From IMG/VR virus record IMGVR_UViG_3300021420_000004, positions 1 through 62,116 of that record: 62,116 nucleotides of DNA. The stretch is one strand, 5' to 3'. The notes below the pieces were generated by a model. It saw only the letters and a list, made by a program, of their open reading frames with translations. It did no database searches and was not told the origin of the DNA. This DNA is from a virus. Made by a program: the position numbers and the translations under genes. How positions within the stretch are numbered: the first letter of the stretch is position 1; each line of letters begins with the position of its first letter. Below are positions 1 to 62,116 of the stretch, piece after piece.

Positions 1-127
1 TCTCGCACACTCTCGATAAGCACCCTCCCACGGGAGAGCAATTCCTGTGCCTGCTCCAACTGAGAACTGGATGAGCCGTATTTGAGTGTCTGTAAATCCA
101 TCCCTTGCATCTTCATCGAGACTTGCA
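1..127. repeat. Terminal direct repeat, left copy (contig closure)
   Basis: The first 127 bases are identical to positions 61990-62116. The repeat lies inside the polymerase fusion gene, which stays in frame across it. This marks a circular or circularly permuted molecule of 61,989 unique bases. The length equals a common maximum assembler k-mer, so it is probably an assembly overlap and not a biological terminal repeat. Confidence 0.95.
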
Positions 128-885
128 GACTCGAAAGTTTCGATGTCGTAACTAAGCACAAATTGACTGCTTGACTCAACCCGATCCACAAATCCTCGTA
201 CATCATCAAGACTTGGGCGTGTGTCATACGCGATCTTGCCATTGCGGACTCCTTCCTCTAAATCCCATATCCATTCCCGGTCCTTCCCCGATGCGACGTT
301 GATCGCACGCTGGAGGTTGCGGGAGAAGAATCCTTGGTACGCCGCCTTGCCTCGGCGGATGAACGCGGGATGGTAGGCGGGGATCACGGGGATCGTCCTA
401 TAGGGCGGCGGCTCCATACTATCCGCCCAATGCTGCCCCGGCCCCTTCAGGACATATCCGCAAAGATGCCCCACCCCTCGTGCTTCCCCCGCCTCCCCCG
501 TCAACTCCCGCAACGCCGTATCCCCCAGCGCCAAAATCGCCTTGGGCCTGCGCTCGGCAATCGCCACGTCCAGATTCGGTCGGCAATGATTCAGCGCGGA
601 GAATTCCCACGGCGATCCTACGAGAAAGTTATTCTTCGGTCGGCAGCGTAGGCAATTCGTCCATGAGAACTGCGCTCGGGATAGGCCCATGCGAGTGAGC
701 GTGCGTTGAACGACGGATCCCGCTGGCGCATAAGGGACTAAGGGGATGCCTTCGCGGGCTTCCATCTCACCGGATGCTTCCGCTACTATCATCACCGACA
801 GCGATCCGGTGCCATCGACGCGGGTGAAGTCGGTGCCGTGGGAGGCGCAAGAGCAACCTTCGCAACTGAGAGGTTTCTGTCGCAT
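1..885 (-). CDS. UDG-exonuclease-DNA polymerase fusion, N-terminal part
   Basis: Residues 1-295 of a protein of about 921 aa that continues in frame at 61989. ATG at 885-883, 2 bases after the stop of the upstream gene. Residues 1 to about 200 resemble a family-4 uracil-DNA glycosylase: an N-terminal CEGC (Cys8, Cys11), later cysteines near 78-101 that could complete an Fe-S site, AEASGEMEAREGIPLV in place of the usual GEGPG..E...G.P.V, and an AYHPAF block near 170 matching the C-terminal HP motif. A 3'-5' exonuclease domain begins at DIETFE (Asp247, Glu249; Exo I). Family knowledge: the glycosylase fold excises uracil, and SPO1-type phages carry a UDG-like domain on PolA. Whether the glycosylase is active is uncertain because motif A is altered. 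Confidence 0.85.
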   Translation of the reverse strand, partial: MRQKPLSCEGCSCASHGTDFTRVDGTGSLSVMIVAEASGEMEAREGIPLVPYAPAGSVVQRTLTRMGLSRAQFSWTNCLRCRPKNNFLVGSPWEFSALNHCRPNLDVAIAERRPKAILALGDTALRELTGEAGEARGVGHLCGYVLKGPGQHWADSMEPPPYRTIPVIPAYHPAFIRRGKAAYQGFFSRNLQRAINVASGKDREWIWDLEEGVRNGKIAYDTRPSLDDVRGFVDRVESSSQFVLSYDIETFESASLDEDARDGFTDTQIRLIQFSVGAGTGIALPWEGAYRECAR

Positions 886-887
886 AG

Positions 888-1067
888 TTATGGCTCTAGT
901 AGTATCGGAGGCCCATAAGGAACTGGAATCTCAGTAAACCTATAATCCGTTGACAGCAATGCGAGGTGATACTTACGGCGGCATTCAGGACAAGTAAGGT
1001 TGAGCGAAGAACCGCCGACAGCAACTACCCATTTCTCATTTCCACACTGACACCTTACGCCTCTCAT
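888..1067 (-). CDS. Small Cys-rich (zinc-ribbon-like) protein, 59 aa
   Basis: The ORF starts at ATG 1067 as part of an ATGA overlap with the upstream gene and ends 2 bases before the polymerase start. It has two Cys pairs, CQC near the N-terminus and CPEC in the middle, a spacing typical of a small zinc ribbon. The C-terminal third is Pro-rich. It is probably translationally coupled to the polymerase fusion. No specific function is recognised. Confidence 0.7.
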   Translation of the reverse strand: MRGVRCQCGNEKWVVAVGGSSLNLTCPECRRKYHLALLSTDYRFTEIPVPYGPPILLEP

Positions 1068-1267
1068 CGGTACGCCTCCGGGTATCTCCTCCGCGCCTCT
1101 TCCACTCCCACCATCTCCTCAACCTTCGCCCGCTTCTCTGGGTCGTCGCGAAGGTTGAGCGCCGCCTGCCTCCTAGCGCCTTCAGTCACCGGCCCCCACT
1201 CGGTCATAATCACCGGAGGACGCTTGCCAAAGCGGGACTTGAACTGCTGCCACCATGTCTGGTTCAT
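1064..1267 (-). CDS. Hypothetical protein, 67 aa, basic
   Basis: A 67-residue Arg/Glu-rich soluble protein with overlaps of 4 bases at both ends (ATGA junctions), which supports it as a genuine member of the leftward operon. Starts MNQTWWQQF; the middle, ARRQAALNLRDDPEKRAK, looks helical. No membrane segment or known motif. It sits between the helicase-proximal gene and the polymerase, so a replication-associated role is only a guess from position. Confidence 0.65.
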   Translation of the reverse strand: MNQTWWQQFKSRFGKRPPVIMTEWGPVTEGARRQAALNLRDDPEKRAKVEEMVGVEEARRRYPEAYR

Positions 1268-1500
1268 TTATGACTCTCCAATAAAAGTATCGCTCGATCA
1301 TGATTGACCAGCCAGACAGCAAACTTCGTCATAATCCTCATAATCTCGGGAGCAGTGATTAGTATCTCGGGCCACTGCTGTGGTGGGCCACCTACCCGCG
1401 CAACGGATGTCGTCAGGATATATGGCATAATAACTCCTCCATCCTCAATGAGGAATGACGCGGCGTCTTTAAGGAGATCGTCGGCGTAGACTACAGCCAT
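1264..1500 (-). CDS. Hypothetical protein, 78 aa
   Basis: Its ATG at 1500 overlaps the 3' end of the helicase gene by 10 bases, and its stop overlaps the next start by 4. The protein is moderately hydrophobic with no clear transmembrane segment and no cysteines. Nothing is recognised. The tight overlaps on both sides are the main support. Confidence 0.6.
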   Translation of the reverse strand: MAVVYADDLLKDAASFLIEDGGVIMPYILTTSVARVGGPPQQWPEILITAPEIMRIMTKFAVWLVNHDRAILLLESHK

Positions 1501-2795
1501 CGCTGTATCCTTTCATCCGCCTTACAATGCATCACAAACCTCTCCCGCTGTCCCACGATCCTCAACCCTTCCAAGGTCCGGCATCGGCTGAGCGCGACGT
1601 ACAACATACCCGGATGCGAGAAGAAGGAGTTGCGAATGTCCACCTGGAGCTTATCGAGGGAGAGCCCCTGAGACTTATGTACAGTAGACGCATAAGCCAA
1701 TCGCACCGGATAATATTCCACTTGCCCGATCACATACTTCCCCTTTCCGTCCCGATGCTCTCCCGCGTACCATCCGTCCTGCCTTAGCGTGGAATCCCAC
1801 CGCTCCGGCTTATCCTTCACCGCAACGGATCGCACCAGCTTAGGAACGCTAACAACAGCGCCAGTACGCACAAGACGGATATCGAGAGAGTACGTTCCGA
1901 CGGACTCCACATGGCCGCAGTCTCCGTTCACCCAAGGGAACTTTCCGGTTTCGTCGTCGATCTTGGCATTGGAAAGGATCATCACATAGCAGCCTTCCTT
2001 GAGGATGAGGTTGAACGGGATCGACTTCCATTCGGATCGCTGCTGGCCCCAGCGACGGCTGCTGACTGTGAACTTCGCTCCCTTATGCCCATCCAGCTTC
2101 AGTTGATTAAACCGATCCACCTGGTCGTTCTTCGGCACCAGGGTGGTCCCGTCGTAATCCGTGTCCAAGGCCGTCTCCCAGCGGACGCCGACGGAGGAGA
2201 GGACTTCCGCCGCCGGTCCTCCTTGGCCGCGACGGGCGAAGTTGAGCGCTTGGAGGAATTCCTGCTGGTCCTGCCGCCAGATGCGAGTGAGCCGCGTCGT
2301 ATGGGCGTCGAAGTGCTCCCAGCACTCCGCCTCGAATGCGAACTTGGCCTTCACCGGAGGGAGCTGCGCGAAGTCCCCTACGAGGACGATCCCCATCGGG
2401 GATTTAATATCCGCATAGTCGTTCGCCTGCTGGAGCCCGCGATAGATGAGGTCGAGCTGGAGGCCGTCGATCATGGAAACTTCGTCGATCACCAGCCAGC
2501 GGAACTCCAATGCCAGTTTGTGCAGCGCCGTCGTAAGGCGTCCGGTGAGATAGTTGTCACGAAGACCGTCAGAATCGAAGTAACCTAAAAGGCTATTTAT
2601 TGTGACCGCCGAAAGGTTGACCGCCGCGATCCCCGTGGACGCGCTTAGGATTCCGTAGGAAGGGTCGGCCTCGATCCGTCGCTTGATCTCGAAGGTTTTG
2701 CCGCAACCGGCGCTCCCGCAGAGGAATTCGCAGGGTACGACTCCGCCATCGGGAGCCACTTCTTCCGCCATCGCTTGATCGAACTCCGGCTGCAT
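1491..2795 (-). CDS. SF1 helicase, Pif1/Dda/RecD2-like
   Basis: A 434-aa helicase expected to unwind DNA 5'-3' using ATP. Visible motifs: Walker A GSAGCGKT (about residues 27-34), Walker B VIDEVSM (about 102-108), motif III GDFAQLPPV (about 140-148), and C-terminal YVALSRCR (around 400) typical of Pif1/Dda motif VI. The frame is open upstream to a GTG at 2933, but the ATG at 2795 has AAGGAG 5 bases in front and leaves room for the HTH gene in another frame, so I chose it. The family usually aids recombination, replication initiation or removal of roadblocks and is not normally the main replicative helicase. No DnaB-type helicase or primase is visible in the genome. Confidence 0.9.
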   Translation of the reverse strand: MQPEFDQAMAEEVAPDGGVVPCEFLCGSAGCGKTFEIKRRIEADPSYGILSASTGIAAVNLSAVTINSLLGYFDSDGLRDNYLTGRLTTALHKLALEFRWLVIDEVSMIDGLQLDLIYRGLQQANDYADIKSPMGIVLVGDFAQLPPVKAKFAFEAECWEHFDAHTTRLTRIWRQDQQEFLQALNFARRGQGGPAAEVLSSVGVRWETALDTDYDGTTLVPKNDQVDRFNQLKLDGHKGAKFTVSSRRWGQQRSEWKSIPFNLILKEGCYVMILSNAKIDDETGKFPWVNGDCGHVESVGTYSLDIRLVRTGAVVSVPKLVRSVAVKDKPERWDSTLRQDGWYAGEHRDGKGKYVIGQVEYYPVRLAYASTVHKSQGLSLDKLQVDIRNSFFSHPGMLYVALSRCRTLEGLRIVGQRERFVMHCKADERIQRWL

Positions 2796-2929
2796 TTCAG
2801 CTCCTTCGCCATCAGATATTCGTTCCCCTTGCATTTCGCCAGCGCGTCGAGGTAGTTCAGCCGGATCGCCTCCTTCATTGGAGTCACCGGGGCGAGGGGG
2901 ACGCGGATAAGTCGCTTGTTCGGGGCCAT
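2645..2929 (-). CDS. Helix-turn-helix (Fis/NtrC-tail-like) protein
   Basis: A 94-aa ORF whose residues about 18-58 form a Fis-type helix-turn-helix: a predicted helix starting LNYLDALAKCKGN, then MAKELKCSRSSIKRWRKKW. This is typical of small DNA-binding proteins or terminase-like HTH units. ATG 2929 lies 2 bases after the upstream stop, with a distant GAGG, so re-initiation is likely. The last 36 codons overlap the helicase start in a different frame by 151 bases and look like run-through composition. Function unknown; DNA binding is inferred from the HTH. Confidence 0.65.
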   Translation of the reverse strand: MAPNKRLIRVPLAPVTPMKEAIRLNYLDALAKCKGNEYLMAKELKCSRSSIKRWRKKWLPMAESYPANSSAGAPVAAKPSRSSDGSRPTLPTES

Positions 2930-2933
2930 TCAC

Positions 2934-3173
2934 TTAGAATCCCTCGTCCTTCCATTCCGCGCCACATTCCCGGCAGATAATTTTCTTGCCCTCGTTCATG
3001 AGTATCAGGATATGGCCCGTGGCTCGGTCGCACTTGGCAATTTCATTTCTACTTTGCTCTAATGCCTCCGCAACCGGAACCCTACGCCACACAGGGTCCT
3101 CCGCGATCAGGTCTCTATTGTCGCTTCGTCCGCGCGCATCGTGGTTGTTGGAATAACTGCTTGTGACCACCAT
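2934..3173 (-). CDS. Hypothetical protein, 79 aa, with CRECG knuckle
   Basis: The start at ATG 3173 is chosen because GGAGG lies 7 bases upstream; the frame stays open to 3239 without such a signal. The C-terminus carries CRECGAEW, half of a zinc ribbon, with another Cys (IAKCDRATGHI) about 20 residues before. It belongs to the leftward operon between the zinc-ribbon recombination-accessory gene and the HTH gene. Function unknown. Confidence 0.6.
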   Translation of the reverse strand: MVVTSSYSNNHDARGRSDNRDLIAEDPVWRRVPVAEALEQSRNEIAKCDRATGHILILMNEGKKIICRECGAEWKDEGF

Positions 3174-3267
3174 CGTCAGTCCTCCGAAAGTTAAAACGGC
3201 ACCGAACCGTCTCACCGCGCCCGGTGCCGCATTCGCCAACCTGAGCAGGACATCACCTCCTCTCAGC

Positions 3268-4005
3268 TTACTTGTTATGCGGCGTCTCCAAGGGCCAAAA
3301 TTGGACGATCCTCGCCTGCGCCCGCACCTGCGACTTACACACTGGGCACGCGGTCACCGGGTCATGCCCGCCGGACCGCAGTTGTGCGAATCGGTGCATC
3401 CCCAGCAGGAACGGCTTCGGCGCTCGATCCCCTTTCTTCTTTGCCACGTCGCCGCAGGTCATACATTGCGCTTCCCAAGCGGTCTCGACCACGATCTCCG
3501 GTTCCGCCGCGAGCACCTTCAGGAATTGCTCCATGCGTGCGCCGGGAGTGGCTGGGACCAGCGGCTGCTTTAGCTTCACAAGGATGGTGCCGATCTGCGA
3601 GTTGCCGGATCGCTCGACGACCGTCTTGACCCAATACTCAGTCAGCTTCACGCCGTCGTGCTTGCCCGAGGAGTCAAGGATCGTGCATTCCATGTTGGTC
3701 GCCAGAAATGGCTTGCCGTCGTTCATCTTGGGATAGCAGAACGCCGCGAATCGCTGAAGGTTTCCTTTGGAGTCCTTGATATCCACCTGCTTCAGCTTGG
3801 CCCGCCATTTGCCGTCTGGTAGCGGAGGAGGGACGGCGTAGGCATCGCCAGCCGGATTCTCGCTTAGTTGCTCCGACATCAGCCGGGGATCATTCAGGTC
3901 AATTACCTCTGCCGCCTGCGCCGATCCATTCGCGCCGTGGGTTGTGGTTGCGGAGGCTTCTGAAGGCCCCCCTTCATAGGTGGGTTCAAACGATGGTGTA
4001 CTCAT
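3268..4005 (-). CDS. Zinc-ribbon protein next to Sak4-like ATPase (possible ssDNA-binding/recombination accessory)
   Basis: A 245-aa protein. ATG 4005 overlaps the ATPase stop (ATGA) and has AAGGAGG 10 bases upstream; the longer open frame above it is antisense-frame noise. N-terminal 50 residues are low-complexity and acidic. The central region (KWRAKLKQVDIKDSKGN onward) looks like beta strands of an OB or single-strand-binding type. The C-terminus has CMTCGD and, about 40 residues later, CPVCKS, forming a four-Cys zinc site. Phage Sak4-type ATPases are commonly neighboured by an SSB-like protein, so that role is inferred from context plus the zinc site. Confidence 0.7.
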   Translation of the reverse strand: MSTPSFEPTYEGGPSEASATTTHGANGSAQAAEVIDLNDPRLMSEQLSENPAGDAYAVPPPLPDGKWRAKLKQVDIKDSKGNLQRFAAFCYPKMNDGKPFLATNMECTILDSSGKHDGVKLTEYWVKTVVERSGNSQIGTILVKLKQPLVPATPGARMEQFLKVLAAEPEIVVETAWEAQCMTCGDVAKKKGDRAPKPFLLGMHRFAQLRSGGHDPVTACPVCKSQVRAQARIVQFWPLETPHNK

Positions 4006-5057
4006 TTGGTTACAGCCTCCTTGGGAATAGAAATTCGTGCAACGCCTGACGTGCCAGAGAGCAGACGACCAAGCCGCTGATCCATCTTTTCGCGCCAGCC
4101 TTTCAACGACTCCGACTGCGATTGATCCTTCGACAACTTGTCGCAGAGATGAAGATAGGAGTCGAATCCATGCTCGACCGTCGGCTCGAAGTATCCATAG
4201 GGATACTCCTTCGAGAACTCCTTGATCTTCTCCGGCGGGATGCGTGGCTTCGCCGGGAACATGATCCCCGTCGCCGGATCGGGATGCTTCTTGAAGTACA
4301 TCCGCACGGTGGTATCGACGATGATGGTCTCCAAGGGGTCGCCGCCCTCGGGGTTGGGTACTTTGACCGGACGCTTGATTGCATAATCCTGCGCGTGAAT
4401 ACAATCACCGACCCACGACGGGCAAGCGGCGGTGGCCTTCTTACCCGCAATGGATGGGCCGTAGATCGTCGAACGGTCGTCGTCCTCGGCTTTCGACTCC
4501 AGCGCGGTAAAGAGAACATAGCGCACCGGCAGGGAGAGGAACTGGGTGGTTAGCGCATAGAGCTGATTCTGGACGAAGCCGAAGTGGTTCTGCGTCGAGG
4601 GACCGAACTTCTCTTCTTTCCACTCTCCGTTGACTTGAATGGGCACGTTGAACAGGCCGGTGTAATCATCCTTGCCGAACTTTAACCCTTTGTCAGCTGC
4701 GTAGCGCATCAACATGTTTGACAGAGACGACCAGCCTTCCACGGCAATCCCACCGATCTCGTTCCAGTCCATCGGCTTCATGTTGATCTTCGTCGGGTCT
4801 ATCTCCGAGGTATCTTCGGGCCAGTAACCTTGGCTGATTTTACGAATCATGGGGAGAGGAAGGACCGCCGCCTCGCAGCGGTAGGCACGGATCATGCCAG
4901 CCTCGACCTCTGGTTCGCACGGCCCCCAGCCCCCGCCGTCCGACGAGAACAGGCAGGTAGATTTGCCAGTGGTCTCAGCTATATAGTGGGAGAACTGCTT
5001 GACCATGCCAGTTTTCCATGAGCCGGAAGGTCCGTAGATAACCCCGCTTCTAGCCAC
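4002..5057 (-). CDS. RecA-fold P-loop ATPase, Sak4-like single-strand annealing/recombination protein
   Basis: A 351-aa protein with a Walker A GPSGSWKTG at residues 9-17, right at the N-terminus as in Sak4/RecA-core phage recombinases. A hydrophobic strand GGIAVEGWSSL corresponds to Walker B (with Glu in place of Asp), and YVLFTALESKAEDD matches the next core strand. Overlaps its upstream gene by 8 bases and its downstream neighbour by 4. Expected role: ATP-dependent handling of single-stranded DNA during recombination-dependent replication. Other AAA/RecA-type phage NTPases have the same look, so the subfamily is less certain than the fold. Confidence 0.8.
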   Translation of the reverse strand: MARSGVIYGPSGSWKTGMVKQFSHYIAETTGKSTCLFSSDGGGWGPCEPEVEAGMIRAYRCEAAVLPLPMIRKISQGYWPEDTSEIDPTKINMKPMDWNEIGGIAVEGWSSLSNMLMRYAADKGLKFGKDDYTGLFNVPIQVNGEWKEEKFGPSTQNHFGFVQNQLYALTTQFLSLPVRYVLFTALESKAEDDDRSTIYGPSIAGKKATAACPSWVGDCIHAQDYAIKRPVKVPNPEGGDPLETIIVDTTVRMYFKKHPDPATGIMFPAKPRIPPEKIKEFSKEYPYGYFEPTVEHGFDSYLHLCDKLSKDQSQSESLKGWREKMDQRLGRLLSGTSGVARISIPKEAVTK

Positions 5058-5376
5058 GCGCCACGTCCGATCCGGGGAAGGAGGTTGACTTGTGTGCCTC
5101 GTTCAGGTTGTCCAGGTGTGCGGACATAGCGCGATCTGCTGGCGTTGGTTGCGCGACTGCGGCCCGAGCCTTCCGCTTTCGTCGCACGACCGGCTTCGAG
5201 ACGGCGGGAGCGGACGCCCCAGCTCCCCCCTCGATGCGTTCGAGAAGGAGCGTCCGCTGGTTGGTGATGGGATCGAGGTAATCCGCGACTACCTGCATCC
5301 CCTGCACGGAGGTCCGGCGGGTGATGGGGTCGGAGGGGCCGAGGGATAGCTTACGAAACTTTGACTTGGTTGCCAT
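5050..5376 (-). CDS. Hypothetical basic protein, 108 aa
   Basis: Starts MATKSKFRKLSLG and contains a highly basic central patch (VVRRKRKARAA), suggesting nucleic-acid binding or disorder. It overlaps the zinc-finger gene upstream by 26 bases and the ATPase downstream by 8, so it is a tight operon member. The SD is a modest GAAAGGG. No family recognised. Confidence 0.65.
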   Translation of the reverse strand: MATKSKFRKLSLGPSDPITRRTSVQGMQVVADYLDPITNQRTLLLERIEGGAGASAPAVSKPVVRRKRKARAAVAQPTPADRAMSAHLDNLNEAHKSTSFPGSDVARG

Positions 5377-5518
5377 TTAACTTTGCCCTTTCTCGGAGCC
5401 GCTTTTGCGCGGCCCGGTTACGACAGTTCGCGTCATAGTACACCTTAAGGGGATTGCCGCGACGAGAGAATTTCCTCCCGCATCCGCACTTGCATTCGAG
5501 TCTCCTGACGATTCCCAT
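5351..5518 (-). CDS. Small zinc-finger protein, 55 aa, first gene of the leftward replication transcript
   Basis: Reads MGIVRRLECKCGCGRKF with a later YYDANCRNRA; four cysteines in a CxCxC...C pattern resembling phage zinc knuckles. ATG 5518 lies about 25 bases downstream of the predicted transcription start of the 5550-5578 promoter, with no Shine-Dalgarno sequence. It overlaps the next gene by 26 bases. DNA binding or regulation is plausible but unproven. Confidence 0.65.
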   Translation of the reverse strand: MGIVRRLECKCGCGRKFSRRGNPLKVYYDANCRNRAAQKRLRERAKLNGNQVKVS

Positions 5519-5549
5519 AAGCGTTTACTAATATTACTAATCGGGTCCA

Positions 5550-5578
5550 ACCATACGCCCAGTCACGATTCCTGTCAA
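5550..5578 (-). promoter_or_regulatory. Sigma70-type promoter for the leftward replication operon
   Basis: On the minus strand TTGACA (5578-5573), a 17-base spacer and TATGGT (5555-5550). It lies in the 129-base gap between the 5648 gene and the zinc-finger gene, pointing at the latter. The rightward promoter at 16348-16376 uses the same -35, spacer length and -10. Confidence 0.6.
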
Positions 5579-5607
5579 GCTTTTATTTCAGATTATTTCT
5601 CACAGCC

Positions 5608-5616
5608 TGTGGATAA
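5608..5616 (-). promoter_or_regulatory. DnaA-box match upstream of the leftward promoter
   Basis: TGTGGATAA on the plus strand is a perfect TTATCCACA DnaA box on the minus strand, 30 bases upstream of the -35. A near copy (TGTGGAATAA) follows immediately. It could bind host DnaA for regulation or initiation. Single 9-mers occur by chance, so this is suggestive only. Confidence 0.35.
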
Positions 5617-5647
5617 CCTGTGGAATAAGCGTAGGCGTCTTGGGCGG

Positions 5648-5950
5648 TCACTTTTGCACCATCGGCGCAACCAGAGTCATCGTGTGATCCGTGCAAAAGT
5701 TGATGCCGTCTCCGCAGTTCGGCGTGCGCAGATCGTGCCAGATCGGATTAACTTCCGGTATCCGGTCGGGCAGCGGAGCGGAGAGCACGGGAGCCACAGC
5801 GGGCACTACCACGATTCGTCCAGTCGGCATTACGCAGGCAATCTTGGTTTCTGAGAAATCGACGACTTCGCACCAAGGATAAGCGACTGACTTATAACTT
5901 TGCCCCGACATGCCCACCTGGAGGAGACAGACCGCCAAGAGAATTCTCAT
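5648..5950 (-). CDS. Secreted small protein with signal peptide, 100 aa
   Basis: ATG 5950 (ATGA overlap with the upstream gene) gives MRILLAVCLLQVGMSGQSY, a short Sec signal peptide with probable cleavage near SGQ. The frame is open to 6001 but without reason to extend. Mature part of about 80 residues with four cysteines, which could form disulfides in the periplasm. Last gene before the 5.5 kb promoter gap. Role unknown; superinfection exclusion or envelope modification would fit an early exported phage protein. Confidence 0.65.
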   Translation of the reverse strand: MRILLAVCLLQVGMSGQSYKSVAYPWCEVVDFSETKIACVMPTGRIVVVPAVAPVLSAPLPDRIPEVNPIWHDLRTPNCGDGINFCTDHTMTLVAPMVQK

Positions 5951-6132
5951 TGTGTTGTACCGCCAGAGGTAATCGTAAACGGACGGTAATAAACCTCGCA
6001 AAATGACCTAACATATTCGTCGCGTGTCATCACTGCCGCCAATCCGGGATGCTTTTGGATGAGCCAGTCGTACCATGACGCACCGATTAGAGGTAATGAA
6101 GCAGCATATTCCTCGTTAGTTTGTTGAATCAT
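5947..6132 (-). CDS. Hypothetical protein, 61 aa
   Basis: Starts MIQQTNEEYAASL; a soluble, aromatic-rich protein (SWYDWLIQKH, EVYYRPF). ATGA overlaps with both neighbours support it. No motif recognised. Confidence 0.6.
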   Translation of the reverse strand: MIQQTNEEYAASLPLIGASWYDWLIQKHPGLAAVMTRDEYVRSFCEVYYRPFTITSGGTTQ

Positions 6133-6212
6133 CTCCCACCTCCGAGTTTTACGTTGCCTGCGAGAATGACCAATATTCCAAACAGGAACAGCGCGATATC
6201 TACTAGGTTCAT
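6129..6212 (-). CDS. Single-span membrane micropeptide, 27 aa
   Basis: Reads MNLVDIALFLFGILVILAG followed by a short polar tail, which is one transmembrane helix. AAAGGGA lies about 7 bases upstream of ATG 6212, and the stop overlaps the next start by 4. Small phage membrane peptides often regulate host envelope proteins or lysis; nothing specific can be claimed. Confidence 0.5.
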   Translation of the reverse strand: MNLVDIALFLFGILVILAGNVKLGGGR

Positions 6213-6252
6213 CGTTTCCCTTTCTTGGCTCGGAGACAGAAAAGAAGAGTCT

Positions 6253-6441
6253 TCATTGCCCAACCTTCGGCTTTGTGTGCGTAAGGCAAGCTATTCTAAA
6301 ATTGCTGGACTCTGCTTTACCGTCGCTAATCCATGATACTGAGGCGATCCGCTCATCTGATAAATGAAAGCACTCAATTACCATCGCAGGGCCTCCGCTC
6401 TTCAAATACACCACGTCGCCAACTTCAAATGACTTGCTCAT
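6253..6441 (-). CDS. DUF2158 / YodC-like small protein
   Basis: A 62-aa protein starting MSKSFEVGDVVYLKSGGPAM, matching the signature of DUF2158 proteins (F.VGDVV.LKSGGP.M.V). GAGGAG 7 bases upstream of ATG 6441 fixes the start; the frame is open 7 codons more. The family is a compact SH3-like beta barrel of about 60 residues found in many bacteria and phages, with no established biochemical role. Confidence 0.85.
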   Translation of the reverse strand: MSKSFEVGDVVYLKSGGPAMVIECFHLSDERIASVSWISDGKAESSNFRIACLTHTKPKVGQ

Positions 6442-6468
6442 TTTTTGTCTCCTCGACCGCACTCAGGA

Positions 6469-6657
6469 TCAACGCGGCTCATTTTCCACGAGTTGCACAT
6501 TCGGCCATTCAGCGCATAGGAAGCCCCGCAAATAGTCACCGAGCACTATAAGTATTTCTTCCTCGGACATTCCGTGATCTGGAACGCGGCCAATAATTCC
6601 GCGCTCGTCGAGTTGATCGTATAGCTTCTTGGCTGCATTAGCGATTATGTGGCTCAT
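6469..6657 (-). CDS. Hypothetical protein, 62 aa
   Basis: Starts MSHIIANAAKKLYDQLDERG; small, acidic and mostly helical. AAGGAG 5 bases upstream; start overlaps the preceding stop (ATGA). No recognised domain. Confidence 0.65.
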   Translation of the reverse strand: MSHIIANAAKKLYDQLDERGIIGRVPDHGMSEEEILIVLGDYLRGFLCAEWPNVQLVENEPR

Positions 6658-6779
6658 GGCTGCTCCTTGTGCGTAGACACCGCACTCAATTTATCCACAA
6701 TTTCCCATAACTGAAACGCGATGGTAACTAGCAAAACCGGAATAGTGACGCACAACATAAACGACTCAAGTGAATTCAT
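6654..6779 (-). CDS. Single-span membrane protein, 41 aa
   Basis: Begins MNSLESFMLCVTIPVLLVTI, one N-terminal transmembrane helix followed by a charged tail. GGAGGG sits 3-4 bases before ATG 6779. Its codons include a DnaA-box-like 9-mer (6691-6699), which is probably incidental. Function unknown. Confidence 0.55.
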   Translation of the reverse strand: MNSLESFMLCVTIPVLLVTIAFQLWEIVDKLSAVSTHKEQP

Positions 6780-6819
6780 TTTCCCTCCGTCTTTGCGAGA
6801 TTAGTCTGGCTCATTGGAA

Positions 6820-7188
6820 TTATCCTTCTGACGCTCGATCCCGCTGCGGTCCGCAGGCGTCGAAAAGCGGCTTAAGTTTCTCGCCGTAGTGCTTGTAACT
6901 CGGCTGCTGTGGCCGCATCTTGCGAACTCTGGCGGCGAACAACTCCGTGGCATAAATCGTTCCAACCGTATCATCCGCAGCTTTCGCGTCTCGATAGGAT
7001 GCTTCCAGAACCTCAATGTTCTCTGGTGTGATCGGCTCACAATCCGCCGTAGCCCACCAAAAGCAATCGCTGCAATTCGCTAAGAATGTAATCGGGGCGT
7101 AGTTTCCGTCCATGCGCCACCAGAGATTGGAGTTGTCGCCGAAATCAAATACTTTCAACACGCGAAGAATGAACTCTTCTTGGCTCAT
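6820..7188 (-). CDS. Hypothetical protein, 122 aa, Cys/Trp-rich centre
   Basis: ATG 7188 is preferred over 7266 because it makes an ATGA overlap with the 52-aa gene upstream and starts MSQEEFILRVLKVF. The middle, FLANCSDCFWWATADCEP, has three cysteines in a pattern that could bind metal. The C-terminus is polar. Not recognised further. Confidence 0.65.
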   Translation of the reverse strand: MSQEEFILRVLKVFDFGDNSNLWWRMDGNYAPITFLANCSDCFWWATADCEPITPENIEVLEASYRDAKAADDTVGTIYATELFAARVRKMRPQQPSYKHYGEKLKPLFDACGPQRDRASEG

Positions 7189-7343
7189 TTGGGCTTCTCC
7201 GTCTCCTTGGCCAGCCGCGCCCTGCATGTGCATCCTCCAAGGCCGTGTACTAATAGGCATCCCCAATCATGCTTCACCAGTTCCCAAAAGAGTTGCCAAA
7301 AGAAACTTGATCGGTGGTCGTCGAATATGACTGGTGGCGGCAT
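7185..7343 (-). CDS. Hypothetical protein, 52 aa
   Basis: Starts MPPPVIFDDHRSSFFWQLFW and ends basic; one Cys pair (GGCTCRAR). It exactly fills the space between the 272-aa gene (11 bases away) and the next gene (ATGA overlap). No strong SD, which lowers confidence. Confidence 0.45.
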   Translation of the reverse strand: MPPPVIFDDHRSSFFWQLFWELVKHDWGCLLVHGLGGCTCRARLAKETEKPK

Positions 7344-7354
7344 CCTAAGATTTC

Positions 7355-8173
7355 TCACTTTCCCTCCCCTGGCTTGGCTGTAGGACGCAATTCCCTCTCT
7401 GCCGCATCAAGAGCCAACGTCTGCTCCAGCAGTTCGGCCAACTCAGCGATGTGCTTGAAAGTTATATCCTTGGCGGGTGATCCGATGCACAGGTATCCCT
7501 TGTTGCACAGTCGTTGAATTTTACGCGCAATAGAGACGGGCGATTCCTCGCGCCCTCCAACTCCCGCCCGGCCGCCACCGTAAAACTCTTCTCGTTCTTC
7601 TGCTATTTCCAGTGCTGCCGCCGTGCGTGGTTCCGATGCGCCCGACTCGATTGGTCCGCCATGTTCTGAGCAAGCCCACGTCTTCCGCATAGGGACTCCG
7701 CAGACGGTACAACTTGGTGCTGGTGGCCCCTCCTGGCTGGGGTGTCCAGCGTATCGACTCTCCGATTTGTAGGCGGCTAATCGCTCACCCCAAGGCTTAT
7801 CCATGAAACCTGGTGTTCGCCATAACTGCTCAACTGCACCCATGAATGCTTCCTCGCTTGGCGCGGCTGTCGCCGGAGCGGAGGCGGAATGCCAATCATT
7901 ATTACAGTAGAAGTACTCACCCCACTGATAGCCAACTTGTAACTTGGTCGCCTTGTCATTACTTGCGCATCCGGGGCATCGTTCTCCCTGCGCTTCCATC
8001 TCCGCATCAATCTCGAATGTTTCGCCGTCTTCGAGCGGGTAGAACAACCTGCGCGCCTTATCAAGAGCCTCGTTCTCACAACTGGCCGTAACTCGTGCGC
8101 CTTCCGCCATACGCTTACCATCACGAAATCGTGAAACTCTGTACTCTTGGGGCGCTGCTTTGTCTTCGCTCAT
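7355..8173 (-). CDS. Multi-zinc-site protein, 272 aa
   Basis: Contains CPGC...C (near 67), CTVCGVPMRKTWAC (near 155) and a C-terminal cysteine region, consistent with several zinc knuckles joined by polar linkers. The C-terminal 50 residues (SIARKIQRLCNKGYLCIG, then LAELLEQTLALDAAEREL) look helical. It follows an analogous Cys-rich gene by one base. Possible DNA- or RNA-binding accessory protein; no catalytic motif is visible. Confidence 0.7.
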   Translation of the reverse strand: MSEDKAAPQEYRVSRFRDGKRMAEGARVTASCENEALDKARRLFYPLEDGETFEIDAEMEAQGERCPGCASNDKATKLQVGYQWGEYFYCNNDWHSASAPATAAPSEEAFMGAVEQLWRTPGFMDKPWGERLAAYKSESRYAGHPSQEGPPAPSCTVCGVPMRKTWACSEHGGPIESGASEPRTAAALEIAEEREEFYGGGRAGVGGREESPVSIARKIQRLCNKGYLCIGSPAKDITFKHIAELAELLEQTLALDAAERELRPTAKPGEGK

Positions 8174-8174
8174 C

Positions 8175-8456
8175 TCAAATCTCTCCGCCTTCCATGATTG
8201 AAAATCCCTTGACTAGCCTACAACCAATCCCGTATTGCGACTGTTCGTAAGCATCTCGTTGCGGATTCTGCAGCAAGCTGAATCGGCGTCCACTCTTTTC
8301 CAGCGTATGATGGGCTAACCCGGTATCGCGTGATCCGCAGAATGGACAATCCTCGAATACCAGAGTGAGCGGACCGTATTGACTTTCCGACGCATACACG
8401 TGATGACAAGATCGGCAATAGTTCATCGGCGTCTCTCGTCCCGTGTCTCCGCTCAT
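8175..8456 (-). CDS. Zinc-ribbon protein, 93 aa
   Basis: ATG 8456 (ATGA overlap) gives MSGDTGRETPMNYCRSCHHV; CRSC and later CPFCGSRDTG form a classic four-Cys zinc ribbon separated by about 25 residues. Longer open frame to 8639 ignored because it runs antisense-like through the upstream gene. Unknown function; nucleic-acid contact is typical for such ribbons. Confidence 0.7.
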   Translation of the reverse strand: MSGDTGRETPMNYCRSCHHVYASESQYGPLTLVFEDCPFCGSRDTGLAHHTLEKSGRRFSLLQNPQRDAYEQSQYGIGCRLVKGFSIMEGGEI

Positions 8457-8707
8457 CGAGTTTCCTCCGGTTCTGTAGCCTTCCAGCGCTCTGCCGAAAG
8501 TTTGTACGAATGGATATGCGCTTGCCTGATTGTCACCTTGGGGTGCGTATAATGGTCCTTTTGGGCTGCACTCCAAGCTACTTCGAGTTCTGCTGCGTGC
8601 ATCGAATCGTAATAATTTCCCGTAGGCTCCCCAAGGCATTCAGTCCAATACACAACGGAAGATTCAGTAAATTCGCGCATCCATTGCTTGCTCTCAGTCG
8701 CCATCAT
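8453..8707 (-). CDS. Hypothetical protein, 84 aa
   Basis: Starts MMATESKQWMREFTESSVVY; GGAGG 4-5 bases upstream of the first of two adjacent ATGs (8707 or 8704). Soluble, Trp/His-containing, no cysteines but one. Central SMHAAELEVAWSAAQKDHY resembles a helix. No family recognised. Confidence 0.65.
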   Translation of the reverse strand: MMATESKQWMREFTESSVVYWTECLGEPTGNYYDSMHAAELEVAWSAAQKDHYTHPKVTIRQAHIHSYKLSAERWKATEPEETR

Positions 8708-8718
8708 TTCGCCTCCGC

Positions 8719-8814
8719 TCAGATGTCCAAGTGACCTACGCCCTCGCAGTATTCGCAGGGCCAGCCTTCCCATTCCCTGCCGCTGCCGCTGCCGTGACAC
8801 TTAGGGCACTCCAC
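8719..8814 (-). CDS. DnaJ-type zinc-finger micropeptide, 31 aa, GTG start
   Basis: From GTG 8814 it reads (M)ECPKCHGSGSGREWEGW and later CEYCEGVGHLDI: two CxxCxGxG units, the DnaJ-type zinc-binding repeat. The frame has no ATG, and the only stop upstream is the TGA ending the previous gene in the same frame. The preceding 29 bases are a near copy of the leader of the 9302 gene but with the SD altered. It may be a decayed duplicate, a read-through extension of the 9030 gene, or a genuine micropeptide. Confidence 0.4.
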   Translation of the reverse strand: MECPKCHGSGSGREWEGWPCEYCEGVGHLDI

Positions 8815-8815
8815 A

Positions 8816-8844
8816 GCTTTGTCCGCTTCTATGATCCGCCGACC
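8816..8844 (-). repeat. Duplicated translation-initiation leader, copy 1
   Basis: 29 bases matching 9306-9334 with one mismatch. Both copies end just before a start codon on the minus strand. The single difference changes AGAGGA to AGCGGA, weakening the SD in this copy. Confidence 0.7.
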
Positions 8845-8850
8845 GAATTC

Positions 8851-9030
8851 TCAAAAATGGTCTTTACCGCAAGCGGGACAATCAAATCCCCATTCGTGGT
8901 CTTTAGCAGCCTTGCCTCTCGTCTGCCTGTCGGCCCCTCTGTGTCCTGCACTCTTAACTTCAGAGCAGTCATCCGAAGTCGGTTGTTTTCGCTCCGGTTC
9001 GCCGTTGCCGATCCCCGTCCGATTTGTCAT
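8851..9030 (-). CDS. Hypothetical protein with CPACG motif, 59 aa
   Basis: ATG 9030 overlaps the upstream stop (ATGA). Polar, charged N-terminal two thirds, then WGFDCPACGKDHF at the very C-terminus, i.e. half a zinc ribbon. The frame after the TGA stays open for 45 more codons that carry the DnaJ-type CxxCxGxG pairs, so a recent stop mutation or read-through is possible. Confidence 0.55.
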   Translation of the reverse strand: MTNRTGIGNGEPERKQPTSDDCSEVKSAGHRGADRQTRGKAAKDHEWGFDCPACGKDHF

Positions 9031-9302
9031 ACTCGTTCCTCAAGTTCGCGCCGAGATTTAAGAATGCAATCCTCACAGGTGTAGCAGCTTCCGAATCGCC
9101 CTTCGACTTTGGCACGCTCCATGACCATGCGAGTCTTTGCCGGAAGTGTCTGTGGACCTTTATGAATCACACTCAAACACTTATGCGAGAAGCGGGTAAC
9201 TACCCACGCAAACGAGCGACATTCGATCTCAACGTCTTCCGTGCCGACTCCATACAGGTAGTCCAGCGCATAGTGCTCCGAATCCGTGAGTGATTCGCTC
9301 AT
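9027..9302 (-). CDS. Hypothetical protein with C-terminal CYTCEDC, 91 aa
   Basis: ATG 9302 gives MSESLTDSEHYALDYLYGVG, preceded by AGAGGA. C-terminus GSCYTCEDCILKSRRELEE is a Cys cluster able to bind a metal. The frame is open to 9527 but only through arginine-rich antisense sequence. Part of the run of Cys-rich small genes. Function unknown. Confidence 0.65.
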   Translation of the reverse strand: MSESLTDSEHYALDYLYGVGTEDVEIECRSFAWVVTRFSHKCLSVIHKGPQTLPAKTRMVMERAKVEGRFGSCYTCEDCILKSRRELEERV

Positions 9303-9305
9303 TTG

Positions 9306-9334
9306 GCTTTGTCCTCTTCTATGATCCGCCGACC
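9306..9334 (-). repeat. Duplicated translation-initiation leader, copy 2
   Basis: The 29-base partner of 8816-8844; here it carries an intact AGAGGA ribosome-binding site in front of ATG 9302. Confidence 0.7.
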
Positions 9335-9351
9335 TTACCCTCCCGCCACCG

Positions 9352-10506
9352 TCACGGATGCTTCGCCGTGTACACGAACACCGCTCCCTGCCCGCTATCC
9401 GTCCCTGGCGCTCCCAGAAGCACCTTCCCGTCCTGCACCGCCACGCTTGCCCCAGCGTTCGTCTGCGGAGGCTTCGGCACCAAGCGGAGATCCGGCGTGC
9501 CCGATGCCCACCCTCCCGCTGGCTCATAACACACGAACGCCGATCCCTGCTGCACCTGCCATTGATTCACCGGCCCGGAGTCGCCGAGGATGATCGTTGT
9601 GGAGTCGATAGCCAGGGATGTGATCCCCCGGAAGTAGATATAATGCGGGATGGTCAAGGTCGCCGAGGGAATCGAGGTGTCCTGCCAGCCGGTCGAAGGC
9701 TCGATGAAGATCGGCGCGGAGCCATTGAGCAGGCCGGAGCCCGCGGCGGCGATGGTTCCCGCGTACATCGCCAAGGGACCCATGAGCGAGCCAGAGCAGC
9801 CCTCGGAGCTTCGGCTCCCGGCGGATAGTTCCGCCGTCTGGGTCATCGACTGCCATCCTCCGAGGGACTCCTGGTAGACGTAGATCGCCCCGCATCCCTC
9901 ATTCGCCAGGGGAGCGGAGATGGCTACCTTGACGCCAAAGACGGCCAGCGCGTAGCCGAATTCATAATCGGACTGCTGGGGATTATCCGATGGCGTCAGT
10001 TCCGCGCTGGGGGAGATTGACGAAGGCCATCCTCCACCCGGCTGCACGTAGAGATCCGCGACCCCGCCGGATTGCTGCGAGGCCATGACGACGGTTGAGC
10101 CGTTGACCGCTATCGACGGCAGCACTCCGGTCCAATCACTCGACGGCAAAAGCTGGGCCGTCTCGGTCGCATCCGCCCATCCACCTACGCCTTCGACGAA
10201 CACGAATCCTCCAGTCGAGGAAACGCCGACGATAGTAGTCCCCTTGTTCGCCGCCGCGACCTGCTGGATAGCTGAGCCATCCGAGGTCGTAAGAATCGCC
10301 AGCAGCGAAGGAGTCGCCCAAGTTGGCGCGGGCGCGAAGAGGTAAATCCCGCCATTGGAAAGGACCGCCGCCACCTGCCCGCTCAGCGCGACGGATTGTC
10401 CCGCTCGCTCCGAGCCGTTGATTGAGATTTCGCCGTTGAAGAATTGGCCGACCGCCAGCGACGCCAGGGACATCCATACGAGGATCAGCAATGGGATACG
10501 TTTCAT
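9352..10506 (-). CDS. Secreted FG-GAP/beta-propeller-like protein, 384 aa
   Basis: ATG 10506 follows GGAGGGAAGT. N-terminus MKRIPLLILVWMSLASLAVG is a clear Sec signal peptide with cleavage after VGQ or nearby. The rest is about seven repeats of roughly 50 residues with pattern (aromatic/Gly)-hydrophobic strand-G..G.(I/V)Y(V/L)F, for example GAIYVYQESLGGW and GAVFVYTAKHP, as in integrin-like FG-GAP beta-propellers. Such domains usually bind proteins or sugars outside the cell. Its place in an early, replication-type operon and not among virion genes is odd. A propeller fold is inferred from the repeats; the ligand is unknown. Confidence 0.75.
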   Translation of the reverse strand: MKRIPLLILVWMSLASLAVGQFFNGEISINGSERAGQSVALSGQVAAVLSNGGIYLFAPAPTWATPSLLAILTTSDGSAIQQVAAANKGTTIVGVSSTGGFVFVEGVGGWADATETAQLLPSSDWTGVLPSIAVNGSTVVMASQQSGGVADLYVQPGGGWPSSISPSAELTPSDNPQQSDYEFGYALAVFGVKVAISAPLANEGCGAIYVYQESLGGWQSMTQTAELSAGSRSSEGCSGSLMGPLAMYAGTIAAAGSGLLNGSAPIFIEPSTGWQDTSIPSATLTIPHYIYFRGITSLAIDSTTIILGDSGPVNQWQVQQGSAFVCYEPAGGWASGTPDLRLVPKPPQTNAGASVAVQDGKVLLGAPGTDSGQGAVFVYTAKHP

Positions 10507-10515
10507 ACTTCCCTC

Positions 10516-10680
10516 CTACTTAAAGTTGACAAGCTCAATCAGGTCCTTACATGCGAGAATAATCTCGCAGGCGCGGCGCTCGGGAGTCTTGCGATGTACG
10601 TCACCTTTGATGGAGGGATAAGCGTCCCCTAGATAATAGGAGACACGTCCCAGCAAACTATAAGCTTCCCAAGGCGTCAC
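10516..10680 (-). CDS. Hypothetical protein, 54 aa, GTG start
   Basis: Begins at GTG 10680, overlapping the nuclease stop (GTGA), and ends 9 bases before the propeller gene. Reads (M)TPWEAYSLLGRVSYYLGDA, then a helical segment RRACEIILACKDLIELVNF. Compact, probably helical. Not recognised. Confidence 0.6.
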   Translation of the reverse strand: MTPWEAYSLLGRVSYYLGDAYPSIKGDVHRKTPERRACEIILACKDLIELVNFK

Positions 10681-12278
10681 GATTTTTCTCCAGTTGATAG
10701 TGCAGCGGCGAGTCGTTCCGCTTCGTGATTACAGGTCCGGGCGACAAAGCGCCCCGTCGCCATCGGATCGCGCCGCACGTCTTCGCCACCATAACACACT
10801 TTCACGAAGGCGCATTCAGTGGGGTAGGAGCAAGCTTTCCGCGTTTTTCTGAACTTACGATTCAGCAAACTACGCCGCTCTCCGTCATCGACTGCGGATT
10901 CTACCAGAGCCACGTTTTCCGCGATCTCCGTCTCTTGCTCCTCTATTTCCTCCATAAAATCTCGAAGATCGTCATCGTTGCGATACACGGTAATCGGTGG
11001 AATAAAAACCGCGTCCAAGGGATGCTGACTCGTGTATCCAAGCGCCTGCGCGGAGGACTTCCATCCCAGAGGTCGCGGCTCCATGCCCACGGTCGAGTCG
11101 AACGCGGACATCGCCTCTTGGGAATCATCCAGCCGGTCGATCCATCGCTTCACGTCGTCCACCGGCTCTGGCTTCCAATGGCCGTAGTAGAGATTCGTCG
11201 CGCCTCCATCTTCCTTGATGTAGTCGTAGGACCAGCATTCGTCGCCAAGGTTGAAGGCAGATCCCTTCGCCGCTGTGCCTCGCGCCACATAACGACGGAT
11301 CAGGTGAGACTTCTGCGAGCGAACCTCGAAGCCGAACCGCGCTGACAACTCTTTATCCTTCCAGCGCTCCCCCTTGAGCATGTATTCGTAGCGGATGCCA
11401 AGGATGCGGGGCGGGGCGGGGAGTCCATGAAGGTAAACAGCTATACGGGGATCACACTCTAACCCATTACCATGATGAATGTCCGTCCACCAGTTCTGTA
11501 ATCGCCGCTCCACCTCCACTCCCTCGCTCAATCCCTGCATATCATGCTGCGCGTCCAGCTCCTTCCGGCGATCCCAGCTCGCGGCGGTCTTGAACGACAT
11601 GAGATACAGACTGTTATCCGAACGGGATCGCAGCAGTGCATCAGGACGGGAGCAGAATACAATCGCCGCGCCGTCGCGCCGGTCATCCTCGTAATACTTA
11701 TCGGGATCGACATGCGCCAACTCCCAAGTCCCCTCCCGCTCCACCTCCAGCACCTCGAACTCCTCCAGCAACGGTCGCAGCCGCCGTCTGGCATACGCCC
11801 GCACCAGCCCCTCAACCAGCGCGGACTGCTCCTTCCACAGATACTCGTCGAACTGGGATTGCCCGTTCGCTTGCGTGTCGTACAGCGCCTTCAACGTGGG
11901 ATCGTCGATCTCGACTCCCAGCTCCGAGGCCGTCGCCGTCATCTGCTGCTGAAGGTCGGTCGGCGCGGTCATCGCCGCCTGCTCGTTGGGATCGACGGCG
12001 AGGGCGTTGCGGTATTGCGCGAGGTCGGCTATCGCCAACTCCACCGCCGTATCTTCAATCGACGGCAGCGAGACGTTTATATCGTCGATGTTCGACGTGC
12101 TATAAGCGACCAGTAGCGTCTCCAATCCTTTGTGAACCGCCCCACCAACCGCGAGCGGCAACGGCTTCCTCGCTGGCGTCAATCCCACGCCCGACTGGTG
12201 GTATTCCAGCCAGCGGAGGCGATTGCAGCGCTGGAAGCTCTCGATGCGACTTCTATCGGTGAATACGGCCCGCGTCAT
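10677..12278 (-). CDS. PD-(D/E)XK nuclease-fold protein, RecB/Cas4-like with C-terminal Cys cluster
   Basis: A 533-aa protein. N-terminus FTDRSRIESFQRCNRLRWLE matches the opening of RecB/AddB/Cas4-type nucleases (S...F..CP..W). About 30 residues later GGAVHKGLETLL matches the conserved G..H..L. A mid-domain RPDALL...YLMSFKTA corresponds to the catalytic G.(I/V)D......(D/E)xK block, but Ser occupies the acidic position before xK. The C-terminus has CSYPTECAFVKVC and a later Cys, a probable 4Fe-4S site. ATG 12278 makes an ATGA overlap. Expected role: processing DNA ends for recombination. Catalytic competence needs checking. Confidence 0.8.
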   Translation of the reverse strand: MTRAVFTDRSRIESFQRCNRLRWLEYHQSGVGLTPARKPLPLAVGGAVHKGLETLLVAYSTSNIDDINVSLPSIEDTAVELAIADLAQYRNALAVDPNEQAAMTAPTDLQQQMTATASELGVEIDDPTLKALYDTQANGQSQFDEYLWKEQSALVEGLVRAYARRRLRPLLEEFEVLEVEREGTWELAHVDPDKYYEDDRRDGAAIVFCSRPDALLRSRSDNSLYLMSFKTAASWDRRKELDAQHDMQGLSEGVEVERRLQNWWTDIHHGNGLECDPRIAVYLHGLPAPPRILGIRYEYMLKGERWKDKELSARFGFEVRSQKSHLIRRYVARGTAAKGSAFNLGDECWSYDYIKEDGGATNLYYGHWKPEPVDDVKRWIDRLDDSQEAMSAFDSTVGMEPRPLGWKSSAQALGYTSQHPLDAVFIPPITVYRNDDDLRDFMEEIEEQETEIAENVALVESAVDDGERRSLLNRKFRKTRKACSYPTECAFVKVCYGGEDVRRDPMATGRFVARTCNHEAERLAAALSTGEKS

Positions 12279-12568
12279 TTCCCCACCCGATCCACGACCA
12301 CCTCGCACTGCACAATCTGCGCCGCAATCCCCTGTGACAACTTGCCAGGACCGTCCAGCCGCACGAACGTGCGCCCCTCGTCCTCAAGGTTGTATGATCC
12401 CCGACTCACCGAATACAATTCGAATTTATCGGGGGCCGTGGACGTAATCTGCCATACCTCAAAGTACCCAGTCGTGGTAGAGTCCTCACACACAATCCCC
12501 ACGCGCCGCAACACGTCGCGGCCCTTAGGATGCAACTCAACGTATGTGCCCGCCTTGATTTCTGTCAT
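12275..12568 (-). CDS. Hypothetical beta-rich protein, 97 aa
   Basis: Starts MTEIKAGTYVELHPKGRDVL with strand-rich sequence (GYFEVWQITSTAPDKFELYS), resembling a small barrel. ATGA overlaps on both sides. A role in the nuclease operon is inferred only from position. Confidence 0.6.
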   Translation of the reverse strand: MTEIKAGTYVELHPKGRDVLRRVGIVCEDSTTTGYFEVWQITSTAPDKFELYSVSRGSYNLEDEGRTFVRLDGPGKLSQGIAAQIVQCEVVVDRVGK

Positions 12569-12738
12569 CGTCCCGCCTCCTTTTGCTCAACCTTCTCGAT
12601 CCCCCACCGTACCAGCGTCCGAATCATACTCGCCAAGGTCCGACCATCCTCGACCGCCATCCTCTCGACTCGATCCAGCATCGCCGGACTCATGCGGAAT
12701 GAAACCAACTCGGTGAACCTGTCTACTTTTGCCCTCAT
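12565..12738 (-). CDS. Ribbon-helix-helix (CopG/Arc-like) regulator, 57 aa
   Basis: Reads MRAKVDRFTELVSFRMSPAM, then LDRVERMAVEDGRTLASMIR and a C-terminal helix: a strand (TELVSFRM) plus two helices, the RHH layout. The start at ATG 12738 lies 8 bases downstream of the -10 box, so its mRNA would be leaderless or nearly so; a longer frame to 12774 would start inside the promoter. First gene of the leftward transcript. Likely an autoregulated repressor of the divergent control region. Confidence 0.75.
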   Translation of the reverse strand: MRAKVDRFTELVSFRMSPAMLDRVERMAVEDGRTLASMIRTLVRWGIEKVEQKEAGR

Positions 12739-12746
12739 GCGAGGAC

Positions 12747-12774
12747 ATATTAGCACGTCTGAATACGATGTCAA
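12747..12774 (-). promoter_or_regulatory. Promoter for the 12.7 kb leftward operon
   Basis: Minus strand TTGACA (12774-12769), a 16-base spacer, TAATAT (12752-12747), then ATG after 8 bases. Near-consensus. It implies a leaderless first gene. Confidence 0.65.
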
Positions 12775-12786
12775 GTGTTATTTTCG

Positions 12787-12797
12787 CTCACCTGTGG
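12787..12797 (+). promoter_or_regulatory. CTCACCTGTGG site, shared with the 16 kb control region
   Basis: Its reverse complement CCACAGGTGAG occurs at 16333-16343, and the core CTCACCTGT is repeated at 16032, 16053 and 16073. It lies just upstream of the leftward -35. Probable binding site of a phage regulator or initiator. Confidence 0.5.
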
Positions 12798-12881
12798 AAA
12801 TACTTTATAACATTCACCATCCGCTACAGTTACGAAGACACAAATTTACAATATTTTCACTATTCTCTTGACTCCGAGGGG

Positions 12882-12890
12882 TGATAAGAT
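12882..12890 (+). promoter_or_regulatory. Extended -10 promoter for the Rep-like gene
   Basis: TGATAAGAT (extended -10, TG at 12882-12883 and TAAGAT at 12885-12890) inside GAGGGGTGATAAGAT, which parallels GAGGGGTGATATGGT at the 16.37 kb promoter. No good -35 at 17 bases; a TTGACT lies only 11 bases upstream. Predicted start near 12897 gives a leader of about 100 bases. Confidence 0.45.
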
Positions 12891-12904
12891 GTAGTCAACA
12901 GAAG

Positions 12905-12996
12905 GTTGCCTGAGCAACGAAATCCCTGCGTGAGCAGGCCGGTTTACATGGGAGTGTCCGCCGGTCTGCTCAGCGTAGGAGAAAACTGGACACTCC
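12905..12996 (+). promoter_or_regulatory. Structured leader: hairpin plus H-type pseudoknot before the Rep-like gene
   Basis: A 5-bp hairpin GTTGC/GCAAC with a CTGA loop at 12905-12918 is followed by two interleaved helices. S1 pairs 12931-12942 (TGAGCAGGCCGG) with 12961-12972 (CCGGTCTGCTCA), 12 pairs with one G-U. S2 pairs 12951-12959 (GGAGTGTCC) with 12988-12996 (GGACACTCC), 9 perfect pairs. S2's 5' strand lies in S1's loop and its 3' strand ends 2 bases before ATG 12999, so the two form an H-type pseudoknot spanning the AGGAG at 12977-12981. This would gate translation of the downstream gene. The alternative is DNA-level operator repeats. Confidence 0.55.
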
Positions 12997-12998
12997 GA

Positions 12999-14279
12999 AT
13001 GGCTACTACGCCGTCGTGCATCTCCGCTAACGATCCAGCCATCACCAATCAGATCCTAAACGAGAATCCCAACGGCGATTCCTACGAATCCCAACGCAAG
13101 CGCCAACGCGATCCTTACTTTTTTGAACGCGACGCCTCTGGCGCGTGGCGAATCGTATCCTGGCTCGAACCTCGCGTCCATCGTGAGCAGCGTGAAGTCG
13201 CGCTCCAACTCCTCCGCGATCACGGCTGGATCGCCCGCGCTGACGCTATCGTGTCCTGTGGCCGCGCATTTATTCCCTTCAAGGGCTGCCTTGAAAAAGG
13301 TCCTGACGGGCGCTGGCACGAACTCCATGCCGTCGTGGGATTCTGCAATACCGCTTTCTGTTCTTATTGCTCTGATCCTAAGCGCAGATTAGATCATTTT
13401 CTAAACCTTGACCACAATCGCGTCATCCATTCTATCTACGCGATAACAAACACGCTCTCAGCTCGTGGGCTCCCCACATCAGTCAAGCGAATCGTCGTAG
13501 CCTCCAGAACCACCAAGACCACCAAAGGGCTAGGTATTCGTCAGCGTCAAGAAATCCTACAGAAGCAAATCGACCGATGGCGCGAGCGTGTTTGTCGCCA
13601 GTATGGAATCGGCACCGAGGAGCACGGGCTGCTTATCGCCGACGGCCTTCGTAAGGGGGGGGCCAGCGCTAAGATATTCTACGTAGGCCCCGACATTTCT
13701 GATTCCTTCCTGCGTGACACTTGGAAGGAAATCGTCGGAATTGGCTGGGAGTTCGATATAGACAGTGCCACCATTTGCGCCCACGAAATAGCGACCGACG
13801 AAATCGGCTGTCGCGGAATGGTCGAAGCAGAACTTCAGCGTCTCATGGAGGCCAATCACCAATTCGTCGCAATACGCAAGCCAAAGGAGCTGGCGGAACT
13901 ACATGTCATGTTCCGTAATTATCGAATGGTGCGCCGGATAGGATCGTTTTATGGCCAGAAGATCGTAAGCGATTCGGAGCAGATTACCGATATCGAGTCA
14001 TCCGAGATGACTGAGGCCGAAATCAACGCTGCCATAAACGCTATGCCCGTCGTTCCATCGGAGCTGGGATTGTGTATTACCTGTCAGGCTCCCCTAGTTG
14101 CGCTTATCAATCATAAGCCTAGCAATTACCAAGACTTAGACTCTAAGGCGATGCAGGTTAAGTATTACAAACCGAAGGAGCGTCAGGAACATAAACATAG
14201 TACCGTACATAAGTGTCCAGCCGACAGCAGATTGAGAGGAGATGTGAAGGCACTTATGAGCCAATCGCCGCCGTCCTGA
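12999..14279 (+). CDS. Putative replication initiator (degenerate rolling-circle Rep-like), 426 aa
   Basis: Start at ATG 12999, directly after the structured leader; the frame is open to a TTG at 12906, but that would code through the pseudoknot. Block order resembles plasmid rolling-circle Reps: a Cys cluster FCNTAFCSYC, then KRIVVASRTTK (like the LT.T block), then GPDISDSFLRDTWKEIVG followed by WEFDID (like GPYIP...LW...TG..VDI), then MFRNYRMVRRIGSFYG. The HxH of the HUH motif and a clear YxxK are missing, so nickase activity is doubtful. C-terminal CITC and HKC add a metal site. Inference from order of weak motifs only; it could be an unrelated DNA-binding protein. Confidence 0.4.
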   Translation: MATTPSCISANDPAITNQILNENPNGDSYESQRKRQRDPYFFERDASGAWRIVSWLEPRVHREQREVALQLLRDHGWIARADAIVSCGRAFIPFKGCLEKGPDGRWHELHAVVGFCNTAFCSYCSDPKRRLDHFLNLDHNRVIHSIYAITNTLSARGLPTSVKRIVVASRTTKTTKGLGIRQRQEILQKQIDRWRERVCRQYGIGTEEHGLLIADGLRKGGASAKIFYVGPDISDSFLRDTWKEIVGIGWEFDIDSATICAHEIATDEIGCRGMVEAELQRLMEANHQFVAIRKPKELAELHVMFRNYRMVRRIGSFYGQKIVSDSEQITDIESSEMTEAEINAAINAMPVVPSELGLCITCQAPLVALINHKPSNYQDLDSKAMQVKYYKPKERQEHKHSTVHKCPADSRLRGDVKALMSQSPPS

Positions 14280-14341
14280 CCGCTCCAGCGATCCCCTGAC
14301 CCCGATTTCCGACCGCTCTACACGATGATGAAGGCGGAGCC

Positions 14342-14902
14342 CTATCCCCATTGTTCGGCCATAGCCTCTGCGATCCCCGGCAAGGTACGGCTACGTTCCT
14401 TCCAGCGATCAGGGCCCGGCGAAGCATGATGTACTCGTGGCGTCCGGCCTTCTACTATATTCGTAGGAACCAGTTTGGGTAGTCCTTTGAGCCACAAGCA
14501 GGTCGCCTTTGTCTCGCCATGTCCGAATTGCCACGGCTGAATGATCTGGTCGGGTTTCCGCCATTTTGTGCTTAGCACACCAATGGGATTTTCGATGGCC
14601 CATTTTTTGATAAGCGCGTTGTTTGCCAGCCAGCACTTGACAAATCGCAGCGCCTCTTTCTGCGGCTCAACTCTATTTTTGAACCACCTAGCACCGCTCA
14701 CAGCCAAGTAAGTGCAAGGCGGATGAGCGATCATCAAATCCCAGCAGCTCCACATGAACCAGTCTTCCTTAAGGTCCAACTGCATATGGAATTTACTGCC
14801 GTCTTCTGCTGGCAAAAGATCACACGACCAAGCATCATGGCCTCGCCCGCGAAATGCTTCCCGAACGATGCCAGAGAACTCACACGCCACCAGAACTCTC
14901 AT
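14342..14902 (-). CDS. Cytosine-C5 DNA methyltransferase-like phage protein, 186 aa
   Basis: GGAGG 7 bases before ATG 14902. Visible motifs: N-terminal ACEFSGIVREAFRGRGHDAW (a variant of the SAM-binding FxGxGG motif I), D at CDLLPAED, AHPPCTYLAVSG (catalytic PPC motif IV) and AIENP (ENV motif VI). Only 186 aa, so the usual target-recognition region is missing or very short, as in a common compact phage family annotated as Dcm-like. It could modify phage DNA to evade restriction, or act on nucleotides. Confidence 0.75.
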   Translation of the reverse strand: MRVLVACEFSGIVREAFRGRGHDAWSCDLLPAEDGSKFHMQLDLKEDWFMWSCWDLMIAHPPCTYLAVSGARWFKNRVEPQKEALRFVKCWLANNALIKKWAIENPIGVLSTKWRKPDQIIQPWQFGHGETKATCLWLKGLPKLVPTNIVEGRTPRVHHASPGPDRWKERSRTLPGIAEAMAEQWG

Positions 14903-14917
14903 TTTTTGTCCTCCGCC

Positions 14918-15091
14918 CTATCCCTTCCAGATCCACCACAGCCACCGCACGACATGTCCCAAGGCCCACCACGCGCCTAGACATACCACGATGTAGAATC
15001 CCCAAGCCACGCGGATCAGCTTGCGGTTCTGCTGACGCCATAGCCGTATCTGCCGGTCCTCCGTCGCATAATCCTGCCATATTAACGACAT
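14918..15091 (-). CDS. Membrane protein, 57 aa
   Basis: ATG 15091 has GGAGG 8 bases upstream. Charged Arg/Gln-rich N-terminal half (MSLIWQDYATEDRQIRLWRQ) then a Trp-rich hydrophobic helix from about residue 28 (VAWGFYIVVCLGAWWALGHV). A single-span protein with cytoplasmic N-terminus is likely. Unknown role. Confidence 0.65.
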   Translation of the reverse strand: MSLIWQDYATEDRQIRLWRQQNRKLIRVAWGFYIVVCLGAWWALGHVVRWLWWIWKG

Positions 15092-15149
15092 GTTATTGTC
15101 CTCCCCTTCCCTTTCTACGCTTCCGCGACTTCTCCCCGCGAAAGGATGG

Positions 15150-15344
15150 TTAAACTGGCACATGGCGAAAGAATACGACGCGCTGCCCGCCCTTGACGCG
15201 GCAGTGAGGGTTGGTCATATCGCCGTCGCGTGCTTTCCAGCCGTCTACCTCGAACGGTTTCAAGGCGGCGGAAATCTTCGCCCTATCCTCGGGCCAATGT
15301 GGACGGGCATTGCGGCCCGTTTCGACCTTTAGTAACTCGCCCAG
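15150..15344 (-). CDS. Possible small protein with non-canonical CTG start, 64 aa
   Basis: An open minus frame ends at TAA 15152-15150 with protein-like sequence (KPFEVDGWKARDGDM, RVKGGQRVVFFRH), but the frame has no ATG, GTG or TTG; CTG 15344 overlaps the upstream gene's 3' end. The plus strand also has an ORF here (ATG 15163 to TAG 15332) with no good SD. I favour the minus strand because both flanking genes lie on it. Weakly supported. Confidence 0.3.
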   Translation of the reverse strand: MGELLKVETGRNARPHWPEDRAKISAALKPFEVDGWKARDGDMTNPHCRVKGGQRVVFFRHVPV

Positions 15345-15568
15345 CGTTGCTGTAGCTCTTGGCTTGGCTGCTCATACTCCCATCCATTCTGGTGACAGAC
15401 AATTTGCTCCCATACGTCACCGGACGCATCAAAACGGTCAATCCCCATGCGAGTGAACCCGGCATTGATGATGCGTTGCGTGGGTGCGTCAAAGTTCATC
15501 GCAAGGCCGTTCTTAATAGCCTTGATTTCGTCGCTGTGATCTTGGATAATCTGTTCGATTCGGCTCAT
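15329..15568 (-). CDS. Hypothetical protein, 79 aa
   Basis: Starts MSRIEQIIQDHSDEIKAIKN at ATG 15568 with GGGAGAAGGGA upstream; the N-terminal 25 residues look coiled-coil, the C-terminal half soluble and aromatic. It follows the RHH gene by 25 bases. No family recognised. Confidence 0.6.
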   Translation of the reverse strand: MSRIEQIIQDHSDEIKAIKNGLAMNFDAPTQRIINAGFTRMGIDRFDASGDVWEQIVCHQNGWEYEQPSQELQQRWASY

Positions 15569-15593
15569 TGTTCCCTTCTCCCTTTCTGTATCG

Positions 15594-15788
15594 CTAACCA
15601 CGATTGAACTCCGTCTCACCAGTTACAACTGGCGTCAGCTCGTCCCCATCCCATTCCGTCACCGCCGTCAGCCCTTGCCTAATGACAATCCTAAGCGCTT
15701 GGGCGAACGTCCACATCTGACGGTCCGCGATAGCTTGGATCGCATCGCGTTCGCTCTGCTCTAATCGCGTTTGTACTTGGATAAGCAT
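15594..15788 (-). CDS. Ribbon-helix-helix-like regulator, 64 aa
   Basis: MLIQVQTRLEQSERDAIQAI, then ADRQMWTFAQALRIVIRQGL: an N-terminal strand followed by two helices as in Arc/CopG proteins, with an acidic tail. ATG 15788 lies 7 bases after the predicted -10, so the message is near-leaderless. A GTATAC-AAC-GTATAC palindrome sits on its promoter and is the natural candidate operator. Probable autorepressor. Confidence 0.65.
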   Translation of the reverse strand: MLIQVQTRLEQSERDAIQAIADRQMWTFAQALRIVIRQGLTAVTEWDGDELTPVVTGETEFNRG

Positions 15789-15794
15789 GATGAG

Positions 15795-15823
15795 AGTGTA
15801 TACAACGTATACGATCCTGTCAA
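15795..15823 (-). promoter_or_regulatory. Promoter and palindromic operator of the 15.8 kb RHH gene
   Basis: TTGACA (15823-15818), 17-base spacer, TACACT (15800-15795) on the minus strand. Between and over them lies GTATAC (15798-15803), AAC, GTATAC (15807-15812), a perfect inverted/direct repeat able to bind a dimeric regulator and block the promoter. Confidence 0.5.
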
Positions 15824-15829
15824 GGATTA

Positions 15830-16345
15830 TCTTTTATTCTGATCCACAGCTTATACACAGCGTTTGGCATCCCGATCCTGACCCGGTAACTAATAGCTCA
15901 AGATAGTTAATAGCCGTCCAGACCGCGCCAGCTAATGCATACTACATCCGTAGTAGGTCTCAGGGTGAGAATTGGTGAGGGATGTGAGCGGGTGAGTATG
16001 TACATCCCAACTCACGACTGGTAATACTACCCTCACCTGTCTAATCCTTATTCTCACCTGTCCGACGCTAACCTCACCTGTCCTTTGTCCCTCGACGACG
16101 CCGATTAGGACGCGGGATTCGCAGCTCGCCGACGCTGGACCCCCGACCGTCGTCCATCGCCCGCCATCGCGCATCCTTATTATATGTCCGATTGCCAGGA
16201 CGATGGCCGGGCAGATGCGAGTTGTCCGGATGGGAGGGCCTCCGCCGACGCTGACATGTCTCCATCCTCCCCACCCCCACACAAAAATAATAAAAATTAT
16301 AACTATCCTATAATCAACATGATCCCTAATTCCCACAGGTGAGGG
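15830..16345. other. Non-coding control region / candidate origin with phased repeats
   Basis: About 500 bases without a convincing gene (a 140-aa minus frame here is low-complexity). Contents: DnaA box TTATACACA at 15851-15859; hairpin TACTAC-ATCC-GTAGTA at 15940-15955; GGTGAG at 15964, 15974 and 15991, and TGTGAG at 15983; CTCACCTGTC at 16032, 16053 and 16073 (21 and 20 bases apart); AT-rich tract at about 16281-16315; CCACAGGTGAG at 16333-16343. Iteron-like repeats, a DnaA box and an AT-rich element together are origin-like; an operator array is the alternative. Confidence 0.5.
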
Positions 16346-16347
16346 GA

Positions 16348-16376
16348 TTGACATGGCGGATGAGGGGTGATATGGT
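16348..16376 (+). promoter_or_regulatory. Rightward promoter for the Acb2/Tad1-like gene cluster
   Basis: TTGACA (16348-16353), 17-base spacer, TATGGT (16371-16376) with TGA extending the -10. The -35 begins 5 bases after the CCACAGGTGAG repeat, so a protein bound there would touch the promoter. SD GGAGG at 16384-16388 serves ATG 16395. Confidence 0.65.
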
Positions 16377-16394
16377 CGCGGCTGGAGGTTAGAT

Positions 16395-16769
16395 ATGAAT
16401 CGGATACGTCAACTGGAGCAGCAGATCGCGCAGCTTAACACGGAGTTGAAGTGGGAGTACGATAACAACGCAAAGGGACAGACCATCCCATTGAGGGAGC
16501 AGGCGTTTACCAACGAGAGTCCGGGTACCGTGGGTGGTATGGCTGGACAGTTGTCGCAGCGAGACCCTATCGACGACGTATTTACCTTCCACGACAATCC
16601 CGATGCGGCTCCTCATTATATCGAGATCCGCGAAGCCGCTAAGACCTTCGCTCGCGTGATCGACCGGCATGCGCCGTGGTCAGAGGATAAGCGGTCCGCG
16701 CTCGGATGCGTTCGAGCGGCAGTAATGTGGGCTAACGCGGCGGTGGCGCTAAACGGACGAGGACTATGA
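16395..16769 (+). CDS. Acb2/Tad1-like cyclic-nucleotide sponge candidate, 124 aa
   Basis: N-terminal coiled coil (MNRIRQLEQQIAQLNTELKW), a linker, then a C-terminal domain: FTFHDNPDAAPHYIEIREA, a helix KTFARVIDRHAP, and CVRAAVMWANAAVALNG. The pattern F.yh......Y..IR.AAk.la..I....P.s..r..A...lReAvMWANAaIA is that of the phage Acb2/Tad1 family. Members sequester CBASS cyclic oligonucleotides or Thoeris gcADPR signals. First gene after the strongest rightward promoter, so probably early-expressed, as an anti-defence gene would be. Homology is by eye; ligand unknown. Confidence 0.7.
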   Translation: MNRIRQLEQQIAQLNTELKWEYDNNAKGQTIPLREQAFTNESPGTVGGMAGQLSQRDPIDDVFTFHDNPDAAPHYIEIREAAKTFARVIDRHAPWSEDKRSALGCVRAAVMWANAAVALNGRGL

Positions 16770-17032
16770 CCGACTCCTCCTTCCCCCACGACGCCCTAGG
16801 CAACTCGATCCGTAAGGACGACCTCGTACAGGTCAAGCTCCAGTCGCCGGACCTCATCTTCCAAGTCACCGACGTGCAACCCGCCGGGACGCTCATAGGA
16901 CCGGATCAGCAACCACTAGCGCTCCAAGGGACACTGACCGTTGCGGTGACCATCCCGATCACCTTCGCGCCGGGGGTCCTGTTGGGGAATATCTTGGTGC
17001 TGAAGAAGCCAGAGCAGGAGAGGACGAACTAG
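16766..17032 (+). CDS. Hypothetical beta-rich protein, 88 aa
   Basis: ATGA overlap with the sponge gene. Starts MTDSSFPHDALGNSIRKDDL; then alternating strands (VQVKLQSPDLIFQVTDV) that suggest a small barrel. Co-translated with the upstream gene. Not recognised. Confidence 0.65.
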   Translation: MTDSSFPHDALGNSIRKDDLVQVKLQSPDLIFQVTDVQPAGTLIGPDQQPLALQGTLTVAVTIPITFAPGVLLGNILVLKKPEQERTN

Positions 17033-17244
17033 TGGCTAAGACATATCTTAAACGCACACTTCGATTGGTGGCTGACAATGGTTGTAAGGTGTGCGAGGGT
17101 ACAGGAATCCGTGCGGAAAATCATTACTCTGTGGGATGCCGGAAGCTAGAGGTCGCGTTTGATATTTGCCCTTGTGTTAAGGTAAAACCCATTGGGTTAT
17201 ACCTACCCAAGAAGACACCTGATGTGATCGTGCCCGTTGACTAA
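17032..17244 (+). CDS. DnaJ-like zinc-finger protein, 70 aa, GTG start
   Basis: GTG 17032 shares its G with the upstream stop. Contains CKVCEGTGI, a CxxCxGxG unit, and later CRK and CPCV, giving a probable zinc site. C-terminus is basic then Pro-rich. No recognised function. Confidence 0.6.
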   Translation: MAKTYLKRTLRLVADNGCKVCEGTGIRAENHYSVGCRKLEVAFDICPCVKVKPIGLYLPKKTPDVIVPVD

Positions 17245-17245
17245 T

Positions 17246-17830
17246 ATGACCCCCTCCCCCGATGCCGTCGATCAGTCGGAGGTGATCCTCTCGGACGTAG
17301 TGAAGTGTCCGAAGTGTGGGGCGGATTGCCGTGATCTCGGTAATGGATATGTTACCTGCGATACTTGTTGTGAGCGTATCCGCAAGGAGCTAAACTCGTC
17401 CACCACGCCCGCCGATCCGAAGTCCTGCTCCTGCCTCCGTTGCGGCCACCACTGGACGCCCAAGGATCAATCCCGCCCCCCACGATGCTGCTCCCTGTGT
17501 CGGTCGGCGTACTGGGATTCCCCCTCAGCAGGCACGATGACGGATGAGCAACGCTCGGCGGCGCAAGCGCGGGTGAGAGAGAAGGTGGCGCGGCGGTCGA
17601 CGCTGGCGCGACGGAAGACGGCGGAGAGGAAGCTGGTGCGGTGGGCGGGGGAGGTAGGGCCGGATGCGCTGGAGATCGTGGCGGCGTTGTATCCAATGCC
17701 AGGTGATCCATCTCCTAAGTTCGAGACCGAGGAGGATCTAAGACATGCGTTGTTTAATCATGGGAAGGCTACCGTTATGATGCCTCCTGCGGGGATGCCC
17801 CCTCCGCCGAAGTTCGAGGACGAGCGATGA
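17246..17830 (+). CDS. Protein with two zinc ribbons, 194 aa
   Basis: Residues about 20-45 carry CPKCGADC and CDTCC; residues about 60-90 carry CSCLRCGHHW and CCSLCRSAYW, i.e. two tandem zinc ribbons. A basic helical stretch follows (REKVARRSTLARRKTAERKL), then a Pro-rich C-terminus. ATG 17246 is preferred over an in-frame TTG 9 bases earlier. Likely nucleic-acid binding; role unknown. Confidence 0.65.
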   Translation: MTPSPDAVDQSEVILSDVVKCPKCGADCRDLGNGYVTCDTCCERIRKELNSSTTPADPKSCSCLRCGHHWTPKDQSRPPRCCSLCRSAYWDSPSAGTMTDEQRSAAQARVREKVARRSTLARRKTAERKLVRWAGEVGPDALEIVAALYPMPGDPSPKFETEEDLRHALFNHGKATVMMPPAGMPPPPKFEDER

Positions 17831-18207
17831 TCGGTAACGCCTACCACGACGCCTTCGTAGGACCGCTAGTATGGGGAGTTAGGAGAGAGAGAGAGAGAGT
17901 AATGGATGCTAATAGCCCACGGTCGAGAATCGTCTTTCCCGAGCGCACCCGGACCAAGATCCACGCCCGCTGGCTGGAATGGTCAGCGGCCTTGAAGATC
18001 GAGCAGCAGGCGCGACCCTCCCATCTGTGCTTCGACGAGACTTGGCACCAGGGATGGCTTATCGACCTTCTTCGCCGGGGAGTGGAGATGCGCGTGGTGC
18101 GGCGGCTGGAACTGGACGACCCGCGCAAGCCGCTGACGGAGTTGCATCGGCGGGTGACTAAGTATTTAATGAGGAAGGATAATCGACATGTTAGTAACCA
18201 GCAATGA
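17827..18207 (+). CDS. Hypothetical basic protein, 126 aa
   Basis: ATGA overlap start. A run of eight GA dinucleotides (about 17883-17899) encodes RRERER and precedes a second in-frame ATG (17902, MDANSPRSRIVFPER) that could be the true start, with AGGAGA in the repeat acting as SD. Remaining sequence is basic and helical. The GA tract is a possible slippage site. No function recognised. Confidence 0.6.
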   Translation: MIGNAYHDAFVGPLVWGVRRERERVMDANSPRSRIVFPERTRTKIHARWLEWSAALKIEQQARPSHLCFDETWHQGWLIDLLRRGVEMRVVRRLELDDPRKPLTELHRRVTKYLMRKDNRHVSNQQ

Positions 18208-18511
18208 GAATCGCTTGCTATGGGCGTTAAGAGATATGGTAGCGCAGCATTGCAGTTGCGTGGACCCACAGGGATTGCGGAACAAGGTGCTCGACACGGA
18301 ACTGGTATTCGATTCTGGTTACATTCGATGCAACCGGACAGCAATGGAAATCCTCGTCGAGCATGGCCATATGGAGTTGGTGAGCGCGGACGATGGTGGA
18401 GGCCGCTGGTACCGCGCCAAGATGATATCTCCTGGCAATACTCCGAACGCTTTTGGAAGAGATATTACGGATATAAAGGAGACCGCACAATGCCAGCACG
18501 CCAAGAGCTAG
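18188..18511 (+). CDS. Hypothetical protein, 107 aa
   Basis: Starts MLVTSNENRLLWALRDMVAQ, overlapping the previous gene by 20 bases. It has a small winged-helix-like feel (ALRDMVAQ, then TAMEILVEHGHMELVSAD) but no decisive motif. The last bases overlap the next start. Confidence 0.6.
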   Translation: MLVTSNENRLLWALRDMVAQHCSCVDPQGLRNKVLDTELVFDSGYIRCNRTAMEILVEHGHMELVSADDGGGRWYRAKMISPGNTPNAFGRDITDIKETAQCQHAKS

Positions 18512-19131
18512 TAGCGAACCGTCCACTCCGAGGTGATGAGTTGGCGAAGATCATCCTCGCCGATGTCACCGACATCCTCGCCCGCGATTGCATGATGACT
18601 TCCCGCGTGGCCTACGGTCGCATCGCCTACGAGATCAAAGTCGTCCTGCACATGGACAACCCGGCGTTCAAGGAATCGGAGACGGTGATCCGCGCTAAGG
18701 CTCCGTCGGATAACATGGTCGAGGCGCGACCGGAGCTGGCGGCTATCGAGGGTGGGCCACCCTTGGCGAAGCCTTGGTCCTCCACTTGCGCCAACTGCGA
18801 CCGCCCTGAGTCCGAGCACGACGGCGACGAGAAGCTATGCCGCGTCAACGCTGGAGAACTCATCACCCGCTGGGAGCCCTCCACCAACTCCTACGTCTCC
18901 GCCACTCAGCGTGACCGCACCATCGACTCCCCCAACGTCGCCCGGATCGAACATGGACTCCCGATCACCGTCATCCGCCAAGGCCACGATACTGGCGGGA
19001 ACGCGATGTCGGTCGAGGAAGGCGTGCTCTATCCGCCCGAGACCGTACAGGATGTCTCGGTGCCGCCGAAGGATCACGATCTCACCCGGCAGGTGAAGCA
19101 GGCGTTCACGGATGGGAGCAATCTTCTGTGA
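18490..19131 (+). CDS. Hypothetical protein, 213 aa
   Basis: AAGGAG 8 bases before ATG 18490; the frame open from 18220 runs through the preceding gene and is ignored. N-terminal helical region (LAKIILADVTDILARD), a strand segment, then a Cys motif CANCDRPESEHDGDEKLC that could bind zinc, and a C-terminal acidic part. No family recognised. Lies in the pre-terminase cluster. Confidence 0.65.
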   Translation: MPARQELVANRPLRGDELAKIILADVTDILARDCMMTSRVAYGRIAYEIKVVLHMDNPAFKESETVIRAKAPSDNMVEARPELAAIEGGPPLAKPWSSTCANCDRPESEHDGDEKLCRVNAGELITRWEPSTNSYVSATQRDRTIDSPNVARIEHGLPITVIRQGHDTGGNAMSVEEGVLYPPETVQDVSVPPKDHDLTRQVKQAFTDGSNLL

Positions 19132-19340
19132 CCGTCGAGGAGATCAGGAAGTTATTGCCTGAGGCGGAAGTATTCGCGCTCTCTCCCGAATTCAATTACA
19201 TCATCACCTTCGATATGAACCTTGTGCAGCGAGAGACTATGAAGGCGGTTGGAGAGTCGTTATATAAACAAGGTATATGGGCCGCGCTGGTGGGAGTATG
19301 CGGTCCTGATGCGATCAACGTGTTCAGGGTGCCACAGTGA
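19128..19340 (+). CDS. Hypothetical protein, 70 aa, GTG start
   Basis: GTGA overlap with the previous stop. Starts (M)TVEEIRKLLPEAEVFALS; alpha/beta mix (YIITFDMNLVQRETM). Plausible small ferredoxin-like fold. Unknown. Confidence 0.6.
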   Translation: MTVEEIRKLLPEAEVFALSPEFNYIITFDMNLVQRETMKAVGESLYKQGIWAALVGVCGPDAINVFRVPQ

Positions 19341-19567
19341 TCTTGGCGTGGCAAGTCGCAAGGGGAGTCGCGTGGCTGAAGAAACTAGTCAGCGCGTCCG
19401 AGTCCATCGCGGGCTCTCTTGAGGAACTGGTCAAGATCGAACGCGAACGCACCCCCGCCCGTCGTACAATCAAGAAGGCGGAGATCACCGTGGCCGATCC
19501 TCAGGAATGGAACCAGTCGTGGCGCGAGGCGCATCCGCAGCTGGACGCGGAGGAAGGAGAGTTATGA
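19337..19567 (+). CDS. Hypothetical helical protein, 76 aa, GTG start
   Basis: GTGA overlap. Starts (M)ILAWQVARGVAWLKKLVSAS, an amphipathic N-terminal helix that could associate with membrane, followed by charged helices. ATGA to the next gene. Unknown. Confidence 0.55.
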   Translation: MILAWQVARGVAWLKKLVSASESIAGSLEELVKIERERTPARRTIKKAEITVADPQEWNQSWREAHPQLDAEEGEL

Positions 19568-19824
19568 TCCGATTTATACTGATCGGAAATCAGATCGACG
19601 ATGACGATGAGCAGCCGGGGCACCACTTCGCATTCTTCAACACCGTCAACGACCTATTCATTACGCTCGACAACGAGCAGGTGTGGCAGACGTGGGAAGA
19701 GTTTGAACACTCGTGGCGAGAAGAATACGCGGAAGGAAACTACGACCTTCCTGTTGTGTGGCCGCTTGAGCGTTTCAAGGGACTATGCAGTCATTACGTC
19801 AGCGTCCGAAAGGTGGCGTCCTGA
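19564..19824 (+). CDS. Hypothetical acidic protein, 86 aa
   Basis: ATG 19564 overlaps the previous stop. Sequence MIRFILIGNQIDDDDEQPGH onward is acidic and aromatic (WQTWEEFEHSWREEY), giving a DNA-mimic-like charge pattern, which is only an impression. Stop overlaps the next start (TGATG). Confidence 0.55.
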   Translation: MIRFILIGNQIDDDDEQPGHHFAFFNTVNDLFITLDNEQVWQTWEEFEHSWREEYAEGNYDLPVVWPLERFKGLCSHYVSVRKVAS

Positions 19825-20579
19825 TGCCCCACGTTCCTCCTCCCATCGGCGCTCACCCCTCCCGCCGCCTCATCACCGCGCAGGAGATCGCTGCCTACAA
19901 GGAACTCGGCGTGCGTCCTATCGACGTTCTCGAATGCGTCCGCATCACTCCGTTCCTGAACGACTTCGGCGGTCGCGCCCGATGCCTCGCCTACCTCCGC
20001 GCCTCCGACTCGCGCCTCGCCCGACGGTTCATCGAGTGCTACGATAACTTCAAGCTGTCCTATTTCGTTCGCTATCGCTTGCCGCTCGAAGCGTTCTGCA
20101 TCAAGGCCGGTATCAACCCGCTCGAACTCCTGAAGGAGATCGGCGCATCCGCGCGGGCGATCTACCAGATTCAGGCGTCGATGGCTGCGGCGGAAGCTCA
20201 CCCGGCCATCGTCGGGAAGTCCATCGAACTCGCCAAGGAAGGCGACGTGGATCACACGACCCTTCAGATGAAGCACATGGCGTTCCTCCCGCTGCCGAAA
20301 GGCTCCCAGGTCCAAGTGAACGTGAACGCCTCTGCCAACGCCGCGTCCTCCGCGCAATCCACTACCGTGGCCGCGCCCGCGCCAGAGAACACAATCCGTG
20401 GCCTCGTCAATCGCTTCAACCTCCCGGCGAAGACCCAAGCGATCCTCGCGGGAGAATCCGCCGGAGAGACGATCCCCGCGATCATGCCGGGGGATTCCCG
20501 GGAGCTGACAACCATTGACGCCGACGACTCCGAGGAGGACGACTCATTTACTGTTCAAGACATGTCGAGCGACGAATAG
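19824..20579 (+). CDS. Small terminase subunit candidate, 251 aa
   Basis: Lies immediately before the large terminase. Predicted helical core from about residue 20 to 150 (LITAQEIAAYKELGVRPIDV, then AFCIKAGINPLELLKEIGAS), an Ala-rich linker and an acidic tail ending SSDE. Small terminase subunits recognise the packaging site with an HTH-like N-terminal region and hand DNA to TerL. The call rests on position, size and helical architecture, as these proteins are poorly conserved. Confidence 0.6.
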   Translation: MPHVPPPIGAHPSRRLITAQEIAAYKELGVRPIDVLECVRITPFLNDFGGRARCLAYLRASDSRLARRFIECYDNFKLSYFVRYRLPLEAFCIKAGINPLELLKEIGASARAIYQIQASMAAAEAHPAIVGKSIELAKEGDVDHTTLQMKHMAFLPLPKGSQVQVNVNASANAASSAQSTTVAAPAPENTIRGLVNRFNLPAKTQAILAGESAGETIPAIMPGDSRELTTIDADDSEEDDSFTVQDMSSDE

Positions 20580-20647
20580 CCCTCGCCGAATCCCTCCAGC
20601 GCGACCTCGGCAATCCCATCCGCCTCCAGCATCATGAGGTCTGGGAG

Positions 20648-22804
20648 GTGGACGAGTTTGAGGCTCGCCTGCGTCTGGGGAAGAAATACGTCATGGGTCC
20701 TTCGGGACTCCCCATCGCCACCCAGAATCTCTCCCATGAGGAAGCGCAGTGGATGCTCAACGAGCAGCTTCTCGTCATGTCGGACCACGCCTATGCGATC
20801 ACCCGCTACGGCTATGTGACCGACGAGGAAGGCGTCATCAAGCGGTTCACCTTTCGCCTTGCCCAACTCCTCCTATTCAACGTGATCTCCGACCTCGAAG
20901 ATTTGGACGCCGCTATCGAGATCATGATCCTGAAGGCGCGGCAGCTCGGCATGACTACCGTCGTCGAACTCCTAATTATGTTCCGCATCATCTTCTCGAA
21001 CGGCGTCAACGCCATCATCGCTTCCGCCGACCGTCAGAAATCGAAGATGATGGGGAAGAAACTGCTGATGGGCTACGACATGCTTCCCATATGGCTGCGG
21101 CCCCAGTACACCTCGCGCGTGGAGACGGAAAATGGAGAACTCACCTTTGGACAACTTAACTCAGGTGTATATGTCCAGCACGGCAACCAAATGTCTGGCA
21201 TCGCTCGTGGCTCAACTCCAACGCTGTATCACCTCTCCGAGTGTGCGTCTTTCACCAACGCAAAAGAACAAATTGAAGCATCATTGTTTAAGGCTGTCCA
21301 CGCATCTCCGTCGATATTTGGAATACTCGAATCGACTGGAGAGGGAGATGAAGGCTGGTGGGCCGAAACCTGGCACTACTCAAAAGCGAACTGGGCCTCG
21401 CGCACCTGCCGCCTCTGCCCGATCTTCTTCCCGTGGGTGATCGGCAGGGATCTCTATCCGAAACCCGCGTGGCTAAAAATGCGCCCGGTGCCGGAAGCCT
21501 TCTACGAGCACCGCCTCCCCGACACCCAAGAGCACGTCGCCCGCGTCGAAGCCTACATCGCTAACACTCCTCTCCTCCGTAAGCAACTCGGTCCCAACTG
21601 GAGGATGCCTATCGAGCAGCAATGGTTCTGGGAGGTCGGCCACGAGGAGCACAAAGCGAAAGGCATGGAGGGCATCTGGTTTCAGGAGATGGCCGGAGAC
21701 GACATCGAAGCTTTGCAGCGGTCGCAGGAATCCGTCTTCGGCCATGACGTGATGATCGAAGTGGAGAACGCGGCGATCCCCACCTTTCAAGCGTTCGGCC
21801 TCACCGGACAATCCATTGAGGACCACCACGAACCGCCGCCGGAGGACATCGACTATGGCACTCCAGACAAGCCACGAATGCGTGAAGTGGTTACTTACAA
21901 TTCCAACCGAGGTGACGCGTACCGATGGGAGTTGCTGCCCCTCCATCATGATATGCAATTTGTCGAATCCCTCAAGACCAAGCCGGATGCTTTCAGGGAG
22001 TATGCGAATGGCAAGCTCATGGTGTTCTGTCCTCCCAGCCCTGGTATTGACTACAGCATCGGGGTTGACACATCTAATGGCATGGGCGAAGATTCGACGG
22101 TCATTTGTGTTACGGCACCCGCCTCCCGCCGAGGTCAGCCTGATATTCAGGTCGCGGAATTCCGATCCGCCTACGTCTCCCACGTAGAAGCCTACGCCTT
22201 CATCATGTGCATCGCGGCCTACTACTCCAAGTTCATGGAAGACTCCACTCCCCACCGCAATCCCCTCGTCGGCGTCGAGCAAATCGCCTCGGTCGGCGAC
22301 GTGGCCCAAGTCCAGATGCGTAAAATGGGCTACACGCGATTCCCCTCGTTCATTCGCTACGACGGCAAGGACTTGAAGAAGCAGAAATCCCGTAAGATCG
22401 GCTGGTACACGAACGTCTGGTCGCGCCCGATCCTCGTTGACTCCTTTGTTCACTCCGTCCAGAACGGCTGGTACGTCATCAACTCCCCATGGCTTATCGA
22501 CGAATGTAAACACTTCGAGGTCCACTACACCGCGTCCGGCAAGGAGAAGAAGGAGCATGAGGAAGGCGAGCATGACGACGGACTATTCGCCGCCGCCATT
22601 TCCGAGATCATCGTCAACGATCTCAAGTCGATGACCGAGCGCTCGAAGAAGCGCTTCGGCGCGGCGGAGAACCAAGCCCTTCCGCCGATCAACGTGGAAC
22701 CATACAAGGGCCAGACATTCTCTACGAAACCCAGCGGAAGTCGTGATATAACTATGAGTGAAATTATCTACTCCTCGACGGCGGAGTTGGACCGATGGCG
22801 CTAA
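20648..22804 (+). CDS. terL: Terminase large subunit
   Basis: The packaging motor ATPase/nuclease, 718 aa from GTG 20648. ATPase: Walker A variant ILKARQLGMTT (about residues 93-103), Walker B-like LYHLSECAS (about 190-200). Nuclease: GIDYSIGVDTSNGMGEDST with catalytic Asp residues (about 475-490) and a C-terminal DDGLFAAAISE (about 640). The same frame is open upstream to an ATT at 20546 with GAGGAGG just before it, adding 34 protein-like residues (including ALAESLQRDLGNPIRL), so the true start may be earlier. Codon use is patchy (about 21130-21345 and 21880-22110 are more AT-rich), suggesting recombination. Confidence 0.92.
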   Translation: MDEFEARLRLGKKYVMGPSGLPIATQNLSHEEAQWMLNEQLLVMSDHAYAITRYGYVTDEEGVIKRFTFRLAQLLLFNVISDLEDLDAAIEIMILKARQLGMTTVVELLIMFRIIFSNGVNAIIASADRQKSKMMGKKLLMGYDMLPIWLRPQYTSRVETENGELTFGQLNSGVYVQHGNQMSGIARGSTPTLYHLSECASFTNAKEQIEASLFKAVHASPSIFGILESTGEGDEGWWAETWHYSKANWASRTCRLCPIFFPWVIGRDLYPKPAWLKMRPVPEAFYEHRLPDTQEHVARVEAYIANTPLLRKQLGPNWRMPIEQQWFWEVGHEEHKAKGMEGIWFQEMAGDDIEALQRSQESVFGHDVMIEVENAAIPTFQAFGLTGQSIEDHHEPPPEDIDYGTPDKPRMREVVTYNSNRGDAYRWELLPLHHDMQFVESLKTKPDAFREYANGKLMVFCPPSPGIDYSIGVDTSNGMGEDSTVICVTAPASRRGQPDIQVAEFRSAYVSHVEAYAFIMCIAAYYSKFMEDSTPHRNPLVGVEQIASVGDVAQVQMRKMGYTRFPSFIRYDGKDLKKQKSRKIGWYTNVWSRPILVDSFVHSVQNGWYVINSPWLIDECKHFEVHYTASGKEKKEHEEGEHDDGLFAAAISEIIVNDLKSMTERSKKRFGAAENQALPPINVEPYKGQTFSTKPSGSRDITMSEIIYSSTAELDRWR

Positions 22805-22914
22805 AGCCCAAACTGAATAAGATTAAACCTTCACGATGGGCCAAGTTACAGTTCGACGCCCTATGGGATAAGAAATTTATTGATTACTTACGTAAGCGTA
22901 AAAAGGTTGGCTAG
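22795..22914 (+). CDS. Basic micropeptide, 39 aa
   Basis: ATG 22795 overlaps the terL end by 10 bases. Reads MALKPKLNKIKPSRWAKLQF and ends RKRKKVG; strongly basic and AT-richer than its neighbours. Could bind DNA or be a structural peptide. No SD is obvious; coupling to terL is likely. Confidence 0.5.
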   Translation: MALKPKLNKIKPSRWAKLQFDALWDKKFIDYLRKRKKVG

Positions 22915-22916
22915 TG

Positions 22917-23342
22917 ATGGCGATTCACCTCTATTATTTCGAGTCCCCTTCCGGCGATGTCCAGCTTCCCCCGAATGATGAATGCTACTTTACTCTTTGT
23001 CCTGCTGGTTATGAACGCCGTGAGGCCAACACTCTTTCGGAAGTGGACTGCTTGCAGAAGAAATTACAGGAGCAGACCTACCGCTCGCAGCACGCGGCGT
23101 GGGAACACGACGACGCCACCTTCGCCGCCGCCCGCAAATCCGTCATCGACTCCCTCCATCAACGGCTGGCATCATCCGTGACCACTGAATACGAGCGCGA
23201 GTTCATCCGAGCGTACATCCAGTTGCGTGAGGAGAAGCGAGCGAAGTACCGCCAGCGGTTCGTCTGTGATCGCGCTTACTTGGAGTTGAGAGAGAACGAC
23301 CGCCCGCGCAATCCCGAGGAGACGCTAGGAGAGTCGCTATGA
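22917..23342 (+). CDS. Hypothetical protein, 141 aa
   Basis: Starts MAIHLYYFESPSGDVQLPPN; long charged C-terminal helices (YREEKRAKYRQRF-type composition). Two bases after the previous stop. Sits between terminase and portal; possible head-assembly helper. Not recognised. Confidence 0.6.
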   Translation: MAIHLYYFESPSGDVQLPPNDECYFTLCPAGYERREANTLSEVDCLQKKLQEQTYRSQHAAWEHDDATFAAARKSVIDSLHQRLASSVTTEYEREFIRAYIQLREEKRAKYRQRFVCDRAYLELRENDRPRNPEETLGESL

Positions 23343-23545
23343 GGTTATGCTGTGTCAATTCTGATCTCTCTGTCGCTAATCTGGAACTTCTAGAAGCTCC
23401 TCCCCACCTCGAAATCAGTGAATGGTTATCTAATCCAAACATACCCGGAATCGTTACTGGCAAGCGTATTCGCATTCTTGAGCGCCTTACGGGAGTAACT
23501 GATCCCGTGAATGGAATCGTGTTCTACCAAGAGGTTCAACGCTGA
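23339..23545 (+). CDS. Hypothetical protein, 68 aa
   Basis: ATGA overlap start MRLCCVNSDLSVANLELLEA. Small mixed alpha/beta, ends one base into the portal start. Codon usage is AT-richer than the portal. Unknown. Confidence 0.55.
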   Translation: MRLCCVNSDLSVANLELLEAPPHLEISEWLSNPNIPGIVTGKRIRILERLTGVTDPVNGIVFYQEVQR

Positions 23546-25653
23546 TGGCCTTCTCCGACGATCGAGTATCGCAGGACAACTACCGCCAGTGGCAGGCCCC
23601 GCCCGCCGCCTCCAAGGAAGACACGAAGCTCGGATGGCTCCAAGAATGCCAGGAGACCGGCCTCTCATGGCTCAAGTCCCAGCGCGGCTCCTCCGACTGG
23701 CGCAAAGCCCTCGACGTGATATCCGGCAAGCTGATGTCGGCGGACATCCCGCAGTACCGCTCGCAGCTCAACACCAACCACCTGAAGCGCAACATCCGCG
23801 AGATCGTCGGAGTGCTCTCGAAACTCCGCCCGCTGTGGGGATACTCCTCGGACAATCCCGCCTACGCGAAATCCGCTAACCAGTTCAACCTTCTGATCCG
23901 CGCTCTCTTCCTTGAGAACGACTGGGACCGTGCGATCAAGGAAGCCTTGCAATACTGCGCGGCGACTTGTACCGGATGGATTCGACCGACCTACACGCGA
24001 GACTTGGTAAGCGGCGAAGGCTCGATCCAGTTATTCAGTTATGGAGCGCCCTGCGTGCTCCCGACGCAACTCCCTCCGTCCGGCAACTTTCAGAAAGCCT
24101 ACGCCATGACGCTCCTCGACGAGCAGCCGATCTACATGGCGCACGCCCTCTTCCCGCTTTACCAGCATCGTCTCCAGCCGACCTCCTCTGTCTATTGGTA
24201 CTCGAACGAAATCCGCAAATCGGCGCAGGGGAACATCTGGAAGCGCATCTTCGGCCAATCGACCACCTCCGGCCCGACCAACCTTCCCGATCTGATGATC
24301 CCGATCCGCTACACTACCGTCTGCGATCTCAGCCGGAACACCACGGGGACGAACCAGAAAACCGCTACGATGATCCCGATGGGCGAGCCGGGGTCCACTT
24401 GGTATTACGAAGTCCCCTACATCGGCCAGCGATGGCCCTCCGGCCACGGCAGGGATCGTGAAGGCAATCCCATCGCGGATGAAAACGACGCTCGACTCTA
24501 TCCCTACCGCCGACTCCTTATCAGTAGCGAAACTTGCTGCATGTACGACGGCACCGCGTTCTGGTGGCACGGGCGTTCCGACCTGATCCCCTTCTCAACC
24601 GACCACTGGCCGTGGGAGCCGCTGGGATTCTCGATGGTCCGCGACGGGTACGATCTTCAACAGACGATCACGGAGCAGGAACGCGGGATGGCGGACAAGA
24701 AGCGGGTGCAACTCGATTCCCCGCTTGCCTACGATATCAATTCCGTCTCCTCTCGCGAGGCCAAGGCGTTCGACCCCATGCAGCCCCGCGCCCGCATCGG
24801 ATTCGACGGGTCGCAAGTTGACAAACCCTTCTCCTCGCCCATCGACCCGAACGTCATCAAGCTCGACGCCACGGACTTTACTTGGCTCGAATACCTTGCG
24901 AACTCAATGGACTCCCAGCACGCGATCAAGGATGCGATGGCCCTCGCGCAGGCACGTATGGCGGGATCGGACTTAGAGAAATTGCTGGAAGCTACCGGCC
25001 CGATCATCGAAGATATGTCCCGCTCGATGGAGCCTCCGATCCGCGAGATCGCGGAGCAGGTTAAATTTCTCACCATGCAATTCCTCCCGACCGCTCGCGT
25101 GATGCAATACGTCGGCTCGGATAACATCACCTTGGAGAACTTCGACTATGATCCCGCGTCCCTTGTCCCGTCGCACATGCCGGGAGAGAATCCGGGGACG
25201 GCGGAGCAGCCGATTAAATCCGCTTATAATCAGATCCAGCGTTCGCGGATGTTCGCTTCTAATCTTCGCTATGTAACGACGCCGCGCTCGGTGCATGAGA
25301 TCACTCAACTAAAGATGCAGCTAGGATTGATACAGCTTAAAAAAGTGGGAGTGAAGATCGACTCGCAAACCATCGCCGACTCGTGGGGCATCCCGAACTA
25401 CGGCATCATCCCCGGATCGACCGTCATGGAGAAGGCCGCACATGAACAAGAGCAGGACCTTGTGTTCGCGGCTCGTATGAAGGAGATCGGAGTGGACCTC
25501 GCACAGGGATCGCAACCGGGAGCACCGGCTCCGGGAAAGTCCGGCCCAGAAGGTCGTCCTCCGTCGGGCAACGCCGCGCCCGCGTTGAAACAGCGCACCG
25601 ACGGCTCATCCACGATCACCCAATCCGAAGGCGGAGGCACCCAAGTCCAGTGA
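23545..25653 (+). CDS. Portal protein
   Basis: 702 aa, downstream of terL as in most tailed phages. N-terminal helices (KALDVISGKLMSADIPQYRS), a central strand-rich wing, and late helices (YLANSMDSQHAIKDAMALAQ) typical of the portal clip/stem. A Gly/Pro/Ser-rich tail ends the protein. At about 700 residues it fits P22/T7-like podovirus portals better than the usual 400-500 aa siphovirus type. The portal is the dodecameric channel for DNA entry and exit. Confidence 0.85.
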   Translation: MAFSDDRVSQDNYRQWQAPPAASKEDTKLGWLQECQETGLSWLKSQRGSSDWRKALDVISGKLMSADIPQYRSQLNTNHLKRNIREIVGVLSKLRPLWGYSSDNPAYAKSANQFNLLIRALFLENDWDRAIKEALQYCAATCTGWIRPTYTRDLVSGEGSIQLFSYGAPCVLPTQLPPSGNFQKAYAMTLLDEQPIYMAHALFPLYQHRLQPTSSVYWYSNEIRKSAQGNIWKRIFGQSTTSGPTNLPDLMIPIRYTTVCDLSRNTTGTNQKTATMIPMGEPGSTWYYEVPYIGQRWPSGHGRDREGNPIADENDARLYPYRRLLISSETCCMYDGTAFWWHGRSDLIPFSTDHWPWEPLGFSMVRDGYDLQQTITEQERGMADKKRVQLDSPLAYDINSVSSREAKAFDPMQPRARIGFDGSQVDKPFSSPIDPNVIKLDATDFTWLEYLANSMDSQHAIKDAMALAQARMAGSDLEKLLEATGPIIEDMSRSMEPPIREIAEQVKFLTMQFLPTARVMQYVGSDNITLENFDYDPASLVPSHMPGENPGTAEQPIKSAYNQIQRSRMFASNLRYVTTPRSVHEITQLKMQLGLIQLKKVGVKIDSQTIADSWGIPNYGIIPGSTVMEKAAHEQEQDLVFAARMKEIGVDLAQGSQPGAPAPGKSGPEGRPPSGNAAPALKQRTDGSSTITQSEGGGTQVQ

Positions 25654-25862
25654 GCACAACCGCGATCAAACCCATCGACCAGCATCTCATCCTCCGCAAG
25701 CGCACGTTCGCGGTTACTGCGCGTGATATCACTCTCGATGTAGTCGGCGCGGTACTGGCGATGCTCCGATCCGAGCACGCGACTGGATGCCTCCACATCG
25801 ACCTCTCTCAAGGAGCGCCGTCTTCGATACGATTCGAGGAGACGGCTAAGCTGACTTCGTAA
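25650..25862 (+). CDS. Hypothetical protein, 70 aa, GTG start
   Basis: GTGA overlap with the portal stop. (M)STTAIKPIDQHLILRKRTFA; mixed polarity with a hydrophobic helix (DVVGAVLAMLRSE). Last gene before a terminator. Unknown. Confidence 0.6.
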   Translation: MSTTAIKPIDQHLILRKRTFAVTARDITLDVVGAVLAMLRSEHATGCLHIDLSQGAPSSIRFEETAKLTS

Positions 25863-25944
25863 ATAATTGTTGACATCGTAGTCGCGCCTGTGCTCCACTC
25901 AACCTTGACGAGATTCTAAGGCCGTCATCGAGACGCAGCCGAAG

Positions 25945-25979
25945 GCTCCGAGCTTAACCGCTCGGGGCTTTTTTATTTT
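25945..25979 (+). terminator. Rho-independent terminator after the portal cluster
   Basis: GCTCCGAGC (25945-25953), loop TTAACC, GCTCGGGGC (25960-25968) forming 9 pairs with one G-U, followed by TTTTTTATTTT. It ends the terminase-portal transcript. Bases 25863-25944 upstream hold a TTGACA without a matching -10 and nothing else recognised. Confidence 0.8.
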
Positions 25980-26009
25980 GCGTACAAACTTAGAAAGGAG
26001 GGACATCAC

Positions 26010-26072
26010 ATGGAAACCAGTTTTGGTCCGGTCGCAAACCGCAAGAAAGGACGTAAGGGCCACAAGAAATAA
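26010..26072 (+). CDS. Basic micropeptide, 20 aa
   Basis: AAGGAGG lies 8 bases before ATG 26010, one of the best ribosome sites in the genome. The product begins METSFGPVANRKKGRK and ends GHKK. It stands alone between a terminator and the next gene and shares a Lys/Gly-rich character with the 67-aa protein downstream. Bases 26073-26188 are non-coding with a GGGACGG/CCGTCCC hairpin (26137-26165). Confidence 0.5.
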   Translation: METSFGPVANRKKGRKGHKK

Positions 26073-26188
26073 CCGTCCCCGACCCGGAAACGAGTGGCCT
26101 GACAACCGCTCTCCGAGTTCGGATCAACCGAGGTAAGGGACGGCGCGGCCTCCGCCCACCGTCCCCTCTTTCACCAAGGAGATTGCAG

Positions 26189-26392
26189 ATGGCATACGGA
26201 CGATCAACCGGCGCACGCATGGGCGGCAAGGGTGGACACGGATTCTCCCTCAAGACCGACATGTCTGACTCTGGTATGTCACGGACCAAGATGGGCCAGA
26301 AGAAGCCCTTTGGCAAATCCGGCGGCTCTGGAGTTCGCGGTTCTCAAATGGGCAAGGGCAAGGCGCGGAAGCAAGCGCGGGCGAAGGTTTAG
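26189..26392 (+). CDS. Gly/Lys-rich basic protein, 67 aa
   Basis: AAGGAG 7 bases upstream of ATG 26189. MAYGRSTGARMGGKGGHGFS, then Lys/Gly/Met repeats with no hydrophobic core, so probably disordered and DNA- or RNA-binding; could be a minor head protein packed with DNA. No family recognised. Confidence 0.6.
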   Translation: MAYGRSTGARMGGKGGHGFSLKTDMSDSGMSRTKMGQKKPFGKSGGSGVRGSQMGKGKARKQARAKV

Positions 26393-26396
26393 CTCG

Positions 26397-26678
26397 ATGG
26401 CCGCAGCCTCACCCACGATGCCACCGCCTCCGAGCGGACCGACGGCTCCGACTTCCCCCGTCGCGGCATCACCCTCGGCTCCCACTCCGAACCCCAAGCT
26501 CGAACAGGGATCGAAGATGGTGATCCAAGTCGTACAAGGATTACGTTCCATCGCGCAACAGTTCCCGGCGGCAGCGAAGCCGATCTCGGAGATCAACCAA
26601 CTGATGCGTGAGGTTCAAATGGCAATGATGAAGGGATCGCAACCATCGGAACCAGCGGCCCCTCCCGTGAACGGATAA
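26397..26678 (+). CDS. Pro/Ala-rich protein, 93 aa, paralogue of the next gene
   Basis: N-terminal 40 residues are a Pro/Ser/Ala linker; the C-terminal part (GLRSIAQQFPAAAKPISEIN, then REVQMAMMKG) parallels the middle of the 26690 protein (HLRAISKRFPETSTFIAEAV, then KQVQLAMGVVKG). Likely duplicated helical domain of a head-assembly protein. Confidence 0.6.
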   Translation: MAAASPTMPPPPSGPTAPTSPVAASPSAPTPNPKLEQGSKMVIQVVQGLRSIAQQFPAAAKPISEINQLMREVQMAMMKGSQPSEPAAPPVNG

Positions 26679-26689
26679 GGAGAATTTAT

Positions 26690-27079
26690 ATGTCACAGCC
26701 AACCACAGTGCAATCATTAGTAACCGCGAACGCCGGAACCTCGGCCTCCGACCTTCAGCCGTTGCTCTCGAACGACGCATTCTGTTCTGCCGCGAACGCC
26801 GAACTCGCTATCCTCGACCGCACCATCGCCGCGACATCTGCGCTGAATGACAAGACGGAGAATCTTACCGCCGGGATTCAGACCTTCGCCGGAGCGATGG
26901 GACATTTGCGGGCGATCTCGAAGCGCTTCCCTGAGACTTCCACCTTCATCGCCGAGGCGGTCAAGCAGGTGCAGCTTGCGATGGGCGTGGTCAAGGGGAA
27001 TGTGCCTGCGACCCGCGCTGGCGTTGAAGTGCCAGCGGCATCATCGACTTTGGCTCCGCGTCCTATCGTACTGAAGTAG
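26690..27079 (+). CDS. Helical protein, 129 aa, paralogue of the previous gene
   Basis: AAGGAG 7 bases before ATG 26690. Starts MSQPTTVQSLVTANAGTSAS; the helical core contains LRAISKRFPETSTFIAEAVK and QVQLAMGVVKG, aligned with the 26397 product. Ends in a Pro/Ala tail. Placed between portal and scaffold; a structural or assembly role is inferred. Confidence 0.65.
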   Translation: MSQPTTVQSLVTANAGTSASDLQPLLSNDAFCSAANAELAILDRTIAATSALNDKTENLTAGIQTFAGAMGHLRAISKRFPETSTFIAEAVKQVQLAMGVVKGNVPATRAGVEVPAASSTLAPRPIVLK

Positions 27080-27127
27080 GCAGGAGCCATGATTAAGATT
27101 TGTATCATTATTGAAGGAGAGCCTGAT

Positions 27128-27484
27128 ATGTCACAAGTCGAAGTAGTCGTCACCGGGACCATCGGTTCCGCGCCACAACCTCTCGTCATCTCACCCACGA
27201 CCTTTACGCTCGATCCGCAGACCGGGGTAGTGCTTCCCGAGACCACTATCGCTACCGTGTCCGGCGGCGTTCCCCCCTATACCTATGCCCTTGATCCAGC
27301 CATCACCACTCCGGGGACTCTGCCCAACGGCCTCGCCCTCGACGAGAATCAAGGCGTGGGGATCATTGGCATCAGTGGCACGCCGACTGATCCAGCGGGC
27401 ACGGCGGTTAATTTCGGCGTGATCGCCACAGACTCACAGGGCGCGACGGCGCAAGCGCAGATTAAGAGCGCGGTGAAGAAATAA
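27128..27484 (+). CDS. Ig-like (putative-Ig/He_PIG-type) domain protein, 118 aa
   Basis: AAGGAG upstream of ATG 27128. The sequence VSGGVPPYTYAL, LPNGLALDENQGVG and ISGTPTDPAGTAVNFGV matches the He_PIG-type Ig fold (G..P.ytw.l..g.LP.GL.l....g.isG.pt..G...f.v.a.D..G). Such domains on phages usually decorate the capsid or tail surface. Here it precedes the scaffold and capsid genes. Confidence 0.75.
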   Translation: MSQVEVVVTGTIGSAPQPLVISPTTFTLDPQTGVVLPETTIATVSGGVPPYTYALDPAITTPGTLPNGLALDENQGVGIIGISGTPTDPAGTAVNFGVIATDSQGATAQAQIKSAVKK

Positions 27485-27497
27485 CTAAGGAGGCGTT

Positions 27498-28325
27498 ATG
27501 ACGTATGCCGAGCTACTGAAATCACAAGGCGCGACCGACGACGATATCAAGATTCTGGCAACTCCCTTGGCCGAGCGCGTCTACGCCAAGCAGCAAGCCG
27601 ACCTCGCCGCTGCAACCGAAGCCGCTGCCAAGGCCACCAAGCAATCCGAAGCCTATCAGAAATGGTACAACGAGCAGGCTCTCCCTTACGTCACTGAGAC
27701 CGAGACTAAGTTGAAGACGACCGAGGCGACTCTCGCGGGAGAACGTGCTCGATTGAAGGCGCTACAGGACGCGGGACTCATCGAAGTCGCAGCGAACGAT
27801 GACGCAGCCAAAGCTGCCGCCGTCGCAGCCGCCGCCAGCGGTGCCCCAACCTTCGACCCAGCGAAATTCGTCCCCCGCGAGCAATTCAACGAACTGGCCG
27901 TCAAAGCCGCCGACTCGATCACCCTGGTCGCCGACCTCGCGCAGGAGCACTCCGCGCTCGGCCTCCCTCTTGTCTCATGGCGCACGCTTAAGACTGAAGC
28001 CTCCGCCGCCGGGCAGGATGTCGAAACCTATTGGAAGGCCAAGTTCGGCGTCGAAGCCGCTCGCGCCGCCAAATCCGCCGCCGCGCAAGCTGAACGCGAT
28101 AAGAAGATCGGCGAGGACGCGGTATCGAAGTGGAAGCAGGAGCATCCGGCGTCCGCCGTCAACCCTGCCCTCGGCTTCGGCTCGCCGTCGTCCAACCCAT
28201 TCACCGGCAAGGTTCCGTCCGCGTCCGACGCGCAGCATCCGTGGAACCGTTCGGACTCCGAGAAGGTCAACTCTCGGATCAACAAAGTTTTGCAGGCACA
28301 CCCGGATATCGCGGGGAACGCATAG
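27498..28325 (+). CDS. Capsid scaffold protein candidate, 275 aa
   Basis: AAGGAGG before ATG 27498. Highly helical, Ala/Glu/Lys-rich coiled-coil core (residues about 30-130, e.g. TETETKLKTTEATLAGERAR) and a short C-terminal motif HPDIAGNA. Position just before the capsid (interrupted only by the endonuclease) and composition match podovirus scaffolds, which direct procapsid assembly and are then released. Confidence 0.65.
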   Translation: MTYAELLKSQGATDDDIKILATPLAERVYAKQQADLAAATEAAAKATKQSEAYQKWYNEQALPYVTETETKLKTTEATLAGERARLKALQDAGLIEVAANDDAAKAAAVAAAASGAPTFDPAKFVPREQFNELAVKAADSITLVADLAQEHSALGLPLVSWRTLKTEASAAGQDVETYWKAKFGVEAARAAKSAAAQAERDKKIGEDAVSKWKQEHPASAVNPALGFGSPSSNPFTGKVPSASDAQHPWNRSDSEKVNSRINKVLQAHPDIAGNA

Positions 28326-28328
28326 TCC

Positions 28329-28835
28329 ATGAGCGGCGTTTACAAGTCGGCGGGCAGGCGTGGTCAGTGGAAGGCTGAGGAGTTCGATGGCCTCAAACCA
28401 ACTGTCTATGACTGGGTTCGCATGGCCGCGTTCATCGACGGCGAGGGTTGTATTCAAATCAACCCGTATAAGAAGACGCGAAAGGTACAGGTGCGAATCG
28501 TAATTCTCAACACTAACGAGATTCTTCCCCTGTGGTTACAGGAGACGTTTGGTGGGCATATCGTTCCGCGATTCCATAGCAATCCGAAATGGAAAACTTC
28601 CTATACGTGGAGTTGTACGGCTGGACGCGCTTGCTGGATTCTCTATAACTGTTTGCCGTGGTTCTTATTGAAGTCTTCGCAGGCGAAGTTATTGATGGAG
28701 CTTCAGGAACACATCGACTCAAATCACAATGGCAAACATAAAAGAGTGTCTGAAGAGGATTACGCGTATCGTGACGCGATACATTCGGAAATAAAGAAAC
28801 TGAACGCAAAGGGTCCGAGGGTTAAGGAGAACTAA
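28329..28835 (+). CDS. LAGLIDADG homing endonuclease, free-standing
   Basis: A 168-aa protein with one LAGLIDADG helix, MAAFIDGEGCIQINPY (about residues 32-47), followed by RKVQVRIVILNTNEIL and GGHIVPRF, the typical beta-sheet DNA-binding pattern. Single-motif enzymes work as homodimers cutting an intronless target. It sits between scaffold and capsid genes with tight spacing (3 bases on both sides), with lower GC and different codon use, indicating transfer. No intron is visible around it. Confidence 0.85.
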   Translation: MSGVYKSAGRRGQWKAEEFDGLKPTVYDWVRMAAFIDGEGCIQINPYKKTRKVQVRIVILNTNEILPLWLQETFGGHIVPRFHSNPKWKTSYTWSCTAGRACWILYNCLPWFLLKSSQAKLLMELQEHIDSNHNGKHKRVSEEDYAYRDAIHSEIKKLNAKGPRVKEN

Positions 28836-28837
28836 CT

Positions 28838-30076
28838 ATGAAATTCTTCTCGCGCATTCGAGATTTTAACGATGCTCCGTTTATGGAGCGTCCCGCCGTG
28901 ATGTCGTGGTCCTTTACCGCGACGTTCGTGTCGATTAACCTCACAGCGGACCCAAGCTTCGATCAAATTTCTGCCACTACGTTAGCTGATCTGAAGGACG
29001 ACGTTGTGATAGATAATTTTTTTGTGGACAGTACAACTTTAAGAAAAATGAGAATGTCCGGCGCGCTCGACGACTACGCGGGCGGCACCGCCATGCAGAA
29101 TCCATTCCAGTACAACCGCGTGAACGGCGGAGCCATCGCTCCTGGCACCGACGTGAACGTGTCGCAGGTGCAGATCCTCGCTGCGACCGCCTTCCAGCCC
29201 AAGGAATATCTTGAGCAGATCGGCGTCAACCTTTTCCAGGTCGGCGTCATCAACGCTGGTCCCGCTGGCAAGGTGAAGATCATCGACGCTTACATGACGA
29301 ACGCGGTCCAGTCGCTCAACACCGACCTTGGCATCGACATCTTTCATCACGGACAAAATATCTCCGGCTCGAACCGCATCGTCTACATCAACGGATTCGC
29401 CGAGGCCATGAACGACGGCGTAACGAACTCCTGGGACGGCAACATATTCACTTCCTACGGCGGCCAGACCCGCAACGGCGCGGTTGGCAACACTCTCAAC
29501 TCCGTCCCCATCTGGTTCGGCGATCAGAACGGCAACACGGGCCAGCTCGCCTACAAGCCTCTGGTCGAGATGATCCTCAACTGCGTTCAGCCTCCCGACA
29601 CCGGGATCATGAACAAGGCCGCTTATGCCTACGCGCTCGAACGCCTCGATCCCAAGCAACGCTACGGCGAGGAACAAGATGTCAAAATGGGCGTGACCGG
29701 ATTCCGCGTGATGTCCGTCCTGTTCATGGTGGATAAGCTCTGCCCTTCGACGAAGTACGGTCAGCTCCTCCCGACTGGACTGTCGCAGACGACCGCCGTC
29801 AAGCCTACCACTTTCACTTCGGCGACCTCGGGCATCTCATCCATCTCGAACCTCCCGGCGAACAAGACCATCAGCCCCGGCGAGCCCCTGTTCATCCTCC
29901 GCTCGCAAGGCTGGAAGGTCCGTCCGACCACCGACCCGGAGTACAACTTCAATTTCACCCCGTGGGTCCGGTCGCAGACGAACGCCGATCTGGTCGTGGG
30001 CTTCTTCAAATGCGCCCTGAACGTCTATTGCCTGTCCCCACGCGACAACGGACAGGGGTATGGAATTGGTTTCTAA
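28838..30076 (+). CDS. Major capsid protein
   Basis: 412 aa, AAGGAG 8 bases before ATG 28838. Region SATTLADLKDDVVIDNFFVD, AGGTAMQNPFQYNRV and later KPLVEMILNC and PDTGIMNKAAYAYALE resemble HK97-fold capsid proteins of podo-like phages (N-arm, spine helix, P-domain). It follows the scaffold and endonuclease. The first 70 codons (to about 29050) are AT-rich and unlike the rest, probably a conversion tract beside the endonuclease. Confidence 0.8.
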   Translation: MKFFSRIRDFNDAPFMERPAVMSWSFTATFVSINLTADPSFDQISATTLADLKDDVVIDNFFVDSTTLRKMRMSGALDDYAGGTAMQNPFQYNRVNGGAIAPGTDVNVSQVQILAATAFQPKEYLEQIGVNLFQVGVINAGPAGKVKIIDAYMTNAVQSLNTDLGIDIFHHGQNISGSNRIVYINGFAEAMNDGVTNSWDGNIFTSYGGQTRNGAVGNTLNSVPIWFGDQNGNTGQLAYKPLVEMILNCVQPPDTGIMNKAAYAYALERLDPKQRYGEEQDVKMGVTGFRVMSVLFMVDKLCPSTKYGQLLPTGLSQTTAVKPTTFTSATSGISSISNLPANKTISPGEPLFILRSQGWKVRPTTDPEYNFNFTPWVRSQTNADLVVGFFKCALNVYCLSPRDNGQGYGIGF

Positions 30077-30085
30077 GGAGACTCT

Positions 30086-30739
30086 ATGGCAGACACTTTC
30101 GTAAAGCCGCCGTTTTACCTTTCGGCCAAGTACCTGAACGATGTCAACGACTCGCTTCAGGGCGGTCAGCTTACCACCATGCCAACGGGGTTCTCCCAGT
30201 ACCAGCAGAACATCCCCGGCGACCGCATTATCCTTGACGACACGACCGCTTATGCGCTGTCGGACACCGCTGTCGGCACACTTTACGGTGGCATCTACAT
30301 GTACGTCAATGTGACGTGGACGACCACGGCGGCGGCGGTCGGTGGGATCGCGTTCTTTACTGGCGCATCGGTTGGCTCCGCAGCGGCATCCGGCGGGCCT
30401 TCAACCGCCTACCAAGTCACCGGAGACGCGCAGGCGACTACCACCCTCCCGGCGATGATCGCGGGGATCTTCATCAACGCCATCACTAAGGCGAACCTCG
30501 GCTGGATTCAGGTTGCGGGCGTGGCGGGGGTCCTCTTCGACTCCACAATTACCTCGACTGTCCTCGGCTCGCTGGTTGTTGCTAAGGCCACCGCCGTCGT
30601 GGCGTCCACCGCCGACAACACCACCACCACGACCATCACGGCGGCTCTAGCAGCGGCCATCATCGGCGTATCGCTGACCACGGTGACCACTTCGACCGTC
30701 GTCAAGGTGGCGATCACCCGAGGCATCAGCCGGATTTAA
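30086..30739 (+). CDS. Virion protein (capsid decoration-like), 217 aa
   Basis: AAGGAG before ATG 30086. N-terminal 45 residues polar (YLSAKYLNDVNDSLQGGQLT), then an Ala/Thr/Gly-rich strand-repeat region of low complexity (VVASTADNTTTTTITAALAA). Directly after the capsid gene, where decoration or head proteins usually lie. No specific family. Confidence 0.6.
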   Translation: MADTFVKPPFYLSAKYLNDVNDSLQGGQLTTMPTGFSQYQQNIPGDRIILDDTTAYALSDTAVGTLYGGIYMYVNVTWTTTAAAVGGIAFFTGASVGSAAASGGPSTAYQVTGDAQATTTLPAMIAGIFINAITKANLGWIQVAGVAGVLFDSTITSTVLGSLVVAKATAVVASTADNTTTTTITAALAAAIIGVSLTTVTTSTVVKVAITRGISRI

Positions 30740-30748
30740 GGAGACGCA

Positions 30749-31126
30749 ATGGCGAACACGATAGTCTACGGATACCCGCAACCAGTCGGCGCGAAGATTC
30801 AGATGAAGGTGGACCACTATGGTCCTGCCTCCTACGTGCAATACGTCGCCGCGACTGGCGTGGGCGATGTGGTCAATGCCTCCGACGTGGGCGTGGGTGG
30901 ATTCGAGTCCGCAGGCGCGTCGTGGTCTGGTTATTCCAACTCCGGCAACTACATCGTCAACATCAAGCTCAACACGGCCACGCAGACGCAACCAGGGTCA
31001 GCCGTCGCCAAATTCACCGTGCAGTGGTACACGACATCCGCCGCCTTCGGCGCGATCTCAACCGAAGCTAACGCGGCGACCAACCTGTCAGCGGAGTACG
31101 TGCGCCTGACGCTCGACTGTGTGTAG
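30749..31126 (+). CDS. Virion protein, 125 aa
   Basis: AAGGAG before ATG 30749. Beta-rich: VGAKIQMKVDHYGPASYVQY, then GGFESAGASWSGYSNSGNYI. Likely a small head or decoration protein from location; followed by a terminator. Confidence 0.55.
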   Translation: MANTIVYGYPQPVGAKIQMKVDHYGPASYVQYVAATGVGDVVNASDVGVGGFESAGASWSGYSNSGNYIVNIKLNTATQTQPGSAVAKFTVQWYTTSAAFGAISTEANAATNLSAEYVRLTLDCV

Positions 31127-31150
31127 CGATTGGGGAGCGGTATACTTAAC

Positions 31151-31175
31151 GGCGCGGCTTCGGTCGCGCCTTTTT
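31151..31175 (+). terminator. Rho-independent terminator after the capsid cluster
   Basis: GGCGCGGC-TTCG-GTCGCGCC, an 8-bp stem (one G-U) with a TTCG tetraloop, followed by TTTTT. A -10-like TATACT lies just upstream (31141-31146), but without a -35. Confidence 0.85.
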
Positions 31176-31189
31176 AACAGGGATCGGGA

Positions 31190-32206
31190 ATGGCGTTACT
31201 AGACCTTCAGACCGAATTGCGCGGCGCGGTGCCGAAGCTCTCTTTCAACTACACGAAGACGCTCATCAATCGCGCCTACGCCGATCTCCGCCGTCAGAAC
31301 CTTTGGTCGTTCCAACTCTTCGAGGGCCAGTGGATCGCTCCGCCCCAGCTCGCCTCGACCGGCACCGTCACCACCATCCAAGGTTCCTCGTCTGTCACGT
31401 TTGATGCCACCGCTACTGCCGCCATTAACGCCCTCGCTTCTTCCCAGCCATACTCCCTCATCACCCAGCGTCAGTTCCGCATCGCCAGCGGTGGCATCTA
31501 TAATATCTGGGGATGGAATCCCTCAACTGGTGTGGCAACCCTCGACCGTTGGTACGGAGAACCGTCGCTGACCGGAGCCCAGTTCTCGATCTTCCAGTGC
31601 TACTACGTCCCCATCGTCGCCAATTCCCCGATTAAGGACTTCCGCACCTGGATCAGCGTCCGCGACATGCAGGATTTCATCGACCTCTACACCGAACGCT
31701 ACCAGATGCGCGATATTGACGTGCAAGACCCGCAGCGGACTTGGTACGGCATCCCTTCGGATGTGATCCCTTACCAAGATGACCAGAATCCAGCATCGCC
31801 AACCTACGGATCGCTGATGTTTTTCCTGTGGGGGATTCCTACCTTCAACGTGAACTATCAGCTCTATGGCATCCGCTTCGGGCCGGACCTCGCCAAGCCA
31901 ACCGACCAGCTTCCCTATGTGATCGGACAGGATGTCGTGATTGCCCGCGCCAAGTATTACGCCTACGAATGGGCCGAGGCGAACAAGGACCTCACCCCGC
32001 GTAACTCAGGGCCGGATTTCAAATTCCTGATGGGAGCGGCGAACAAGGAATACGACACTCTATTTCGTAAGTACCGTCAGATGGACCGGGATCGAGTTGA
32101 CAACTGGTTCGCCACGCGGACGCGATCCAACTACGCGAAGTGGCTTGCCTTCTATAATACTCAGGGCGGAGTCGCATCACCAGGATTCGCAGGAGTGCAA
32201 TCCTAA
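31190..32206 (+). CDS. Head-tail adaptor/tail tubular-like protein, 338 aa
   Basis: Begins MALLDLQTELRGAVPKLSFN followed by TLINRAYADLRRQNLWSFQL, a helical opening like podovirus adaptor proteins (T7 gp11/P22 gp4-type: 'l...in.a..ei.....W'). Central beta domain, then C-terminal helices (ARAKYYAYEWAEANKDLTPR, KEYDTLFRKYRQMD). The 769-aa protein downstream has a similar helical entry. Expected to form a ring under the portal. Confidence 0.6.
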   Translation: MALLDLQTELRGAVPKLSFNYTKTLINRAYADLRRQNLWSFQLFEGQWIAPPQLASTGTVTTIQGSSSVTFDATATAAINALASSQPYSLITQRQFRIASGGIYNIWGWNPSTGVATLDRWYGEPSLTGAQFSIFQCYYVPIVANSPIKDFRTWISVRDMQDFIDLYTERYQMRDIDVQDPQRTWYGIPSDVIPYQDDQNPASPTYGSLMFFLWGIPTFNVNYQLYGIRFGPDLAKPTDQLPYVIGQDVVIARAKYYAYEWAEANKDLTPRNSGPDFKFLMGAANKEYDTLFRKYRQMDRDRVDNWFATRTRSNYAKWLAFYNTQGGVASPGFAGVQS

Positions 32207-33528
32207 TGCAGGCATACTCCAACTTCGCACAGCAAGGAGACGTTTCCGTAGTCACCTCCGGCCTCTCCTCGACCACCGTCGTCGAAGGCTCCTATCCCCT
32301 CTGCTTCGTCTCCGTCTACCTCCACGGCTCCGGCACTCTCGCGTCGATCTACTCCGACAATGGCGTCACTCCGCTCTCGAATCCCTTCACCGCGAACTCG
32401 AACGGTCAATTCACCTTCTACGCGGCGAACAATCGCTATGACGTGACCCTCTCGAACAACTCTGGGTCCGGTCCCGCGTCCCCGATCACGATCCCCGATA
32501 TCCTGCTCAACGATCCCGCAGGCGGCGGTGGCGTCGTCAATTCCGTCTTCGGTCGCAACGGCACCGTCATCGCCCAGACCGGAGACTATAACGTATCGCA
32601 GGTGACAGGCGCGGCTCCTTTAGCCTCGCCCACCTTCACGGGAATCCCCGCTGCCCCGACCGCGACCTTCGGCACTAACACAACGCAGCTTGCCACAACC
32701 GCCTTCGTGCAGGCTGCGTTGCCATCCATCCCGGTCACTTCAGTATTCGGTCGGACAGGAGTGGTCGTCGCGGTCAGCGGAGATTACAACGTCTCTCAGG
32801 TCACCGGGGCCGCGCCGCTTGCTTCCCCCGCGCTGACCGGAGTTCCAACCGCGCCGACGGCAGCCTTTGGCACGAACACGACTCAGCTTGCCACCTGCGC
32901 CTTCGTCCAAGCCAACCTCCCGTTTATCGGCGTGACCAGTTGGAACGCTCGCACGGGCGCGGTCACTCCTCAGACCGGCGATTATACCGTCAGCCAGGTG
33001 ACCGGCGCGGCTCCGCTTGCATCTCCCGCGCTCACTGGCGTCCCTACGGCACCGACCGCCGCGCTCGGAACCAGCACGACGCAGATCGCAACCTGCCAGT
33101 TCGTGCAGCAGACCGGGAACACTCCGGTTCTCTCGGCGTCCGTCACCCTGACCTCCGCTCAGCTCCTTGCGCTCCATGGGACGCCGATCACTCTCGTCCC
33201 AGCCCCCGGCGCGGGCGTCGTCATCTATCCGACGCAGATCGTCCTCGAATATAAATACGGCACTGTTGCGTACACGATCAACGGCGACTCCATCATCCTC
33301 GATTACAACAACGCTGGCTCGGCGCTCAAGCAGACCTTTGCCGAGACCGGATTCTTCGATCAAACCGCGTCTCAGATCGGATTCCTCGATGGAGTGGTGG
33401 CGCGGGCGGCATTGACGGTCGCAGCTAATCAACCGTTCACCATCGGCGCGTCCGGCGGATCGGATATGACTTTAGGAAACGGGACCTTGGTGGTATACAT
33501 CTACTATGCACTCATCACGTTGCAGTGA
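32206..33528 (+). CDS. Tail fibre protein with three 66-aa repeats
   Basis: 440 aa; TAATG overlap with the adaptor gene. Residues 1-105 form an anchor-like N-terminus; residues about 111-302 are three repeats of exactly 66 residues (SVFGRNG.., GDYNVSQVTGAAPLASP, TGVPTAPTA, TTQLATTAFVQ); the rest is a C-terminal beta domain. The VFGR.G.V.....GDY repeat is characteristic of phage tail fibres. Expected to trimerise and contact the host surface. The DNA repeats are partially diverged copies and could recombine. Confidence 0.75.
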   Translation: MQAYSNFAQQGDVSVVTSGLSSTTVVEGSYPLCFVSVYLHGSGTLASIYSDNGVTPLSNPFTANSNGQFTFYAANNRYDVTLSNNSGSGPASPITIPDILLNDPAGGGGVVNSVFGRNGTVIAQTGDYNVSQVTGAAPLASPTFTGIPAAPTATFGTNTTQLATTAFVQAALPSIPVTSVFGRTGVVVAVSGDYNVSQVTGAAPLASPALTGVPTAPTAAFGTNTTQLATCAFVQANLPFIGVTSWNARTGAVTPQTGDYTVSQVTGAAPLASPALTGVPTAPTAALGTSTTQIATCQFVQQTGNTPVLSASVTLTSAQLLALHGTPITLVPAPGAGVVIYPTQIVLEYKYGTVAYTINGDSIILDYNNAGSALKQTFAETGFFDQTASQIGFLDGVVARAALTVAANQPFTIGASGGSDMTLGNGTLVVYIYYALITLQ

Positions 33529-33537
33529 GGAAACTGG

Positions 33538-33975
33538 ATGACCTTGTTATCTCTATGTTGGCTATGGCTCTGGTTCGTGATCGGAGAACTCGTTTACATT
33601 CTCAAACGAGCCTATTACTTGATCACGGGGCCGAACCCTATCGCCAACGATTACAAGCAATTCCTCGACCGCTGTTGGGCACCTCTCTTGGTCCGAGCCA
33701 TCTGCGGAGCGGGGGTCTATTGGCTGACTTTCTATCCCGAGCTTCTAAGTGACGCGTTATCTCTGACCGGGATTAGCTGGAAGATCCACTCCCCGATTCC
33801 TCACTACGCAGTATTCGCGTTGTTCTTCGGACTAGGCGTGGATTCGATCTTGGATTTCGCCGTCAGCAAGATTCCGTATCTCAAGGACTGGCTCCCGCAG
33901 ATGCCACCGCCTCTGCCGAAAGCACAGATAGCAAATCCTCCAGCCCCAGAAGATCGGAAAGCGGAGGGAGCGTAG
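33538..33975 (+). CDS. Membrane protein with three predicted spans (holin candidate), 145 aa
   Basis: Hydrophobic segments: LLSLCWLWLWFVIGELVYIL, LVRAICGAGVYWLTFY and YAVFALFFGLGVDSILDF, then a Pro-rich charged tail. First gene of a block of small membrane proteins that also contains a lysozyme-like gene, so a holin role is plausible. Several neighbours are also candidates. Confidence 0.6.
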   Translation: MTLLSLCWLWLWFVIGELVYILKRAYYLITGPNPIANDYKQFLDRCWAPLLVRAICGAGVYWLTFYPELLSDALSLTGISWKIHSPIPHYAVFALFFGLGVDSILDFAVSKIPYLKDWLPQMPPPLPKAQIANPPAPEDRKAEGA

Positions 33976-33997
33976 GCTCTGGCCGGAAGGACGAACA

Positions 33998-34522
33998 ATG
34001 TGGACGCAAATAACCGACTGGTTTGGGAACTCAACTCTGATTCATTACGGTTCATTGCTGGCGCTCTTAGCTGGCTATGGTTTCGTTCTGCTGCGCGTCA
34101 TGACGCTCTGCGTAAGGATGTGGAGGAACTTAAAGGGAAAGTCGCCTTTCTGGAAGCTACCCATCCCAATCCTATACGTAAGACTATTGACTGAGTTTCA
34201 CGGAGTCTCGCTAGTGCTGGTGAGCCTGATCGGATTCGTGGCTGGGTCCTCGGTGACTTATTCCTATATGAACACGCAGCGCATCGACCGCGAACGCGGG
34301 CCTTACAAGATCAAGGTGCTGGAGCGATATGATCCCTACCACGCCCTCGCGCAGAAGCTCGGCGATCCGCGAGAGTTTCGGTTCGCCACCTGCACGCACG
34401 AGCCTGCGCCAGCGTTCGACGCGGGGCATATCTACGAGGTCCAGTTCGAGATCGCCAGCAACGAGGACGGCGAATGCAACACATTCACAGGCCCGAACGG
34501 GCACTTTGAGGAGGAGCGATAA
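33998..34522 (+). CDS. Membrane-anchored protein, start uncertain (174 aa, or 102 aa from 34214)
   Basis: From ATG 33998 the protein has two hydrophobic segments (SLLALLAGYGFVLLRVMTLC and VSLVLVSLIGFVAGSSV) and a soluble C-terminus with two Cys. The first third overlaps a different, more protein-like frame (34000-34194). An internal GTG at 34214 with CGGAG 8 bases upstream gives a 102-aa version having one N-terminal span and the whole soluble domain; I think this shorter form is at least as likely. Could be a spanin-like or inner-membrane lysis protein. Confidence 0.5.
   Translation: MWTQITDWFGNSTLIHYGSLLALLAGYGFVLLRVMTLCVRMWRNLKGKSPFWKLPIPILYVRLLTEFHGVSLVLVSLIGFVAGSSVTYSYMNTQRIDRERGPYKIKVLERYDPYHALAQKLGDPREFRFATCTHEPAPAFDAGHIYEVQFEIASNEDGECNTFTGPNGHFEEER
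34000..34194 (+). CDS. Small coiled-coil protein in overlapping frame, 64 aa, GTG start
   Basis: GTG 34000, SD GGAAGGAC 7 bases upstream. Sequence (M)DANNRLVWELNSDSLRF, IAGALSWLWFRSAARHD, then a charged coiled coil LRKDVEELKGKVAFLE. A short membrane-skimming segment plus coiled coil is common in phage lysis or tail-associated peptides. It shares its DNA with the N-terminus of the 33998 frame; only one is probably used. Confidence 0.5.
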   Translation: MDANNRLVWELNSDSLRFIAGALSWLWFRSAARHDALRKDVEELKGKVAFLEATHPNPIRKTID

Positions 34523-34737
34523 TGGCAACCTACGAGGAAGCGATCACCGCAGTCACCGAGGGCGTAGAAGGCGAGCCGCAATACGCCTACCGGAATGCAT
34601 GGGCGAATCCGGTTGAGTACATCGGCCTGAATGGGTCCACAATCTACGTGTATCCGCAAGATGAGCAATATGAGGCATCGCAAGCGGACAAGGAAGCGAC
34701 AGACTGGTCGTATAACGGGGATTTACCGCCCCGGTAA
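34522..34737 (+). CDS. Tad2-like (DUF2829-type) anti-Thoeris candidate, 71 aa
   Basis: Starts MATYEEAITAVTEGVEGEPQ; follows the DUF2829/Tad2 outline: F/Y-x-E-A-I/L....G....YRNAW........G..IYVY.......Y..S..D..A.DW, here ending YEASQADKEATDWSYN. Tad2 proteins bind the Thoeris signal nucleotide and block the defence. It lies in the lysis region after a stop/ATG overlap. It is shorter than the characterised Tad2 (about 90 aa) and the match is by eye. Confidence 0.6.
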   Translation: MATYEEAITAVTEGVEGEPQYAYRNAWANPVEYIGLNGSTIYVYPQDEQYEASQADKEATDWSYNGDLPPR

Positions 34738-34748
34738 AAGGAGAAACC

Positions 34749-34922
34749 ATGATTTCAACTATCTTGCTCGTGTTCGCATTCGTGCTGGCCGTGCTTGCGG
34801 TATTTGTCGGCCCCTACGCCCCATCCCCCAACTTCCGCTGGCATTTGGGCTGGGCAAGTCTGGCGTGCTACTTCTTGAGCCTTTTGCTTGGGAGTTGGGG
34901 CTTGGCGCATCCCCTGCGATGA
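34749..34922 (+). CDS. Two-span membrane protein, 57 aa
   Basis: AAAGGAGAAACC directly before ATG 34749. MISTILLVFAFVLAVLAVFV is one span; ASLACYFLSLLLGSWGLAH is a second. Its leader and first three codons are identical to those of the 37023 gene over 22 bases. Holin or small envelope peptide is possible. Confidence 0.6.
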   Translation: MISTILLVFAFVLAVLAVFVGPYAPSPNFRWHLGWASLACYFLSLLLGSWGLAHPLR

Positions 34923-34923
34923 C

Positions 34924-35214
34924 ATGGGCGACCGCGATATCGAGCACCTTCGCAGGGAGTTGATGCTTGAGATCGCAATCGTCAAGCAAGCGTTGACTGC
35001 ACACTCGAATCAGGATGACATTCGGCACTTAGGCGAGGAGAAGGCGATACAACTAGCCGAGCAGGATATCAGCCGACGATTGCAAGAGATGAACCAGTTC
35101 CGGGCGCAGATTTCTGACGAGCGCCGGACGTTTGTAACATGGGGGGCACTGGCCGGAGTGCTGGCGAGCTTGGTGGCTGTTGCCACTCTGGTTCTGCTGT
35201 ATTTTAAGAAATGA
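34924..35214 (+). CDS. Coiled-coil protein with C-terminal membrane anchor, 96 aa
   Basis: MGDRDIEHLRRELMLEIAIV and QLAEQDISRRLQEMNQFRAQ form a long coiled coil; ALAGVLASLVAVATLVLLYF is a single C-terminal span followed by KK. This tail-anchored layout occurs in phage holin/haemolysin-like proteins. One base from the previous stop region, coupled to the next gene by ATGA. Confidence 0.6.
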   Translation: MGDRDIEHLRRELMLEIAIVKQALTAHSNQDDIRHLGEEKAIQLAEQDISRRLQEMNQFRAQISDERRTFVTWGALAGVLASLVAVATLVLLYFKK

Positions 35215-35348
35215 ATGAAGCCCAATTACGCAAGGAGATCGCGCGATTGAAACGGCATCAACAAGTCGAAACGGATTCGGTGCTCCTGCTTGCCATAAAG
35301 TACCGCATCAAGGAACTGGAAAAAGAGTTGGAGAAATTGCAACAATGA
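35211..35348 (+). CDS. Coiled-coil micropeptide, 45 aa
   Basis: Overlaps both neighbours by 4 bases (ATGA). MNEAQLRKEIARLKRHQQVE, later LAIKYRIKELEKELEKLQQ: a pure charged coiled coil that could pair with the membrane-anchored coiled-coil protein encoded just upstream. Confidence 0.55.
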   Translation: MNEAQLRKEIARLKRHQQVETDSVLLLAIKYRIKELEKELEKLQQ

Positions 35349-35992
35349 TCTACCAAAACATCGAGAATGGATTTACTCAGTGTCATAACGGCGTCCAGGG
35401 CGCAGGCGGATGCCCTGCCAAGACCGCACTCTCGTTGCCGATTGGCAACGGACGGCTGTTTACCATCCAAGGCGCAACTCAGCCTACCAATGCTAACGTG
35501 CTCTGGTATCAAAAACTTCCTCCCTCCGTCAGCGCGACTCACTTCATGCTTGAATATGATCTCGGCGTTGACTCGAACGCGAGCAGTGTATGGGCGCGAG
35601 AGCGGGATTGGTGGAGATTCCTTAAAGGCATGGCGGCTAATTTTGCCTGTCAGTTGCTCAAGAAGGCTGTCGGCTATGAATTGGATATCTCCAACCAGAA
35701 CAATGGTTGGGTGAATACAGGATGGACAGTTCCAGAGCTTGCATCTGGGGCCATGCACCACTTTACGCACATCGGCTCTGTAGACGATATCAATGAGACC
35801 TATTCTTATGAGTTGATTGTGATTGACGGAATAGGCTACCCGATTCCTGTAGCCTTGCAGAACCTCAAGATGACAAATATGGGATGGCCGGACGGTCTGT
35901 ATCCGCAGTTCCAACAGGACTTGGACGGAGCGCAGAATCAGAATTTGGGATTCTCGGAGTTCGTTACAGGGATGAACTTGATAGCATGGTAA
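35345..35992 (+). CDS. Hypothetical protein, 215 aa
   Basis: ATGA start. MIYQNIENGFTQCHNGVQGA; strand-rich with a Trp-rich patch (WARERDWWRFLKGMAANF) and no signal peptide. A concanavalin-like or lectin-like fold is conceivable given conserved aromatic and Asn/Gly content, but there is no decisive motif. Position in the lysis/tail block. Confidence 0.55.
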   Translation: MIYQNIENGFTQCHNGVQGAGGCPAKTALSLPIGNGRLFTIQGATQPTNANVLWYQKLPPSVSATHFMLEYDLGVDSNASSVWARERDWWRFLKGMAANFACQLLKKAVGYELDISNQNNGWVNTGWTVPELASGAMHHFTHIGSVDDINETYSYELIVIDGIGYPIPVALQNLKMTNMGWPDGLYPQFQQDLDGAQNQNLGFSEFVTGMNLIAW

Positions 35993-36255
35993 GCGCCTTC
36001 TCCAACTTCATCGCCCGCATGGGCCAGAACATTCAGTTCGTGGCGTTCTTCGCCCATGCCGGAGTAGCCGCGTTAGTCGTCGAGCACTCTCCGCATCGCT
36101 GGATCGTAGCGGGGGCTGTGATGGTCGCTGGGGGGATCAAAGAATACTGGTTCGATGCCCGAGACGAGACCGATCCGCCGCAAACCTTCTGGGACAACAC
36201 GGAGGACTTTGTAGGATGGACTACCGGCGCGATCCTTGGAGCGTTCCTCGCATGA
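35986..36255 (+). CDS. Two-span membrane protein (holin candidate), 89 aa
   Basis: ATG 35986 overlaps the upstream stop. Spans: IQFVAFFAHAGVAALVV, HRWIVAGAVMVAGGIKEYWF; a third weak segment ends GAILGAFLA. Directly coupled (ATGA) to the lysozyme-like gene, which makes it the best holin candidate of the block. Confidence 0.65.
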   Translation: MVSAFSNFIARMGQNIQFVAFFAHAGVAALVVEHSPHRWIVAGAVMVAGGIKEYWFDARDETDPPQTFWDNTEDFVGWTTGAILGAFLA

Positions 36256-36656
36256 TTACCTCAGACCGCAGCACTTGGCCGACCGGCGACCGCCTCTGGC
36301 AGATCGCCCAAGCCATCGCCATCGCGGAAGGTTACAACCTCCCCACGTCGAATCCATTCCGGCTCAACAATCCCGGCGACCTCTCCGACGGCTTTGACCA
36401 ATTTGGCGGCGAGCCTCACTCTGGCTCCAACGTCACCTGCTTCCCTAATGCCGAAACCGGCTGGCAATGGCTATACAACAAACTTTCCCGTATCGCTCAG
36501 GGGAAATCGGCTGTATACTCTCCCCAAATGACGTGGACCGAATTAGCAAAGAAATGGGCTGGAAACTGGATAGTCTGGGTAGCGAACGTAACCAAGGAAC
36601 TCGGCGTATCGCCGGATTCTACTTTTGCGGAGTACGTCCAAGGAGGACAATCATGA
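36252..36656 (+). CDS. Endolysin-like glycosidase (NPGDL-type), 134 aa
   Basis: MITSDRSTWPTGDRLWQIAQ, AIAIAEGYN (catalytic-Glu-type helix), NPFRLNNPGDLSDG, FPNAETGWQWLYNKL, then TWTELAKKWAGN. This AIA.AEGY...NNPG.L....F.....G...L pattern marks a compact muramidase/transglycosylase-like family common in phages. Expected to cut peptidoglycan at lysis or entry. Lies between the holin candidate and a lipoprotein gene, as in a lysis cassette. Confidence 0.75.
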   Translation: MITSDRSTWPTGDRLWQIAQAIAIAEGYNLPTSNPFRLNNPGDLSDGFDQFGGEPHSGSNVTCFPNAETGWQWLYNKLSRIAQGKSAVYSPQMTWTELAKKWAGNWIVWVANVTKELGVSPDSTFAEYVQGGQS

Positions 36657-37012
36657 AAAGATTTCTGATCGCGCCACTATTGGTATGGTGTCTATCAATG
36701 ATCGCCTGCGAATCACTGGAACAGCAAGCCAGAGATACCGCAGCCGCTCTCGGCGGAGCTATCGCAGCCGCGCAGACACAGTATCAATCCGCTTGCACCA
36801 CCACTCCAACCGCTACGGCTTGCACGCTTATCAACAAGGCTGTCGCCGCGCAGAACGCTCTTGTTACCGCAGACGAAGCCTATTGTGGATTCAGCCCTGG
36901 AACGCCGCTTACTACCACCTGCACCCCGGTAAAGTCCGCTCAAGGGGCGCTGTCGGCTGCGATCTCAAACGCGACTCCATTCGTCACTGAACTCAAAGCG
37001 ATAATCCAGTAA
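36653..37012 (+). CDS. Lipoprotein, possible outer-membrane spanin, 119 aa
   Basis: ATG 36653 (ATGA, AGGAGG upstream). MKRFLIAPLLVWCLSMIACE: signal sequence ending in a lipobox-like MIAC, so the mature N-terminus would be the lipidated Cys19. The mature part is Ala/Thr-rich and helical with four further cysteines. Following an endolysin, an o-spanin-like role is reasonable, which would imply a Gram-negative host. Confidence 0.6.
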   Translation: MKRFLIAPLLVWCLSMIACESLEQQARDTAAALGGAIAAAQTQYQSACTTTPTATACTLINKAVAAQNALVTADEAYCGFSPGTPLTTTCTPVKSAQGALSAAISNATPFVTELKAIIQ

Positions 37013-37022
37013 AGGAGAAACC

Positions 37023-37208
37023 ATGATTTCAATCGTTGAGCTTGTACTCTCGTTGTTATCAACCACGCTGGCGAACCTAAAGGGAACCGGCGCGGAGCAG
37101 GCTATCATCACCGACGTAGAAGCGGCTATCACCGCGCTGGAGAAAGTCCAAGGGACGCCGGTCACGATGGGTCAGTTGGAATCGCTGCGAGCGAAGGTGA
37201 CCTTCTGA
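37023..37208 (+). CDS. Hypothetical helical protein, 61 aa
   Basis: AAAGGAG leader shared with the 34749 gene. MISIVELVLSLLSTTLANLK, then AIITDVEAAITALEKVQG: amphipathic helices. Not recognised. Confidence 0.6.
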   Translation: MISIVELVLSLLSTTLANLKGTGAEQAIITDVEAAITALEKVQGTPVTMGQLESLRAKVTF

Positions 37209-37390
37209 TGGCGAACAAGGAAGGTTATCCCTGGTCCTGCGAGCGCGACGGGATGAACGTGAAGGATATCGCGGAGCGCCCGACCATCGGCCTGACGAAG
37301 ACTCACACCGAGCGCCACGACTCCGAGACCGGACGCAACGTCGAAGAAGAAGCGCAACCGGTGAATCAGACAGGCCGACGGATGCCCTGA
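37208..37390 (+). CDS. Hypothetical polar protein, 60 aa
   Basis: TGATG overlap. MANKEGYPWSCERDGMNVKD; polar and probably disordered, with HTERHDSETGRNVEEE. Coupled to the KHYGGHG gene. Unknown. Confidence 0.55.
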   Translation: MANKEGYPWSCERDGMNVKDIAERPTIGLTKTHTERHDSETGRNVEEEAQPVNQTGRRMP

Positions 37391-37557
37391 TGCCGATCTC
37401 GAAACATTACGGCGGTCACGGCTCCGAGGTGATGTCGTCGATGAAGAAGACCTACGACCCTGAGACGGCTAAACGGGTCTTCTACGCGACTGAGAACAAA
37501 CGTAAGAACGAGAAGAAGTCGAAGAAGAAGTCGAAGCGCAAGGGAGGCAGCAAGTAA
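37390..37557 (+). CDS. KHYGGHG-type conserved phage miniprotein, 55 aa
   Basis: MPISKHYGGHGSEVMSSMKK, then FYATENKRKNEKKSKK: the KHYGGHG..VM.SM.K.Y.......VFYAT.NK signature recurs in small proteins of many phages, often near capsid or tail genes. Extremely basic C-terminus. Function not established. Confidence 0.7.
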   Translation: MPISKHYGGHGSEVMSSMKKTYDPETAKRVFYATENKRKNEKKSKKKSKRKGGSK

Positions 37558-37560
37558 CGT

Positions 37561-39870
37561 GTGGCTACCCTCGTCCATAGCACTTACTTCCACTCCGTCG
37601 GCGGAAGCACGAATCCGGTTGTATCCCTGTCCGCCGAATCCACCGCAAGCAACTGGGTACTCGTTTATGTGATCGCTGACTTCGGTCAGCAATGGACGCT
37701 TATCAGCGATCAAGGGGAATCCTTCTCCCCGGTTGGCATAACCAGCGGTTCCGCTCCATTCAACGCGGTGTTCTGGCTGCTCGAATCCACTAAAACTTGT
37801 TCCTCGATTACCTTTACTAGCACCCACGGCGGGTCGAACAATCTTTATTACGCTGGCATATTTGAGGTCAGCGGCACCGGACTCCAGTACGTTAATCAGG
37901 GCGGGGTTAATGGCGGCGGTAGTCACAGCACACACGCCTTCGAGACCAGCCATTTCGCCACTAGCGTGCAACTCGCGGCGATGGCAGGCTCTGGTACGGG
38001 GACGACGATGTACTTCTCGGGATGCGCTGGCGGCGCGGCGTTCCCTCCTGCGTCGTTCTCGGTCACCGGGGGGTGGACGCTCGATCAGCTTACGGTCCTA
38101 TCTGACTATCAGATCGCCAGCGGATATTTGTCATCCTCTGGCACGCAGCAACCGACCTATAGCTGGACAGCAGCTTCAGCGCAGTTAGATGCGGCAGGGA
38201 TTTACATTCAGGACAGCGTGACCACCGTCGCCACAACCACCACCGTCGTCAGCAACGACGACCCCTCCTTCGTCGGCGCATCCGTCACTTTTACCGCCAC
38301 GGTCAACGGTCCCGGCGGAACCGGCTCTCCTACAGGCACCGTAACCTTCAACATCGACGGATCGAACGTCGCCACGGTCGCGGTCAGCGCGGTCTCGACC
38401 GGAGTCTCGCAGGCGCAGTACTCTACCTCGTCGCTCTCGCTTGGCATCCATCCGGTTCAGGCGTCGTATTCCGGCGACTCTCAATACCTCGCGTCTGTAT
38501 CCTCTCCCATCGACCAGATCGTCGTGCAGCAATGCCCGTTCCCGTTCGGCACTGCGCTTCAGGAATTAGCCAATCGACTATACGACTCGACGATGCAGTT
38601 CTGGTCGCCTGCCGAACTCGTCTACTATATGCAGGAGGCATTCCGCACTTGGAACGCGCTGACATCGTACTGGCGCGGAGACTTCACCTTTCCGACGCAG
38701 CAAGGAGTTGTGTTCTATGACATTACCAACGCTACCACGGCCCCAAACACTATCCGACCCCACACGATCACGGACCAATACCTGTATAACATTATCGAAT
38801 ATCACTTGCTTGAACCCGTGGTGGGGGCTGGACCTTGGACCGGATCGCTCCAGTTCGATATCGACGATATACTTAATGCCGTACAGCGTCGTGATAATGA
38901 AATCCTGGGCGTCACCGGATGCTCTGTCACTCACTTCACGACCGTAGCCGCGCCGGACCGCATTTACCTACCGAACACAACCTTGGAGATTCGCCGCGTG
39001 GCCTACGTCCCCGGCTCCGGCGAAGGCTCGACCGTCCCAATGTTCCAAGACGACACTTGGGGCATTGGCGCGTACCAGCCGTCCTACACGACCCAGCCGC
39101 CGGGGACGCCATCCACTTACCGTGTCTCGACTGAGCCGGTTCTATCATTCGACGCGGATGTCCCACCGCTCCCGGGGCAATATGATCTGGTGACAATCCA
39201 AGCGGGACCGCAACTGGTGACGACGCAGGCGAGCACCTTCACGATCCCTGATGATTGGACGTGGGTCCTGAAATGGGGAGCGCTGGCGGATCTACTCGGG
39301 AAGGAATCCAATGCGAAGGACTTACTTCGTGCCAAATATGCCGAGGGTCGATATAAGCAAGGTCTAGCTCTCTTATCCGCCGCCTCCGCCGTTCTCGCTA
39401 TTCGAGCGAATAATGCCCCTCTTCAAATCGACGCCCTCAAGTCCGCCGACCTCTACAATCCCACATGGCAAGGCCAAGCTCAAGGACCTCCAACCGAAGC
39501 CATGACCGCTGGGCTTAACCTGATCGTGGTGCCGCCGCCGGACGCTGGTCCTTATTCTATGACCGCGACCGTGGTCGAGAATGCTCCGGTGCCCGTCCTC
39601 GTCAGCGATTGCCTTCAGGTAACGCAGGATGTGTTCGATGTGATCCTCGACTACGCGCAGCACCTAGCGATGTTCAAATGCGGCGGAGAGGAATTCCTCG
39701 CCACGCAACCACTCCTGCAACGCTTCATGCAACTGGCTGCGTTATACTCGTCGAAGCTGGCCGAGCAAGGAGAGTTCACGAAGATTCTCTATGCGATTTC
39801 GCAGGACGAGGCGAATATGAATCCGCGATACACGCCGGACAGCGATCCAGCAGCGGGCGGTGACGAGTGA
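37561..39870 (+). CDS. Tail structural protein with Ig domain fused to adaptor-like module, 769 aa
   Basis: GTG 37561. Residues 1 to about 215: beta-sandwich (VHSTYFHSVGGSTNPVVSLS). About 220-320: a Big_3-type Ig domain (DDPSFVGASVTFTATVNGPG, then SPTGTVTFNIDGSNVA and YSGDSQYLAS). About 325 onward: FGTALQELANRLYDSTMQFW and YYMQEAFRTWNALTSYWRGD, similar to the helical entry of the adaptor at 31190, then a large mixed region. Ig modules decorate phage tails and can bind sugars. The order suggests a tail ring or nozzle component with an added surface domain. Confidence 0.6.
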   Translation: MATLVHSTYFHSVGGSTNPVVSLSAESTASNWVLVYVIADFGQQWTLISDQGESFSPVGITSGSAPFNAVFWLLESTKTCSSITFTSTHGGSNNLYYAGIFEVSGTGLQYVNQGGVNGGGSHSTHAFETSHFATSVQLAAMAGSGTGTTMYFSGCAGGAAFPPASFSVTGGWTLDQLTVLSDYQIASGYLSSSGTQQPTYSWTAASAQLDAAGIYIQDSVTTVATTTTVVSNDDPSFVGASVTFTATVNGPGGTGSPTGTVTFNIDGSNVATVAVSAVSTGVSQAQYSTSSLSLGIHPVQASYSGDSQYLASVSSPIDQIVVQQCPFPFGTALQELANRLYDSTMQFWSPAELVYYMQEAFRTWNALTSYWRGDFTFPTQQGVVFYDITNATTAPNTIRPHTITDQYLYNIIEYHLLEPVVGAGPWTGSLQFDIDDILNAVQRRDNEILGVTGCSVTHFTTVAAPDRIYLPNTTLEIRRVAYVPGSGEGSTVPMFQDDTWGIGAYQPSYTTQPPGTPSTYRVSTEPVLSFDADVPPLPGQYDLVTIQAGPQLVTTQASTFTIPDDWTWVLKWGALADLLGKESNAKDLLRAKYAEGRYKQGLALLSAASAVLAIRANNAPLQIDALKSADLYNPTWQGQAQGPPTEAMTAGLNLIVVPPPDAGPYSMTATVVENAPVPVLVSDCLQVTQDVFDVILDYAQHLAMFKCGGEEFLATQPLLQRFMQLAALYSSKLAEQGEFTKILYAISQDEANMNPRYTPDSDPAAGGDE

Positions 39871-42800
39871 GCGACTATCAGCGACCGAAGGATGGCTTCC
39901 GCTACTCCCATGGCGGCGTCAAGCTCACCGACACGCCTGACGCCATCCCTCCCGGCAAATACGCCGCCCTCGTCAACGTCCGCGCCGTCACCGACAACTC
40001 TCTCCGCACCCGCCCTGGCATGGTACAGCTATTCACCACGAACGGCTCGAACATCACCGATCTCCGCGCTTACTCGACGCTCAACTCGGATAACAAGCCA
40101 AGATTCCTGACGCGCAACGGCAACGACACAATCTGGCTCGACAACGGCGCTCAGGTCGGCACTATGCTTGGCGGCGGCGCATCCCTTGGCGCGGCGATGA
40201 TTCCATTCCGCCCGAACGAATCCCCAACGCCTTACATGTATATCGCCACGGGAAACGACTATCGGAAGTTTTCCGCGCCGTCCTCATCGGATGCCGTGAT
40301 CCAACATAACGCCGGAATCGCCGAACCTCAGGTCGCCCCTAGCGTAGGCATTAGCAATTTCAACTTGGCCTTCATGGGAGAGCCTGCTGGCGGCTCCTAC
40401 ACAACCGGCGGCGTGGCATCCGGTCTCAGCATCGGCGGACGCATTAACGATGTCGTGCAGGGAGTGTTCCCCGATCCGACCGGACTTGGCATCGCATCCG
40501 TGCAAGTCGCAGGCGGTGGATCGCTTGCCGCTGGCGTTTATCTCTCTGGCACTGTCCTTGCCTACCTCTGGCCTCGACTCTCCTATGAGCAAGGCGCGTT
40601 CGGACGTTACTACCCGACTCCGACCAGCGGCGCATCCGCGACCGGCGCGGGCTCCTCGATTATGTTCAACCCGCCACAGTACAACGGCACCACTGATCCC
40701 ATCGTGCAGCCGATGGAATGGGCGCAGGTGAGCGCCACAGGGACGATCACTGGATACGTCCCAGTGCCAACCGCAGGCGGGACGGTCGGATATCAGAACT
40801 ATGACATGGTGGTTCTCGCGTCTCTGTTCGTTCCGCAGCCAGGGAATTACACCATCAACATAAACCACGACGACGGAATCATATTCGCTATCCAAGGGGC
40901 CAAGCTGGTCAGCGGTCCCGCCGCCGATCCCTTCTTCAACCATACGCAGACGGCGGTCAACGGGTACACTTTCTCCGCTGGGTCTTCTGCCGCCGTCGGG
41001 GGGACCAACGAATCTGGCTATCGCACCGAGACATTCGTCGTCAACTTTCCTGCCGCTGGTAACTATCCCATCGAGATCGACTATTCACAGTGGGTGAATA
41101 ATCAGGCGCTCGTGCTGCTTAACAACGGATCAATCCTCAAGCAGGCGACAGGAATCGCTGGCTATCAACGTGGAATGGCGATCATCATTAACTCCGGTCT
41201 CTACACGGTTGAGGATGTCTATCCGCCGCTGCCGCAATCGCTCAGCATTCAGGGGATCGCCTACCTCAGCGGCACCACCGGGGAATGCGTTGTGGTCCCC
41301 ACCTCTCTTGGCTCTGGTCCTGGGATCGACGACGCCTCGATCTACGAGGAAGGTGTGCTGGCGTCCCTCCGTCGGGGATGCCTCGTCCAGATTGGCTCGG
41401 AGGTGTGCTTCGTCTACGATGTCGAGACTGGACCGAACGGGACGGTATGCTTTACCACGTTCACGACCGTCAATCATACTGCCGCCGAGACGATCAAGGG
41501 AGTCCCGGCGATCTCCGTATTCCTCCCCGGAGCCGCCGTCGGCATGACTATCACCTCGCCGGATGTTCTATTCTCGGTGACTCCTAGCGGTGGCAATACA
41601 GTCGGCACTGTTACCTCGCCGCAGAACGTCAATCCATTTTCCATCGCCGAAGCGCAGCCGCAGGATTACCTTCACCTCTCGTTGAACGTCGATAACCTTG
41701 ATAACCTCACCGAGGCGAAGATCCTGTTCGATGTGGGTGACGGCAGCTTCACGGAGAACTTCTATTACTACGCCATCCGCCCGAACGACATCGCGCTCGG
41801 AGTTTCCAATGGCCTGACGCAACTCGGCGTGGCGCAACTGGTCGCGCAACGCGCTGCCATCGATGAGGAGAAAGCAGCCGAGACGAACAATCAGGGACCC
41901 ACATTCACCAGCGGGCAATCCGCGACTGGGACTTCCCAATGGGGCGAGTTGGAATTTGCTATCACCGAACTGACCCGCGTCGGCAACGACGAATCGAAGA
42001 CCTTACAGAATCTCAACGCGATCCAAATCCTGATCAACGCCAGCGCGGTCGTCAACGTCTCGTTCAACTCGGTCTATGTCAAAGGTGGATACTCGCCTGA
42101 CGTGGGAGCATCCGGCGCACCTTACCTCTATCGCGTGCGGCCACGATCCTCGGTCACCGGAGTCAAAGGGAATCCCTCCCCTGCGACCCGCTACGGCACG
42201 AATCCCCGGCGGCAACAGGTGACTGTGCAATGCCCATCGGCGGTTTACGATCCGCAGATCGACACTTGGGATATCTTCCGCTACGGCGGGACGGTAACTT
42301 CGTGGCGTTATATCGGGCAGATTCCCTCGGCGGGGAGTCCTTACTTTTATGATAACTACTCCGACGACTCCGCGAACGCTGGCGAGGCGTTGGACTTCGA
42401 CAATTACCAGCCATGGCCGTCCATCGACATCCCTCTGAACGTCACCGCGAGCGTCGTCACTGGCACCTTAGCCCTTGTCAACATCCCCGGCGCAACCAAC
42501 ATCCTCCGCTACCTCCCCGGCAACGAAGTGAAGATCGGAGGGACCAACGTCTACACGCTTCAGACGCGGCCCACGCTTCTATCCGGCACGACCTACCTCC
42601 TACGATTCGTCGAGAACGCCGGATACTCCCCCAACTCTACTCTTTCGATCTACGAGCCCGCGCTCGCGCAGCAACGCCTCCCGTACATGTGGGGACCGGA
42701 CGCCGACGGGACGTTCTTCGCCACGGGCGATCCGCTGCGCCCCGGATTCTTCTCGACATCGAAGACTAATAATCCCGACTCCGCGCCGGACACTTACGCG

Positions 42801-44390
42801 CAGGAGTTGAGCACGCCATCGGAGCCCCTGCTCGGCGGAGAAATCATCGACGGGGTGTCCTATATCGCGTCCACGGAACGCTGGTGGCGGCTTTACCCGC
42901 AACTCGAAAACGAAGCGCAACGCTACAATCCAGTCCAGCAGGCGATCCCGCGCGGACTCGCGGCTCCTTATGGCAAATGCACCGACGGCGCGTCGATAAC
43001 TTGGTGGGCCAAGGACGGCATCTGGGACAGCAAGGAAGGATCGCTGACCGACGCGGACCTCTATCCACTGTTCCCGCACGACGGCGTGGTCGGACAAGAA
43101 GTCACCTACGGCCCGATTACCTACACGCCGCCGAACTATTCCAGCGCAGCCACCTTTAGGATCGAGACAGCGAATGGATTCATCTACGCGAGCTATAAAG
43201 ATACCCTTAATATCTATCGAACCCTTGTATATGACCGCAAGCGCAAGGCGTGGTCCTTGGATTCCTACGGAACCGCCGCGACGGTGACTTACCATATCGA
43301 GCAGCAAGATGGAACGCTGTTGTCGAACACCGCTCGATATCCATCACTAGTGTATGGTCTGACGGATGGAGTGGTGGCATCGCAGCAGGAGCTAACCAAC
43401 GATCTCATAACTCCCATCTCAGTTACTATCGCCACGAACGAATGGCCGGGGGGAGATATTCGCGCCGGGATGCAGTGGGGCGACCTATGGCTGGACTCCA
43501 CGCCTGCGTCTCAGATCACCGCGACTCCGATGGCATTCGGCGCTCAGGCATCTCCTCCCGTTGCCGTCGGCCCGCAATCCTCCCGGCTCCAGACTCCGAT
43601 CTCCCTCGGCGGAGAACTGCTCTCCGACTTCCTTGGCCTGATGACAACGTGGACGGACGACTTCTCTTCGATCACGACGCAGACGAAGGTTCACATCTGG
43701 CAACCGTCGCTGATCCCGAAGCCAGAGACCATCGACGACCGATTCACCGATTGGTATTCCGCTGGGGACGACGATTCCGCGCAGCCCGCCGCGTGGTGGC
43801 AGGGATTCGTGCTGCACGCGGATACTTTTAACGCCGTCAAGGGATTGCAGGTGCGGGACGCGGATTCCGGCGCGATCCATCCGTTCACGCCTATCGTGCA
43901 GCACAACGGCGAGCAGACGAAGGCGTACTCGTTCAACACGCCGTTCATCGCCCACCTCGTTCGCATTGAGCCCACGGATCAGCTTCCGTGGAGGATGTTT
44001 GATATGGTATGGGTAAGTCAGCCGACACCGGAGGCGGCGGAGACATGGCAGACGCAGGGAACATCGTTCGGGTACAACGGGTACTCGCATATCCAGAGGA
44101 TCGTCGGGGCGTATGCAGCTACACAGCCTGTTACCGTGACCATCACCAGCTTCGATGGACAATCTCCAGCCGTGATCACGCTGCCTTCGACCGGAGGAGC
44201 CTACGAGAAGATTCTCCAAGTGCTGACAGCGAACAAGGGACAACTGTACTTCTTCAAGGCGACCAGCGCCGCGCCGTTCCAACTCTACCTCGATGACTGG
44301 GAAATCCTCGTCGGCAACTGGGGCCGTCAGGGGAACTACTTGACTTACAAGTCGCTCGGTGGCAAGGTGGGGGCGGAGGCGCATATATGA
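39867..44390 (+). CDS. Large tail protein, nozzle/DNA-stabilisation-like, 1507 aa
   Basis: GTGA start overlapping the previous stop. N-terminus DGFRYSHGGVKLTDTPDAIP, then KYAALVNVRAVTDNSLRTRP resembles the opening of podovirus nozzle/P22 gp10-like proteins (GG.......lp.g.....NV....g.l..RPG). About residues 310-430 carry a PA14-like block (INHDDGIIFAIQGAKLVSGP, then RTETFVVNFPAAGNYPIEID), probably sugar-binding. The C-terminal half is beta-rich. There is no coiled coil or length pattern of a tape measure. Confidence 0.65.
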   Translation: MSDYQRPKDGFRYSHGGVKLTDTPDAIPPGKYAALVNVRAVTDNSLRTRPGMVQLFTTNGSNITDLRAYSTLNSDNKPRFLTRNGNDTIWLDNGAQVGTMLGGGASLGAAMIPFRPNESPTPYMYIATGNDYRKFSAPSSSDAVIQHNAGIAEPQVAPSVGISNFNLAFMGEPAGGSYTTGGVASGLSIGGRINDVVQGVFPDPTGLGIASVQVAGGGSLAAGVYLSGTVLAYLWPRLSYEQGAFGRYYPTPTSGASATGAGSSIMFNPPQYNGTTDPIVQPMEWAQVSATGTITGYVPVPTAGGTVGYQNYDMVVLASLFVPQPGNYTININHDDGIIFAIQGAKLVSGPAADPFFNHTQTAVNGYTFSAGSSAAVGGTNESGYRTETFVVNFPAAGNYPIEIDYSQWVNNQALVLLNNGSILKQATGIAGYQRGMAIIINSGLYTVEDVYPPLPQSLSIQGIAYLSGTTGECVVVPTSLGSGPGIDDASIYEEGVLASLRRGCLVQIGSEVCFVYDVETGPNGTVCFTTFTTVNHTAAETIKGVPAISVFLPGAAVGMTITSPDVLFSVTPSGGNTVGTVTSPQNVNPFSIAEAQPQDYLHLSLNVDNLDNLTEAKILFDVGDGSFTENFYYYAIRPNDIALGVSNGLTQLGVAQLVAQRAAIDEEKAAETNNQGPTFTSGQSATGTSQWGELEFAITELTRVGNDESKTLQNLNAIQILINASAVVNVSFNSVYVKGGYSPDVGASGAPYLYRVRPRSSVTGVKGNPSPATRYGTNPRRQQVTVQCPSAVYDPQIDTWDIFRYGGTVTSWRYIGQIPSAGSPYFYDNYSDDSANAGEALDFDNYQPWPSIDIPLNVTASVVTGTLALVNIPGATNILRYLPGNEVKIGGTNVYTLQTRPTLLSGTTYLLRFVENAGYSPNSTLSIYEPALAQQRLPYMWGPDADGTFFATGDPLRPGFFSTSKTNNPDSAPDTYAQELSTPSEPLLGGEIIDGVSYIASTERWWRLYPQLENEAQRYNPVQQAIPRGLAAPYGKCTDGASITWWAKDGIWDSKEGSLTDADLYPLFPHDGVVGQEVTYGPITYTPPNYSSAATFRIETANGFIYASYKDTLNIYRTLVYDRKRKAWSLDSYGTAATVTYHIEQQDGTLLSNTARYPSLVYGLTDGVVASQQELTNDLITPISVTIATNEWPGGDIRAGMQWGDLWLDSTPASQITATPMAFGAQASPPVAVGPQSSRLQTPISLGGELLSDFLGLMTTWTDDFSSITTQTKVHIWQPSLIPKPETIDDRFTDWYSAGDDDSAQPAAWWQGFVLHADTFNAVKGLQVRDADSGAIHPFTPIVQHNGEQTKAYSFNTPFIAHLVRIEPTDQLPWRMFDMVWVSQPTPEAAETWQTQGTSFGYNGYSHIQRIVGAYAATQPVTVTITSFDGQSPAVITLPSTGGAYEKILQVLTANKGQLYFFKATSAAPFQLYLDDWEILVGNWGRQGNYLTYKSLGGKVGAEAHI

Positions 44391-45202
44391 GTATCGTCCC
44401 GGTTGATATCGCCGATCTCGTGAAGCACACCGGCCTGCGGTGGGCCGAGCGTCCGGTTAAGCCTCCACAATTATCTCCAGTCGCTGAAGAGTGGGCCTTC
44501 GTTGGCGGAGAGCACATCTCCAAGAACATCGGCGTGGCCGTCGGACTCGTCTGCTCTGGTCGCTATTGCCCGCCGGAATGGGGATTCGCCTTGGGGATGC
44601 TAGAAATCCCGCCGGGATCGAATCGAATATTCCTGATGCAGAAGGGAATCCAGCGGGACGTGGCGCGGCAAGCGGTCGCGGAGATGGCGGTTCAGGTGAA
44701 CGCGCGGAATCTCCTGTTCATCGACGATGATAATCCTCCTCCGAGGGATACTGTCTACAAGCTGATGCAGACGCTTGACTCCGCTGACGACGACGTGGCC
44801 GTGTGCGCTGGCATCTACACTACTAAGACGAATCCCCCTTCGCCGCTCGTGTTCGAGTCCGAGGGCTCCGGTCCAATGTGGCGATGGAAGCGTGGGGACA
44901 TATTCGAGTGCGGCGTGATCGCTACCGGCTGCATGATGATCCGCACCTCGGCGTTACTCAAGCTGCCGAAGCCTTGGTTCGTCGATGTGACCTCGGTCGC
45001 GCAGGCGAAGGATCTGGGACTGCTGGCGTGGGAATCCCACGCGACTCACTTCGAGATGACGGATGATGTGTACTTCTGCCGGAAGATTCGAGACGCGGGG
45101 TTCAAGTTGCTGGCGCATGGGGGCGTGTTGCCATCCCACTATGACGAGTTCGGGAACGCCTACTTCCTCCCTGACGACAGCTATCCTATGGTGCCTCGGT
45201 GA
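44387..45202 (+). CDS. GT-A fold glycosyltransferase-like protein, 271 aa
   Basis: ATGA start. Features of GT-A enzymes: NLLFIDDDNPPPRDTVYKLM, with an Asp-rich DxD-type motif (about residues 108-116) that binds metal-nucleotide-sugar; VAVCAGIYTTKTNPPSPLVF; GCMMIRTSALLKLP; and a late TDDVYFCRKIRDAGFKLL, the acceptor-side acidic motif. It could glycosylate virion proteins or modify host glycans. Unusual between two structural genes. Confidence 0.75.
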   Translation: MSIVPVDIADLVKHTGLRWAERPVKPPQLSPVAEEWAFVGGEHISKNIGVAVGLVCSGRYCPPEWGFALGMLEIPPGSNRIFLMQKGIQRDVARQAVAEMAVQVNARNLLFIDDDNPPPRDTVYKLMQTLDSADDDVAVCAGIYTTKTNPPSPLVFESEGSGPMWRWKRGDIFECGVIATGCMMIRTSALLKLPKPWFVDVTSVAQAKDLGLLAWESHATHFEMTDDVYFCRKIRDAGFKLLAHGGVLPSHYDEFGNAYFLPDDSYPMVPR

Positions 45203-45480
45203 GCCGTTACTATCCCCAAGGCCACGGCCCTCGGCTCGACGAAGACCTCCGCCTCCTCTACGATCACATGTACTCGCAGCAGGACAAGGCGAGGACAGGG
45301 AAGCCTTCCGCGCCGTCCGCGATCATCAAACCGGGCGGTCCATCGAACACTCAAATCGCTGGTCTCAACGTGCGCGGCATCCCTCCCCAATCCGGCGCAA
45401 GTGTGACGACGCTATCCAAGATACCTGTTCTAGGGTACGATATGGCGAGCGGAGATATTTCTTGGTTTATTCCGATGTAA
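45199..45480 (+). CDS. Hypothetical protein, 93 aa
   Basis: GTGA overlap. (M)SRYYPQGHGPRLDEDLRLL; one helix then Pro/Gly-rich segment, ending DISWFIPM. Resembles short tail-associated proteins in composition; unrecognised. Followed by a terminator. Confidence 0.55.
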   Translation: MSRYYPQGHGPRLDEDLRLLYDHMYSQQDKARTGKPSAPSAIIKPGGPSNTQIAGLNVRGIPPQSGASVTTLSKIPVLGYDMASGDISWFIPM

Positions 45481-45543
45481 AGTAGTATTCTTGGCACGAT
45501 AGAGATTCTTGCTGGGGTTCCTTACTGGGTTGGGACCCGCCAC

Positions 45544-45580
45544 AAGGCTCATGGGCATCACGCTCATGGGCCTTTTGCTT
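45544..45580 (+). terminator. Terminator after the glycosyltransferase cluster
   Basis: AAGGCTCATG (45544-45553) pairs with CATGGGCCTT (45565-45574), 10 pairs with one G-U, followed by a broken T tract (TTTTGCTTT). The direct repeat CTCATGGGC also occurs twice in it. Moderate strength. Confidence 0.6.
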
Positions 45581-45591
45581 TGGAGGAATAA

Positions 45592-46038
45592 ATGGCAACG
45601 CAGTCGGTTGAGATAGATGAGTATGGACCGGATTGGCCGTTAGGATTGATTGCGGTGGTTACGCCAGGGACGCCCGTGTCGATCATGTCGCTGGTCGATC
45701 CTTCGGCGGTCAACGCTCCGAACAATCCCACGCCGACCGGGACCGATACCGAGTTTGAATATTCCCCGTCGGTCCAGCAGATTGCGTTCCTCGCCGTCAA
45801 AGCAGGCGCGTCACATGGCACCCAGAATAACACGGGGAATATCTATATCGTCCGCAAGGGCGTGCAGGGCGCGGGCAACCGGGACGACTACGGCGCGATG
45901 GTCTGGGCGTTGGGACCGGGGCAGAATTTATTCCTATCGTCGGCTCCGTTGGAGCGGAACGTGTTCTCTCCTTATCGTTATTACATTGACGCTGACAATG
46001 CTGGGGATAGTTGCCTAGTGACGTTGCTAATCGCATGA
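45592..46038 (+). CDS. Virion-associated protein, 148 aa
   Basis: GGAGG 7 bases before ATG 45592. Strand-rich (GLIAVVTPGTPVSIMSLVDP, NTGNIYIVRKGVQGAG, GQNLFLSSAPLERNVFSPYR), with the pattern of small tail or decoration proteins. Start of a new transcription block after the terminator; coupled to the giant secreted-type gene. Confidence 0.6.
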   Translation: MATQSVEIDEYGPDWPLGLIAVVTPGTPVSIMSLVDPSAVNAPNNPTPTGTDTEFEYSPSVQQIAFLAVKAGASHGTQNNTGNIYIVRKGVQGAGNRDDYGAMVWALGPGQNLFLSSAPLERNVFSPYRYYIDADNAGDSCLVTLLIA

Positions 46039-49000
46039 GACATCTAAAGCTGATCCTCGCTCTCCTTCTTCTTTCGACGATGGCCGTCGGGCAATCTTCC
46101 AGCGGCGGCGGATCGGGCCTGCCAAACGCTACCGGAGTCAGCCAGTGTCTTCTGTCCTTGGCGAACGGGAGTCCCGCTTCCATCTGGGGATCGTGCTCGG
46201 GGTCGGCATCGACGAACTGGTCGGCGCTGGTTGCAGGGACCAACACCGCAGGTGGGAATTACCTCGTCGGAGCTGGCTCGGCGATCAACACGACTAGCAC
46301 CGGGACGATCAACGCCACGGGACTCAACTTTGGCGCAACCGGAATCACACTCGGCACCGCTCCGACCTCCAGCCAAGTCCTCGAATACAACGGGACGAAT
46401 ATCGTCGGACTCACCCTCGCCGCTGGTTCTGGCCTCAACTATTCCGCTGGGACCTTCAGCATCCCTGCGCTGGGCGTCACGAACGCGATGCTAGCGAATT
46501 CCGCAATCACCGTTCAAGGACAGTCTACATCGCTCGGCGGATCGGTCAATATCAACAGCGTAACCACCGCACATGGCGTGGCGTTGAATGAAGGCGCAGC
46601 GACTCAACTCGGCGGGACCGCCGTCGGCGCAACCGGAACCGTTCTGCTAGGCAACACGGGAGCTGACCCCAGCTTTGGCGCGGTTCCGAACGCCAATCTA
46701 GCTAACTCCACCATCACCATCGCAGGGACTTCCGTCGCGCTTGGCGGATCGACCAGCAGCTTGCCCTCACCAGGAGCCATCGGAGGCACAACGCCAGCGG
46801 CGGGCAACTTTACCACGCTCGGCGCTACTAGCAACCTCACCACCAATGTGACCGGCGGTGGAACCCAATGCCTACAAGCAAGCAACACAGGCGTCGTGAG
46901 TGGGACTGGTTCCGCGTGCGGCTCTGGCGGCGGGTCTCCGATCACAGTCAACGGCGGATCGGCGCTCACTGGAACGGTTAATCTTCAGAATGGATCAGCC
47001 GTCGATGGGATCACGATTAACGCATCGAACCCATCTGCGTCGAACGTGGCGTTCGCCATCAGTGGGTCGCTTACCAACGCAGGCCTCGCCAACTCCTCGA
47101 TCACCACATCTTGTACCTCCCCGCTCAACTGTAGCGGATCGGTCGCGCTTGGCGGGTCCAACACTTTCAATTTCATCACCACGCCGCTCACCGGACAGGG
47201 ACTCGTAGCGACCAACGGCAGCCAGCCTTCCTTCTCATCTCCCGGCGTGCAGGACAGCGTGAACTCCCCCGTCACATCCGCGTCCTATACTCTCGCCTGC
47301 GATTCCGGCACGGCCCTTGTGGATCGCGCCCACCTTGTTCGATTCCAATCCGGTGCGAGCACTCCGGTTGTTCCCTTGAGCACGGCGTCTGGCTGCACGG
47401 GGGGATTCGTCACCACGGTATTCGACGACGGCGCTGGCTCGCTGGTATTCGGTCGCACCTCCCCAGACACCTTCAGCGTCTTCAATGGCTCAACCGCGTC
47501 TGACGGACAGACCTCGTTCACGCTGACCAACGGCCAATACGCCACCCTCACCCAAGGCGCATCCGGCATCTGGGAGGTCCGGGTAACCTCCGCCGGAACC
47601 GGACTCGCAGGCTCTATTTCGACGAACCAAGTAGCCTATGCGACTGGGACTAATACCGTCGGTGGATTCTCTCTTCCCGTCGGCGATTGGGTAGCAGGTA
47701 CATCCACGAATCCCATCGCGCAAGCGAAGACTTGGGTCGATATCCGTGACGCCAATCCCGCCATCGCCGGAGACTTCTGTGACGCTCTCAACTATCTCGG
47801 CAATCTCTATGGCACCGGCGTGTGGATCGACGCGACCAATCCCGGCGGATACCTCGACACAACCGGAGGGATCGACCGCGTGTATTGCACGCATGGGCCA
47901 TGGGGCGCGATCCCTCCGGCGACCTTCACCAACTACACCAACCTCGGCGCGGGATTCCAGTTCAATATCAAACTGGGGAACTATCAAATCGTTAGCGGTG
48001 ACGCATGGTGGATTCCCTCGGGCGCGAATTTCGTCTACGGCGCACCGCAATCCGCGTCAGCGTCTCCCTTGAACGGGACGGTTATCCTCCCTTGCTATGG
48101 ATCGACGAACGCGAGCAGTCTGATTACCACCTGCACCAATAACAGTACGCTCGGCGCGGGAGCGACTATTCCGGCGGTAACCACAACACCGAATATCGCC
48201 GTGGGTGGGCCATTCATCGCCAACACGGTTTGCGATTCAACCACCGCCAATGCCGATAACGGATTCAGTAGTTGTGGAACGATTAACGGTTACAACGGTT
48301 CAACGGTGACAGTTAGCTGCACTGCGGCCAATCCTGCGGTCTGTACAGCTAGCGGAGGAACCCCATTCGTTTCTGGGGACGCCGGGGGATGGTTTATAAG
48401 TTGTGCCACAAGTGGTAGTCCGTCAGCGGCTTGCCCAAGTCTCACCAACGCAGCATATCAATATGTTTCCAGTTATCAGAGTAGTACGCAAATCACTCTT
48501 GCTGGAACTTGGGCGGGTGCGACTGCGACCGCGCTTCAAGCATGGACTATTATTCGTCCGAACGAATGGTGCTTCCTATGCGTCGGCATGATCGGGCAGC
48601 AGAACAACTCCTTCGCGCACGAGTTTAGGGATTTCCGCGTGGATACCGAAGGCGTGCCGCATGGCATCGGGATCTATTCGCAGAACGCGCAGGAGCGGGT
48701 GGCATTCTTGGATGTCCCAGTCAGCCTCAACTTCGCCATCTATAACACCGAGCCGATCACAACGAATCCCGGCTCGGATTCCTGCTGGGTGTTCGACCGC
48801 AACTACGCCACGTCCTCCCTGGGGTCGAACAATGCTGGGCCGAATCACCCGTCGATGACCCTCGGCGAATGTGATGTCACCAACGGCCAAGGGACGACCA
48901 GAGCCACCGCTCAGTCCAATCCTCCCATCGGCGGCGTGGCGTCCATGTGGTCTTACGGTCGCGGCAACGGGACGGACTTCCAGAACGGCATGTGGGACCC

Positions 49001-51773
49001 TGGCACGTTCAAGGGGATCGCCAACAATCCATTCCAGACCTGCATGTGGGTCGATGGCACGCAATCCTTTTGGAATGGCGGGACGCACTGCGAAGACGCC
49101 AGCATCGGCGTGGACGTGGGTGAGAATAATAAAACGCTCGGCGTTCACATCAATGACTTCCACGCGTCCAACTTCACCAGCGACACGGTTATCAAGTTCG
49201 GCTCGAACACACAGCAGAGCCAAGCGCATGTGATCGAGGTACAGACTTCGGGGAATACCCTGCTGAGTGATGTCAACGGGGCGGGGACGAATGGATGCGG
49301 ACTATCCTCGTGCTCCTACGCTTCCACTTCCGGCGATCTGATCTTGCAGGATTATGTGCAGGCGACCACGACGGGATCGACGTTTGGGACGCTCATCACG
49401 CCCAGTCTGACGATCAACGGCGCAACGAGCGGAACCGGGACCATCGGCGCTACAGCGACAGGAGGGACACTAGAGCTGAACGGCACGACAGCGGAGATCA
49501 CTTCATCCGGCGGCGCAACCTTTGCCAGCCTTACCGACACCGGCGTCACCGGATCAACGCAGTGCTTACAGGCCAATTCTTCGGGAGCCATTAGCGGCAC
49601 CGGAGCCGGATGCGGAAGCGGCGGATCGGTGACCAACTTCAGCGCGGGGAACCTATCGCCGCTGTTTACGACCAGCGTAGCGACATCGACGACCACGCCC
49701 GCGCTGACGTTCACCGCAAGCAACGCCGCGTCAGGGACCTTCCTTGGCAATAACACAAACGCCAGCGCCGCGCCCGCTTATGCGACACTGAGCGCGATCA
49801 ATCCTCAGACGACTACGTATCAGGTACTTGCAGCGGATTTCGCAGCATACAAGACTATCGCCGTAGCGTCGGGATCATTCACGATCACTCTCGTCGCCAG
49901 TGGAAGCCAGCCAGCGGCGGGGCAGTACATCAACGTCGTGAATTACGGCACTGGCACGGTGACCATTGCTCGGAGCGGACAGAGCATCAATGGCGCAAAC
50001 AGTTCCATCGTATTGAGTCCCGGCACGTCGATCAACTCCACCGGAGCGACGATCTGGTCGGACGGTACGAACTACGTCGCAGCAGTCGATGAGGATAACG
50101 CAGGCACGGGAACGGTTACCAGCGTAGCCACAACTTCCCCAATCACCGGAGGGACGTTTACCACCAGTGGGACGATTGCCTGTGCGACCTGTACTACGAG
50201 TGCGGCGGCAATCACGAATAACGTGATCCCAAAGGGAAGCGGCGGGGCACAAGGTATCGCCAACTCCTCAATCACGGACAACGGAACCACTATCGCCAGT
50301 GCAGAACAGATCGCCATCACGCAGACATCTGGGACATCAACAGGGTTCTCGCTCACCAATTCGACTGCCGCGACCAGTTCCGTCGCGCAGAGTTCCCCCT
50401 TCGACATCCGTACCGGGCAAACATGGCTGAATTATTTCCCGTCTACAAGTGGAGCATTCATCGCCGCCGCAAGTCAGGCTGATTGCTGGAGCCACCAAGT
50501 TACCGAGACGAATGGAACGAACGGGTCGAGTATCTACGTCCTGCTTCACAACAGCGCGGCGGATAATTGCCAAGGGAGTCCAGCCAACTCCTATCTTCAA
50601 ACTCCATTTGAATATAACTGGGGTGTGCAGACGCAGAGCCTCGCCCAACCTTCAACACCAGCCATTACTTGTTCTCCTACTTGCGCCTCAAGTCATACTT
50701 GGACCTATGAAGTCGCGGCCTGCACGGGCCCTGGCTGCACTCAGCCATCTGTCACAGGAAGCACTACGACCGGAGTTGCAACTCTGAGCACGAGCAGCTA
50801 CAACATCATCACTTGGTCGGTGACGCCGAATGCGGATTATTACAAGCTCTATCGCACGGTCTCTGGAGGAACACCATCGACGCTCGGCATAATCGCTGTC
50901 ATTCCATCCGGCTCAACCGCTTCAGGCGCGAGTTGCAGTTCGAGTACGTGCGTGGTCAACGATGAGGCGCTTGCTGGAGATACGACCACAGCGCAAGCCT
51001 ACAACTCTTCTGGCCAAGTTTATGTCGGCACCGGACCAGCAGTCGGCGGAGGCACGGGCGGCGGTATGTTTGGAACTGGCGGCACGGTTCCGAGCACACT
51101 AAGCGCGACTGCGGCAGGGTGGTATGTGGATGCTAACGATCTTTTCCATGTCGTAAACAGCACGACGGATGAGGGCGTTGCGCCTATTGGATGCTTATCA
51201 AAATGCTCCTTCGTGGTAGGAGCGCCGGGAATTTCTCCCGGTGAGAGCGTGGTCACAGGTGTAGCGGCAGGCAACACGGCTCTCTATACCCACTGGTATC
51301 GTTTTTACAATGATGTCACTCGCAAGCTAGGAACTACGTGCTTGACGGGCGTACAAACCGTTCTTGCCAGCGATCACCTTCATGCCGGAGTTTACTCCTT
51401 CAATGGGTCCAGCATCAGCGCAGCTCCGGTGTGGGATTGTGGTCAGCAATCAACCGCAACTGCCGGACAGGTTGCGAACACTTCCGTAACCGCATATACG
51501 ATGAGTCCGGGGTATTACTATATTGCTTTTTGTGCGGACACAGCCGCAACCTTCATCCCCTATGTCCTGCTCAACACCACAGCAGCAGCCAGTGGAGCAG
51601 CTACTTTCGGCGGCGGCGGCAGTCAAACGGCGCACAATATCGGCGTAGATTCGACCGATGTCTGCACAGCCGCCGCCGCAGCCTTACCATCCAGTCCGGC
51701 TATCGCCAATATCTCATTCACGGCTGGAACTACCGTGGTAGATGTGCCTTACATCGTGAGCGTGAATCCATGA
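46035..51773 (+). CDS. Giant tail-fibre-like protein with N-terminal signal peptide, 1912 aa
   Basis: ATG 46035 (ATGA overlap). MRHLKLILALLLLSTMAVGQ is a textbook Sec signal peptide. Residues to about 550 are Gly/Ser/Thr-rich fibre repeats (e.g. NANLANSTITIAGTSVALGG); about 700-1100 is a Trp/Cys-containing domain with parallel-beta-helix flavour (FRDFRVDTEGVPHGIGIYSQ); then further fibre repeats and a C-terminal beta-sandwich. Fibre-type repeats indicate surface binding. A signal peptide is unexpected for a virion fibre and could mean export before lysis or use as a secreted adhesin. Confidence 0.65.
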   Translation: MRHLKLILALLLLSTMAVGQSSSGGGSGLPNATGVSQCLLSLANGSPASIWGSCSGSASTNWSALVAGTNTAGGNYLVGAGSAINTTSTGTINATGLNFGATGITLGTAPTSSQVLEYNGTNIVGLTLAAGSGLNYSAGTFSIPALGVTNAMLANSAITVQGQSTSLGGSVNINSVTTAHGVALNEGAATQLGGTAVGATGTVLLGNTGADPSFGAVPNANLANSTITIAGTSVALGGSTSSLPSPGAIGGTTPAAGNFTTLGATSNLTTNVTGGGTQCLQASNTGVVSGTGSACGSGGGSPITVNGGSALTGTVNLQNGSAVDGITINASNPSASNVAFAISGSLTNAGLANSSITTSCTSPLNCSGSVALGGSNTFNFITTPLTGQGLVATNGSQPSFSSPGVQDSVNSPVTSASYTLACDSGTALVDRAHLVRFQSGASTPVVPLSTASGCTGGFVTTVFDDGAGSLVFGRTSPDTFSVFNGSTASDGQTSFTLTNGQYATLTQGASGIWEVRVTSAGTGLAGSISTNQVAYATGTNTVGGFSLPVGDWVAGTSTNPIAQAKTWVDIRDANPAIAGDFCDALNYLGNLYGTGVWIDATNPGGYLDTTGGIDRVYCTHGPWGAIPPATFTNYTNLGAGFQFNIKLGNYQIVSGDAWWIPSGANFVYGAPQSASASPLNGTVILPCYGSTNASSLITTCTNNSTLGAGATIPAVTTTPNIAVGGPFIANTVCDSTTANADNGFSSCGTINGYNGSTVTVSCTAANPAVCTASGGTPFVSGDAGGWFISCATSGSPSAACPSLTNAAYQYVSSYQSSTQITLAGTWAGATATALQAWTIIRPNEWCFLCVGMIGQQNNSFAHEFRDFRVDTEGVPHGIGIYSQNAQERVAFLDVPVSLNFAIYNTEPITTNPGSDSCWVFDRNYATSSLGSNNAGPNHPSMTLGECDVTNGQGTTRATAQSNPPIGGVASMWSYGRGNGTDFQNGMWDPGTFKGIANNPFQTCMWVDGTQSFWNGGTHCEDASIGVDVGENNKTLGVHINDFHASNFTSDTVIKFGSNTQQSQAHVIEVQTSGNTLLSDVNGAGTNGCGLSSCSYASTSGDLILQDYVQATTTGSTFGTLITPSLTINGATSGTGTIGATATGGTLELNGTTAEITSSGGATFASLTDTGVTGSTQCLQANSSGAISGTGAGCGSGGSVTNFSAGNLSPLFTTSVATSTTTPALTFTASNAASGTFLGNNTNASAAPAYATLSAINPQTTTYQVLAADFAAYKTIAVASGSFTITLVASGSQPAAGQYINVVNYGTGTVTIARSGQSINGANSSIVLSPGTSINSTGATIWSDGTNYVAAVDEDNAGTGTVTSVATTSPITGGTFTTSGTIACATCTTSAAAITNNVIPKGSGGAQGIANSSITDNGTTIASAEQIAITQTSGTSTGFSLTNSTAATSSVAQSSPFDIRTGQTWLNYFPSTSGAFIAAASQADCWSHQVTETNGTNGSSIYVLLHNSAADNCQGSPANSYLQTPFEYNWGVQTQSLAQPSTPAITCSPTCASSHTWTYEVAACTGPGCTQPSVTGSTTTGVATLSTSSYNIITWSVTPNADYYKLYRTVSGGTPSTLGIIAVIPSGSTASGASCSSSTCVVNDEALAGDTTTAQAYNSSGQVYVGTGPAVGGGTGGGMFGTGGTVPSTLSATAAGWYVDANDLFHVVNSTTDEGVAPIGCLSKCSFVVGAPGISPGESVVTGVAAGNTALYTHWYRFYNDVTRKLGTTCLTGVQTVLASDHLHAGVYSFNGSSISAAPVWDCGQQSTATAGQVANTSVTAYTMSPGYYYIAFCADTAATFIPYVLLNTTAAASGAATFGGGGSQTAHNIGVDSTDVCTAAAAALPSSPAIANISFTAGTTVVDVPYIVSVNP

Positions 51774-52822
51774 AAAGGCTTTTATTGCTCTTGTTCATCT
51801 TGCCTTGTTTTGCTCCTATAGCTCACGGGCAAAACTATCAGGGATGTCTGTTTGACGGTAATTCGGGTGCATTGAGTCTGGGCGGCGGCTGGACTTGTTA
51901 CAACGGCTCCTCGCAATTCAGTTTGACTGGGGTGTTGCCAGCTTTTCTAAATCCTCTTACGGCTGGCCACTCTCTTGTCGCTTGGTGCGGGAACGGCGCG
52001 AACGTGGCTGGGGCCACAGAATCCATAAGCGACAACGCAGGGAACACTTGGGATTGGGACACTATTCTCTATTCCGTCGCGGTCAGTGGATCGAAGACGG
52101 TGAACTATACCGCAGGCTGTACGGTCAGTGGAGGGACCGGGCCGGGTGGGGCGACTTGCAGCTCGACGATCAGCAGCGGCTCGGTCACGGCGATTACGGT
52201 CACTGCGCCCGGTATCTACTTTCATAGCGGCGGGACTGTCACCATCAGCGTTCCGAGTGGTTCCGGCCAAACATTTACGGCGACGATGGGCAATGCGACT
52301 TGGAACAGCCCGGCCACTAGTCAGTACACGTTGGGATGGGTTGTCAACTCCTTGGGCAAGGCATCTGGTTATCAAGTGACCTGTAGCAATACAGCAGGCT
52401 CCAATGACGGCGCGGTTATGGAAGTCGGTTACGGCGGAGGAGTAAGCCGAGGAATAGAAACCGGAGCATTGTCTCAGGCGCAAACCAATGGCGCTACAAC
52501 TGCTGCCGGAGGAACTTGTCCTTGTGCGGCGTTCAGCGGAAGTATCACCACCACAATCAACGGAGATTTGATTCTGGCCGCCATCAATAGCATCAACGGC
52601 GATTTGGATACATGGACATCGGGATTCTCGCACAATGTTTATAGTCTGACCGGGCCACAAACCACGGCAGGAGTGCAGAATTTTCAGTGGTCAGATACAA
52701 CAGCCAGCGACCTATATTTTACAGGAGTGATGGCTTTGGAGCCGTCCATCCCAGCGGGCAGCACTGTGTTGACTGGAACCACTGCGTTAATCAATTCAGT
52801 AAAGTTGGGTGCCTCTCAGTGA
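51770..52822 (+). CDS. Secreted beta-sandwich protein, 350 aa
   Basis: ATG 51770 (overlap TGA). MKRLLLLLFILPCFAPIAHG is a signal peptide, cleavage near AHGQ. Mature protein is strand-rich with the pattern SDNAGNTWDWDTILYSVAVS, and LAWCGNG-type Trp/Cys pairs, like bacterial secreted Ig-like or concanavalin-type domains. No catalytic motif. Translationally coupled to both flanking secreted genes. Confidence 0.65.
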   Translation: MKRLLLLLFILPCFAPIAHGQNYQGCLFDGNSGALSLGGGWTCYNGSSQFSLTGVLPAFLNPLTAGHSLVAWCGNGANVAGATESISDNAGNTWDWDTILYSVAVSGSKTVNYTAGCTVSGGTGPGGATCSSTISSGSVTAITVTAPGIYFHSGGTVTISVPSGSGQTFTATMGNATWNSPATSQYTLGWVVNSLGKASGYQVTCSNTAGSNDGAVMEVGYGGGVSRGIETGALSQAQTNGATTAAGGTCPCAAFSGSITTTINGDLILAAINSINGDLDTWTSGFSHNVYSLTGPQTTAGVQNFQWSDTTASDLYFTGVMALEPSIPAGSTVLTGTTALINSVKLGASQ

Positions 52823-54930
52823 GACATATATTTGCGGTGTTGTTGCTGTGTGGTGCGGCTTTGGCCGCGACCACTTATATTTCGCAGTCCGGCGGGAGCG
52901 TGAGCTGTGCGGGCGGAACACAAACGACGATCTCTCTCGCAACCTTCAATGCGAGTTCTCCGAGCGGCGGCAACACTTACATTTTCTGCGGTAACTTGAC
53001 GAGCGTGATTGCCCCAGCGGGATCGGGCGGGACAACGGGCAATCTGGTGACGCTTCAATTTGATTCTGCCTCTCATGCCAATGTAAGCATGTCGGCTGGA
53101 AATTGCCCAATCAGCGGAATTATCCAGCTTGGGAGTTGGTCCTACTACACCCTAAACGGAAACAGCACCGGAGCCGATGACGGGGATTTGACTGGCACCA
53201 TTCGTTGCATGGCGCAAGGCACCCCAGCGGCCACAATCACAAACATCACCTGCTCGGCAGGAACAGCGACTGTCACTGGGCCGTCCGCGTTTGGCTTCAC
53301 GCCGGGAAACGCAGCGACAACACCCAACCTCGTCATCTCAGGGAACAGCGTCTCCGCCTACAACACCACGATTACGGTCCTTGGCAACTCCAATGTTCAA
53401 ACCGGGACAAGTTTCACTTTCACTCCTAGTGGAGGATGTGCAGGGACGGGCAGCGGGGGTACGGTCGGAGTACTTTGTCCCAGCGGAAGTTTTTGTACAG
53501 ATACTACGGCGGCGACGGGGCTTTATCTCTCAGGGGGATCGAATTACACCGTTGAAAATATGAAGGTCTATTCGCTCTATGTACACACGAGCGTGGCCGA
53601 TTTGTTCAACCAGCCCTATCCTTACGCGGTCCAGTGGCTCGGAAACAACATCACGATCACCGGAAATATCTTCAAGGATTTCGGCTGGATCATTGGCGAA
53701 GGGAACACGATCACCTTCTCAAATAATCAGTGCATCAACTTTGACCATTGCTTTGCTTCCGGGGTGACGGCCCACAACGTGAACTACGGCCCTTACTACA
53801 TTTTCGACAATACCATGTCCCATGCGGTGACTTGGGACACTGGGACTACGGGAGCCTACCACCATGACGGTGTGCATCTCTTCGCTTACGTGAGCGGGGC
53901 TTACGATGCGACTACGTTTATCCATGACGTTTATATGTACAACAATCACTTCTCTGGAAATTGGGGGCCAATCAACGTCACAGCCCACATCTTTCAGGAA
54001 TACAACATCAAGAACGTCTGGATTTTTAACAACCTTTTCGACTGCTCGGCCAACCAGTGCGATTCCGGCATCGTCTACGGCGGAATCAATATGCACTTCT
54101 GGAACAATACGCTATTCGGGATTACCGAGGCAGGCTGCATTGCCAACGTGACCGCCTATGGCTACTCGTCGGGCGAGTGCAACAATGGGGCACTAACCGT
54201 CACAGGTAGCACGACGCTTTCCCAGCAGAACAATGTATGGACAACCGGCGAAATCCTTCCAGAGATCACCGCGACGGACGAAGGCGGCAGTAATCCCACG
54301 ACCATTGCAGCCTTGAGTAACAACGTCTACATGAATGGCGGCGGCACGGGGGGCAATCCTTGGAACTGGCAAGGCACGCCAAAGTCCAGCATAAGCGCAT
54401 GGAACACGGCGAGCGGAGAGACGAATGACGTTTATTCCGCGACGAACACGGTCAATTCAGGGACGTTGACGCTTCAGGCTGGCTCACCCGCTATCGGCGC
54501 GGGAGTGAATCTCCATTCCACTTGCAACGGGCAACCGAATCCAGGTCTGGGGGCATTGTGCTCAGATTATAACGGTAACTCTAGACCATCATCTGGAGCG
54601 TGGGACGCTGGAGCTATCAATTCTTCCAATACGGTAACAACTCCTCCAGCTCCCGCAACTATGTTCGTTCAACTCAATCAGCAACCAAAAGTCGAACTAG
54701 CTTGGGATGCCTCAACCAGTCAGGGAGTGAATTACAGCATCTTCCGCTCTGTCGCAGGTTCTCCGTTCAAGCTCATCAAGACAGGATTAAGCGATCTGTC
54801 GTGGACTGATACGGATGTGATTCGAGGCACGAAATATACATACGAGAATCAAGCGTATTATCCGCCTCCGTGCAACAATAATTGTAAGTCGGTGATGTCG
54901 GATCAGGTTAACGTGAACTGTTGCCAGTGA
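52819..54930 (+). CDS. Secreted parallel beta-helix protein with C-terminal Fn3-like domain, 703 aa
   Basis: GTG 52819 (GTGA overlap): (M)RHIFAVLLLCGAALAATT, a signal peptide. Residues about 20-600 show right-handed beta-helix repeats of pectate-lyase-like proteins (NNITITGNIFKDF, NTITFSNNQCINF, NVWIFNNLFDCSANQCDSG, SPAIGAGVNL, WDAGAIN). The last 90 residues match an Fn3 domain (KVELAWDASTSQGVNYSIFR). Beta-helix proteins of this kind often bind or cleave polysaccharides, so a capsule/EPS depolymerase is plausible. Active-site residues are not identified. Confidence 0.75.
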   Translation: MRHIFAVLLLCGAALAATTYISQSGGSVSCAGGTQTTISLATFNASSPSGGNTYIFCGNLTSVIAPAGSGGTTGNLVTLQFDSASHANVSMSAGNCPISGIIQLGSWSYYTLNGNSTGADDGDLTGTIRCMAQGTPAATITNITCSAGTATVTGPSAFGFTPGNAATTPNLVISGNSVSAYNTTITVLGNSNVQTGTSFTFTPSGGCAGTGSGGTVGVLCPSGSFCTDTTAATGLYLSGGSNYTVENMKVYSLYVHTSVADLFNQPYPYAVQWLGNNITITGNIFKDFGWIIGEGNTITFSNNQCINFDHCFASGVTAHNVNYGPYYIFDNTMSHAVTWDTGTTGAYHHDGVHLFAYVSGAYDATTFIHDVYMYNNHFSGNWGPINVTAHIFQEYNIKNVWIFNNLFDCSANQCDSGIVYGGINMHFWNNTLFGITEAGCIANVTAYGYSSGECNNGALTVTGSTTLSQQNNVWTTGEILPEITATDEGGSNPTTIAALSNNVYMNGGGTGGNPWNWQGTPKSSISAWNTASGETNDVYSATNTVNSGTLTLQAGSPAIGAGVNLHSTCNGQPNPGLGALCSDYNGNSRPSSGAWDAGAINSSNTVTTPPAPATMFVQLNQQPKVELAWDASTSQGVNYSIFRSVAGSPFKLIKTGLSDLSWTDTDVIRGTKYTYENQAYYPPPCNNNCKSVMSDQVNVNCCQ

Positions 54931-54949
54931 GAGTACAATAGGACGGAAT

Positions 54950-55579
54950 ATGGGATCACCACTCAGCGCGATCTTCTCCCTCTTCTCCGGCTCCAGCGCG
55001 AACACGGACCGGAAGAACCAACTCGCGGGATTCGGCGATCTTAACAATGTGTTCAACTTCGCGCTACCGAATGCCGAGGCGGGGTATAACGCGGGGCAGG
55101 CGACACAGAAGCAGGCGCTTAGTCAGTTGTCGTCGCCAGCGCAGTATTATCAATCGCTGCTGAGCGGGAATCGCCAGCAGACGCAGCAGGCGGTTGCTCC
55201 GGTCGCATCGGCGGTGAACGCTCAAGCCGACGCGCAGAAGAAGCAGATCGCCAACTCTGGGACCGCTCGCGGCGGGGGAGTAAACGCCGTCGGGCAGCAG
55301 ATCGAGACGAATAAGAACGCGACGGTAGACACGGCGATCAATCAAGCGAAGCAAGGCGCGGCGGCGGGAGCGACCGGCGTGGCTGGCGCGACGAGCAAGG
55401 TGGGGGATTCGCAGTTAAGCGCGGCGTTGAACCTGTTAGGGATTGGGAATAACGCGGCGGCTAATCTGACCAAACAGGCTGGGGAGTCGCGGCTCACGTC
55501 GAACGACTTACATAATCAGAACGCGCAGAACGCTTCGTCAACTGTCGGCACACTCCTTGATCTAGGACTATCACTCTAA
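54950..55579 (+). CDS. Internal virion/ejection-type protein, 209 aa
   Basis: MGSPLSAIFSLFSGSSANTD, then Gln/Ala-rich helices (QATQKQALSQLSSPAQYYQS, SGNRQQTQQAVAPVASAVNA). Composition and position after the fibres and before two larger helical proteins match podovirus internal proteins ejected with DNA. Intergenic gap is 19 bases. Confidence 0.6.
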   Translation: MGSPLSAIFSLFSGSSANTDRKNQLAGFGDLNNVFNFALPNAEAGYNAGQATQKQALSQLSSPAQYYQSLLSGNRQQTQQAVAPVASAVNAQADAQKKQIANSGTARGGGVNAVGQQIETNKNATVDTAINQAKQGAAAGATGVAGATSKVGDSQLSAALNLLGIGNNAAANLTKQAGESRLTSNDLHNQNAQNASSTVGTLLDLGLSL

Positions 55580-57273
55580 TGCCCGATACCATGCCCCCAC
55601 CTCCGACCGATACACCCGTTGCGGGCGTCGGCTCCGGCTCCGAAGGCGACAAGCTCAAGGGATTCCTCGTCAATCTAACTGGCGGAGGGATGCCGATGGT
55701 TCGGCAACAGCTTGAGGATGCTCACGCCAAGCGAGTCGCAGAGGCGGATCGGAATCACAAGAGTTACGGAGAGTTGTCGCAGGTGCTTGCTGGGGATACG
55801 ACAGGGAAGTACGTCGATCAACAGGGTAACCTGACTCCTGATGGACAGAAGATTGAACTCCAGCGGAAAGCCGCGTTCGATGCTTGGCAGAAGGCGGCGG
55901 GGGTCAGCAAAGAGAATAAAGGGATCATCGGCAAGCTAGGTCAGTTGACCGACAAGCTGGTCCACCATCGCGCCGGGGGGCAGCCGCCTCAACCGGGACA
56001 GGGACAGCCAGCATCGACTGGGATGCCCCAGCCGCCCACAGCCGCGAGCCCTGCTGCGGGATCGGCCCCGCCAACGGCTTCAGGGATGCCCGCCCCGCCG
56101 AACGCCCCGCCTAGCGCATCTGCGATGCCTGTGCCACCGGGATATACACCCGCTGGACAGGACCCGGATACCTTAGCGGCGAGGTCGCAGGCGGAGTCAG
56201 CGGAGGCGGCGAAGCTGGATCTTTATAAGAAAGAGGGGCAGGCGGACGCGGATATCAAAGGGAACGCGGCCACCGCCGCGCCGAAGCAACTTCTCGACGG
56301 GTTAATTAAGGCCGGACTTAGCCAAGAAGAGGCACAGAAGGTTGTTAGGGAGAAGTATTCAGGGATCGCGGGTCGGCCTAAGTCGGTTATGTACTCGGAC
56401 CCAAGCGATCCAACAAGGAAGCTGTTCGGGACCGAGGTTGGCGGCGTCGTCTACGACCAACAGGGAGAGTCGGTGCCCAACGCAGGGCAGGTGGTTCCAG
56501 CGATGCTTCCTTCGGCGTCGTCGAGCACCAGCGTTTACAACGCCGATACCGGAACGACCACCACGTCCCATTCGACGCAGAAGGTTGCGCCGAAGGTTAA
56601 AAGTGGGATGCCTTCGCCGCCGTCAACAGGAGCATCCCCATCCAAGTCCCCTTCCGCCAAGTCCCCCGCCGCTGGAGGCCGTGTAGCGGCAATGGCCGAC
56701 GACTGGGAACAGAATGGAGTCGTACCGTCGGCCAAGGATAAGCCTGCGGTCGAGAAATACCTCAAGGATCAAGGACGCAACGCCCCCGTCACCCTCATCC
56801 CCGAAGCGCAGAAGACGATCATCGCCGCTAGCCCAGTCATGGATCAGATCAACGGGTTACTGAAGGACATCGACGATCTTAAGCTAGGGGATAATAACAA
56901 GAGTGCCTACCTGCTCCCCGCTCGCGCTGAGTATGCGCTGGGTCACGCATCGCCGGAAGGTTCCCTTGGCAAGGATATCGCTGGACTATCCCTCGGCTCC
57001 GTCGTCGAAGCGGCATCCGTTCTCAAAGGGACCAGTCGATCCGTGCTCGCGCTGAAGAAAGCACTGGAGCATACGCCGAATCCCTGGATCGACTCGCCAA
57101 AGCTGATGAAGGAGAAGTTGCAGACGATCCAAGCGCGGCTCAAGGATGTGATGGACGACGCTTATAAATACGGCAAGAAAGGCGCGGCGGTTGGCTACGG
57201 CGAATCCCACATGCCCGCGCCGCCTCCACGAGGCACCGGCACCAAAGACGATCCCATCATCGTATCCCCCTAA
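55579..57273 (+). CDS. Internal virion-type protein, Pro-rich middle, 564 aa
   Basis: Helical N-terminus (MVRQQLEDAHAKRVAEADRN), a Pro/Gly/Met-rich disordered middle with repeated GMP.PP motifs (about residues 135-195), a Ser-rich second linker, and a helical C-terminal domain (MDQINGLLKDIDDLKLGDNN). One-base overlaps with both neighbours. Probably part of the ejected internal-protein set; unrelated to known enzymes as far as can be seen. Confidence 0.6.
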   Translation: MPDTMPPPPTDTPVAGVGSGSEGDKLKGFLVNLTGGGMPMVRQQLEDAHAKRVAEADRNHKSYGELSQVLAGDTTGKYVDQQGNLTPDGQKIELQRKAAFDAWQKAAGVSKENKGIIGKLGQLTDKLVHHRAGGQPPQPGQGQPASTGMPQPPTAASPAAGSAPPTASGMPAPPNAPPSASAMPVPPGYTPAGQDPDTLAARSQAESAEAAKLDLYKKEGQADADIKGNAATAAPKQLLDGLIKAGLSQEEAQKVVREKYSGIAGRPKSVMYSDPSDPTRKLFGTEVGGVVYDQQGESVPNAGQVVPAMLPSASSSTSVYNADTGTTTTSHSTQKVAPKVKSGMPSPPSTGASPSKSPSAKSPAAGGRVAAMADDWEQNGVVPSAKDKPAVEKYLKDQGRNAPVTLIPEAQKTIIAASPVMDQINGLLKDIDDLKLGDNNKSAYLLPARAEYALGHASPEGSLGKDIAGLSLGSVVEAASVLKGTSRSVLALKKALEHTPNPWIDSPKLMKEKLQTIQARLKDVMDDAYKYGKKGAAVGYGESHMPAPPPRGTGTKDDPIIVSP

Positions 57274-58919
57274 TGGCTGACGAGGCTCAAGACGACGGAG
57301 TACATGCGGTAGGGCCGGACGGGAAACATTATCTATTTCCAAAAGGGACTACGCCGGATGCGGTGATCGCGCATTTCAGGACCGCAAGCCCGCAGTCGTC
57401 GTCTCGGTCGCCTATCGCACCGCCTGCTTTACACCCGCCGGACGTGGGAATGCACAAGTCCTACCTCATAGGAGATCCCAACAAAGACCCAGCAAATGCC
57501 ACGCAGGAGGATATCGCTGGACTGCAAGATATGGCGGTCAACGCGGGAAAGAGTCTGGCCCGAGTATCTGGCCCCAACGTCGTGTATCAAGCAGCACGGA
57601 AAGCAGCACCTAGTTTAGGTCTACCTAAGGGACTGGGGATGCCATCGCCCGAAGAGGTCATACTTACGGGAGTGGGCGCGGCGGAAGGCGCACCGGAGGC
57701 AGGAGAGTCTCGTGCTGCGACAGCGACCGCTGAGGCCCCCAAGCCCAAGACTGGGATGCCCGAGCCTCCGCTGGAACCAGAGCAGCAGGCGAAATACACC
57801 TCCCAGCTCGACAAGGCCAACAAGGACTTCGCGGAGGACACCGCCAAGTACACGAAGAAAGTCGCTGATGCCGCTACCGAACGCAAGCGCGGCTTCGCAG
57901 GCGAGCCGGGAGGCCCGCAGTTCGAGGCGGAGAAGGCGGCGAACCGCAAGGACGTGTTGAATCGGTCGTCTATGGAGCATACGCGGCTGGCACAGGATAA
58001 TCTCCGGCAGACTTACGCTGCCGCTCGCGGCGCACTGGATCAACGCTGGGGCCAGTTCCGCACGCAGATGGAAGGGACACAGCTTGATCCGGTGCGGGCG
58101 TTTGAGGATATCGAAGCGGCGGAGAAGAAATATCTTAAAGGAAGTCCAGCATCGCTAAAGCTATTCAACGATCTGGCGGCAGAGATCGGGATCAAGAAGA
58201 TTACCGAGGAGGGCGAGGTTATCACGCCGAAGAGTGAACCGCCGGTTGAGCCGGAGTTACCGTTTGATACGGCTCGGGTGCATTACTCGGCAATTGGGGA
58301 TAAGTTGTCGTCGGGGACGTTGCCAGGGAACGTATATCACGCATTGAAAGCAGTACAGACCGCGCTCGACGATCAACTCACTGAGGCGGCGGACAGCCGA
58401 GGGCTTGGGAAGGAATATGATTCGTTAAAATCCGGCGAGCATCAATTCCGTTCCGACTGGACCGACTCGAAGTCTCCGCTGGCGAAGGCATTCAAGGCGC
58501 AGGACCCGAACTTCCTCCAAGGTCACCTCACCGGCAAGGGCAGCGATCTCCTGATGCAACAGTTGTCTCGGTATCGTAAGTTCGGCGCGAAGCCTTATCT
58601 CACCGCCGCCGCAAGACGGCTGGACGCCGAAGCCAGCGCGATCAAGGTGCCCAAAGTAGGAGAGCCGAAGCCACTAGGAGTCAAGAAGCCGACGCTGGCT
58701 GAGGTGAAGCGTCCGGTGCCGAAGGTTGAAGCGCCAGAGACTCCCAAGGCTGGAAAGTTCTCTCGTACCGCTGGAAGGATCGCCGGGAAAGTGGTCGGAG
58801 GCTCCGTTGGCTCCGCGCTCGGGCATCCTCTCCTTGGCTATAGCATCGGCGGCGAAGTCGGCACCGAGGCCGCGAACGCTATCGCGCGTCGTCGTGGGAT
58901 GCCGCCACCGCCCGAGTAG
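57273..58919 (+). CDS. Internal virion-type protein with membrane-active tail, 548 aa
   Basis: N-terminal GPDGKHYLFPKGTTPDAVIA resembles a short motif (G..y.FP.gt..d.i..h) frequent in phage internal proteins. Long helical middle rich in Ala/Lys/Glu, and a C-terminal Gly/Ala-rich helix GRIAGKVVGGSVGSALGHPL typical of membrane-penetrating segments. Last of the three internal proteins; overlaps convergently the zinc-ribbon gene by 41 bases. Confidence 0.6.
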   Translation: MADEAQDDGVHAVGPDGKHYLFPKGTTPDAVIAHFRTASPQSSSRSPIAPPALHPPDVGMHKSYLIGDPNKDPANATQEDIAGLQDMAVNAGKSLARVSGPNVVYQAARKAAPSLGLPKGLGMPSPEEVILTGVGAAEGAPEAGESRAATATAEAPKPKTGMPEPPLEPEQQAKYTSQLDKANKDFAEDTAKYTKKVADAATERKRGFAGEPGGPQFEAEKAANRKDVLNRSSMEHTRLAQDNLRQTYAAARGALDQRWGQFRTQMEGTQLDPVRAFEDIEAAEKKYLKGSPASLKLFNDLAAEIGIKKITEEGEVITPKSEPPVEPELPFDTARVHYSAIGDKLSSGTLPGNVYHALKAVQTALDDQLTEAADSRGLGKEYDSLKSGEHQFRSDWTDSKSPLAKAFKAQDPNFLQGHLTGKGSDLLMQQLSRYRKFGAKPYLTAAARRLDAEASAIKVPKVGEPKPLGVKKPTLAEVKRPVPKVEAPETPKAGKFSRTAGRIAGKVVGGSVGSALGHPLLGYSIGGEVGTEAANAIARRRGMPPPPE

Positions 58920-59091
58920 CCACGGACGCCACGCCGCAGGATCGGCACTTGACCACCACTTCATTCCGTTCTAAGTTGAGATATGATTTCTCGTCGGCAG
59001 TCAGCCGGACCAGCTTCCATTGACCATCGCAGAGATAGCAGTGGGAGTCGAATGGGACAGGGTGGATGCGATTATGAGGACGGATGGTCAT
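58879..59091 (-). CDS. Zinc-ribbon protein, 70 aa
   Basis: Minus strand; HCYLCDGQW (residues about 17-25) and KCRSCGVAS (about 48-56) form a four-Cys zinc site. GAGGGAG upstream of ATG 59091. The start overlaps the divergent RecB-like gene's start by 8 bases, so the two must be served by transcripts beginning inside or beyond each other. It resembles the Cys-rich miniproteins of the 1-9 kb region. Confidence 0.6.
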   Translation of the reverse strand: MTIRPHNRIHPVPFDSHCYLCDGQWKLVRLTADEKSYLNLERNEVVVKCRSCGVASVATRAVAASHDDAR

Positions 59092-60133
59092 AGATGCTTA
59101 CTCCCTCGATACCTTTCAACGCTGTCCTCGGCGGTGGCTCCTCGAACGCTCGTGGCGCGTGATCCACTGGCGGCCTAAGTCTCTTTTCGACTCGTGTCTC
59201 CGTCAGGGTATTTTTCAAATATCCAACGGAAGCGATCCGGCAGCGGAGATCCAGAGGGCGCGGACGCGGTTCCTGTCGGCGGCGGCAAATCCGGGGCTGG
59301 ACCTGAGCGAGGGAGCGGATTCGTGGGTTGTGGCGAATGATTACGCCGGGATGCTTTCCACGACACTAACAGCAGTATCAAAATTGACACTATTAACAGT
59401 CCAGCGCCTATCAGTGTTGTCCCTACCAGAGCCATTTGCCACAGCGTCATGGTCCCCCCTCTCCTGGTCCGACGAATCCGGCACCCTCCACCGCTGGATC
59501 ACCGTCGATGCCTACGATTCTACTGTCCTCTCCCGCGAGGCGCATTCCTGGGCCGTGTTCGGCGACATCGTGACGCTCGACGCGCCACTCACCCTCCATG
59601 TTATATCCATCGGACAGCAACGTAACGGACGGCGGCACTCCCCGTGGGCCAGAGCCTATAAGCATCCAGTGATCGCCCATCGATATAAGTTTCAGCGGAA
59701 GAATTCCCGAGGACATGGGACCTCCCTCTCGGAGCAGTGGATACCGATCTGGTACGCCGACCAGCCCCAGCCCGATCCTGTGACTTGGGTCGATCTCATG
59801 GACTCCGACGGCATCACGCCGACCCTTCTTCATCACATACCCATCGCTCAACCGTCAGAGGCAGTGCGCCGCGATACGCTAGGCCAACTAAGTTCGCTGG
59901 CGACTCGTATGTCACGATTGGCGTCCGAGCATCCAGGGCCGTCGGATTTCGTTCTAGAACCGATGTCTCGTTCGGCGTGTGACTCCCTAGTACCTTGTCC
60001 ACACCAGGAATTGTGTTATCGAGAGCGACCGGGGGAGGGCATCGCCGCGCTGGGACTGCATCAACGCCGAGCAGCCGACGCATACGAACCTGAACGCCGT
60101 CGATTGGTTCAGCTTGCCACCATCGGAACTTGA
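59084..60133 (+). CDS. RecB/Cas4-like protein with degenerate active site, 349 aa
   Basis: GAGG 4 bases before ATG 59084. N-terminus YSLDTFQRCPRRWLLERSW is the hallmark opening of PD-(D/E)XK exonucleases (S...F..CPrrW), and the C-terminus CDSLVPCPHQELC (about residues 303-315) matches the Cys cluster that holds 4Fe-4S in Cas4/AddB. In between no D...(D/E)xK pair is seen, suggesting a structural or regulatory paralogue of the 10677-12278 protein. Converges on the polymerase gene with 25 bases of overlap. Confidence 0.65.
   Translation: MVIDAYSLDTFQRCPRRWLLERSWRVIHWRPKSLFDSCLRQGIFQISNGSDPAAEIQRARTRFLSAAANPGLDLSEGADSWVVANDYAGMLSTTLTAVSKLTLLTVQRLSVLSLPEPFATASWSPLSWSDESGTLHRWITVDAYDSTVLSREAHSWAVFGDIVTLDAPLTLHVISIGQQRNGRRHSPWARAYKHPVIAHRYKFQRKNSRGHGTSLSEQWIPIWYADQPQPDPVTWVDLMDSDGITPTLLHHIPIAQPSEAVRRDTLGQLSSLATRMSRLASEHPGPSDFVLEPMSRSACDSLVPCPHQELCYRERPGEGIAALGLHQRRAADAYEPERRRLVQLATIGT
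59175..59450 (-). CDS. Possible antisense membrane ORF, 91 aa
   Basis: On the minus strand inside the RecB-like gene. ATG 59450 is preceded by GGAGAGGGGGG, and the product begins MTLWQMALVGTTLIGAGLLI followed by VSILILLLVSW, a strong transmembrane helix, then a Pro-rich tail. The same DNA uses rare, AT-rich codons in the plus frame (TTA, CTA, ACA, TCA cluster), as if constrained by the antisense reading. It could still be chance. Confidence 0.3.
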   Translation of the reverse strand: MTLWQMALVGTTLIGAGLLIVSILILLLVSWKASRRNHSPQPTNPLPRSGPAPDLPPPTGTASAPSGSPLPDRFRWIFEKYPDGDTSRKET

Positions 60134-62116
60134 ACATCGACCGCCTCCATTTGCGACCAGTTCGCGCCAAAGTTAGCTTCCACATCCACTGAGAGCCCGT
60201 CGGGGGCCAGCGTCGAATGAATCAGCACCTTCGACGGCGCGGTCAGGATAGGGTAGACCTCCGCGATATGCTGCTCACGCATCTCCCTTGGATAACAAAA
60301 CATCACCGAGTCGTGGATCGTATTCATCAGGCCATATCGCGCCGCCGCGCCGGATGAATCGAGCATCTTCATTGTCTCCCTTATATTCCCAAAGGCGTAA
60401 TTCGCAGGCAGGAACGCTACCGCTTCCTCCGCTTGGTCACCGTTTTTCCAGCCGCCGGACTTGTGATCCCAGACGAAGACTTCGTAGAAGCGGCGGATGT
60501 GGCCGAAGGGGGAGCGAAGGAAGGTTTGTTCGTGGGCGAGCTTTCTAATTCTAGCCTGCCAATCGAAGATCCTTGGATAGAGATGTTGTAAGAGATCGAG
60601 GAATGATTTTGCTGTACGCTCGTTGGGGAAGTGTTCCAGATTCTCTTGAAATAATCTACGAGCACCCATTCCAAATCCAACTCCAAGGATAGTTGGCTTG
60701 GCTTGTTTATCCCTGACACGTTTACGGTCACTGTCGCTTTTGAACCACGCAAATCGGTCAAGTAGAGAGGCATCATCTTCCTCCGCAATCTCCGGTTTCC
60801 AATCCTTCGTGAAGCACCCCGCCACGAACGAGTGCATATCCAGTCGCGCCATCCGCATGTACGAGGCGTCCTCGGCGCAGAATCCCGTCGTTAGCACATG
60901 GTAGGACTTGTAATCCCACTCCGACAACTCGTATCCATCCGGCGCGGCGATCATCTTTCGCAACTGTTTCGAGAGACGACCGTGCTTGGGGAAATTCTGA
61001 CAGTTTGGATTTCGAGAAGTCGTTTGTCCTGTACCCGTGTCGAAGGTGAACGTGGTATGCACTCGACCGTCGTCATGCGGCTTGAATCCATCGACGTAGG
61101 TCCCTCTCGCCTTCGACAGCTCCCGATACTCGATCACCTTCAGGTAGAAGGTATCGGAATGGCGTTGGGCAAGGCGGATCAGCTCTTTTTTCTCGGTGGT
61201 GTCCTTGGGCGAGCCGTCCTCGTTCTCACTCTTTTTGGACTTGGGTCGCTTATGGCCGCGAGCGTCCATGTATTTGAGAAGCTGTTGCCACGAGTTAGGG
61301 TTAAACGGTACGATTCTGCACCACCGTCTATGAAGTACGGTTGTAGGCTCACCGTCCATCCCAACGGTAGCTTCTTCAAACTCTCGCTCCACCAATCCCG
61401 CAAGGTCCTTCGGAGCTTTCCTGTATCCGTACTCATAATTCCCTTTCTTTCCACGTCGAGGCTCTAGTCCTAATACTTCGAGTGGAACTCGGGATTGTAA
61501 TTCGGCGTTTAGTTCCTGCTGCGCCAAGTCAAACTCCCCGTCCAGCTTCAATCGCTCGGCATCGTCCACCGGGAGCCCGCGATCCTCCATCGCCGCGAGC
61601 ACTGGCCTCACTTGTTGCACCTGTCCGATGTAGCCGCCGTCGTTCCATCCGTCCGGCGACCAGCGACCGCACCAGATTTGATCCTTCTGCAACATCGCCA
61701 CTAGGAAATTATAGAGCCGCAGCGTGGCATCCACGTCCACGCAACCGTAGAACTCTAGATCGGTCCCCGCCAGATGCTTCCACGGGAATGGGAATTGGAC
61801 GAACTGCGCGGCGAACTGGAGATGCGCCGGGAGGTCCGGTTGCCAGTGGTGGAACATTTGCAGGGTGTCATGGATCGTGCCACGAGGGGTTAGGTCGAGC
61901 CCTTCGCGCTCCCCGGCGGCTCGAAGGACTCTGTTATCGAAGAGCCAGAGGTTGTGGCCGCACTTAGTATTGGGAGTGTGGAGTAGGCGTCTCGCACACT
62001 CTCGATAAGCACCCTCCCACGGGAGAGCAATTCCTGTGCCTGCTCCAACTGAGAACTGGATGAGCCGTATTTGAGTGTCTGTAAATCCATCCCTTGCATC
62101 TTCATCGAGACTTGCA
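60109..62116 (-). CDS. UDG-exonuclease-DNA polymerase fusion, C-terminal part (family A polymerase)
   Basis: Continues the protein begun at 1-885; unique part 60109-61989 encodes residues 296-921. Exo II CGHNLWLFD (Asn308, Asp313) and Exo III YGCVD (Tyr376, Asp380) complete an intact proofreading site. Family-A polymerase: the TTSRNPNCQNFP block; motif A EWDYKSYHV (Asp654); motif B DKQAKPTILGVGFG; motif C NTIHDSVMF (His854-Asp855-Ser856). Compared by eye with E. coli Pol I, Glu710 is His, Phe762 is Leu, Tyr766 is Phe and HDE is HDS. The catalytic aspartates are kept, so activity is likely. It is the only DNA polymerase in the genome. Confidence 0.9.
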   Translation of the reverse strand, partial: ASLDEDARDGFTDTQIRLIQFSVGAGTGIALPWEGAYRECARRLLHTPNTKCGHNLWLFDNRVLRAAGEREGLDLTPRGTIHDTLQMFHHWQPDLPAHLQFAAQFVQFPFPWKHLAGTDLEFYGCVDVDATLRLYNFLVAMLQKDQIWCGRWSPDGWNDGGYIGQVQQVRPVLAAMEDRGLPVDDAERLKLDGEFDLAQQELNAELQSRVPLEVLGLEPRRGKKGNYEYGYRKAPKDLAGLVEREFEEATVGMDGEPTTVLHRRWCRIVPFNPNSWQQLLKYMDARGHKRPKSKKSENEDGSPKDTTEKKELIRLAQRHSDTFYLKVIEYRELSKARGTYVDGFKPHDDGRVHTTFTFDTGTGQTTSRNPNCQNFPKHGRLSKQLRKMIAAPDGYELSEWDYKSYHVLTTGFCAEDASYMRMARLDMHSFVAGCFTKDWKPEIAEEDDASLLDRFAWFKSDSDRKRVRDKQAKPTILGVGFGMGARRLFQENLEHFPNERTAKSFLDLLQHLYPRIFDWQARIRKLAHEQTFLRSPFGHIRRFYEVFVWDHKSGGWKNGDQAEEAVAFLPANYAFGNIRETMKMLDSSGAAARYGLMNTIHDSVMFCYPREMREQHIAEVYPILTAPSKVLIHSTLAPDGLSVDVEANFGANWSQMEAVDVQVPMVAS
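61990..62116. repeat. Terminal direct repeat, right copy
   Basis: Identical to bases 1-127. It should be counted once when the genome is circularised; the polymerase frame passes through it without interruption. Confidence 0.95.

Follow-up and report, generated by a model that had tools for sequence, protein, structure and literature searches.

In the leaders of gene 32 from phages T4, T2, and RB69, an H-type pseudoknot precedes a replication-type gene for a zinc-containing, nucleic-acid-binding protein, and translation is under control; in T4, the knot is located 67 nt ahead of the start codon and nucleates cooperative binding (PMC3014915). Pseudoknots that overlap the ribosome-binding site (RBS) and have alternative hairpin and pseudoknot states are found in the E. 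coli rpsO (S15) and alpha operon (S4) leaders, both of which belong to ribosomal genes with known protein ligands, and the S15 operators differ widely in sequence (PMC10931766). For the replication gene repZ of ColIb-P9 (IncI-alpha), a pseudoknot near the RBS forms by loop pairing and is activating, and an antisense RNA blocks it. Lastly, the preQ1-I type III and SAM/SAH riboswitches are small H-type pseudoknots that occlude the Shine-Dalgarno sequence (SD) (PMC11625349), and these have conserved ligand-binding bases and precede metabolic genes.

The leader that we describe here is from a linear virus record of 62,116 bases (IMG/VR record IMGVR_UViG_3300021420_000004), the whole of which was analyzed and is hereafter called the window. 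Its terminase, capsid, DNA polymerase, and recombination genes are those of a tailed phage, and a host in the Acidobacteriota is likely, since the predicted terminase has the Tunturiibacter phages Tunturi_1 and Tunturi_2 as its nearest named phages (29.5% identity). With T4 gene 32, the leader has in common the phage setting, the H-type pseudoknot, the replication-type zinc protein downstream, and (by prediction) translational control. However, whereas gene 32 has a knot well upstream and an A/U-rich, unstructured RBS, the window RBS is structured and overlapped by a knot that cannot be aligned between groups of relatives and that precedes three gene families. The RBS overlap, the alternative hairpin and pseudoknot states, and the SD in a loop (in the window) are instead as in rpsO and the alpha operon, though no gene behind the leaders is ribosomal. 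As in repZ, loop pairing gives a pseudoknot near the RBS of a replication gene, yet the window knot extends over the RBS itself, and a simple consensus scan showed no antisense promoter above chance there; as for the riboswitches, neither conserved ligand-binding bases nor metabolic genes were found. By analogy, then, the leader resembles rpsO and the alpha operon, whose operators overlap the RBS, in how it would work and T4 gene 32 in its setting, with membership established in none of these systems. No description of the element was found in the literature searched, the coverage of which was partial.

Structure of the leader

The original prediction had two interleaved stems in this leader, and both are present: S1 joins 12931-12942 to 12961-12972 through 12 pairs (one G-U), and S2 joins 12951-12959 to 12988-12996 through nine perfect pairs, ending as described 2 nt before the ATG at 12999. 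Present too is the small GTTGC/GCAAC hairpin upstream of the stems (Table 1). The pseudoknot loops are 8 nt for L1 (7 nt if U12943-G12960 is counted as a 13th pair of S1), 0-1 nt for L2, and 15 nt for L3. The AGGAG had been pictured as trapped between the 3' strands, and indeed it lies in L3 of the pseudoknot, but it is not merely trapped, as the lower extension of S1 pairs it in the nested minimum-energy fold. In the nested ensemble, A12977, G12978, and G12979 are at least 97% paired and G12981 about 79% paired, with A12980 bulged.

Table 1. Positions of genes and leader elements at the divergent locus of the window.
Feature	Position	Strand	Remarks
Divergent exonuclease-like gene	10677-12308	-	Used to locate the same locus in relatives
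Arc/CopG-like ribbon-helix-helix gene	12565-12774	-	Divergent from the leader
Putative promoter	12868-12895	+	TTGACT 12868-12873, 16-nt spacer, TGTAGT 12890-12895; by inspection
5' hairpin GUUGC-CUGA-GCAAC	12905-12918	+	Near the presumed 5' end; -5.6 kcal/mol
Lower S1 extension, 5' strand	12923-12930	+	Pairs with 12974-12982, covering AGGAG
GNRA-loop hairpin CCUGC-GUGA-GCAGG	12925-12938	+	Competes with S1, which it would disrupt; -8.3 kcal/mol
S1, 5' strand	12931-12943	+
S2, 5' strand GGAGUGUCC	12951-12959	+	In the S1 loop; its first four bases, GGAG, repeat the SD core
S1, 3' strand	12960-12972	+
AGGAG	12977-12981	+	Sole good SD-like sequence; in pseudoknot L3, 17 nt before ATG
Weak alternative hairpin	12978-12996	+	GGAG 12978-12981 with CUCC 12993-12996; loop holds GGACA
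S2, 3' strand GGACACUCC	12988-12996	+	Stops 2 nt short of the start codon
Rep-like zinc protein gene (426 aa, class A)	12999-14279	+	N-terminus common to relatives supports the start

Pseudoknots were scored as the summed stacking of an H-type pair of stems, without a full loop model. On this measure, the window leader scores -49.7 as compared with -23.0 (sd 3.8) in dinucleotide shuffles, with none of 300 shuffles reaching the same value. It ranks first among 4,962 tiles of 110 nt taken from both strands and first among 757 start codons (ORFs of at least 60 aa), for which the runner-up is -36.4. Interleaved helices beyond chance, as an H-type pseudoknot leader overlapping the RBS would have, are thus found beside this start codon. 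As for the nested alternative, the S1 core has an energy of -23.1, which becomes -34.7 with the lower stem, and S2 stacking contributes -20.0. Since the pseudoknot state is the S1 core plus S2 stacking minus a knot penalty, the two states are modeled as close in energy, the penalty (several kcal/mol) being uncertain. Moreover, the lower S1 stem and S2 should sterically exclude each other, since with the lower stem formed, a helix of some 20 bp would have to be spanned by no more than about 5 nt.

The distance of 17 nt from the AGGAG to the ATG is unusually long. A second GGAG (12951-12954), located in the S1 loop, competes for the CUCC at 12993-12996. Upstream, the -10 element of the window's own putative promoter is weak and fell below the threshold of the promoter scan, and the transcript is expected to start near 12902.

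That the window SD sits in L3 brings to mind the control by ribosomal proteins in rpsO and the alpha operon, and in E. coli rpsO both the SD and the AUG are inside the S15-bound pseudoknot (PMC10931766). In an entrapment of this sort, the 30S subunit would be bound but kept from forming the initiation complex, with host S15, S4, or S1 tipping the balance. We regard this as distinctly unlikely here, given that the downstream genes are not ribosomal and that the SD of most relatives is in or beside S2 rather than free in a loop.

Downstream genes

Two further in-frame starts of the Rep-like gene (TTG 12906 and ATG 12948) were considered and rejected, as the N-terminus shared by the relatives begins at 12999. 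Across the related phages, the downstream genes fall into three families, and no similarity in sequence is detectable from one family to another. Class A includes the window protein and those of L043, L045, L048, L049, L053, L068, L080, and others, most of which have a zinc motif; class B (L044, L046, L047, and L060) is another zinc family, with no match in the databases; and class C (L055 and L057) consists of AAA ATPases.

The description of the class A gene as Rep-like stands at the level of the fold for family member L053, where a Rep-type fold goes together with a zinc motif. Foldseek gave the predicted L053 fold 116 viral matches at E ≤ 1e-3, and the named ones among those listed are Rep proteins (microvirus replication initiators), though against the PDB nothing was found at this threshold. 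The L053 model is a modest one (pLDDT 58.9) and that of the window protein a poor one (52.1). Pfam and PHROG gave no Rep match. In common with the HUH Reps (microvirus Rep and the IS91-type zinc domain), a beta-alpha-beta-beta-alpha-beta core follows the zinc motif. However, the description does not carry over to the catalytic residues, for the His-U-His and catalytic Tyr of an HUH Rep were not found in the window protein; the class A alignment shows no HUH histidines in it and has SAKIFYV at the equivalent strand.

A zinc protein with a Rep fold is a likely nucleic-acid binder by its model, and T4 gp32 acts through a leader pseudoknot (PMC3014915), so that an autogenous operator can be envisaged, in which the gene's own product would stabilize the pseudoknot in negative feedback. 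Yet the fold precedes three dissimilar families, AAA ATPases among them, and three families behind one RNA design argue against a purely product-specific operator. The leaders also have no recognition sequence in common, and overall we consider autogenous control rather unlikely.

Some further features of these proteins were observed. Around 25 N-terminal residues of the Rep-like protein (NDPRLT.EIL..NP.ADAY; 12999-13070 in the window) recur near the N-terminus of an SSB-like protein of the same phage, which in the window starts at 4005 on the minus strand. This N-terminal copy is seen also in L043 and L048/L039, and the copies match well within a phage, as in L043 (LTSEILTINPEADAY and LTSEILTIDPTADAY); they may represent a docking peptide common to the two proteins or a tract of gene conversion. 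In many proteins of class A, a second CxxC zinc motif is followed by SPPS, or something very similar, at the C-terminus. The SSB-like gene itself follows that of a RecA/Sak4-like AAA protein, the two lying within 3268-5057 on the minus strand, and in the Tunturi_1 annotation a Sak4-like annealing protein and an SSB have the identical order. Elsewhere in the window, there is a tail-fiber-like gene (32206-33528), whose internal repeats self-match at several offsets in relatives.

Recurrence in related phages

Direct homologs of the window protein were found neither in viral_contigs (peptide scan) nor in phages or plasmids. Relatives were located through a scan for the neighboring exonuclease gene family, which identified some 20 related phages carrying a gene at this divergent locus. 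The exonuclease has no match among named phages, and genome_contigs contained no prophage copies. Terminase relatives included L009, which has a distant homolog of the window protein (23% identity) in the same place, divergent from the exonuclease gene, and L007, in which an AAA ATPase gene occupies the equivalent place. In the examined sequences of the close terminase relatives L002-L005, the divergent locus was not found. Across the relatives, the leaders at the divergent gene are visibly of one design.

The comparison took in 21 leaders, that of the window included, for which the divergent gene had been identified, and looked for a compact pseudoknot ending no more than 30 nt from the start. 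A score of -30 or lower was found in 14 of the 21 syntenic leaders (11 of 18 without L049, L068, and L080, whose starts were chosen with the pseudoknot in view), as against 0.9% of 225 other gene starts at the same loci. The difference between the 21 leaders and the control starts has a Mann-Whitney p of 1e-8, and the Fisher-combined shuffle p for the leaders is 4e-15 with the window excluded. Besides the window, the pseudoknot leaders are those of L043, L044, L045, L046, L047, L048 (the same as L009), L049, L053, L055 (the same as L007), L057, L060, L068, and L080. The gene is thus kept with the stems lost in a minority of cases, a compact pseudoknot as strong as these being absent within 100 nt from six class A relatives (L051, L054, L066, L070, L074, and L078) and from L052, whose gene is unassigned. 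Three of these (L051, L070, and L078, the MQTACNT subgroup) have a three-way junction, the closing stem of which covers or borders the SD, with possible loop-loop contacts of just 4-5 bp.

In a blind version of the comparison, the best hairpin was taken as S1 beforehand, and its loop was then compared with the downstream stretch. The window S1 loop was complementary to the downstream sequence (p = 0.001), and eight other leaders were individually below 0.05, for a combined p of 1e-5 with the window excluded; L049, L053, and L068 were not individually significant, and L044 and L047 were left out, another hairpin having been picked there. L068, with an S2 ending 1 nt before the ATG, had been viewed as closest to the window in geometry, a view dropped on the failure of its S2 in this test.

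Between groups, the leader sequences are unalignable (median identity 52%, as against 49% for shuffled controls), and thus without a conserved core, and the leader has no covariance-model match in Rfam. On both grounds, the ligand control that the original prediction had entertained is unlikely. A small-molecule riboswitch of the H-type (preQ1-I, SAM-II, or SAM/SAH-like) would be of similar size, topology, and SD occlusion, but with no such core among the leaders and no metabolic genes downstream, it is barely credible.

Of the 14 pseudoknot leaders, 11 have a TTGAC box at a distance of 121-149 nt upstream of the start, where about two would be expected, and this spacing fits a 5' UTR of approximately 85-110 nt. 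On the opposite strand, a simple consensus scan found promoters no more often than in shuffled sequence in 13 of 14 leaders, L053 being the exception, which leaves the earlier suggestion of antisense control without support. A counter-transcript that competes with S2 formation would suit a replication-type gene with a pseudoknot by its RBS, as in ColIb-P9 repZ, but the repZ pseudoknot activates and is upstream of the RBS (PMC8383071). With the promoter scan as it is, we judge an antisense-controlled leader to be very unlikely.

Common architecture and covariation

All 14 pseudoknot leaders have a small hairpin between S1 and the start, and in 13 of them (not L068) S2 is situated within the loop of this downstream hairpin or next to it (combined p = 2e-5 over the 14). 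In most leaders, the hairpin holds or borders the SD. For instance, CCCUU[GAUAAGG]AAGGG in L057 stands opposite the S1 loop CCUUAUC, and CUCC[UCGCAG]GGAG in L048 opposite the S1 loop CUGCGA; the downstream hairpin of L044 is UAGCU[UCCCGG]AGCUA. The window counterpart is the weak hairpin at 12978-12996, which does not reach significance when the window is taken by itself. Given where S2 lies relative to the SD hairpin, the H-type pseudoknot and the kissing hairpins can be seen as two descriptions of a single design, and the common form, as read from the sequences, is a pair of kissing hairpins predicted to clamp the RBS.

All 19 pairs hold in both L043 and L045, and of the six that differ between the two, four have changed on both sides. 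Pairing was lost in every slid-register control, and the shuffle control, weak with two sequences, reached the observed value in 31 of 500 cases. In the class B leaders (L044, L046, L047, and L060), the variation falls on pairs 3-5 of S1 and pair 5 of S2, all of which stay paired, several through changes on both sides; here the stems were anchored by hand, as MAFFT misplaced the 3' strands of S2. Both stems therefore show compensatory changes among close relatives, none of which is near enough to the window to bear on its own stems.

Rep genes often adjoin their origin, and with a divergent repressor gene adjacent as well, the repeats might function as DNA, either as a replication origin or as operators for proteins, with an incidental RNA fold. 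Against this, the interleaved arms change in sequence yet keep their complementarity, their position is locked to the start codon, and folding is better on the sense than on the antisense strand in 12 of the 14 leaders. The G-U pairs (20 of 248 across the leaders) count weakly in the same direction, since the scorer allows G-U on the sense strand alone. An explanation at the DNA level is, in our opinion, highly improbable.

Proposed mechanism and significance

The claim of a cis-regulatory RNA is well supported by the recurrence at the same locus, in differing sequence, and with compensatory changes, and the element is probably real as a switch or brake on translation. More specifically, sequence comparisons make it reasonably probable that the leader acts in cis as a brake on translation at the RBS. 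Transcription from the divergent intergenic promoter would give a 5' UTR of about 95 nt, in which the strong hairpin S1 would form and pair its loop with bases adjoining the RBS (S2). In the window, S2 would extend to 2 nt short of the AUG, and the SD would be covered by the lower S1 stem as the alternative; in relatives, the equivalent loop-to-loop contact would clamp a small hairpin that in most holds or borders the SD. Either state would block 30S loading, such that the Rep-like gene would be made at a low or gated rate. We infer that the RNA adopts the pseudoknot and represses, and that a factor shifts the balance. This factor would more likely be an RNA-binding protein, either of the host or conserved among the phages, than the product of each gene itself, a metabolite (there being no conserved core and no Rfam match), or an antisense RNA (there being no antisense promoter in 13 of 14).

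A broader proposal, which we put forward tentatively as somewhat doubtful, is that of a portable RBS clamp defined by shape alone, in which the loop of the upstream hairpin would kiss that of the SD hairpin. Such a clamp would be kept at one locus while unrelated replication genes swap behind it, in a phage lineage that probably infects Acidobacteriota, and a common trans-acting factor or physiological signal would read the shape.

Elements conserved in shape alone are missed by sequence-based RNA searches, as this one was by Rfam. The leaders also form a naturally occurring set of compensated variants, with which the gating of 30S binding by pseudoknots and kissing loops may be studied. For the phages themselves, the finding means that related members of the group have RBS-overlapping pseudoknots, as predicted here, before replication-type genes, with the shape conserved and the sequence wholly turned over.
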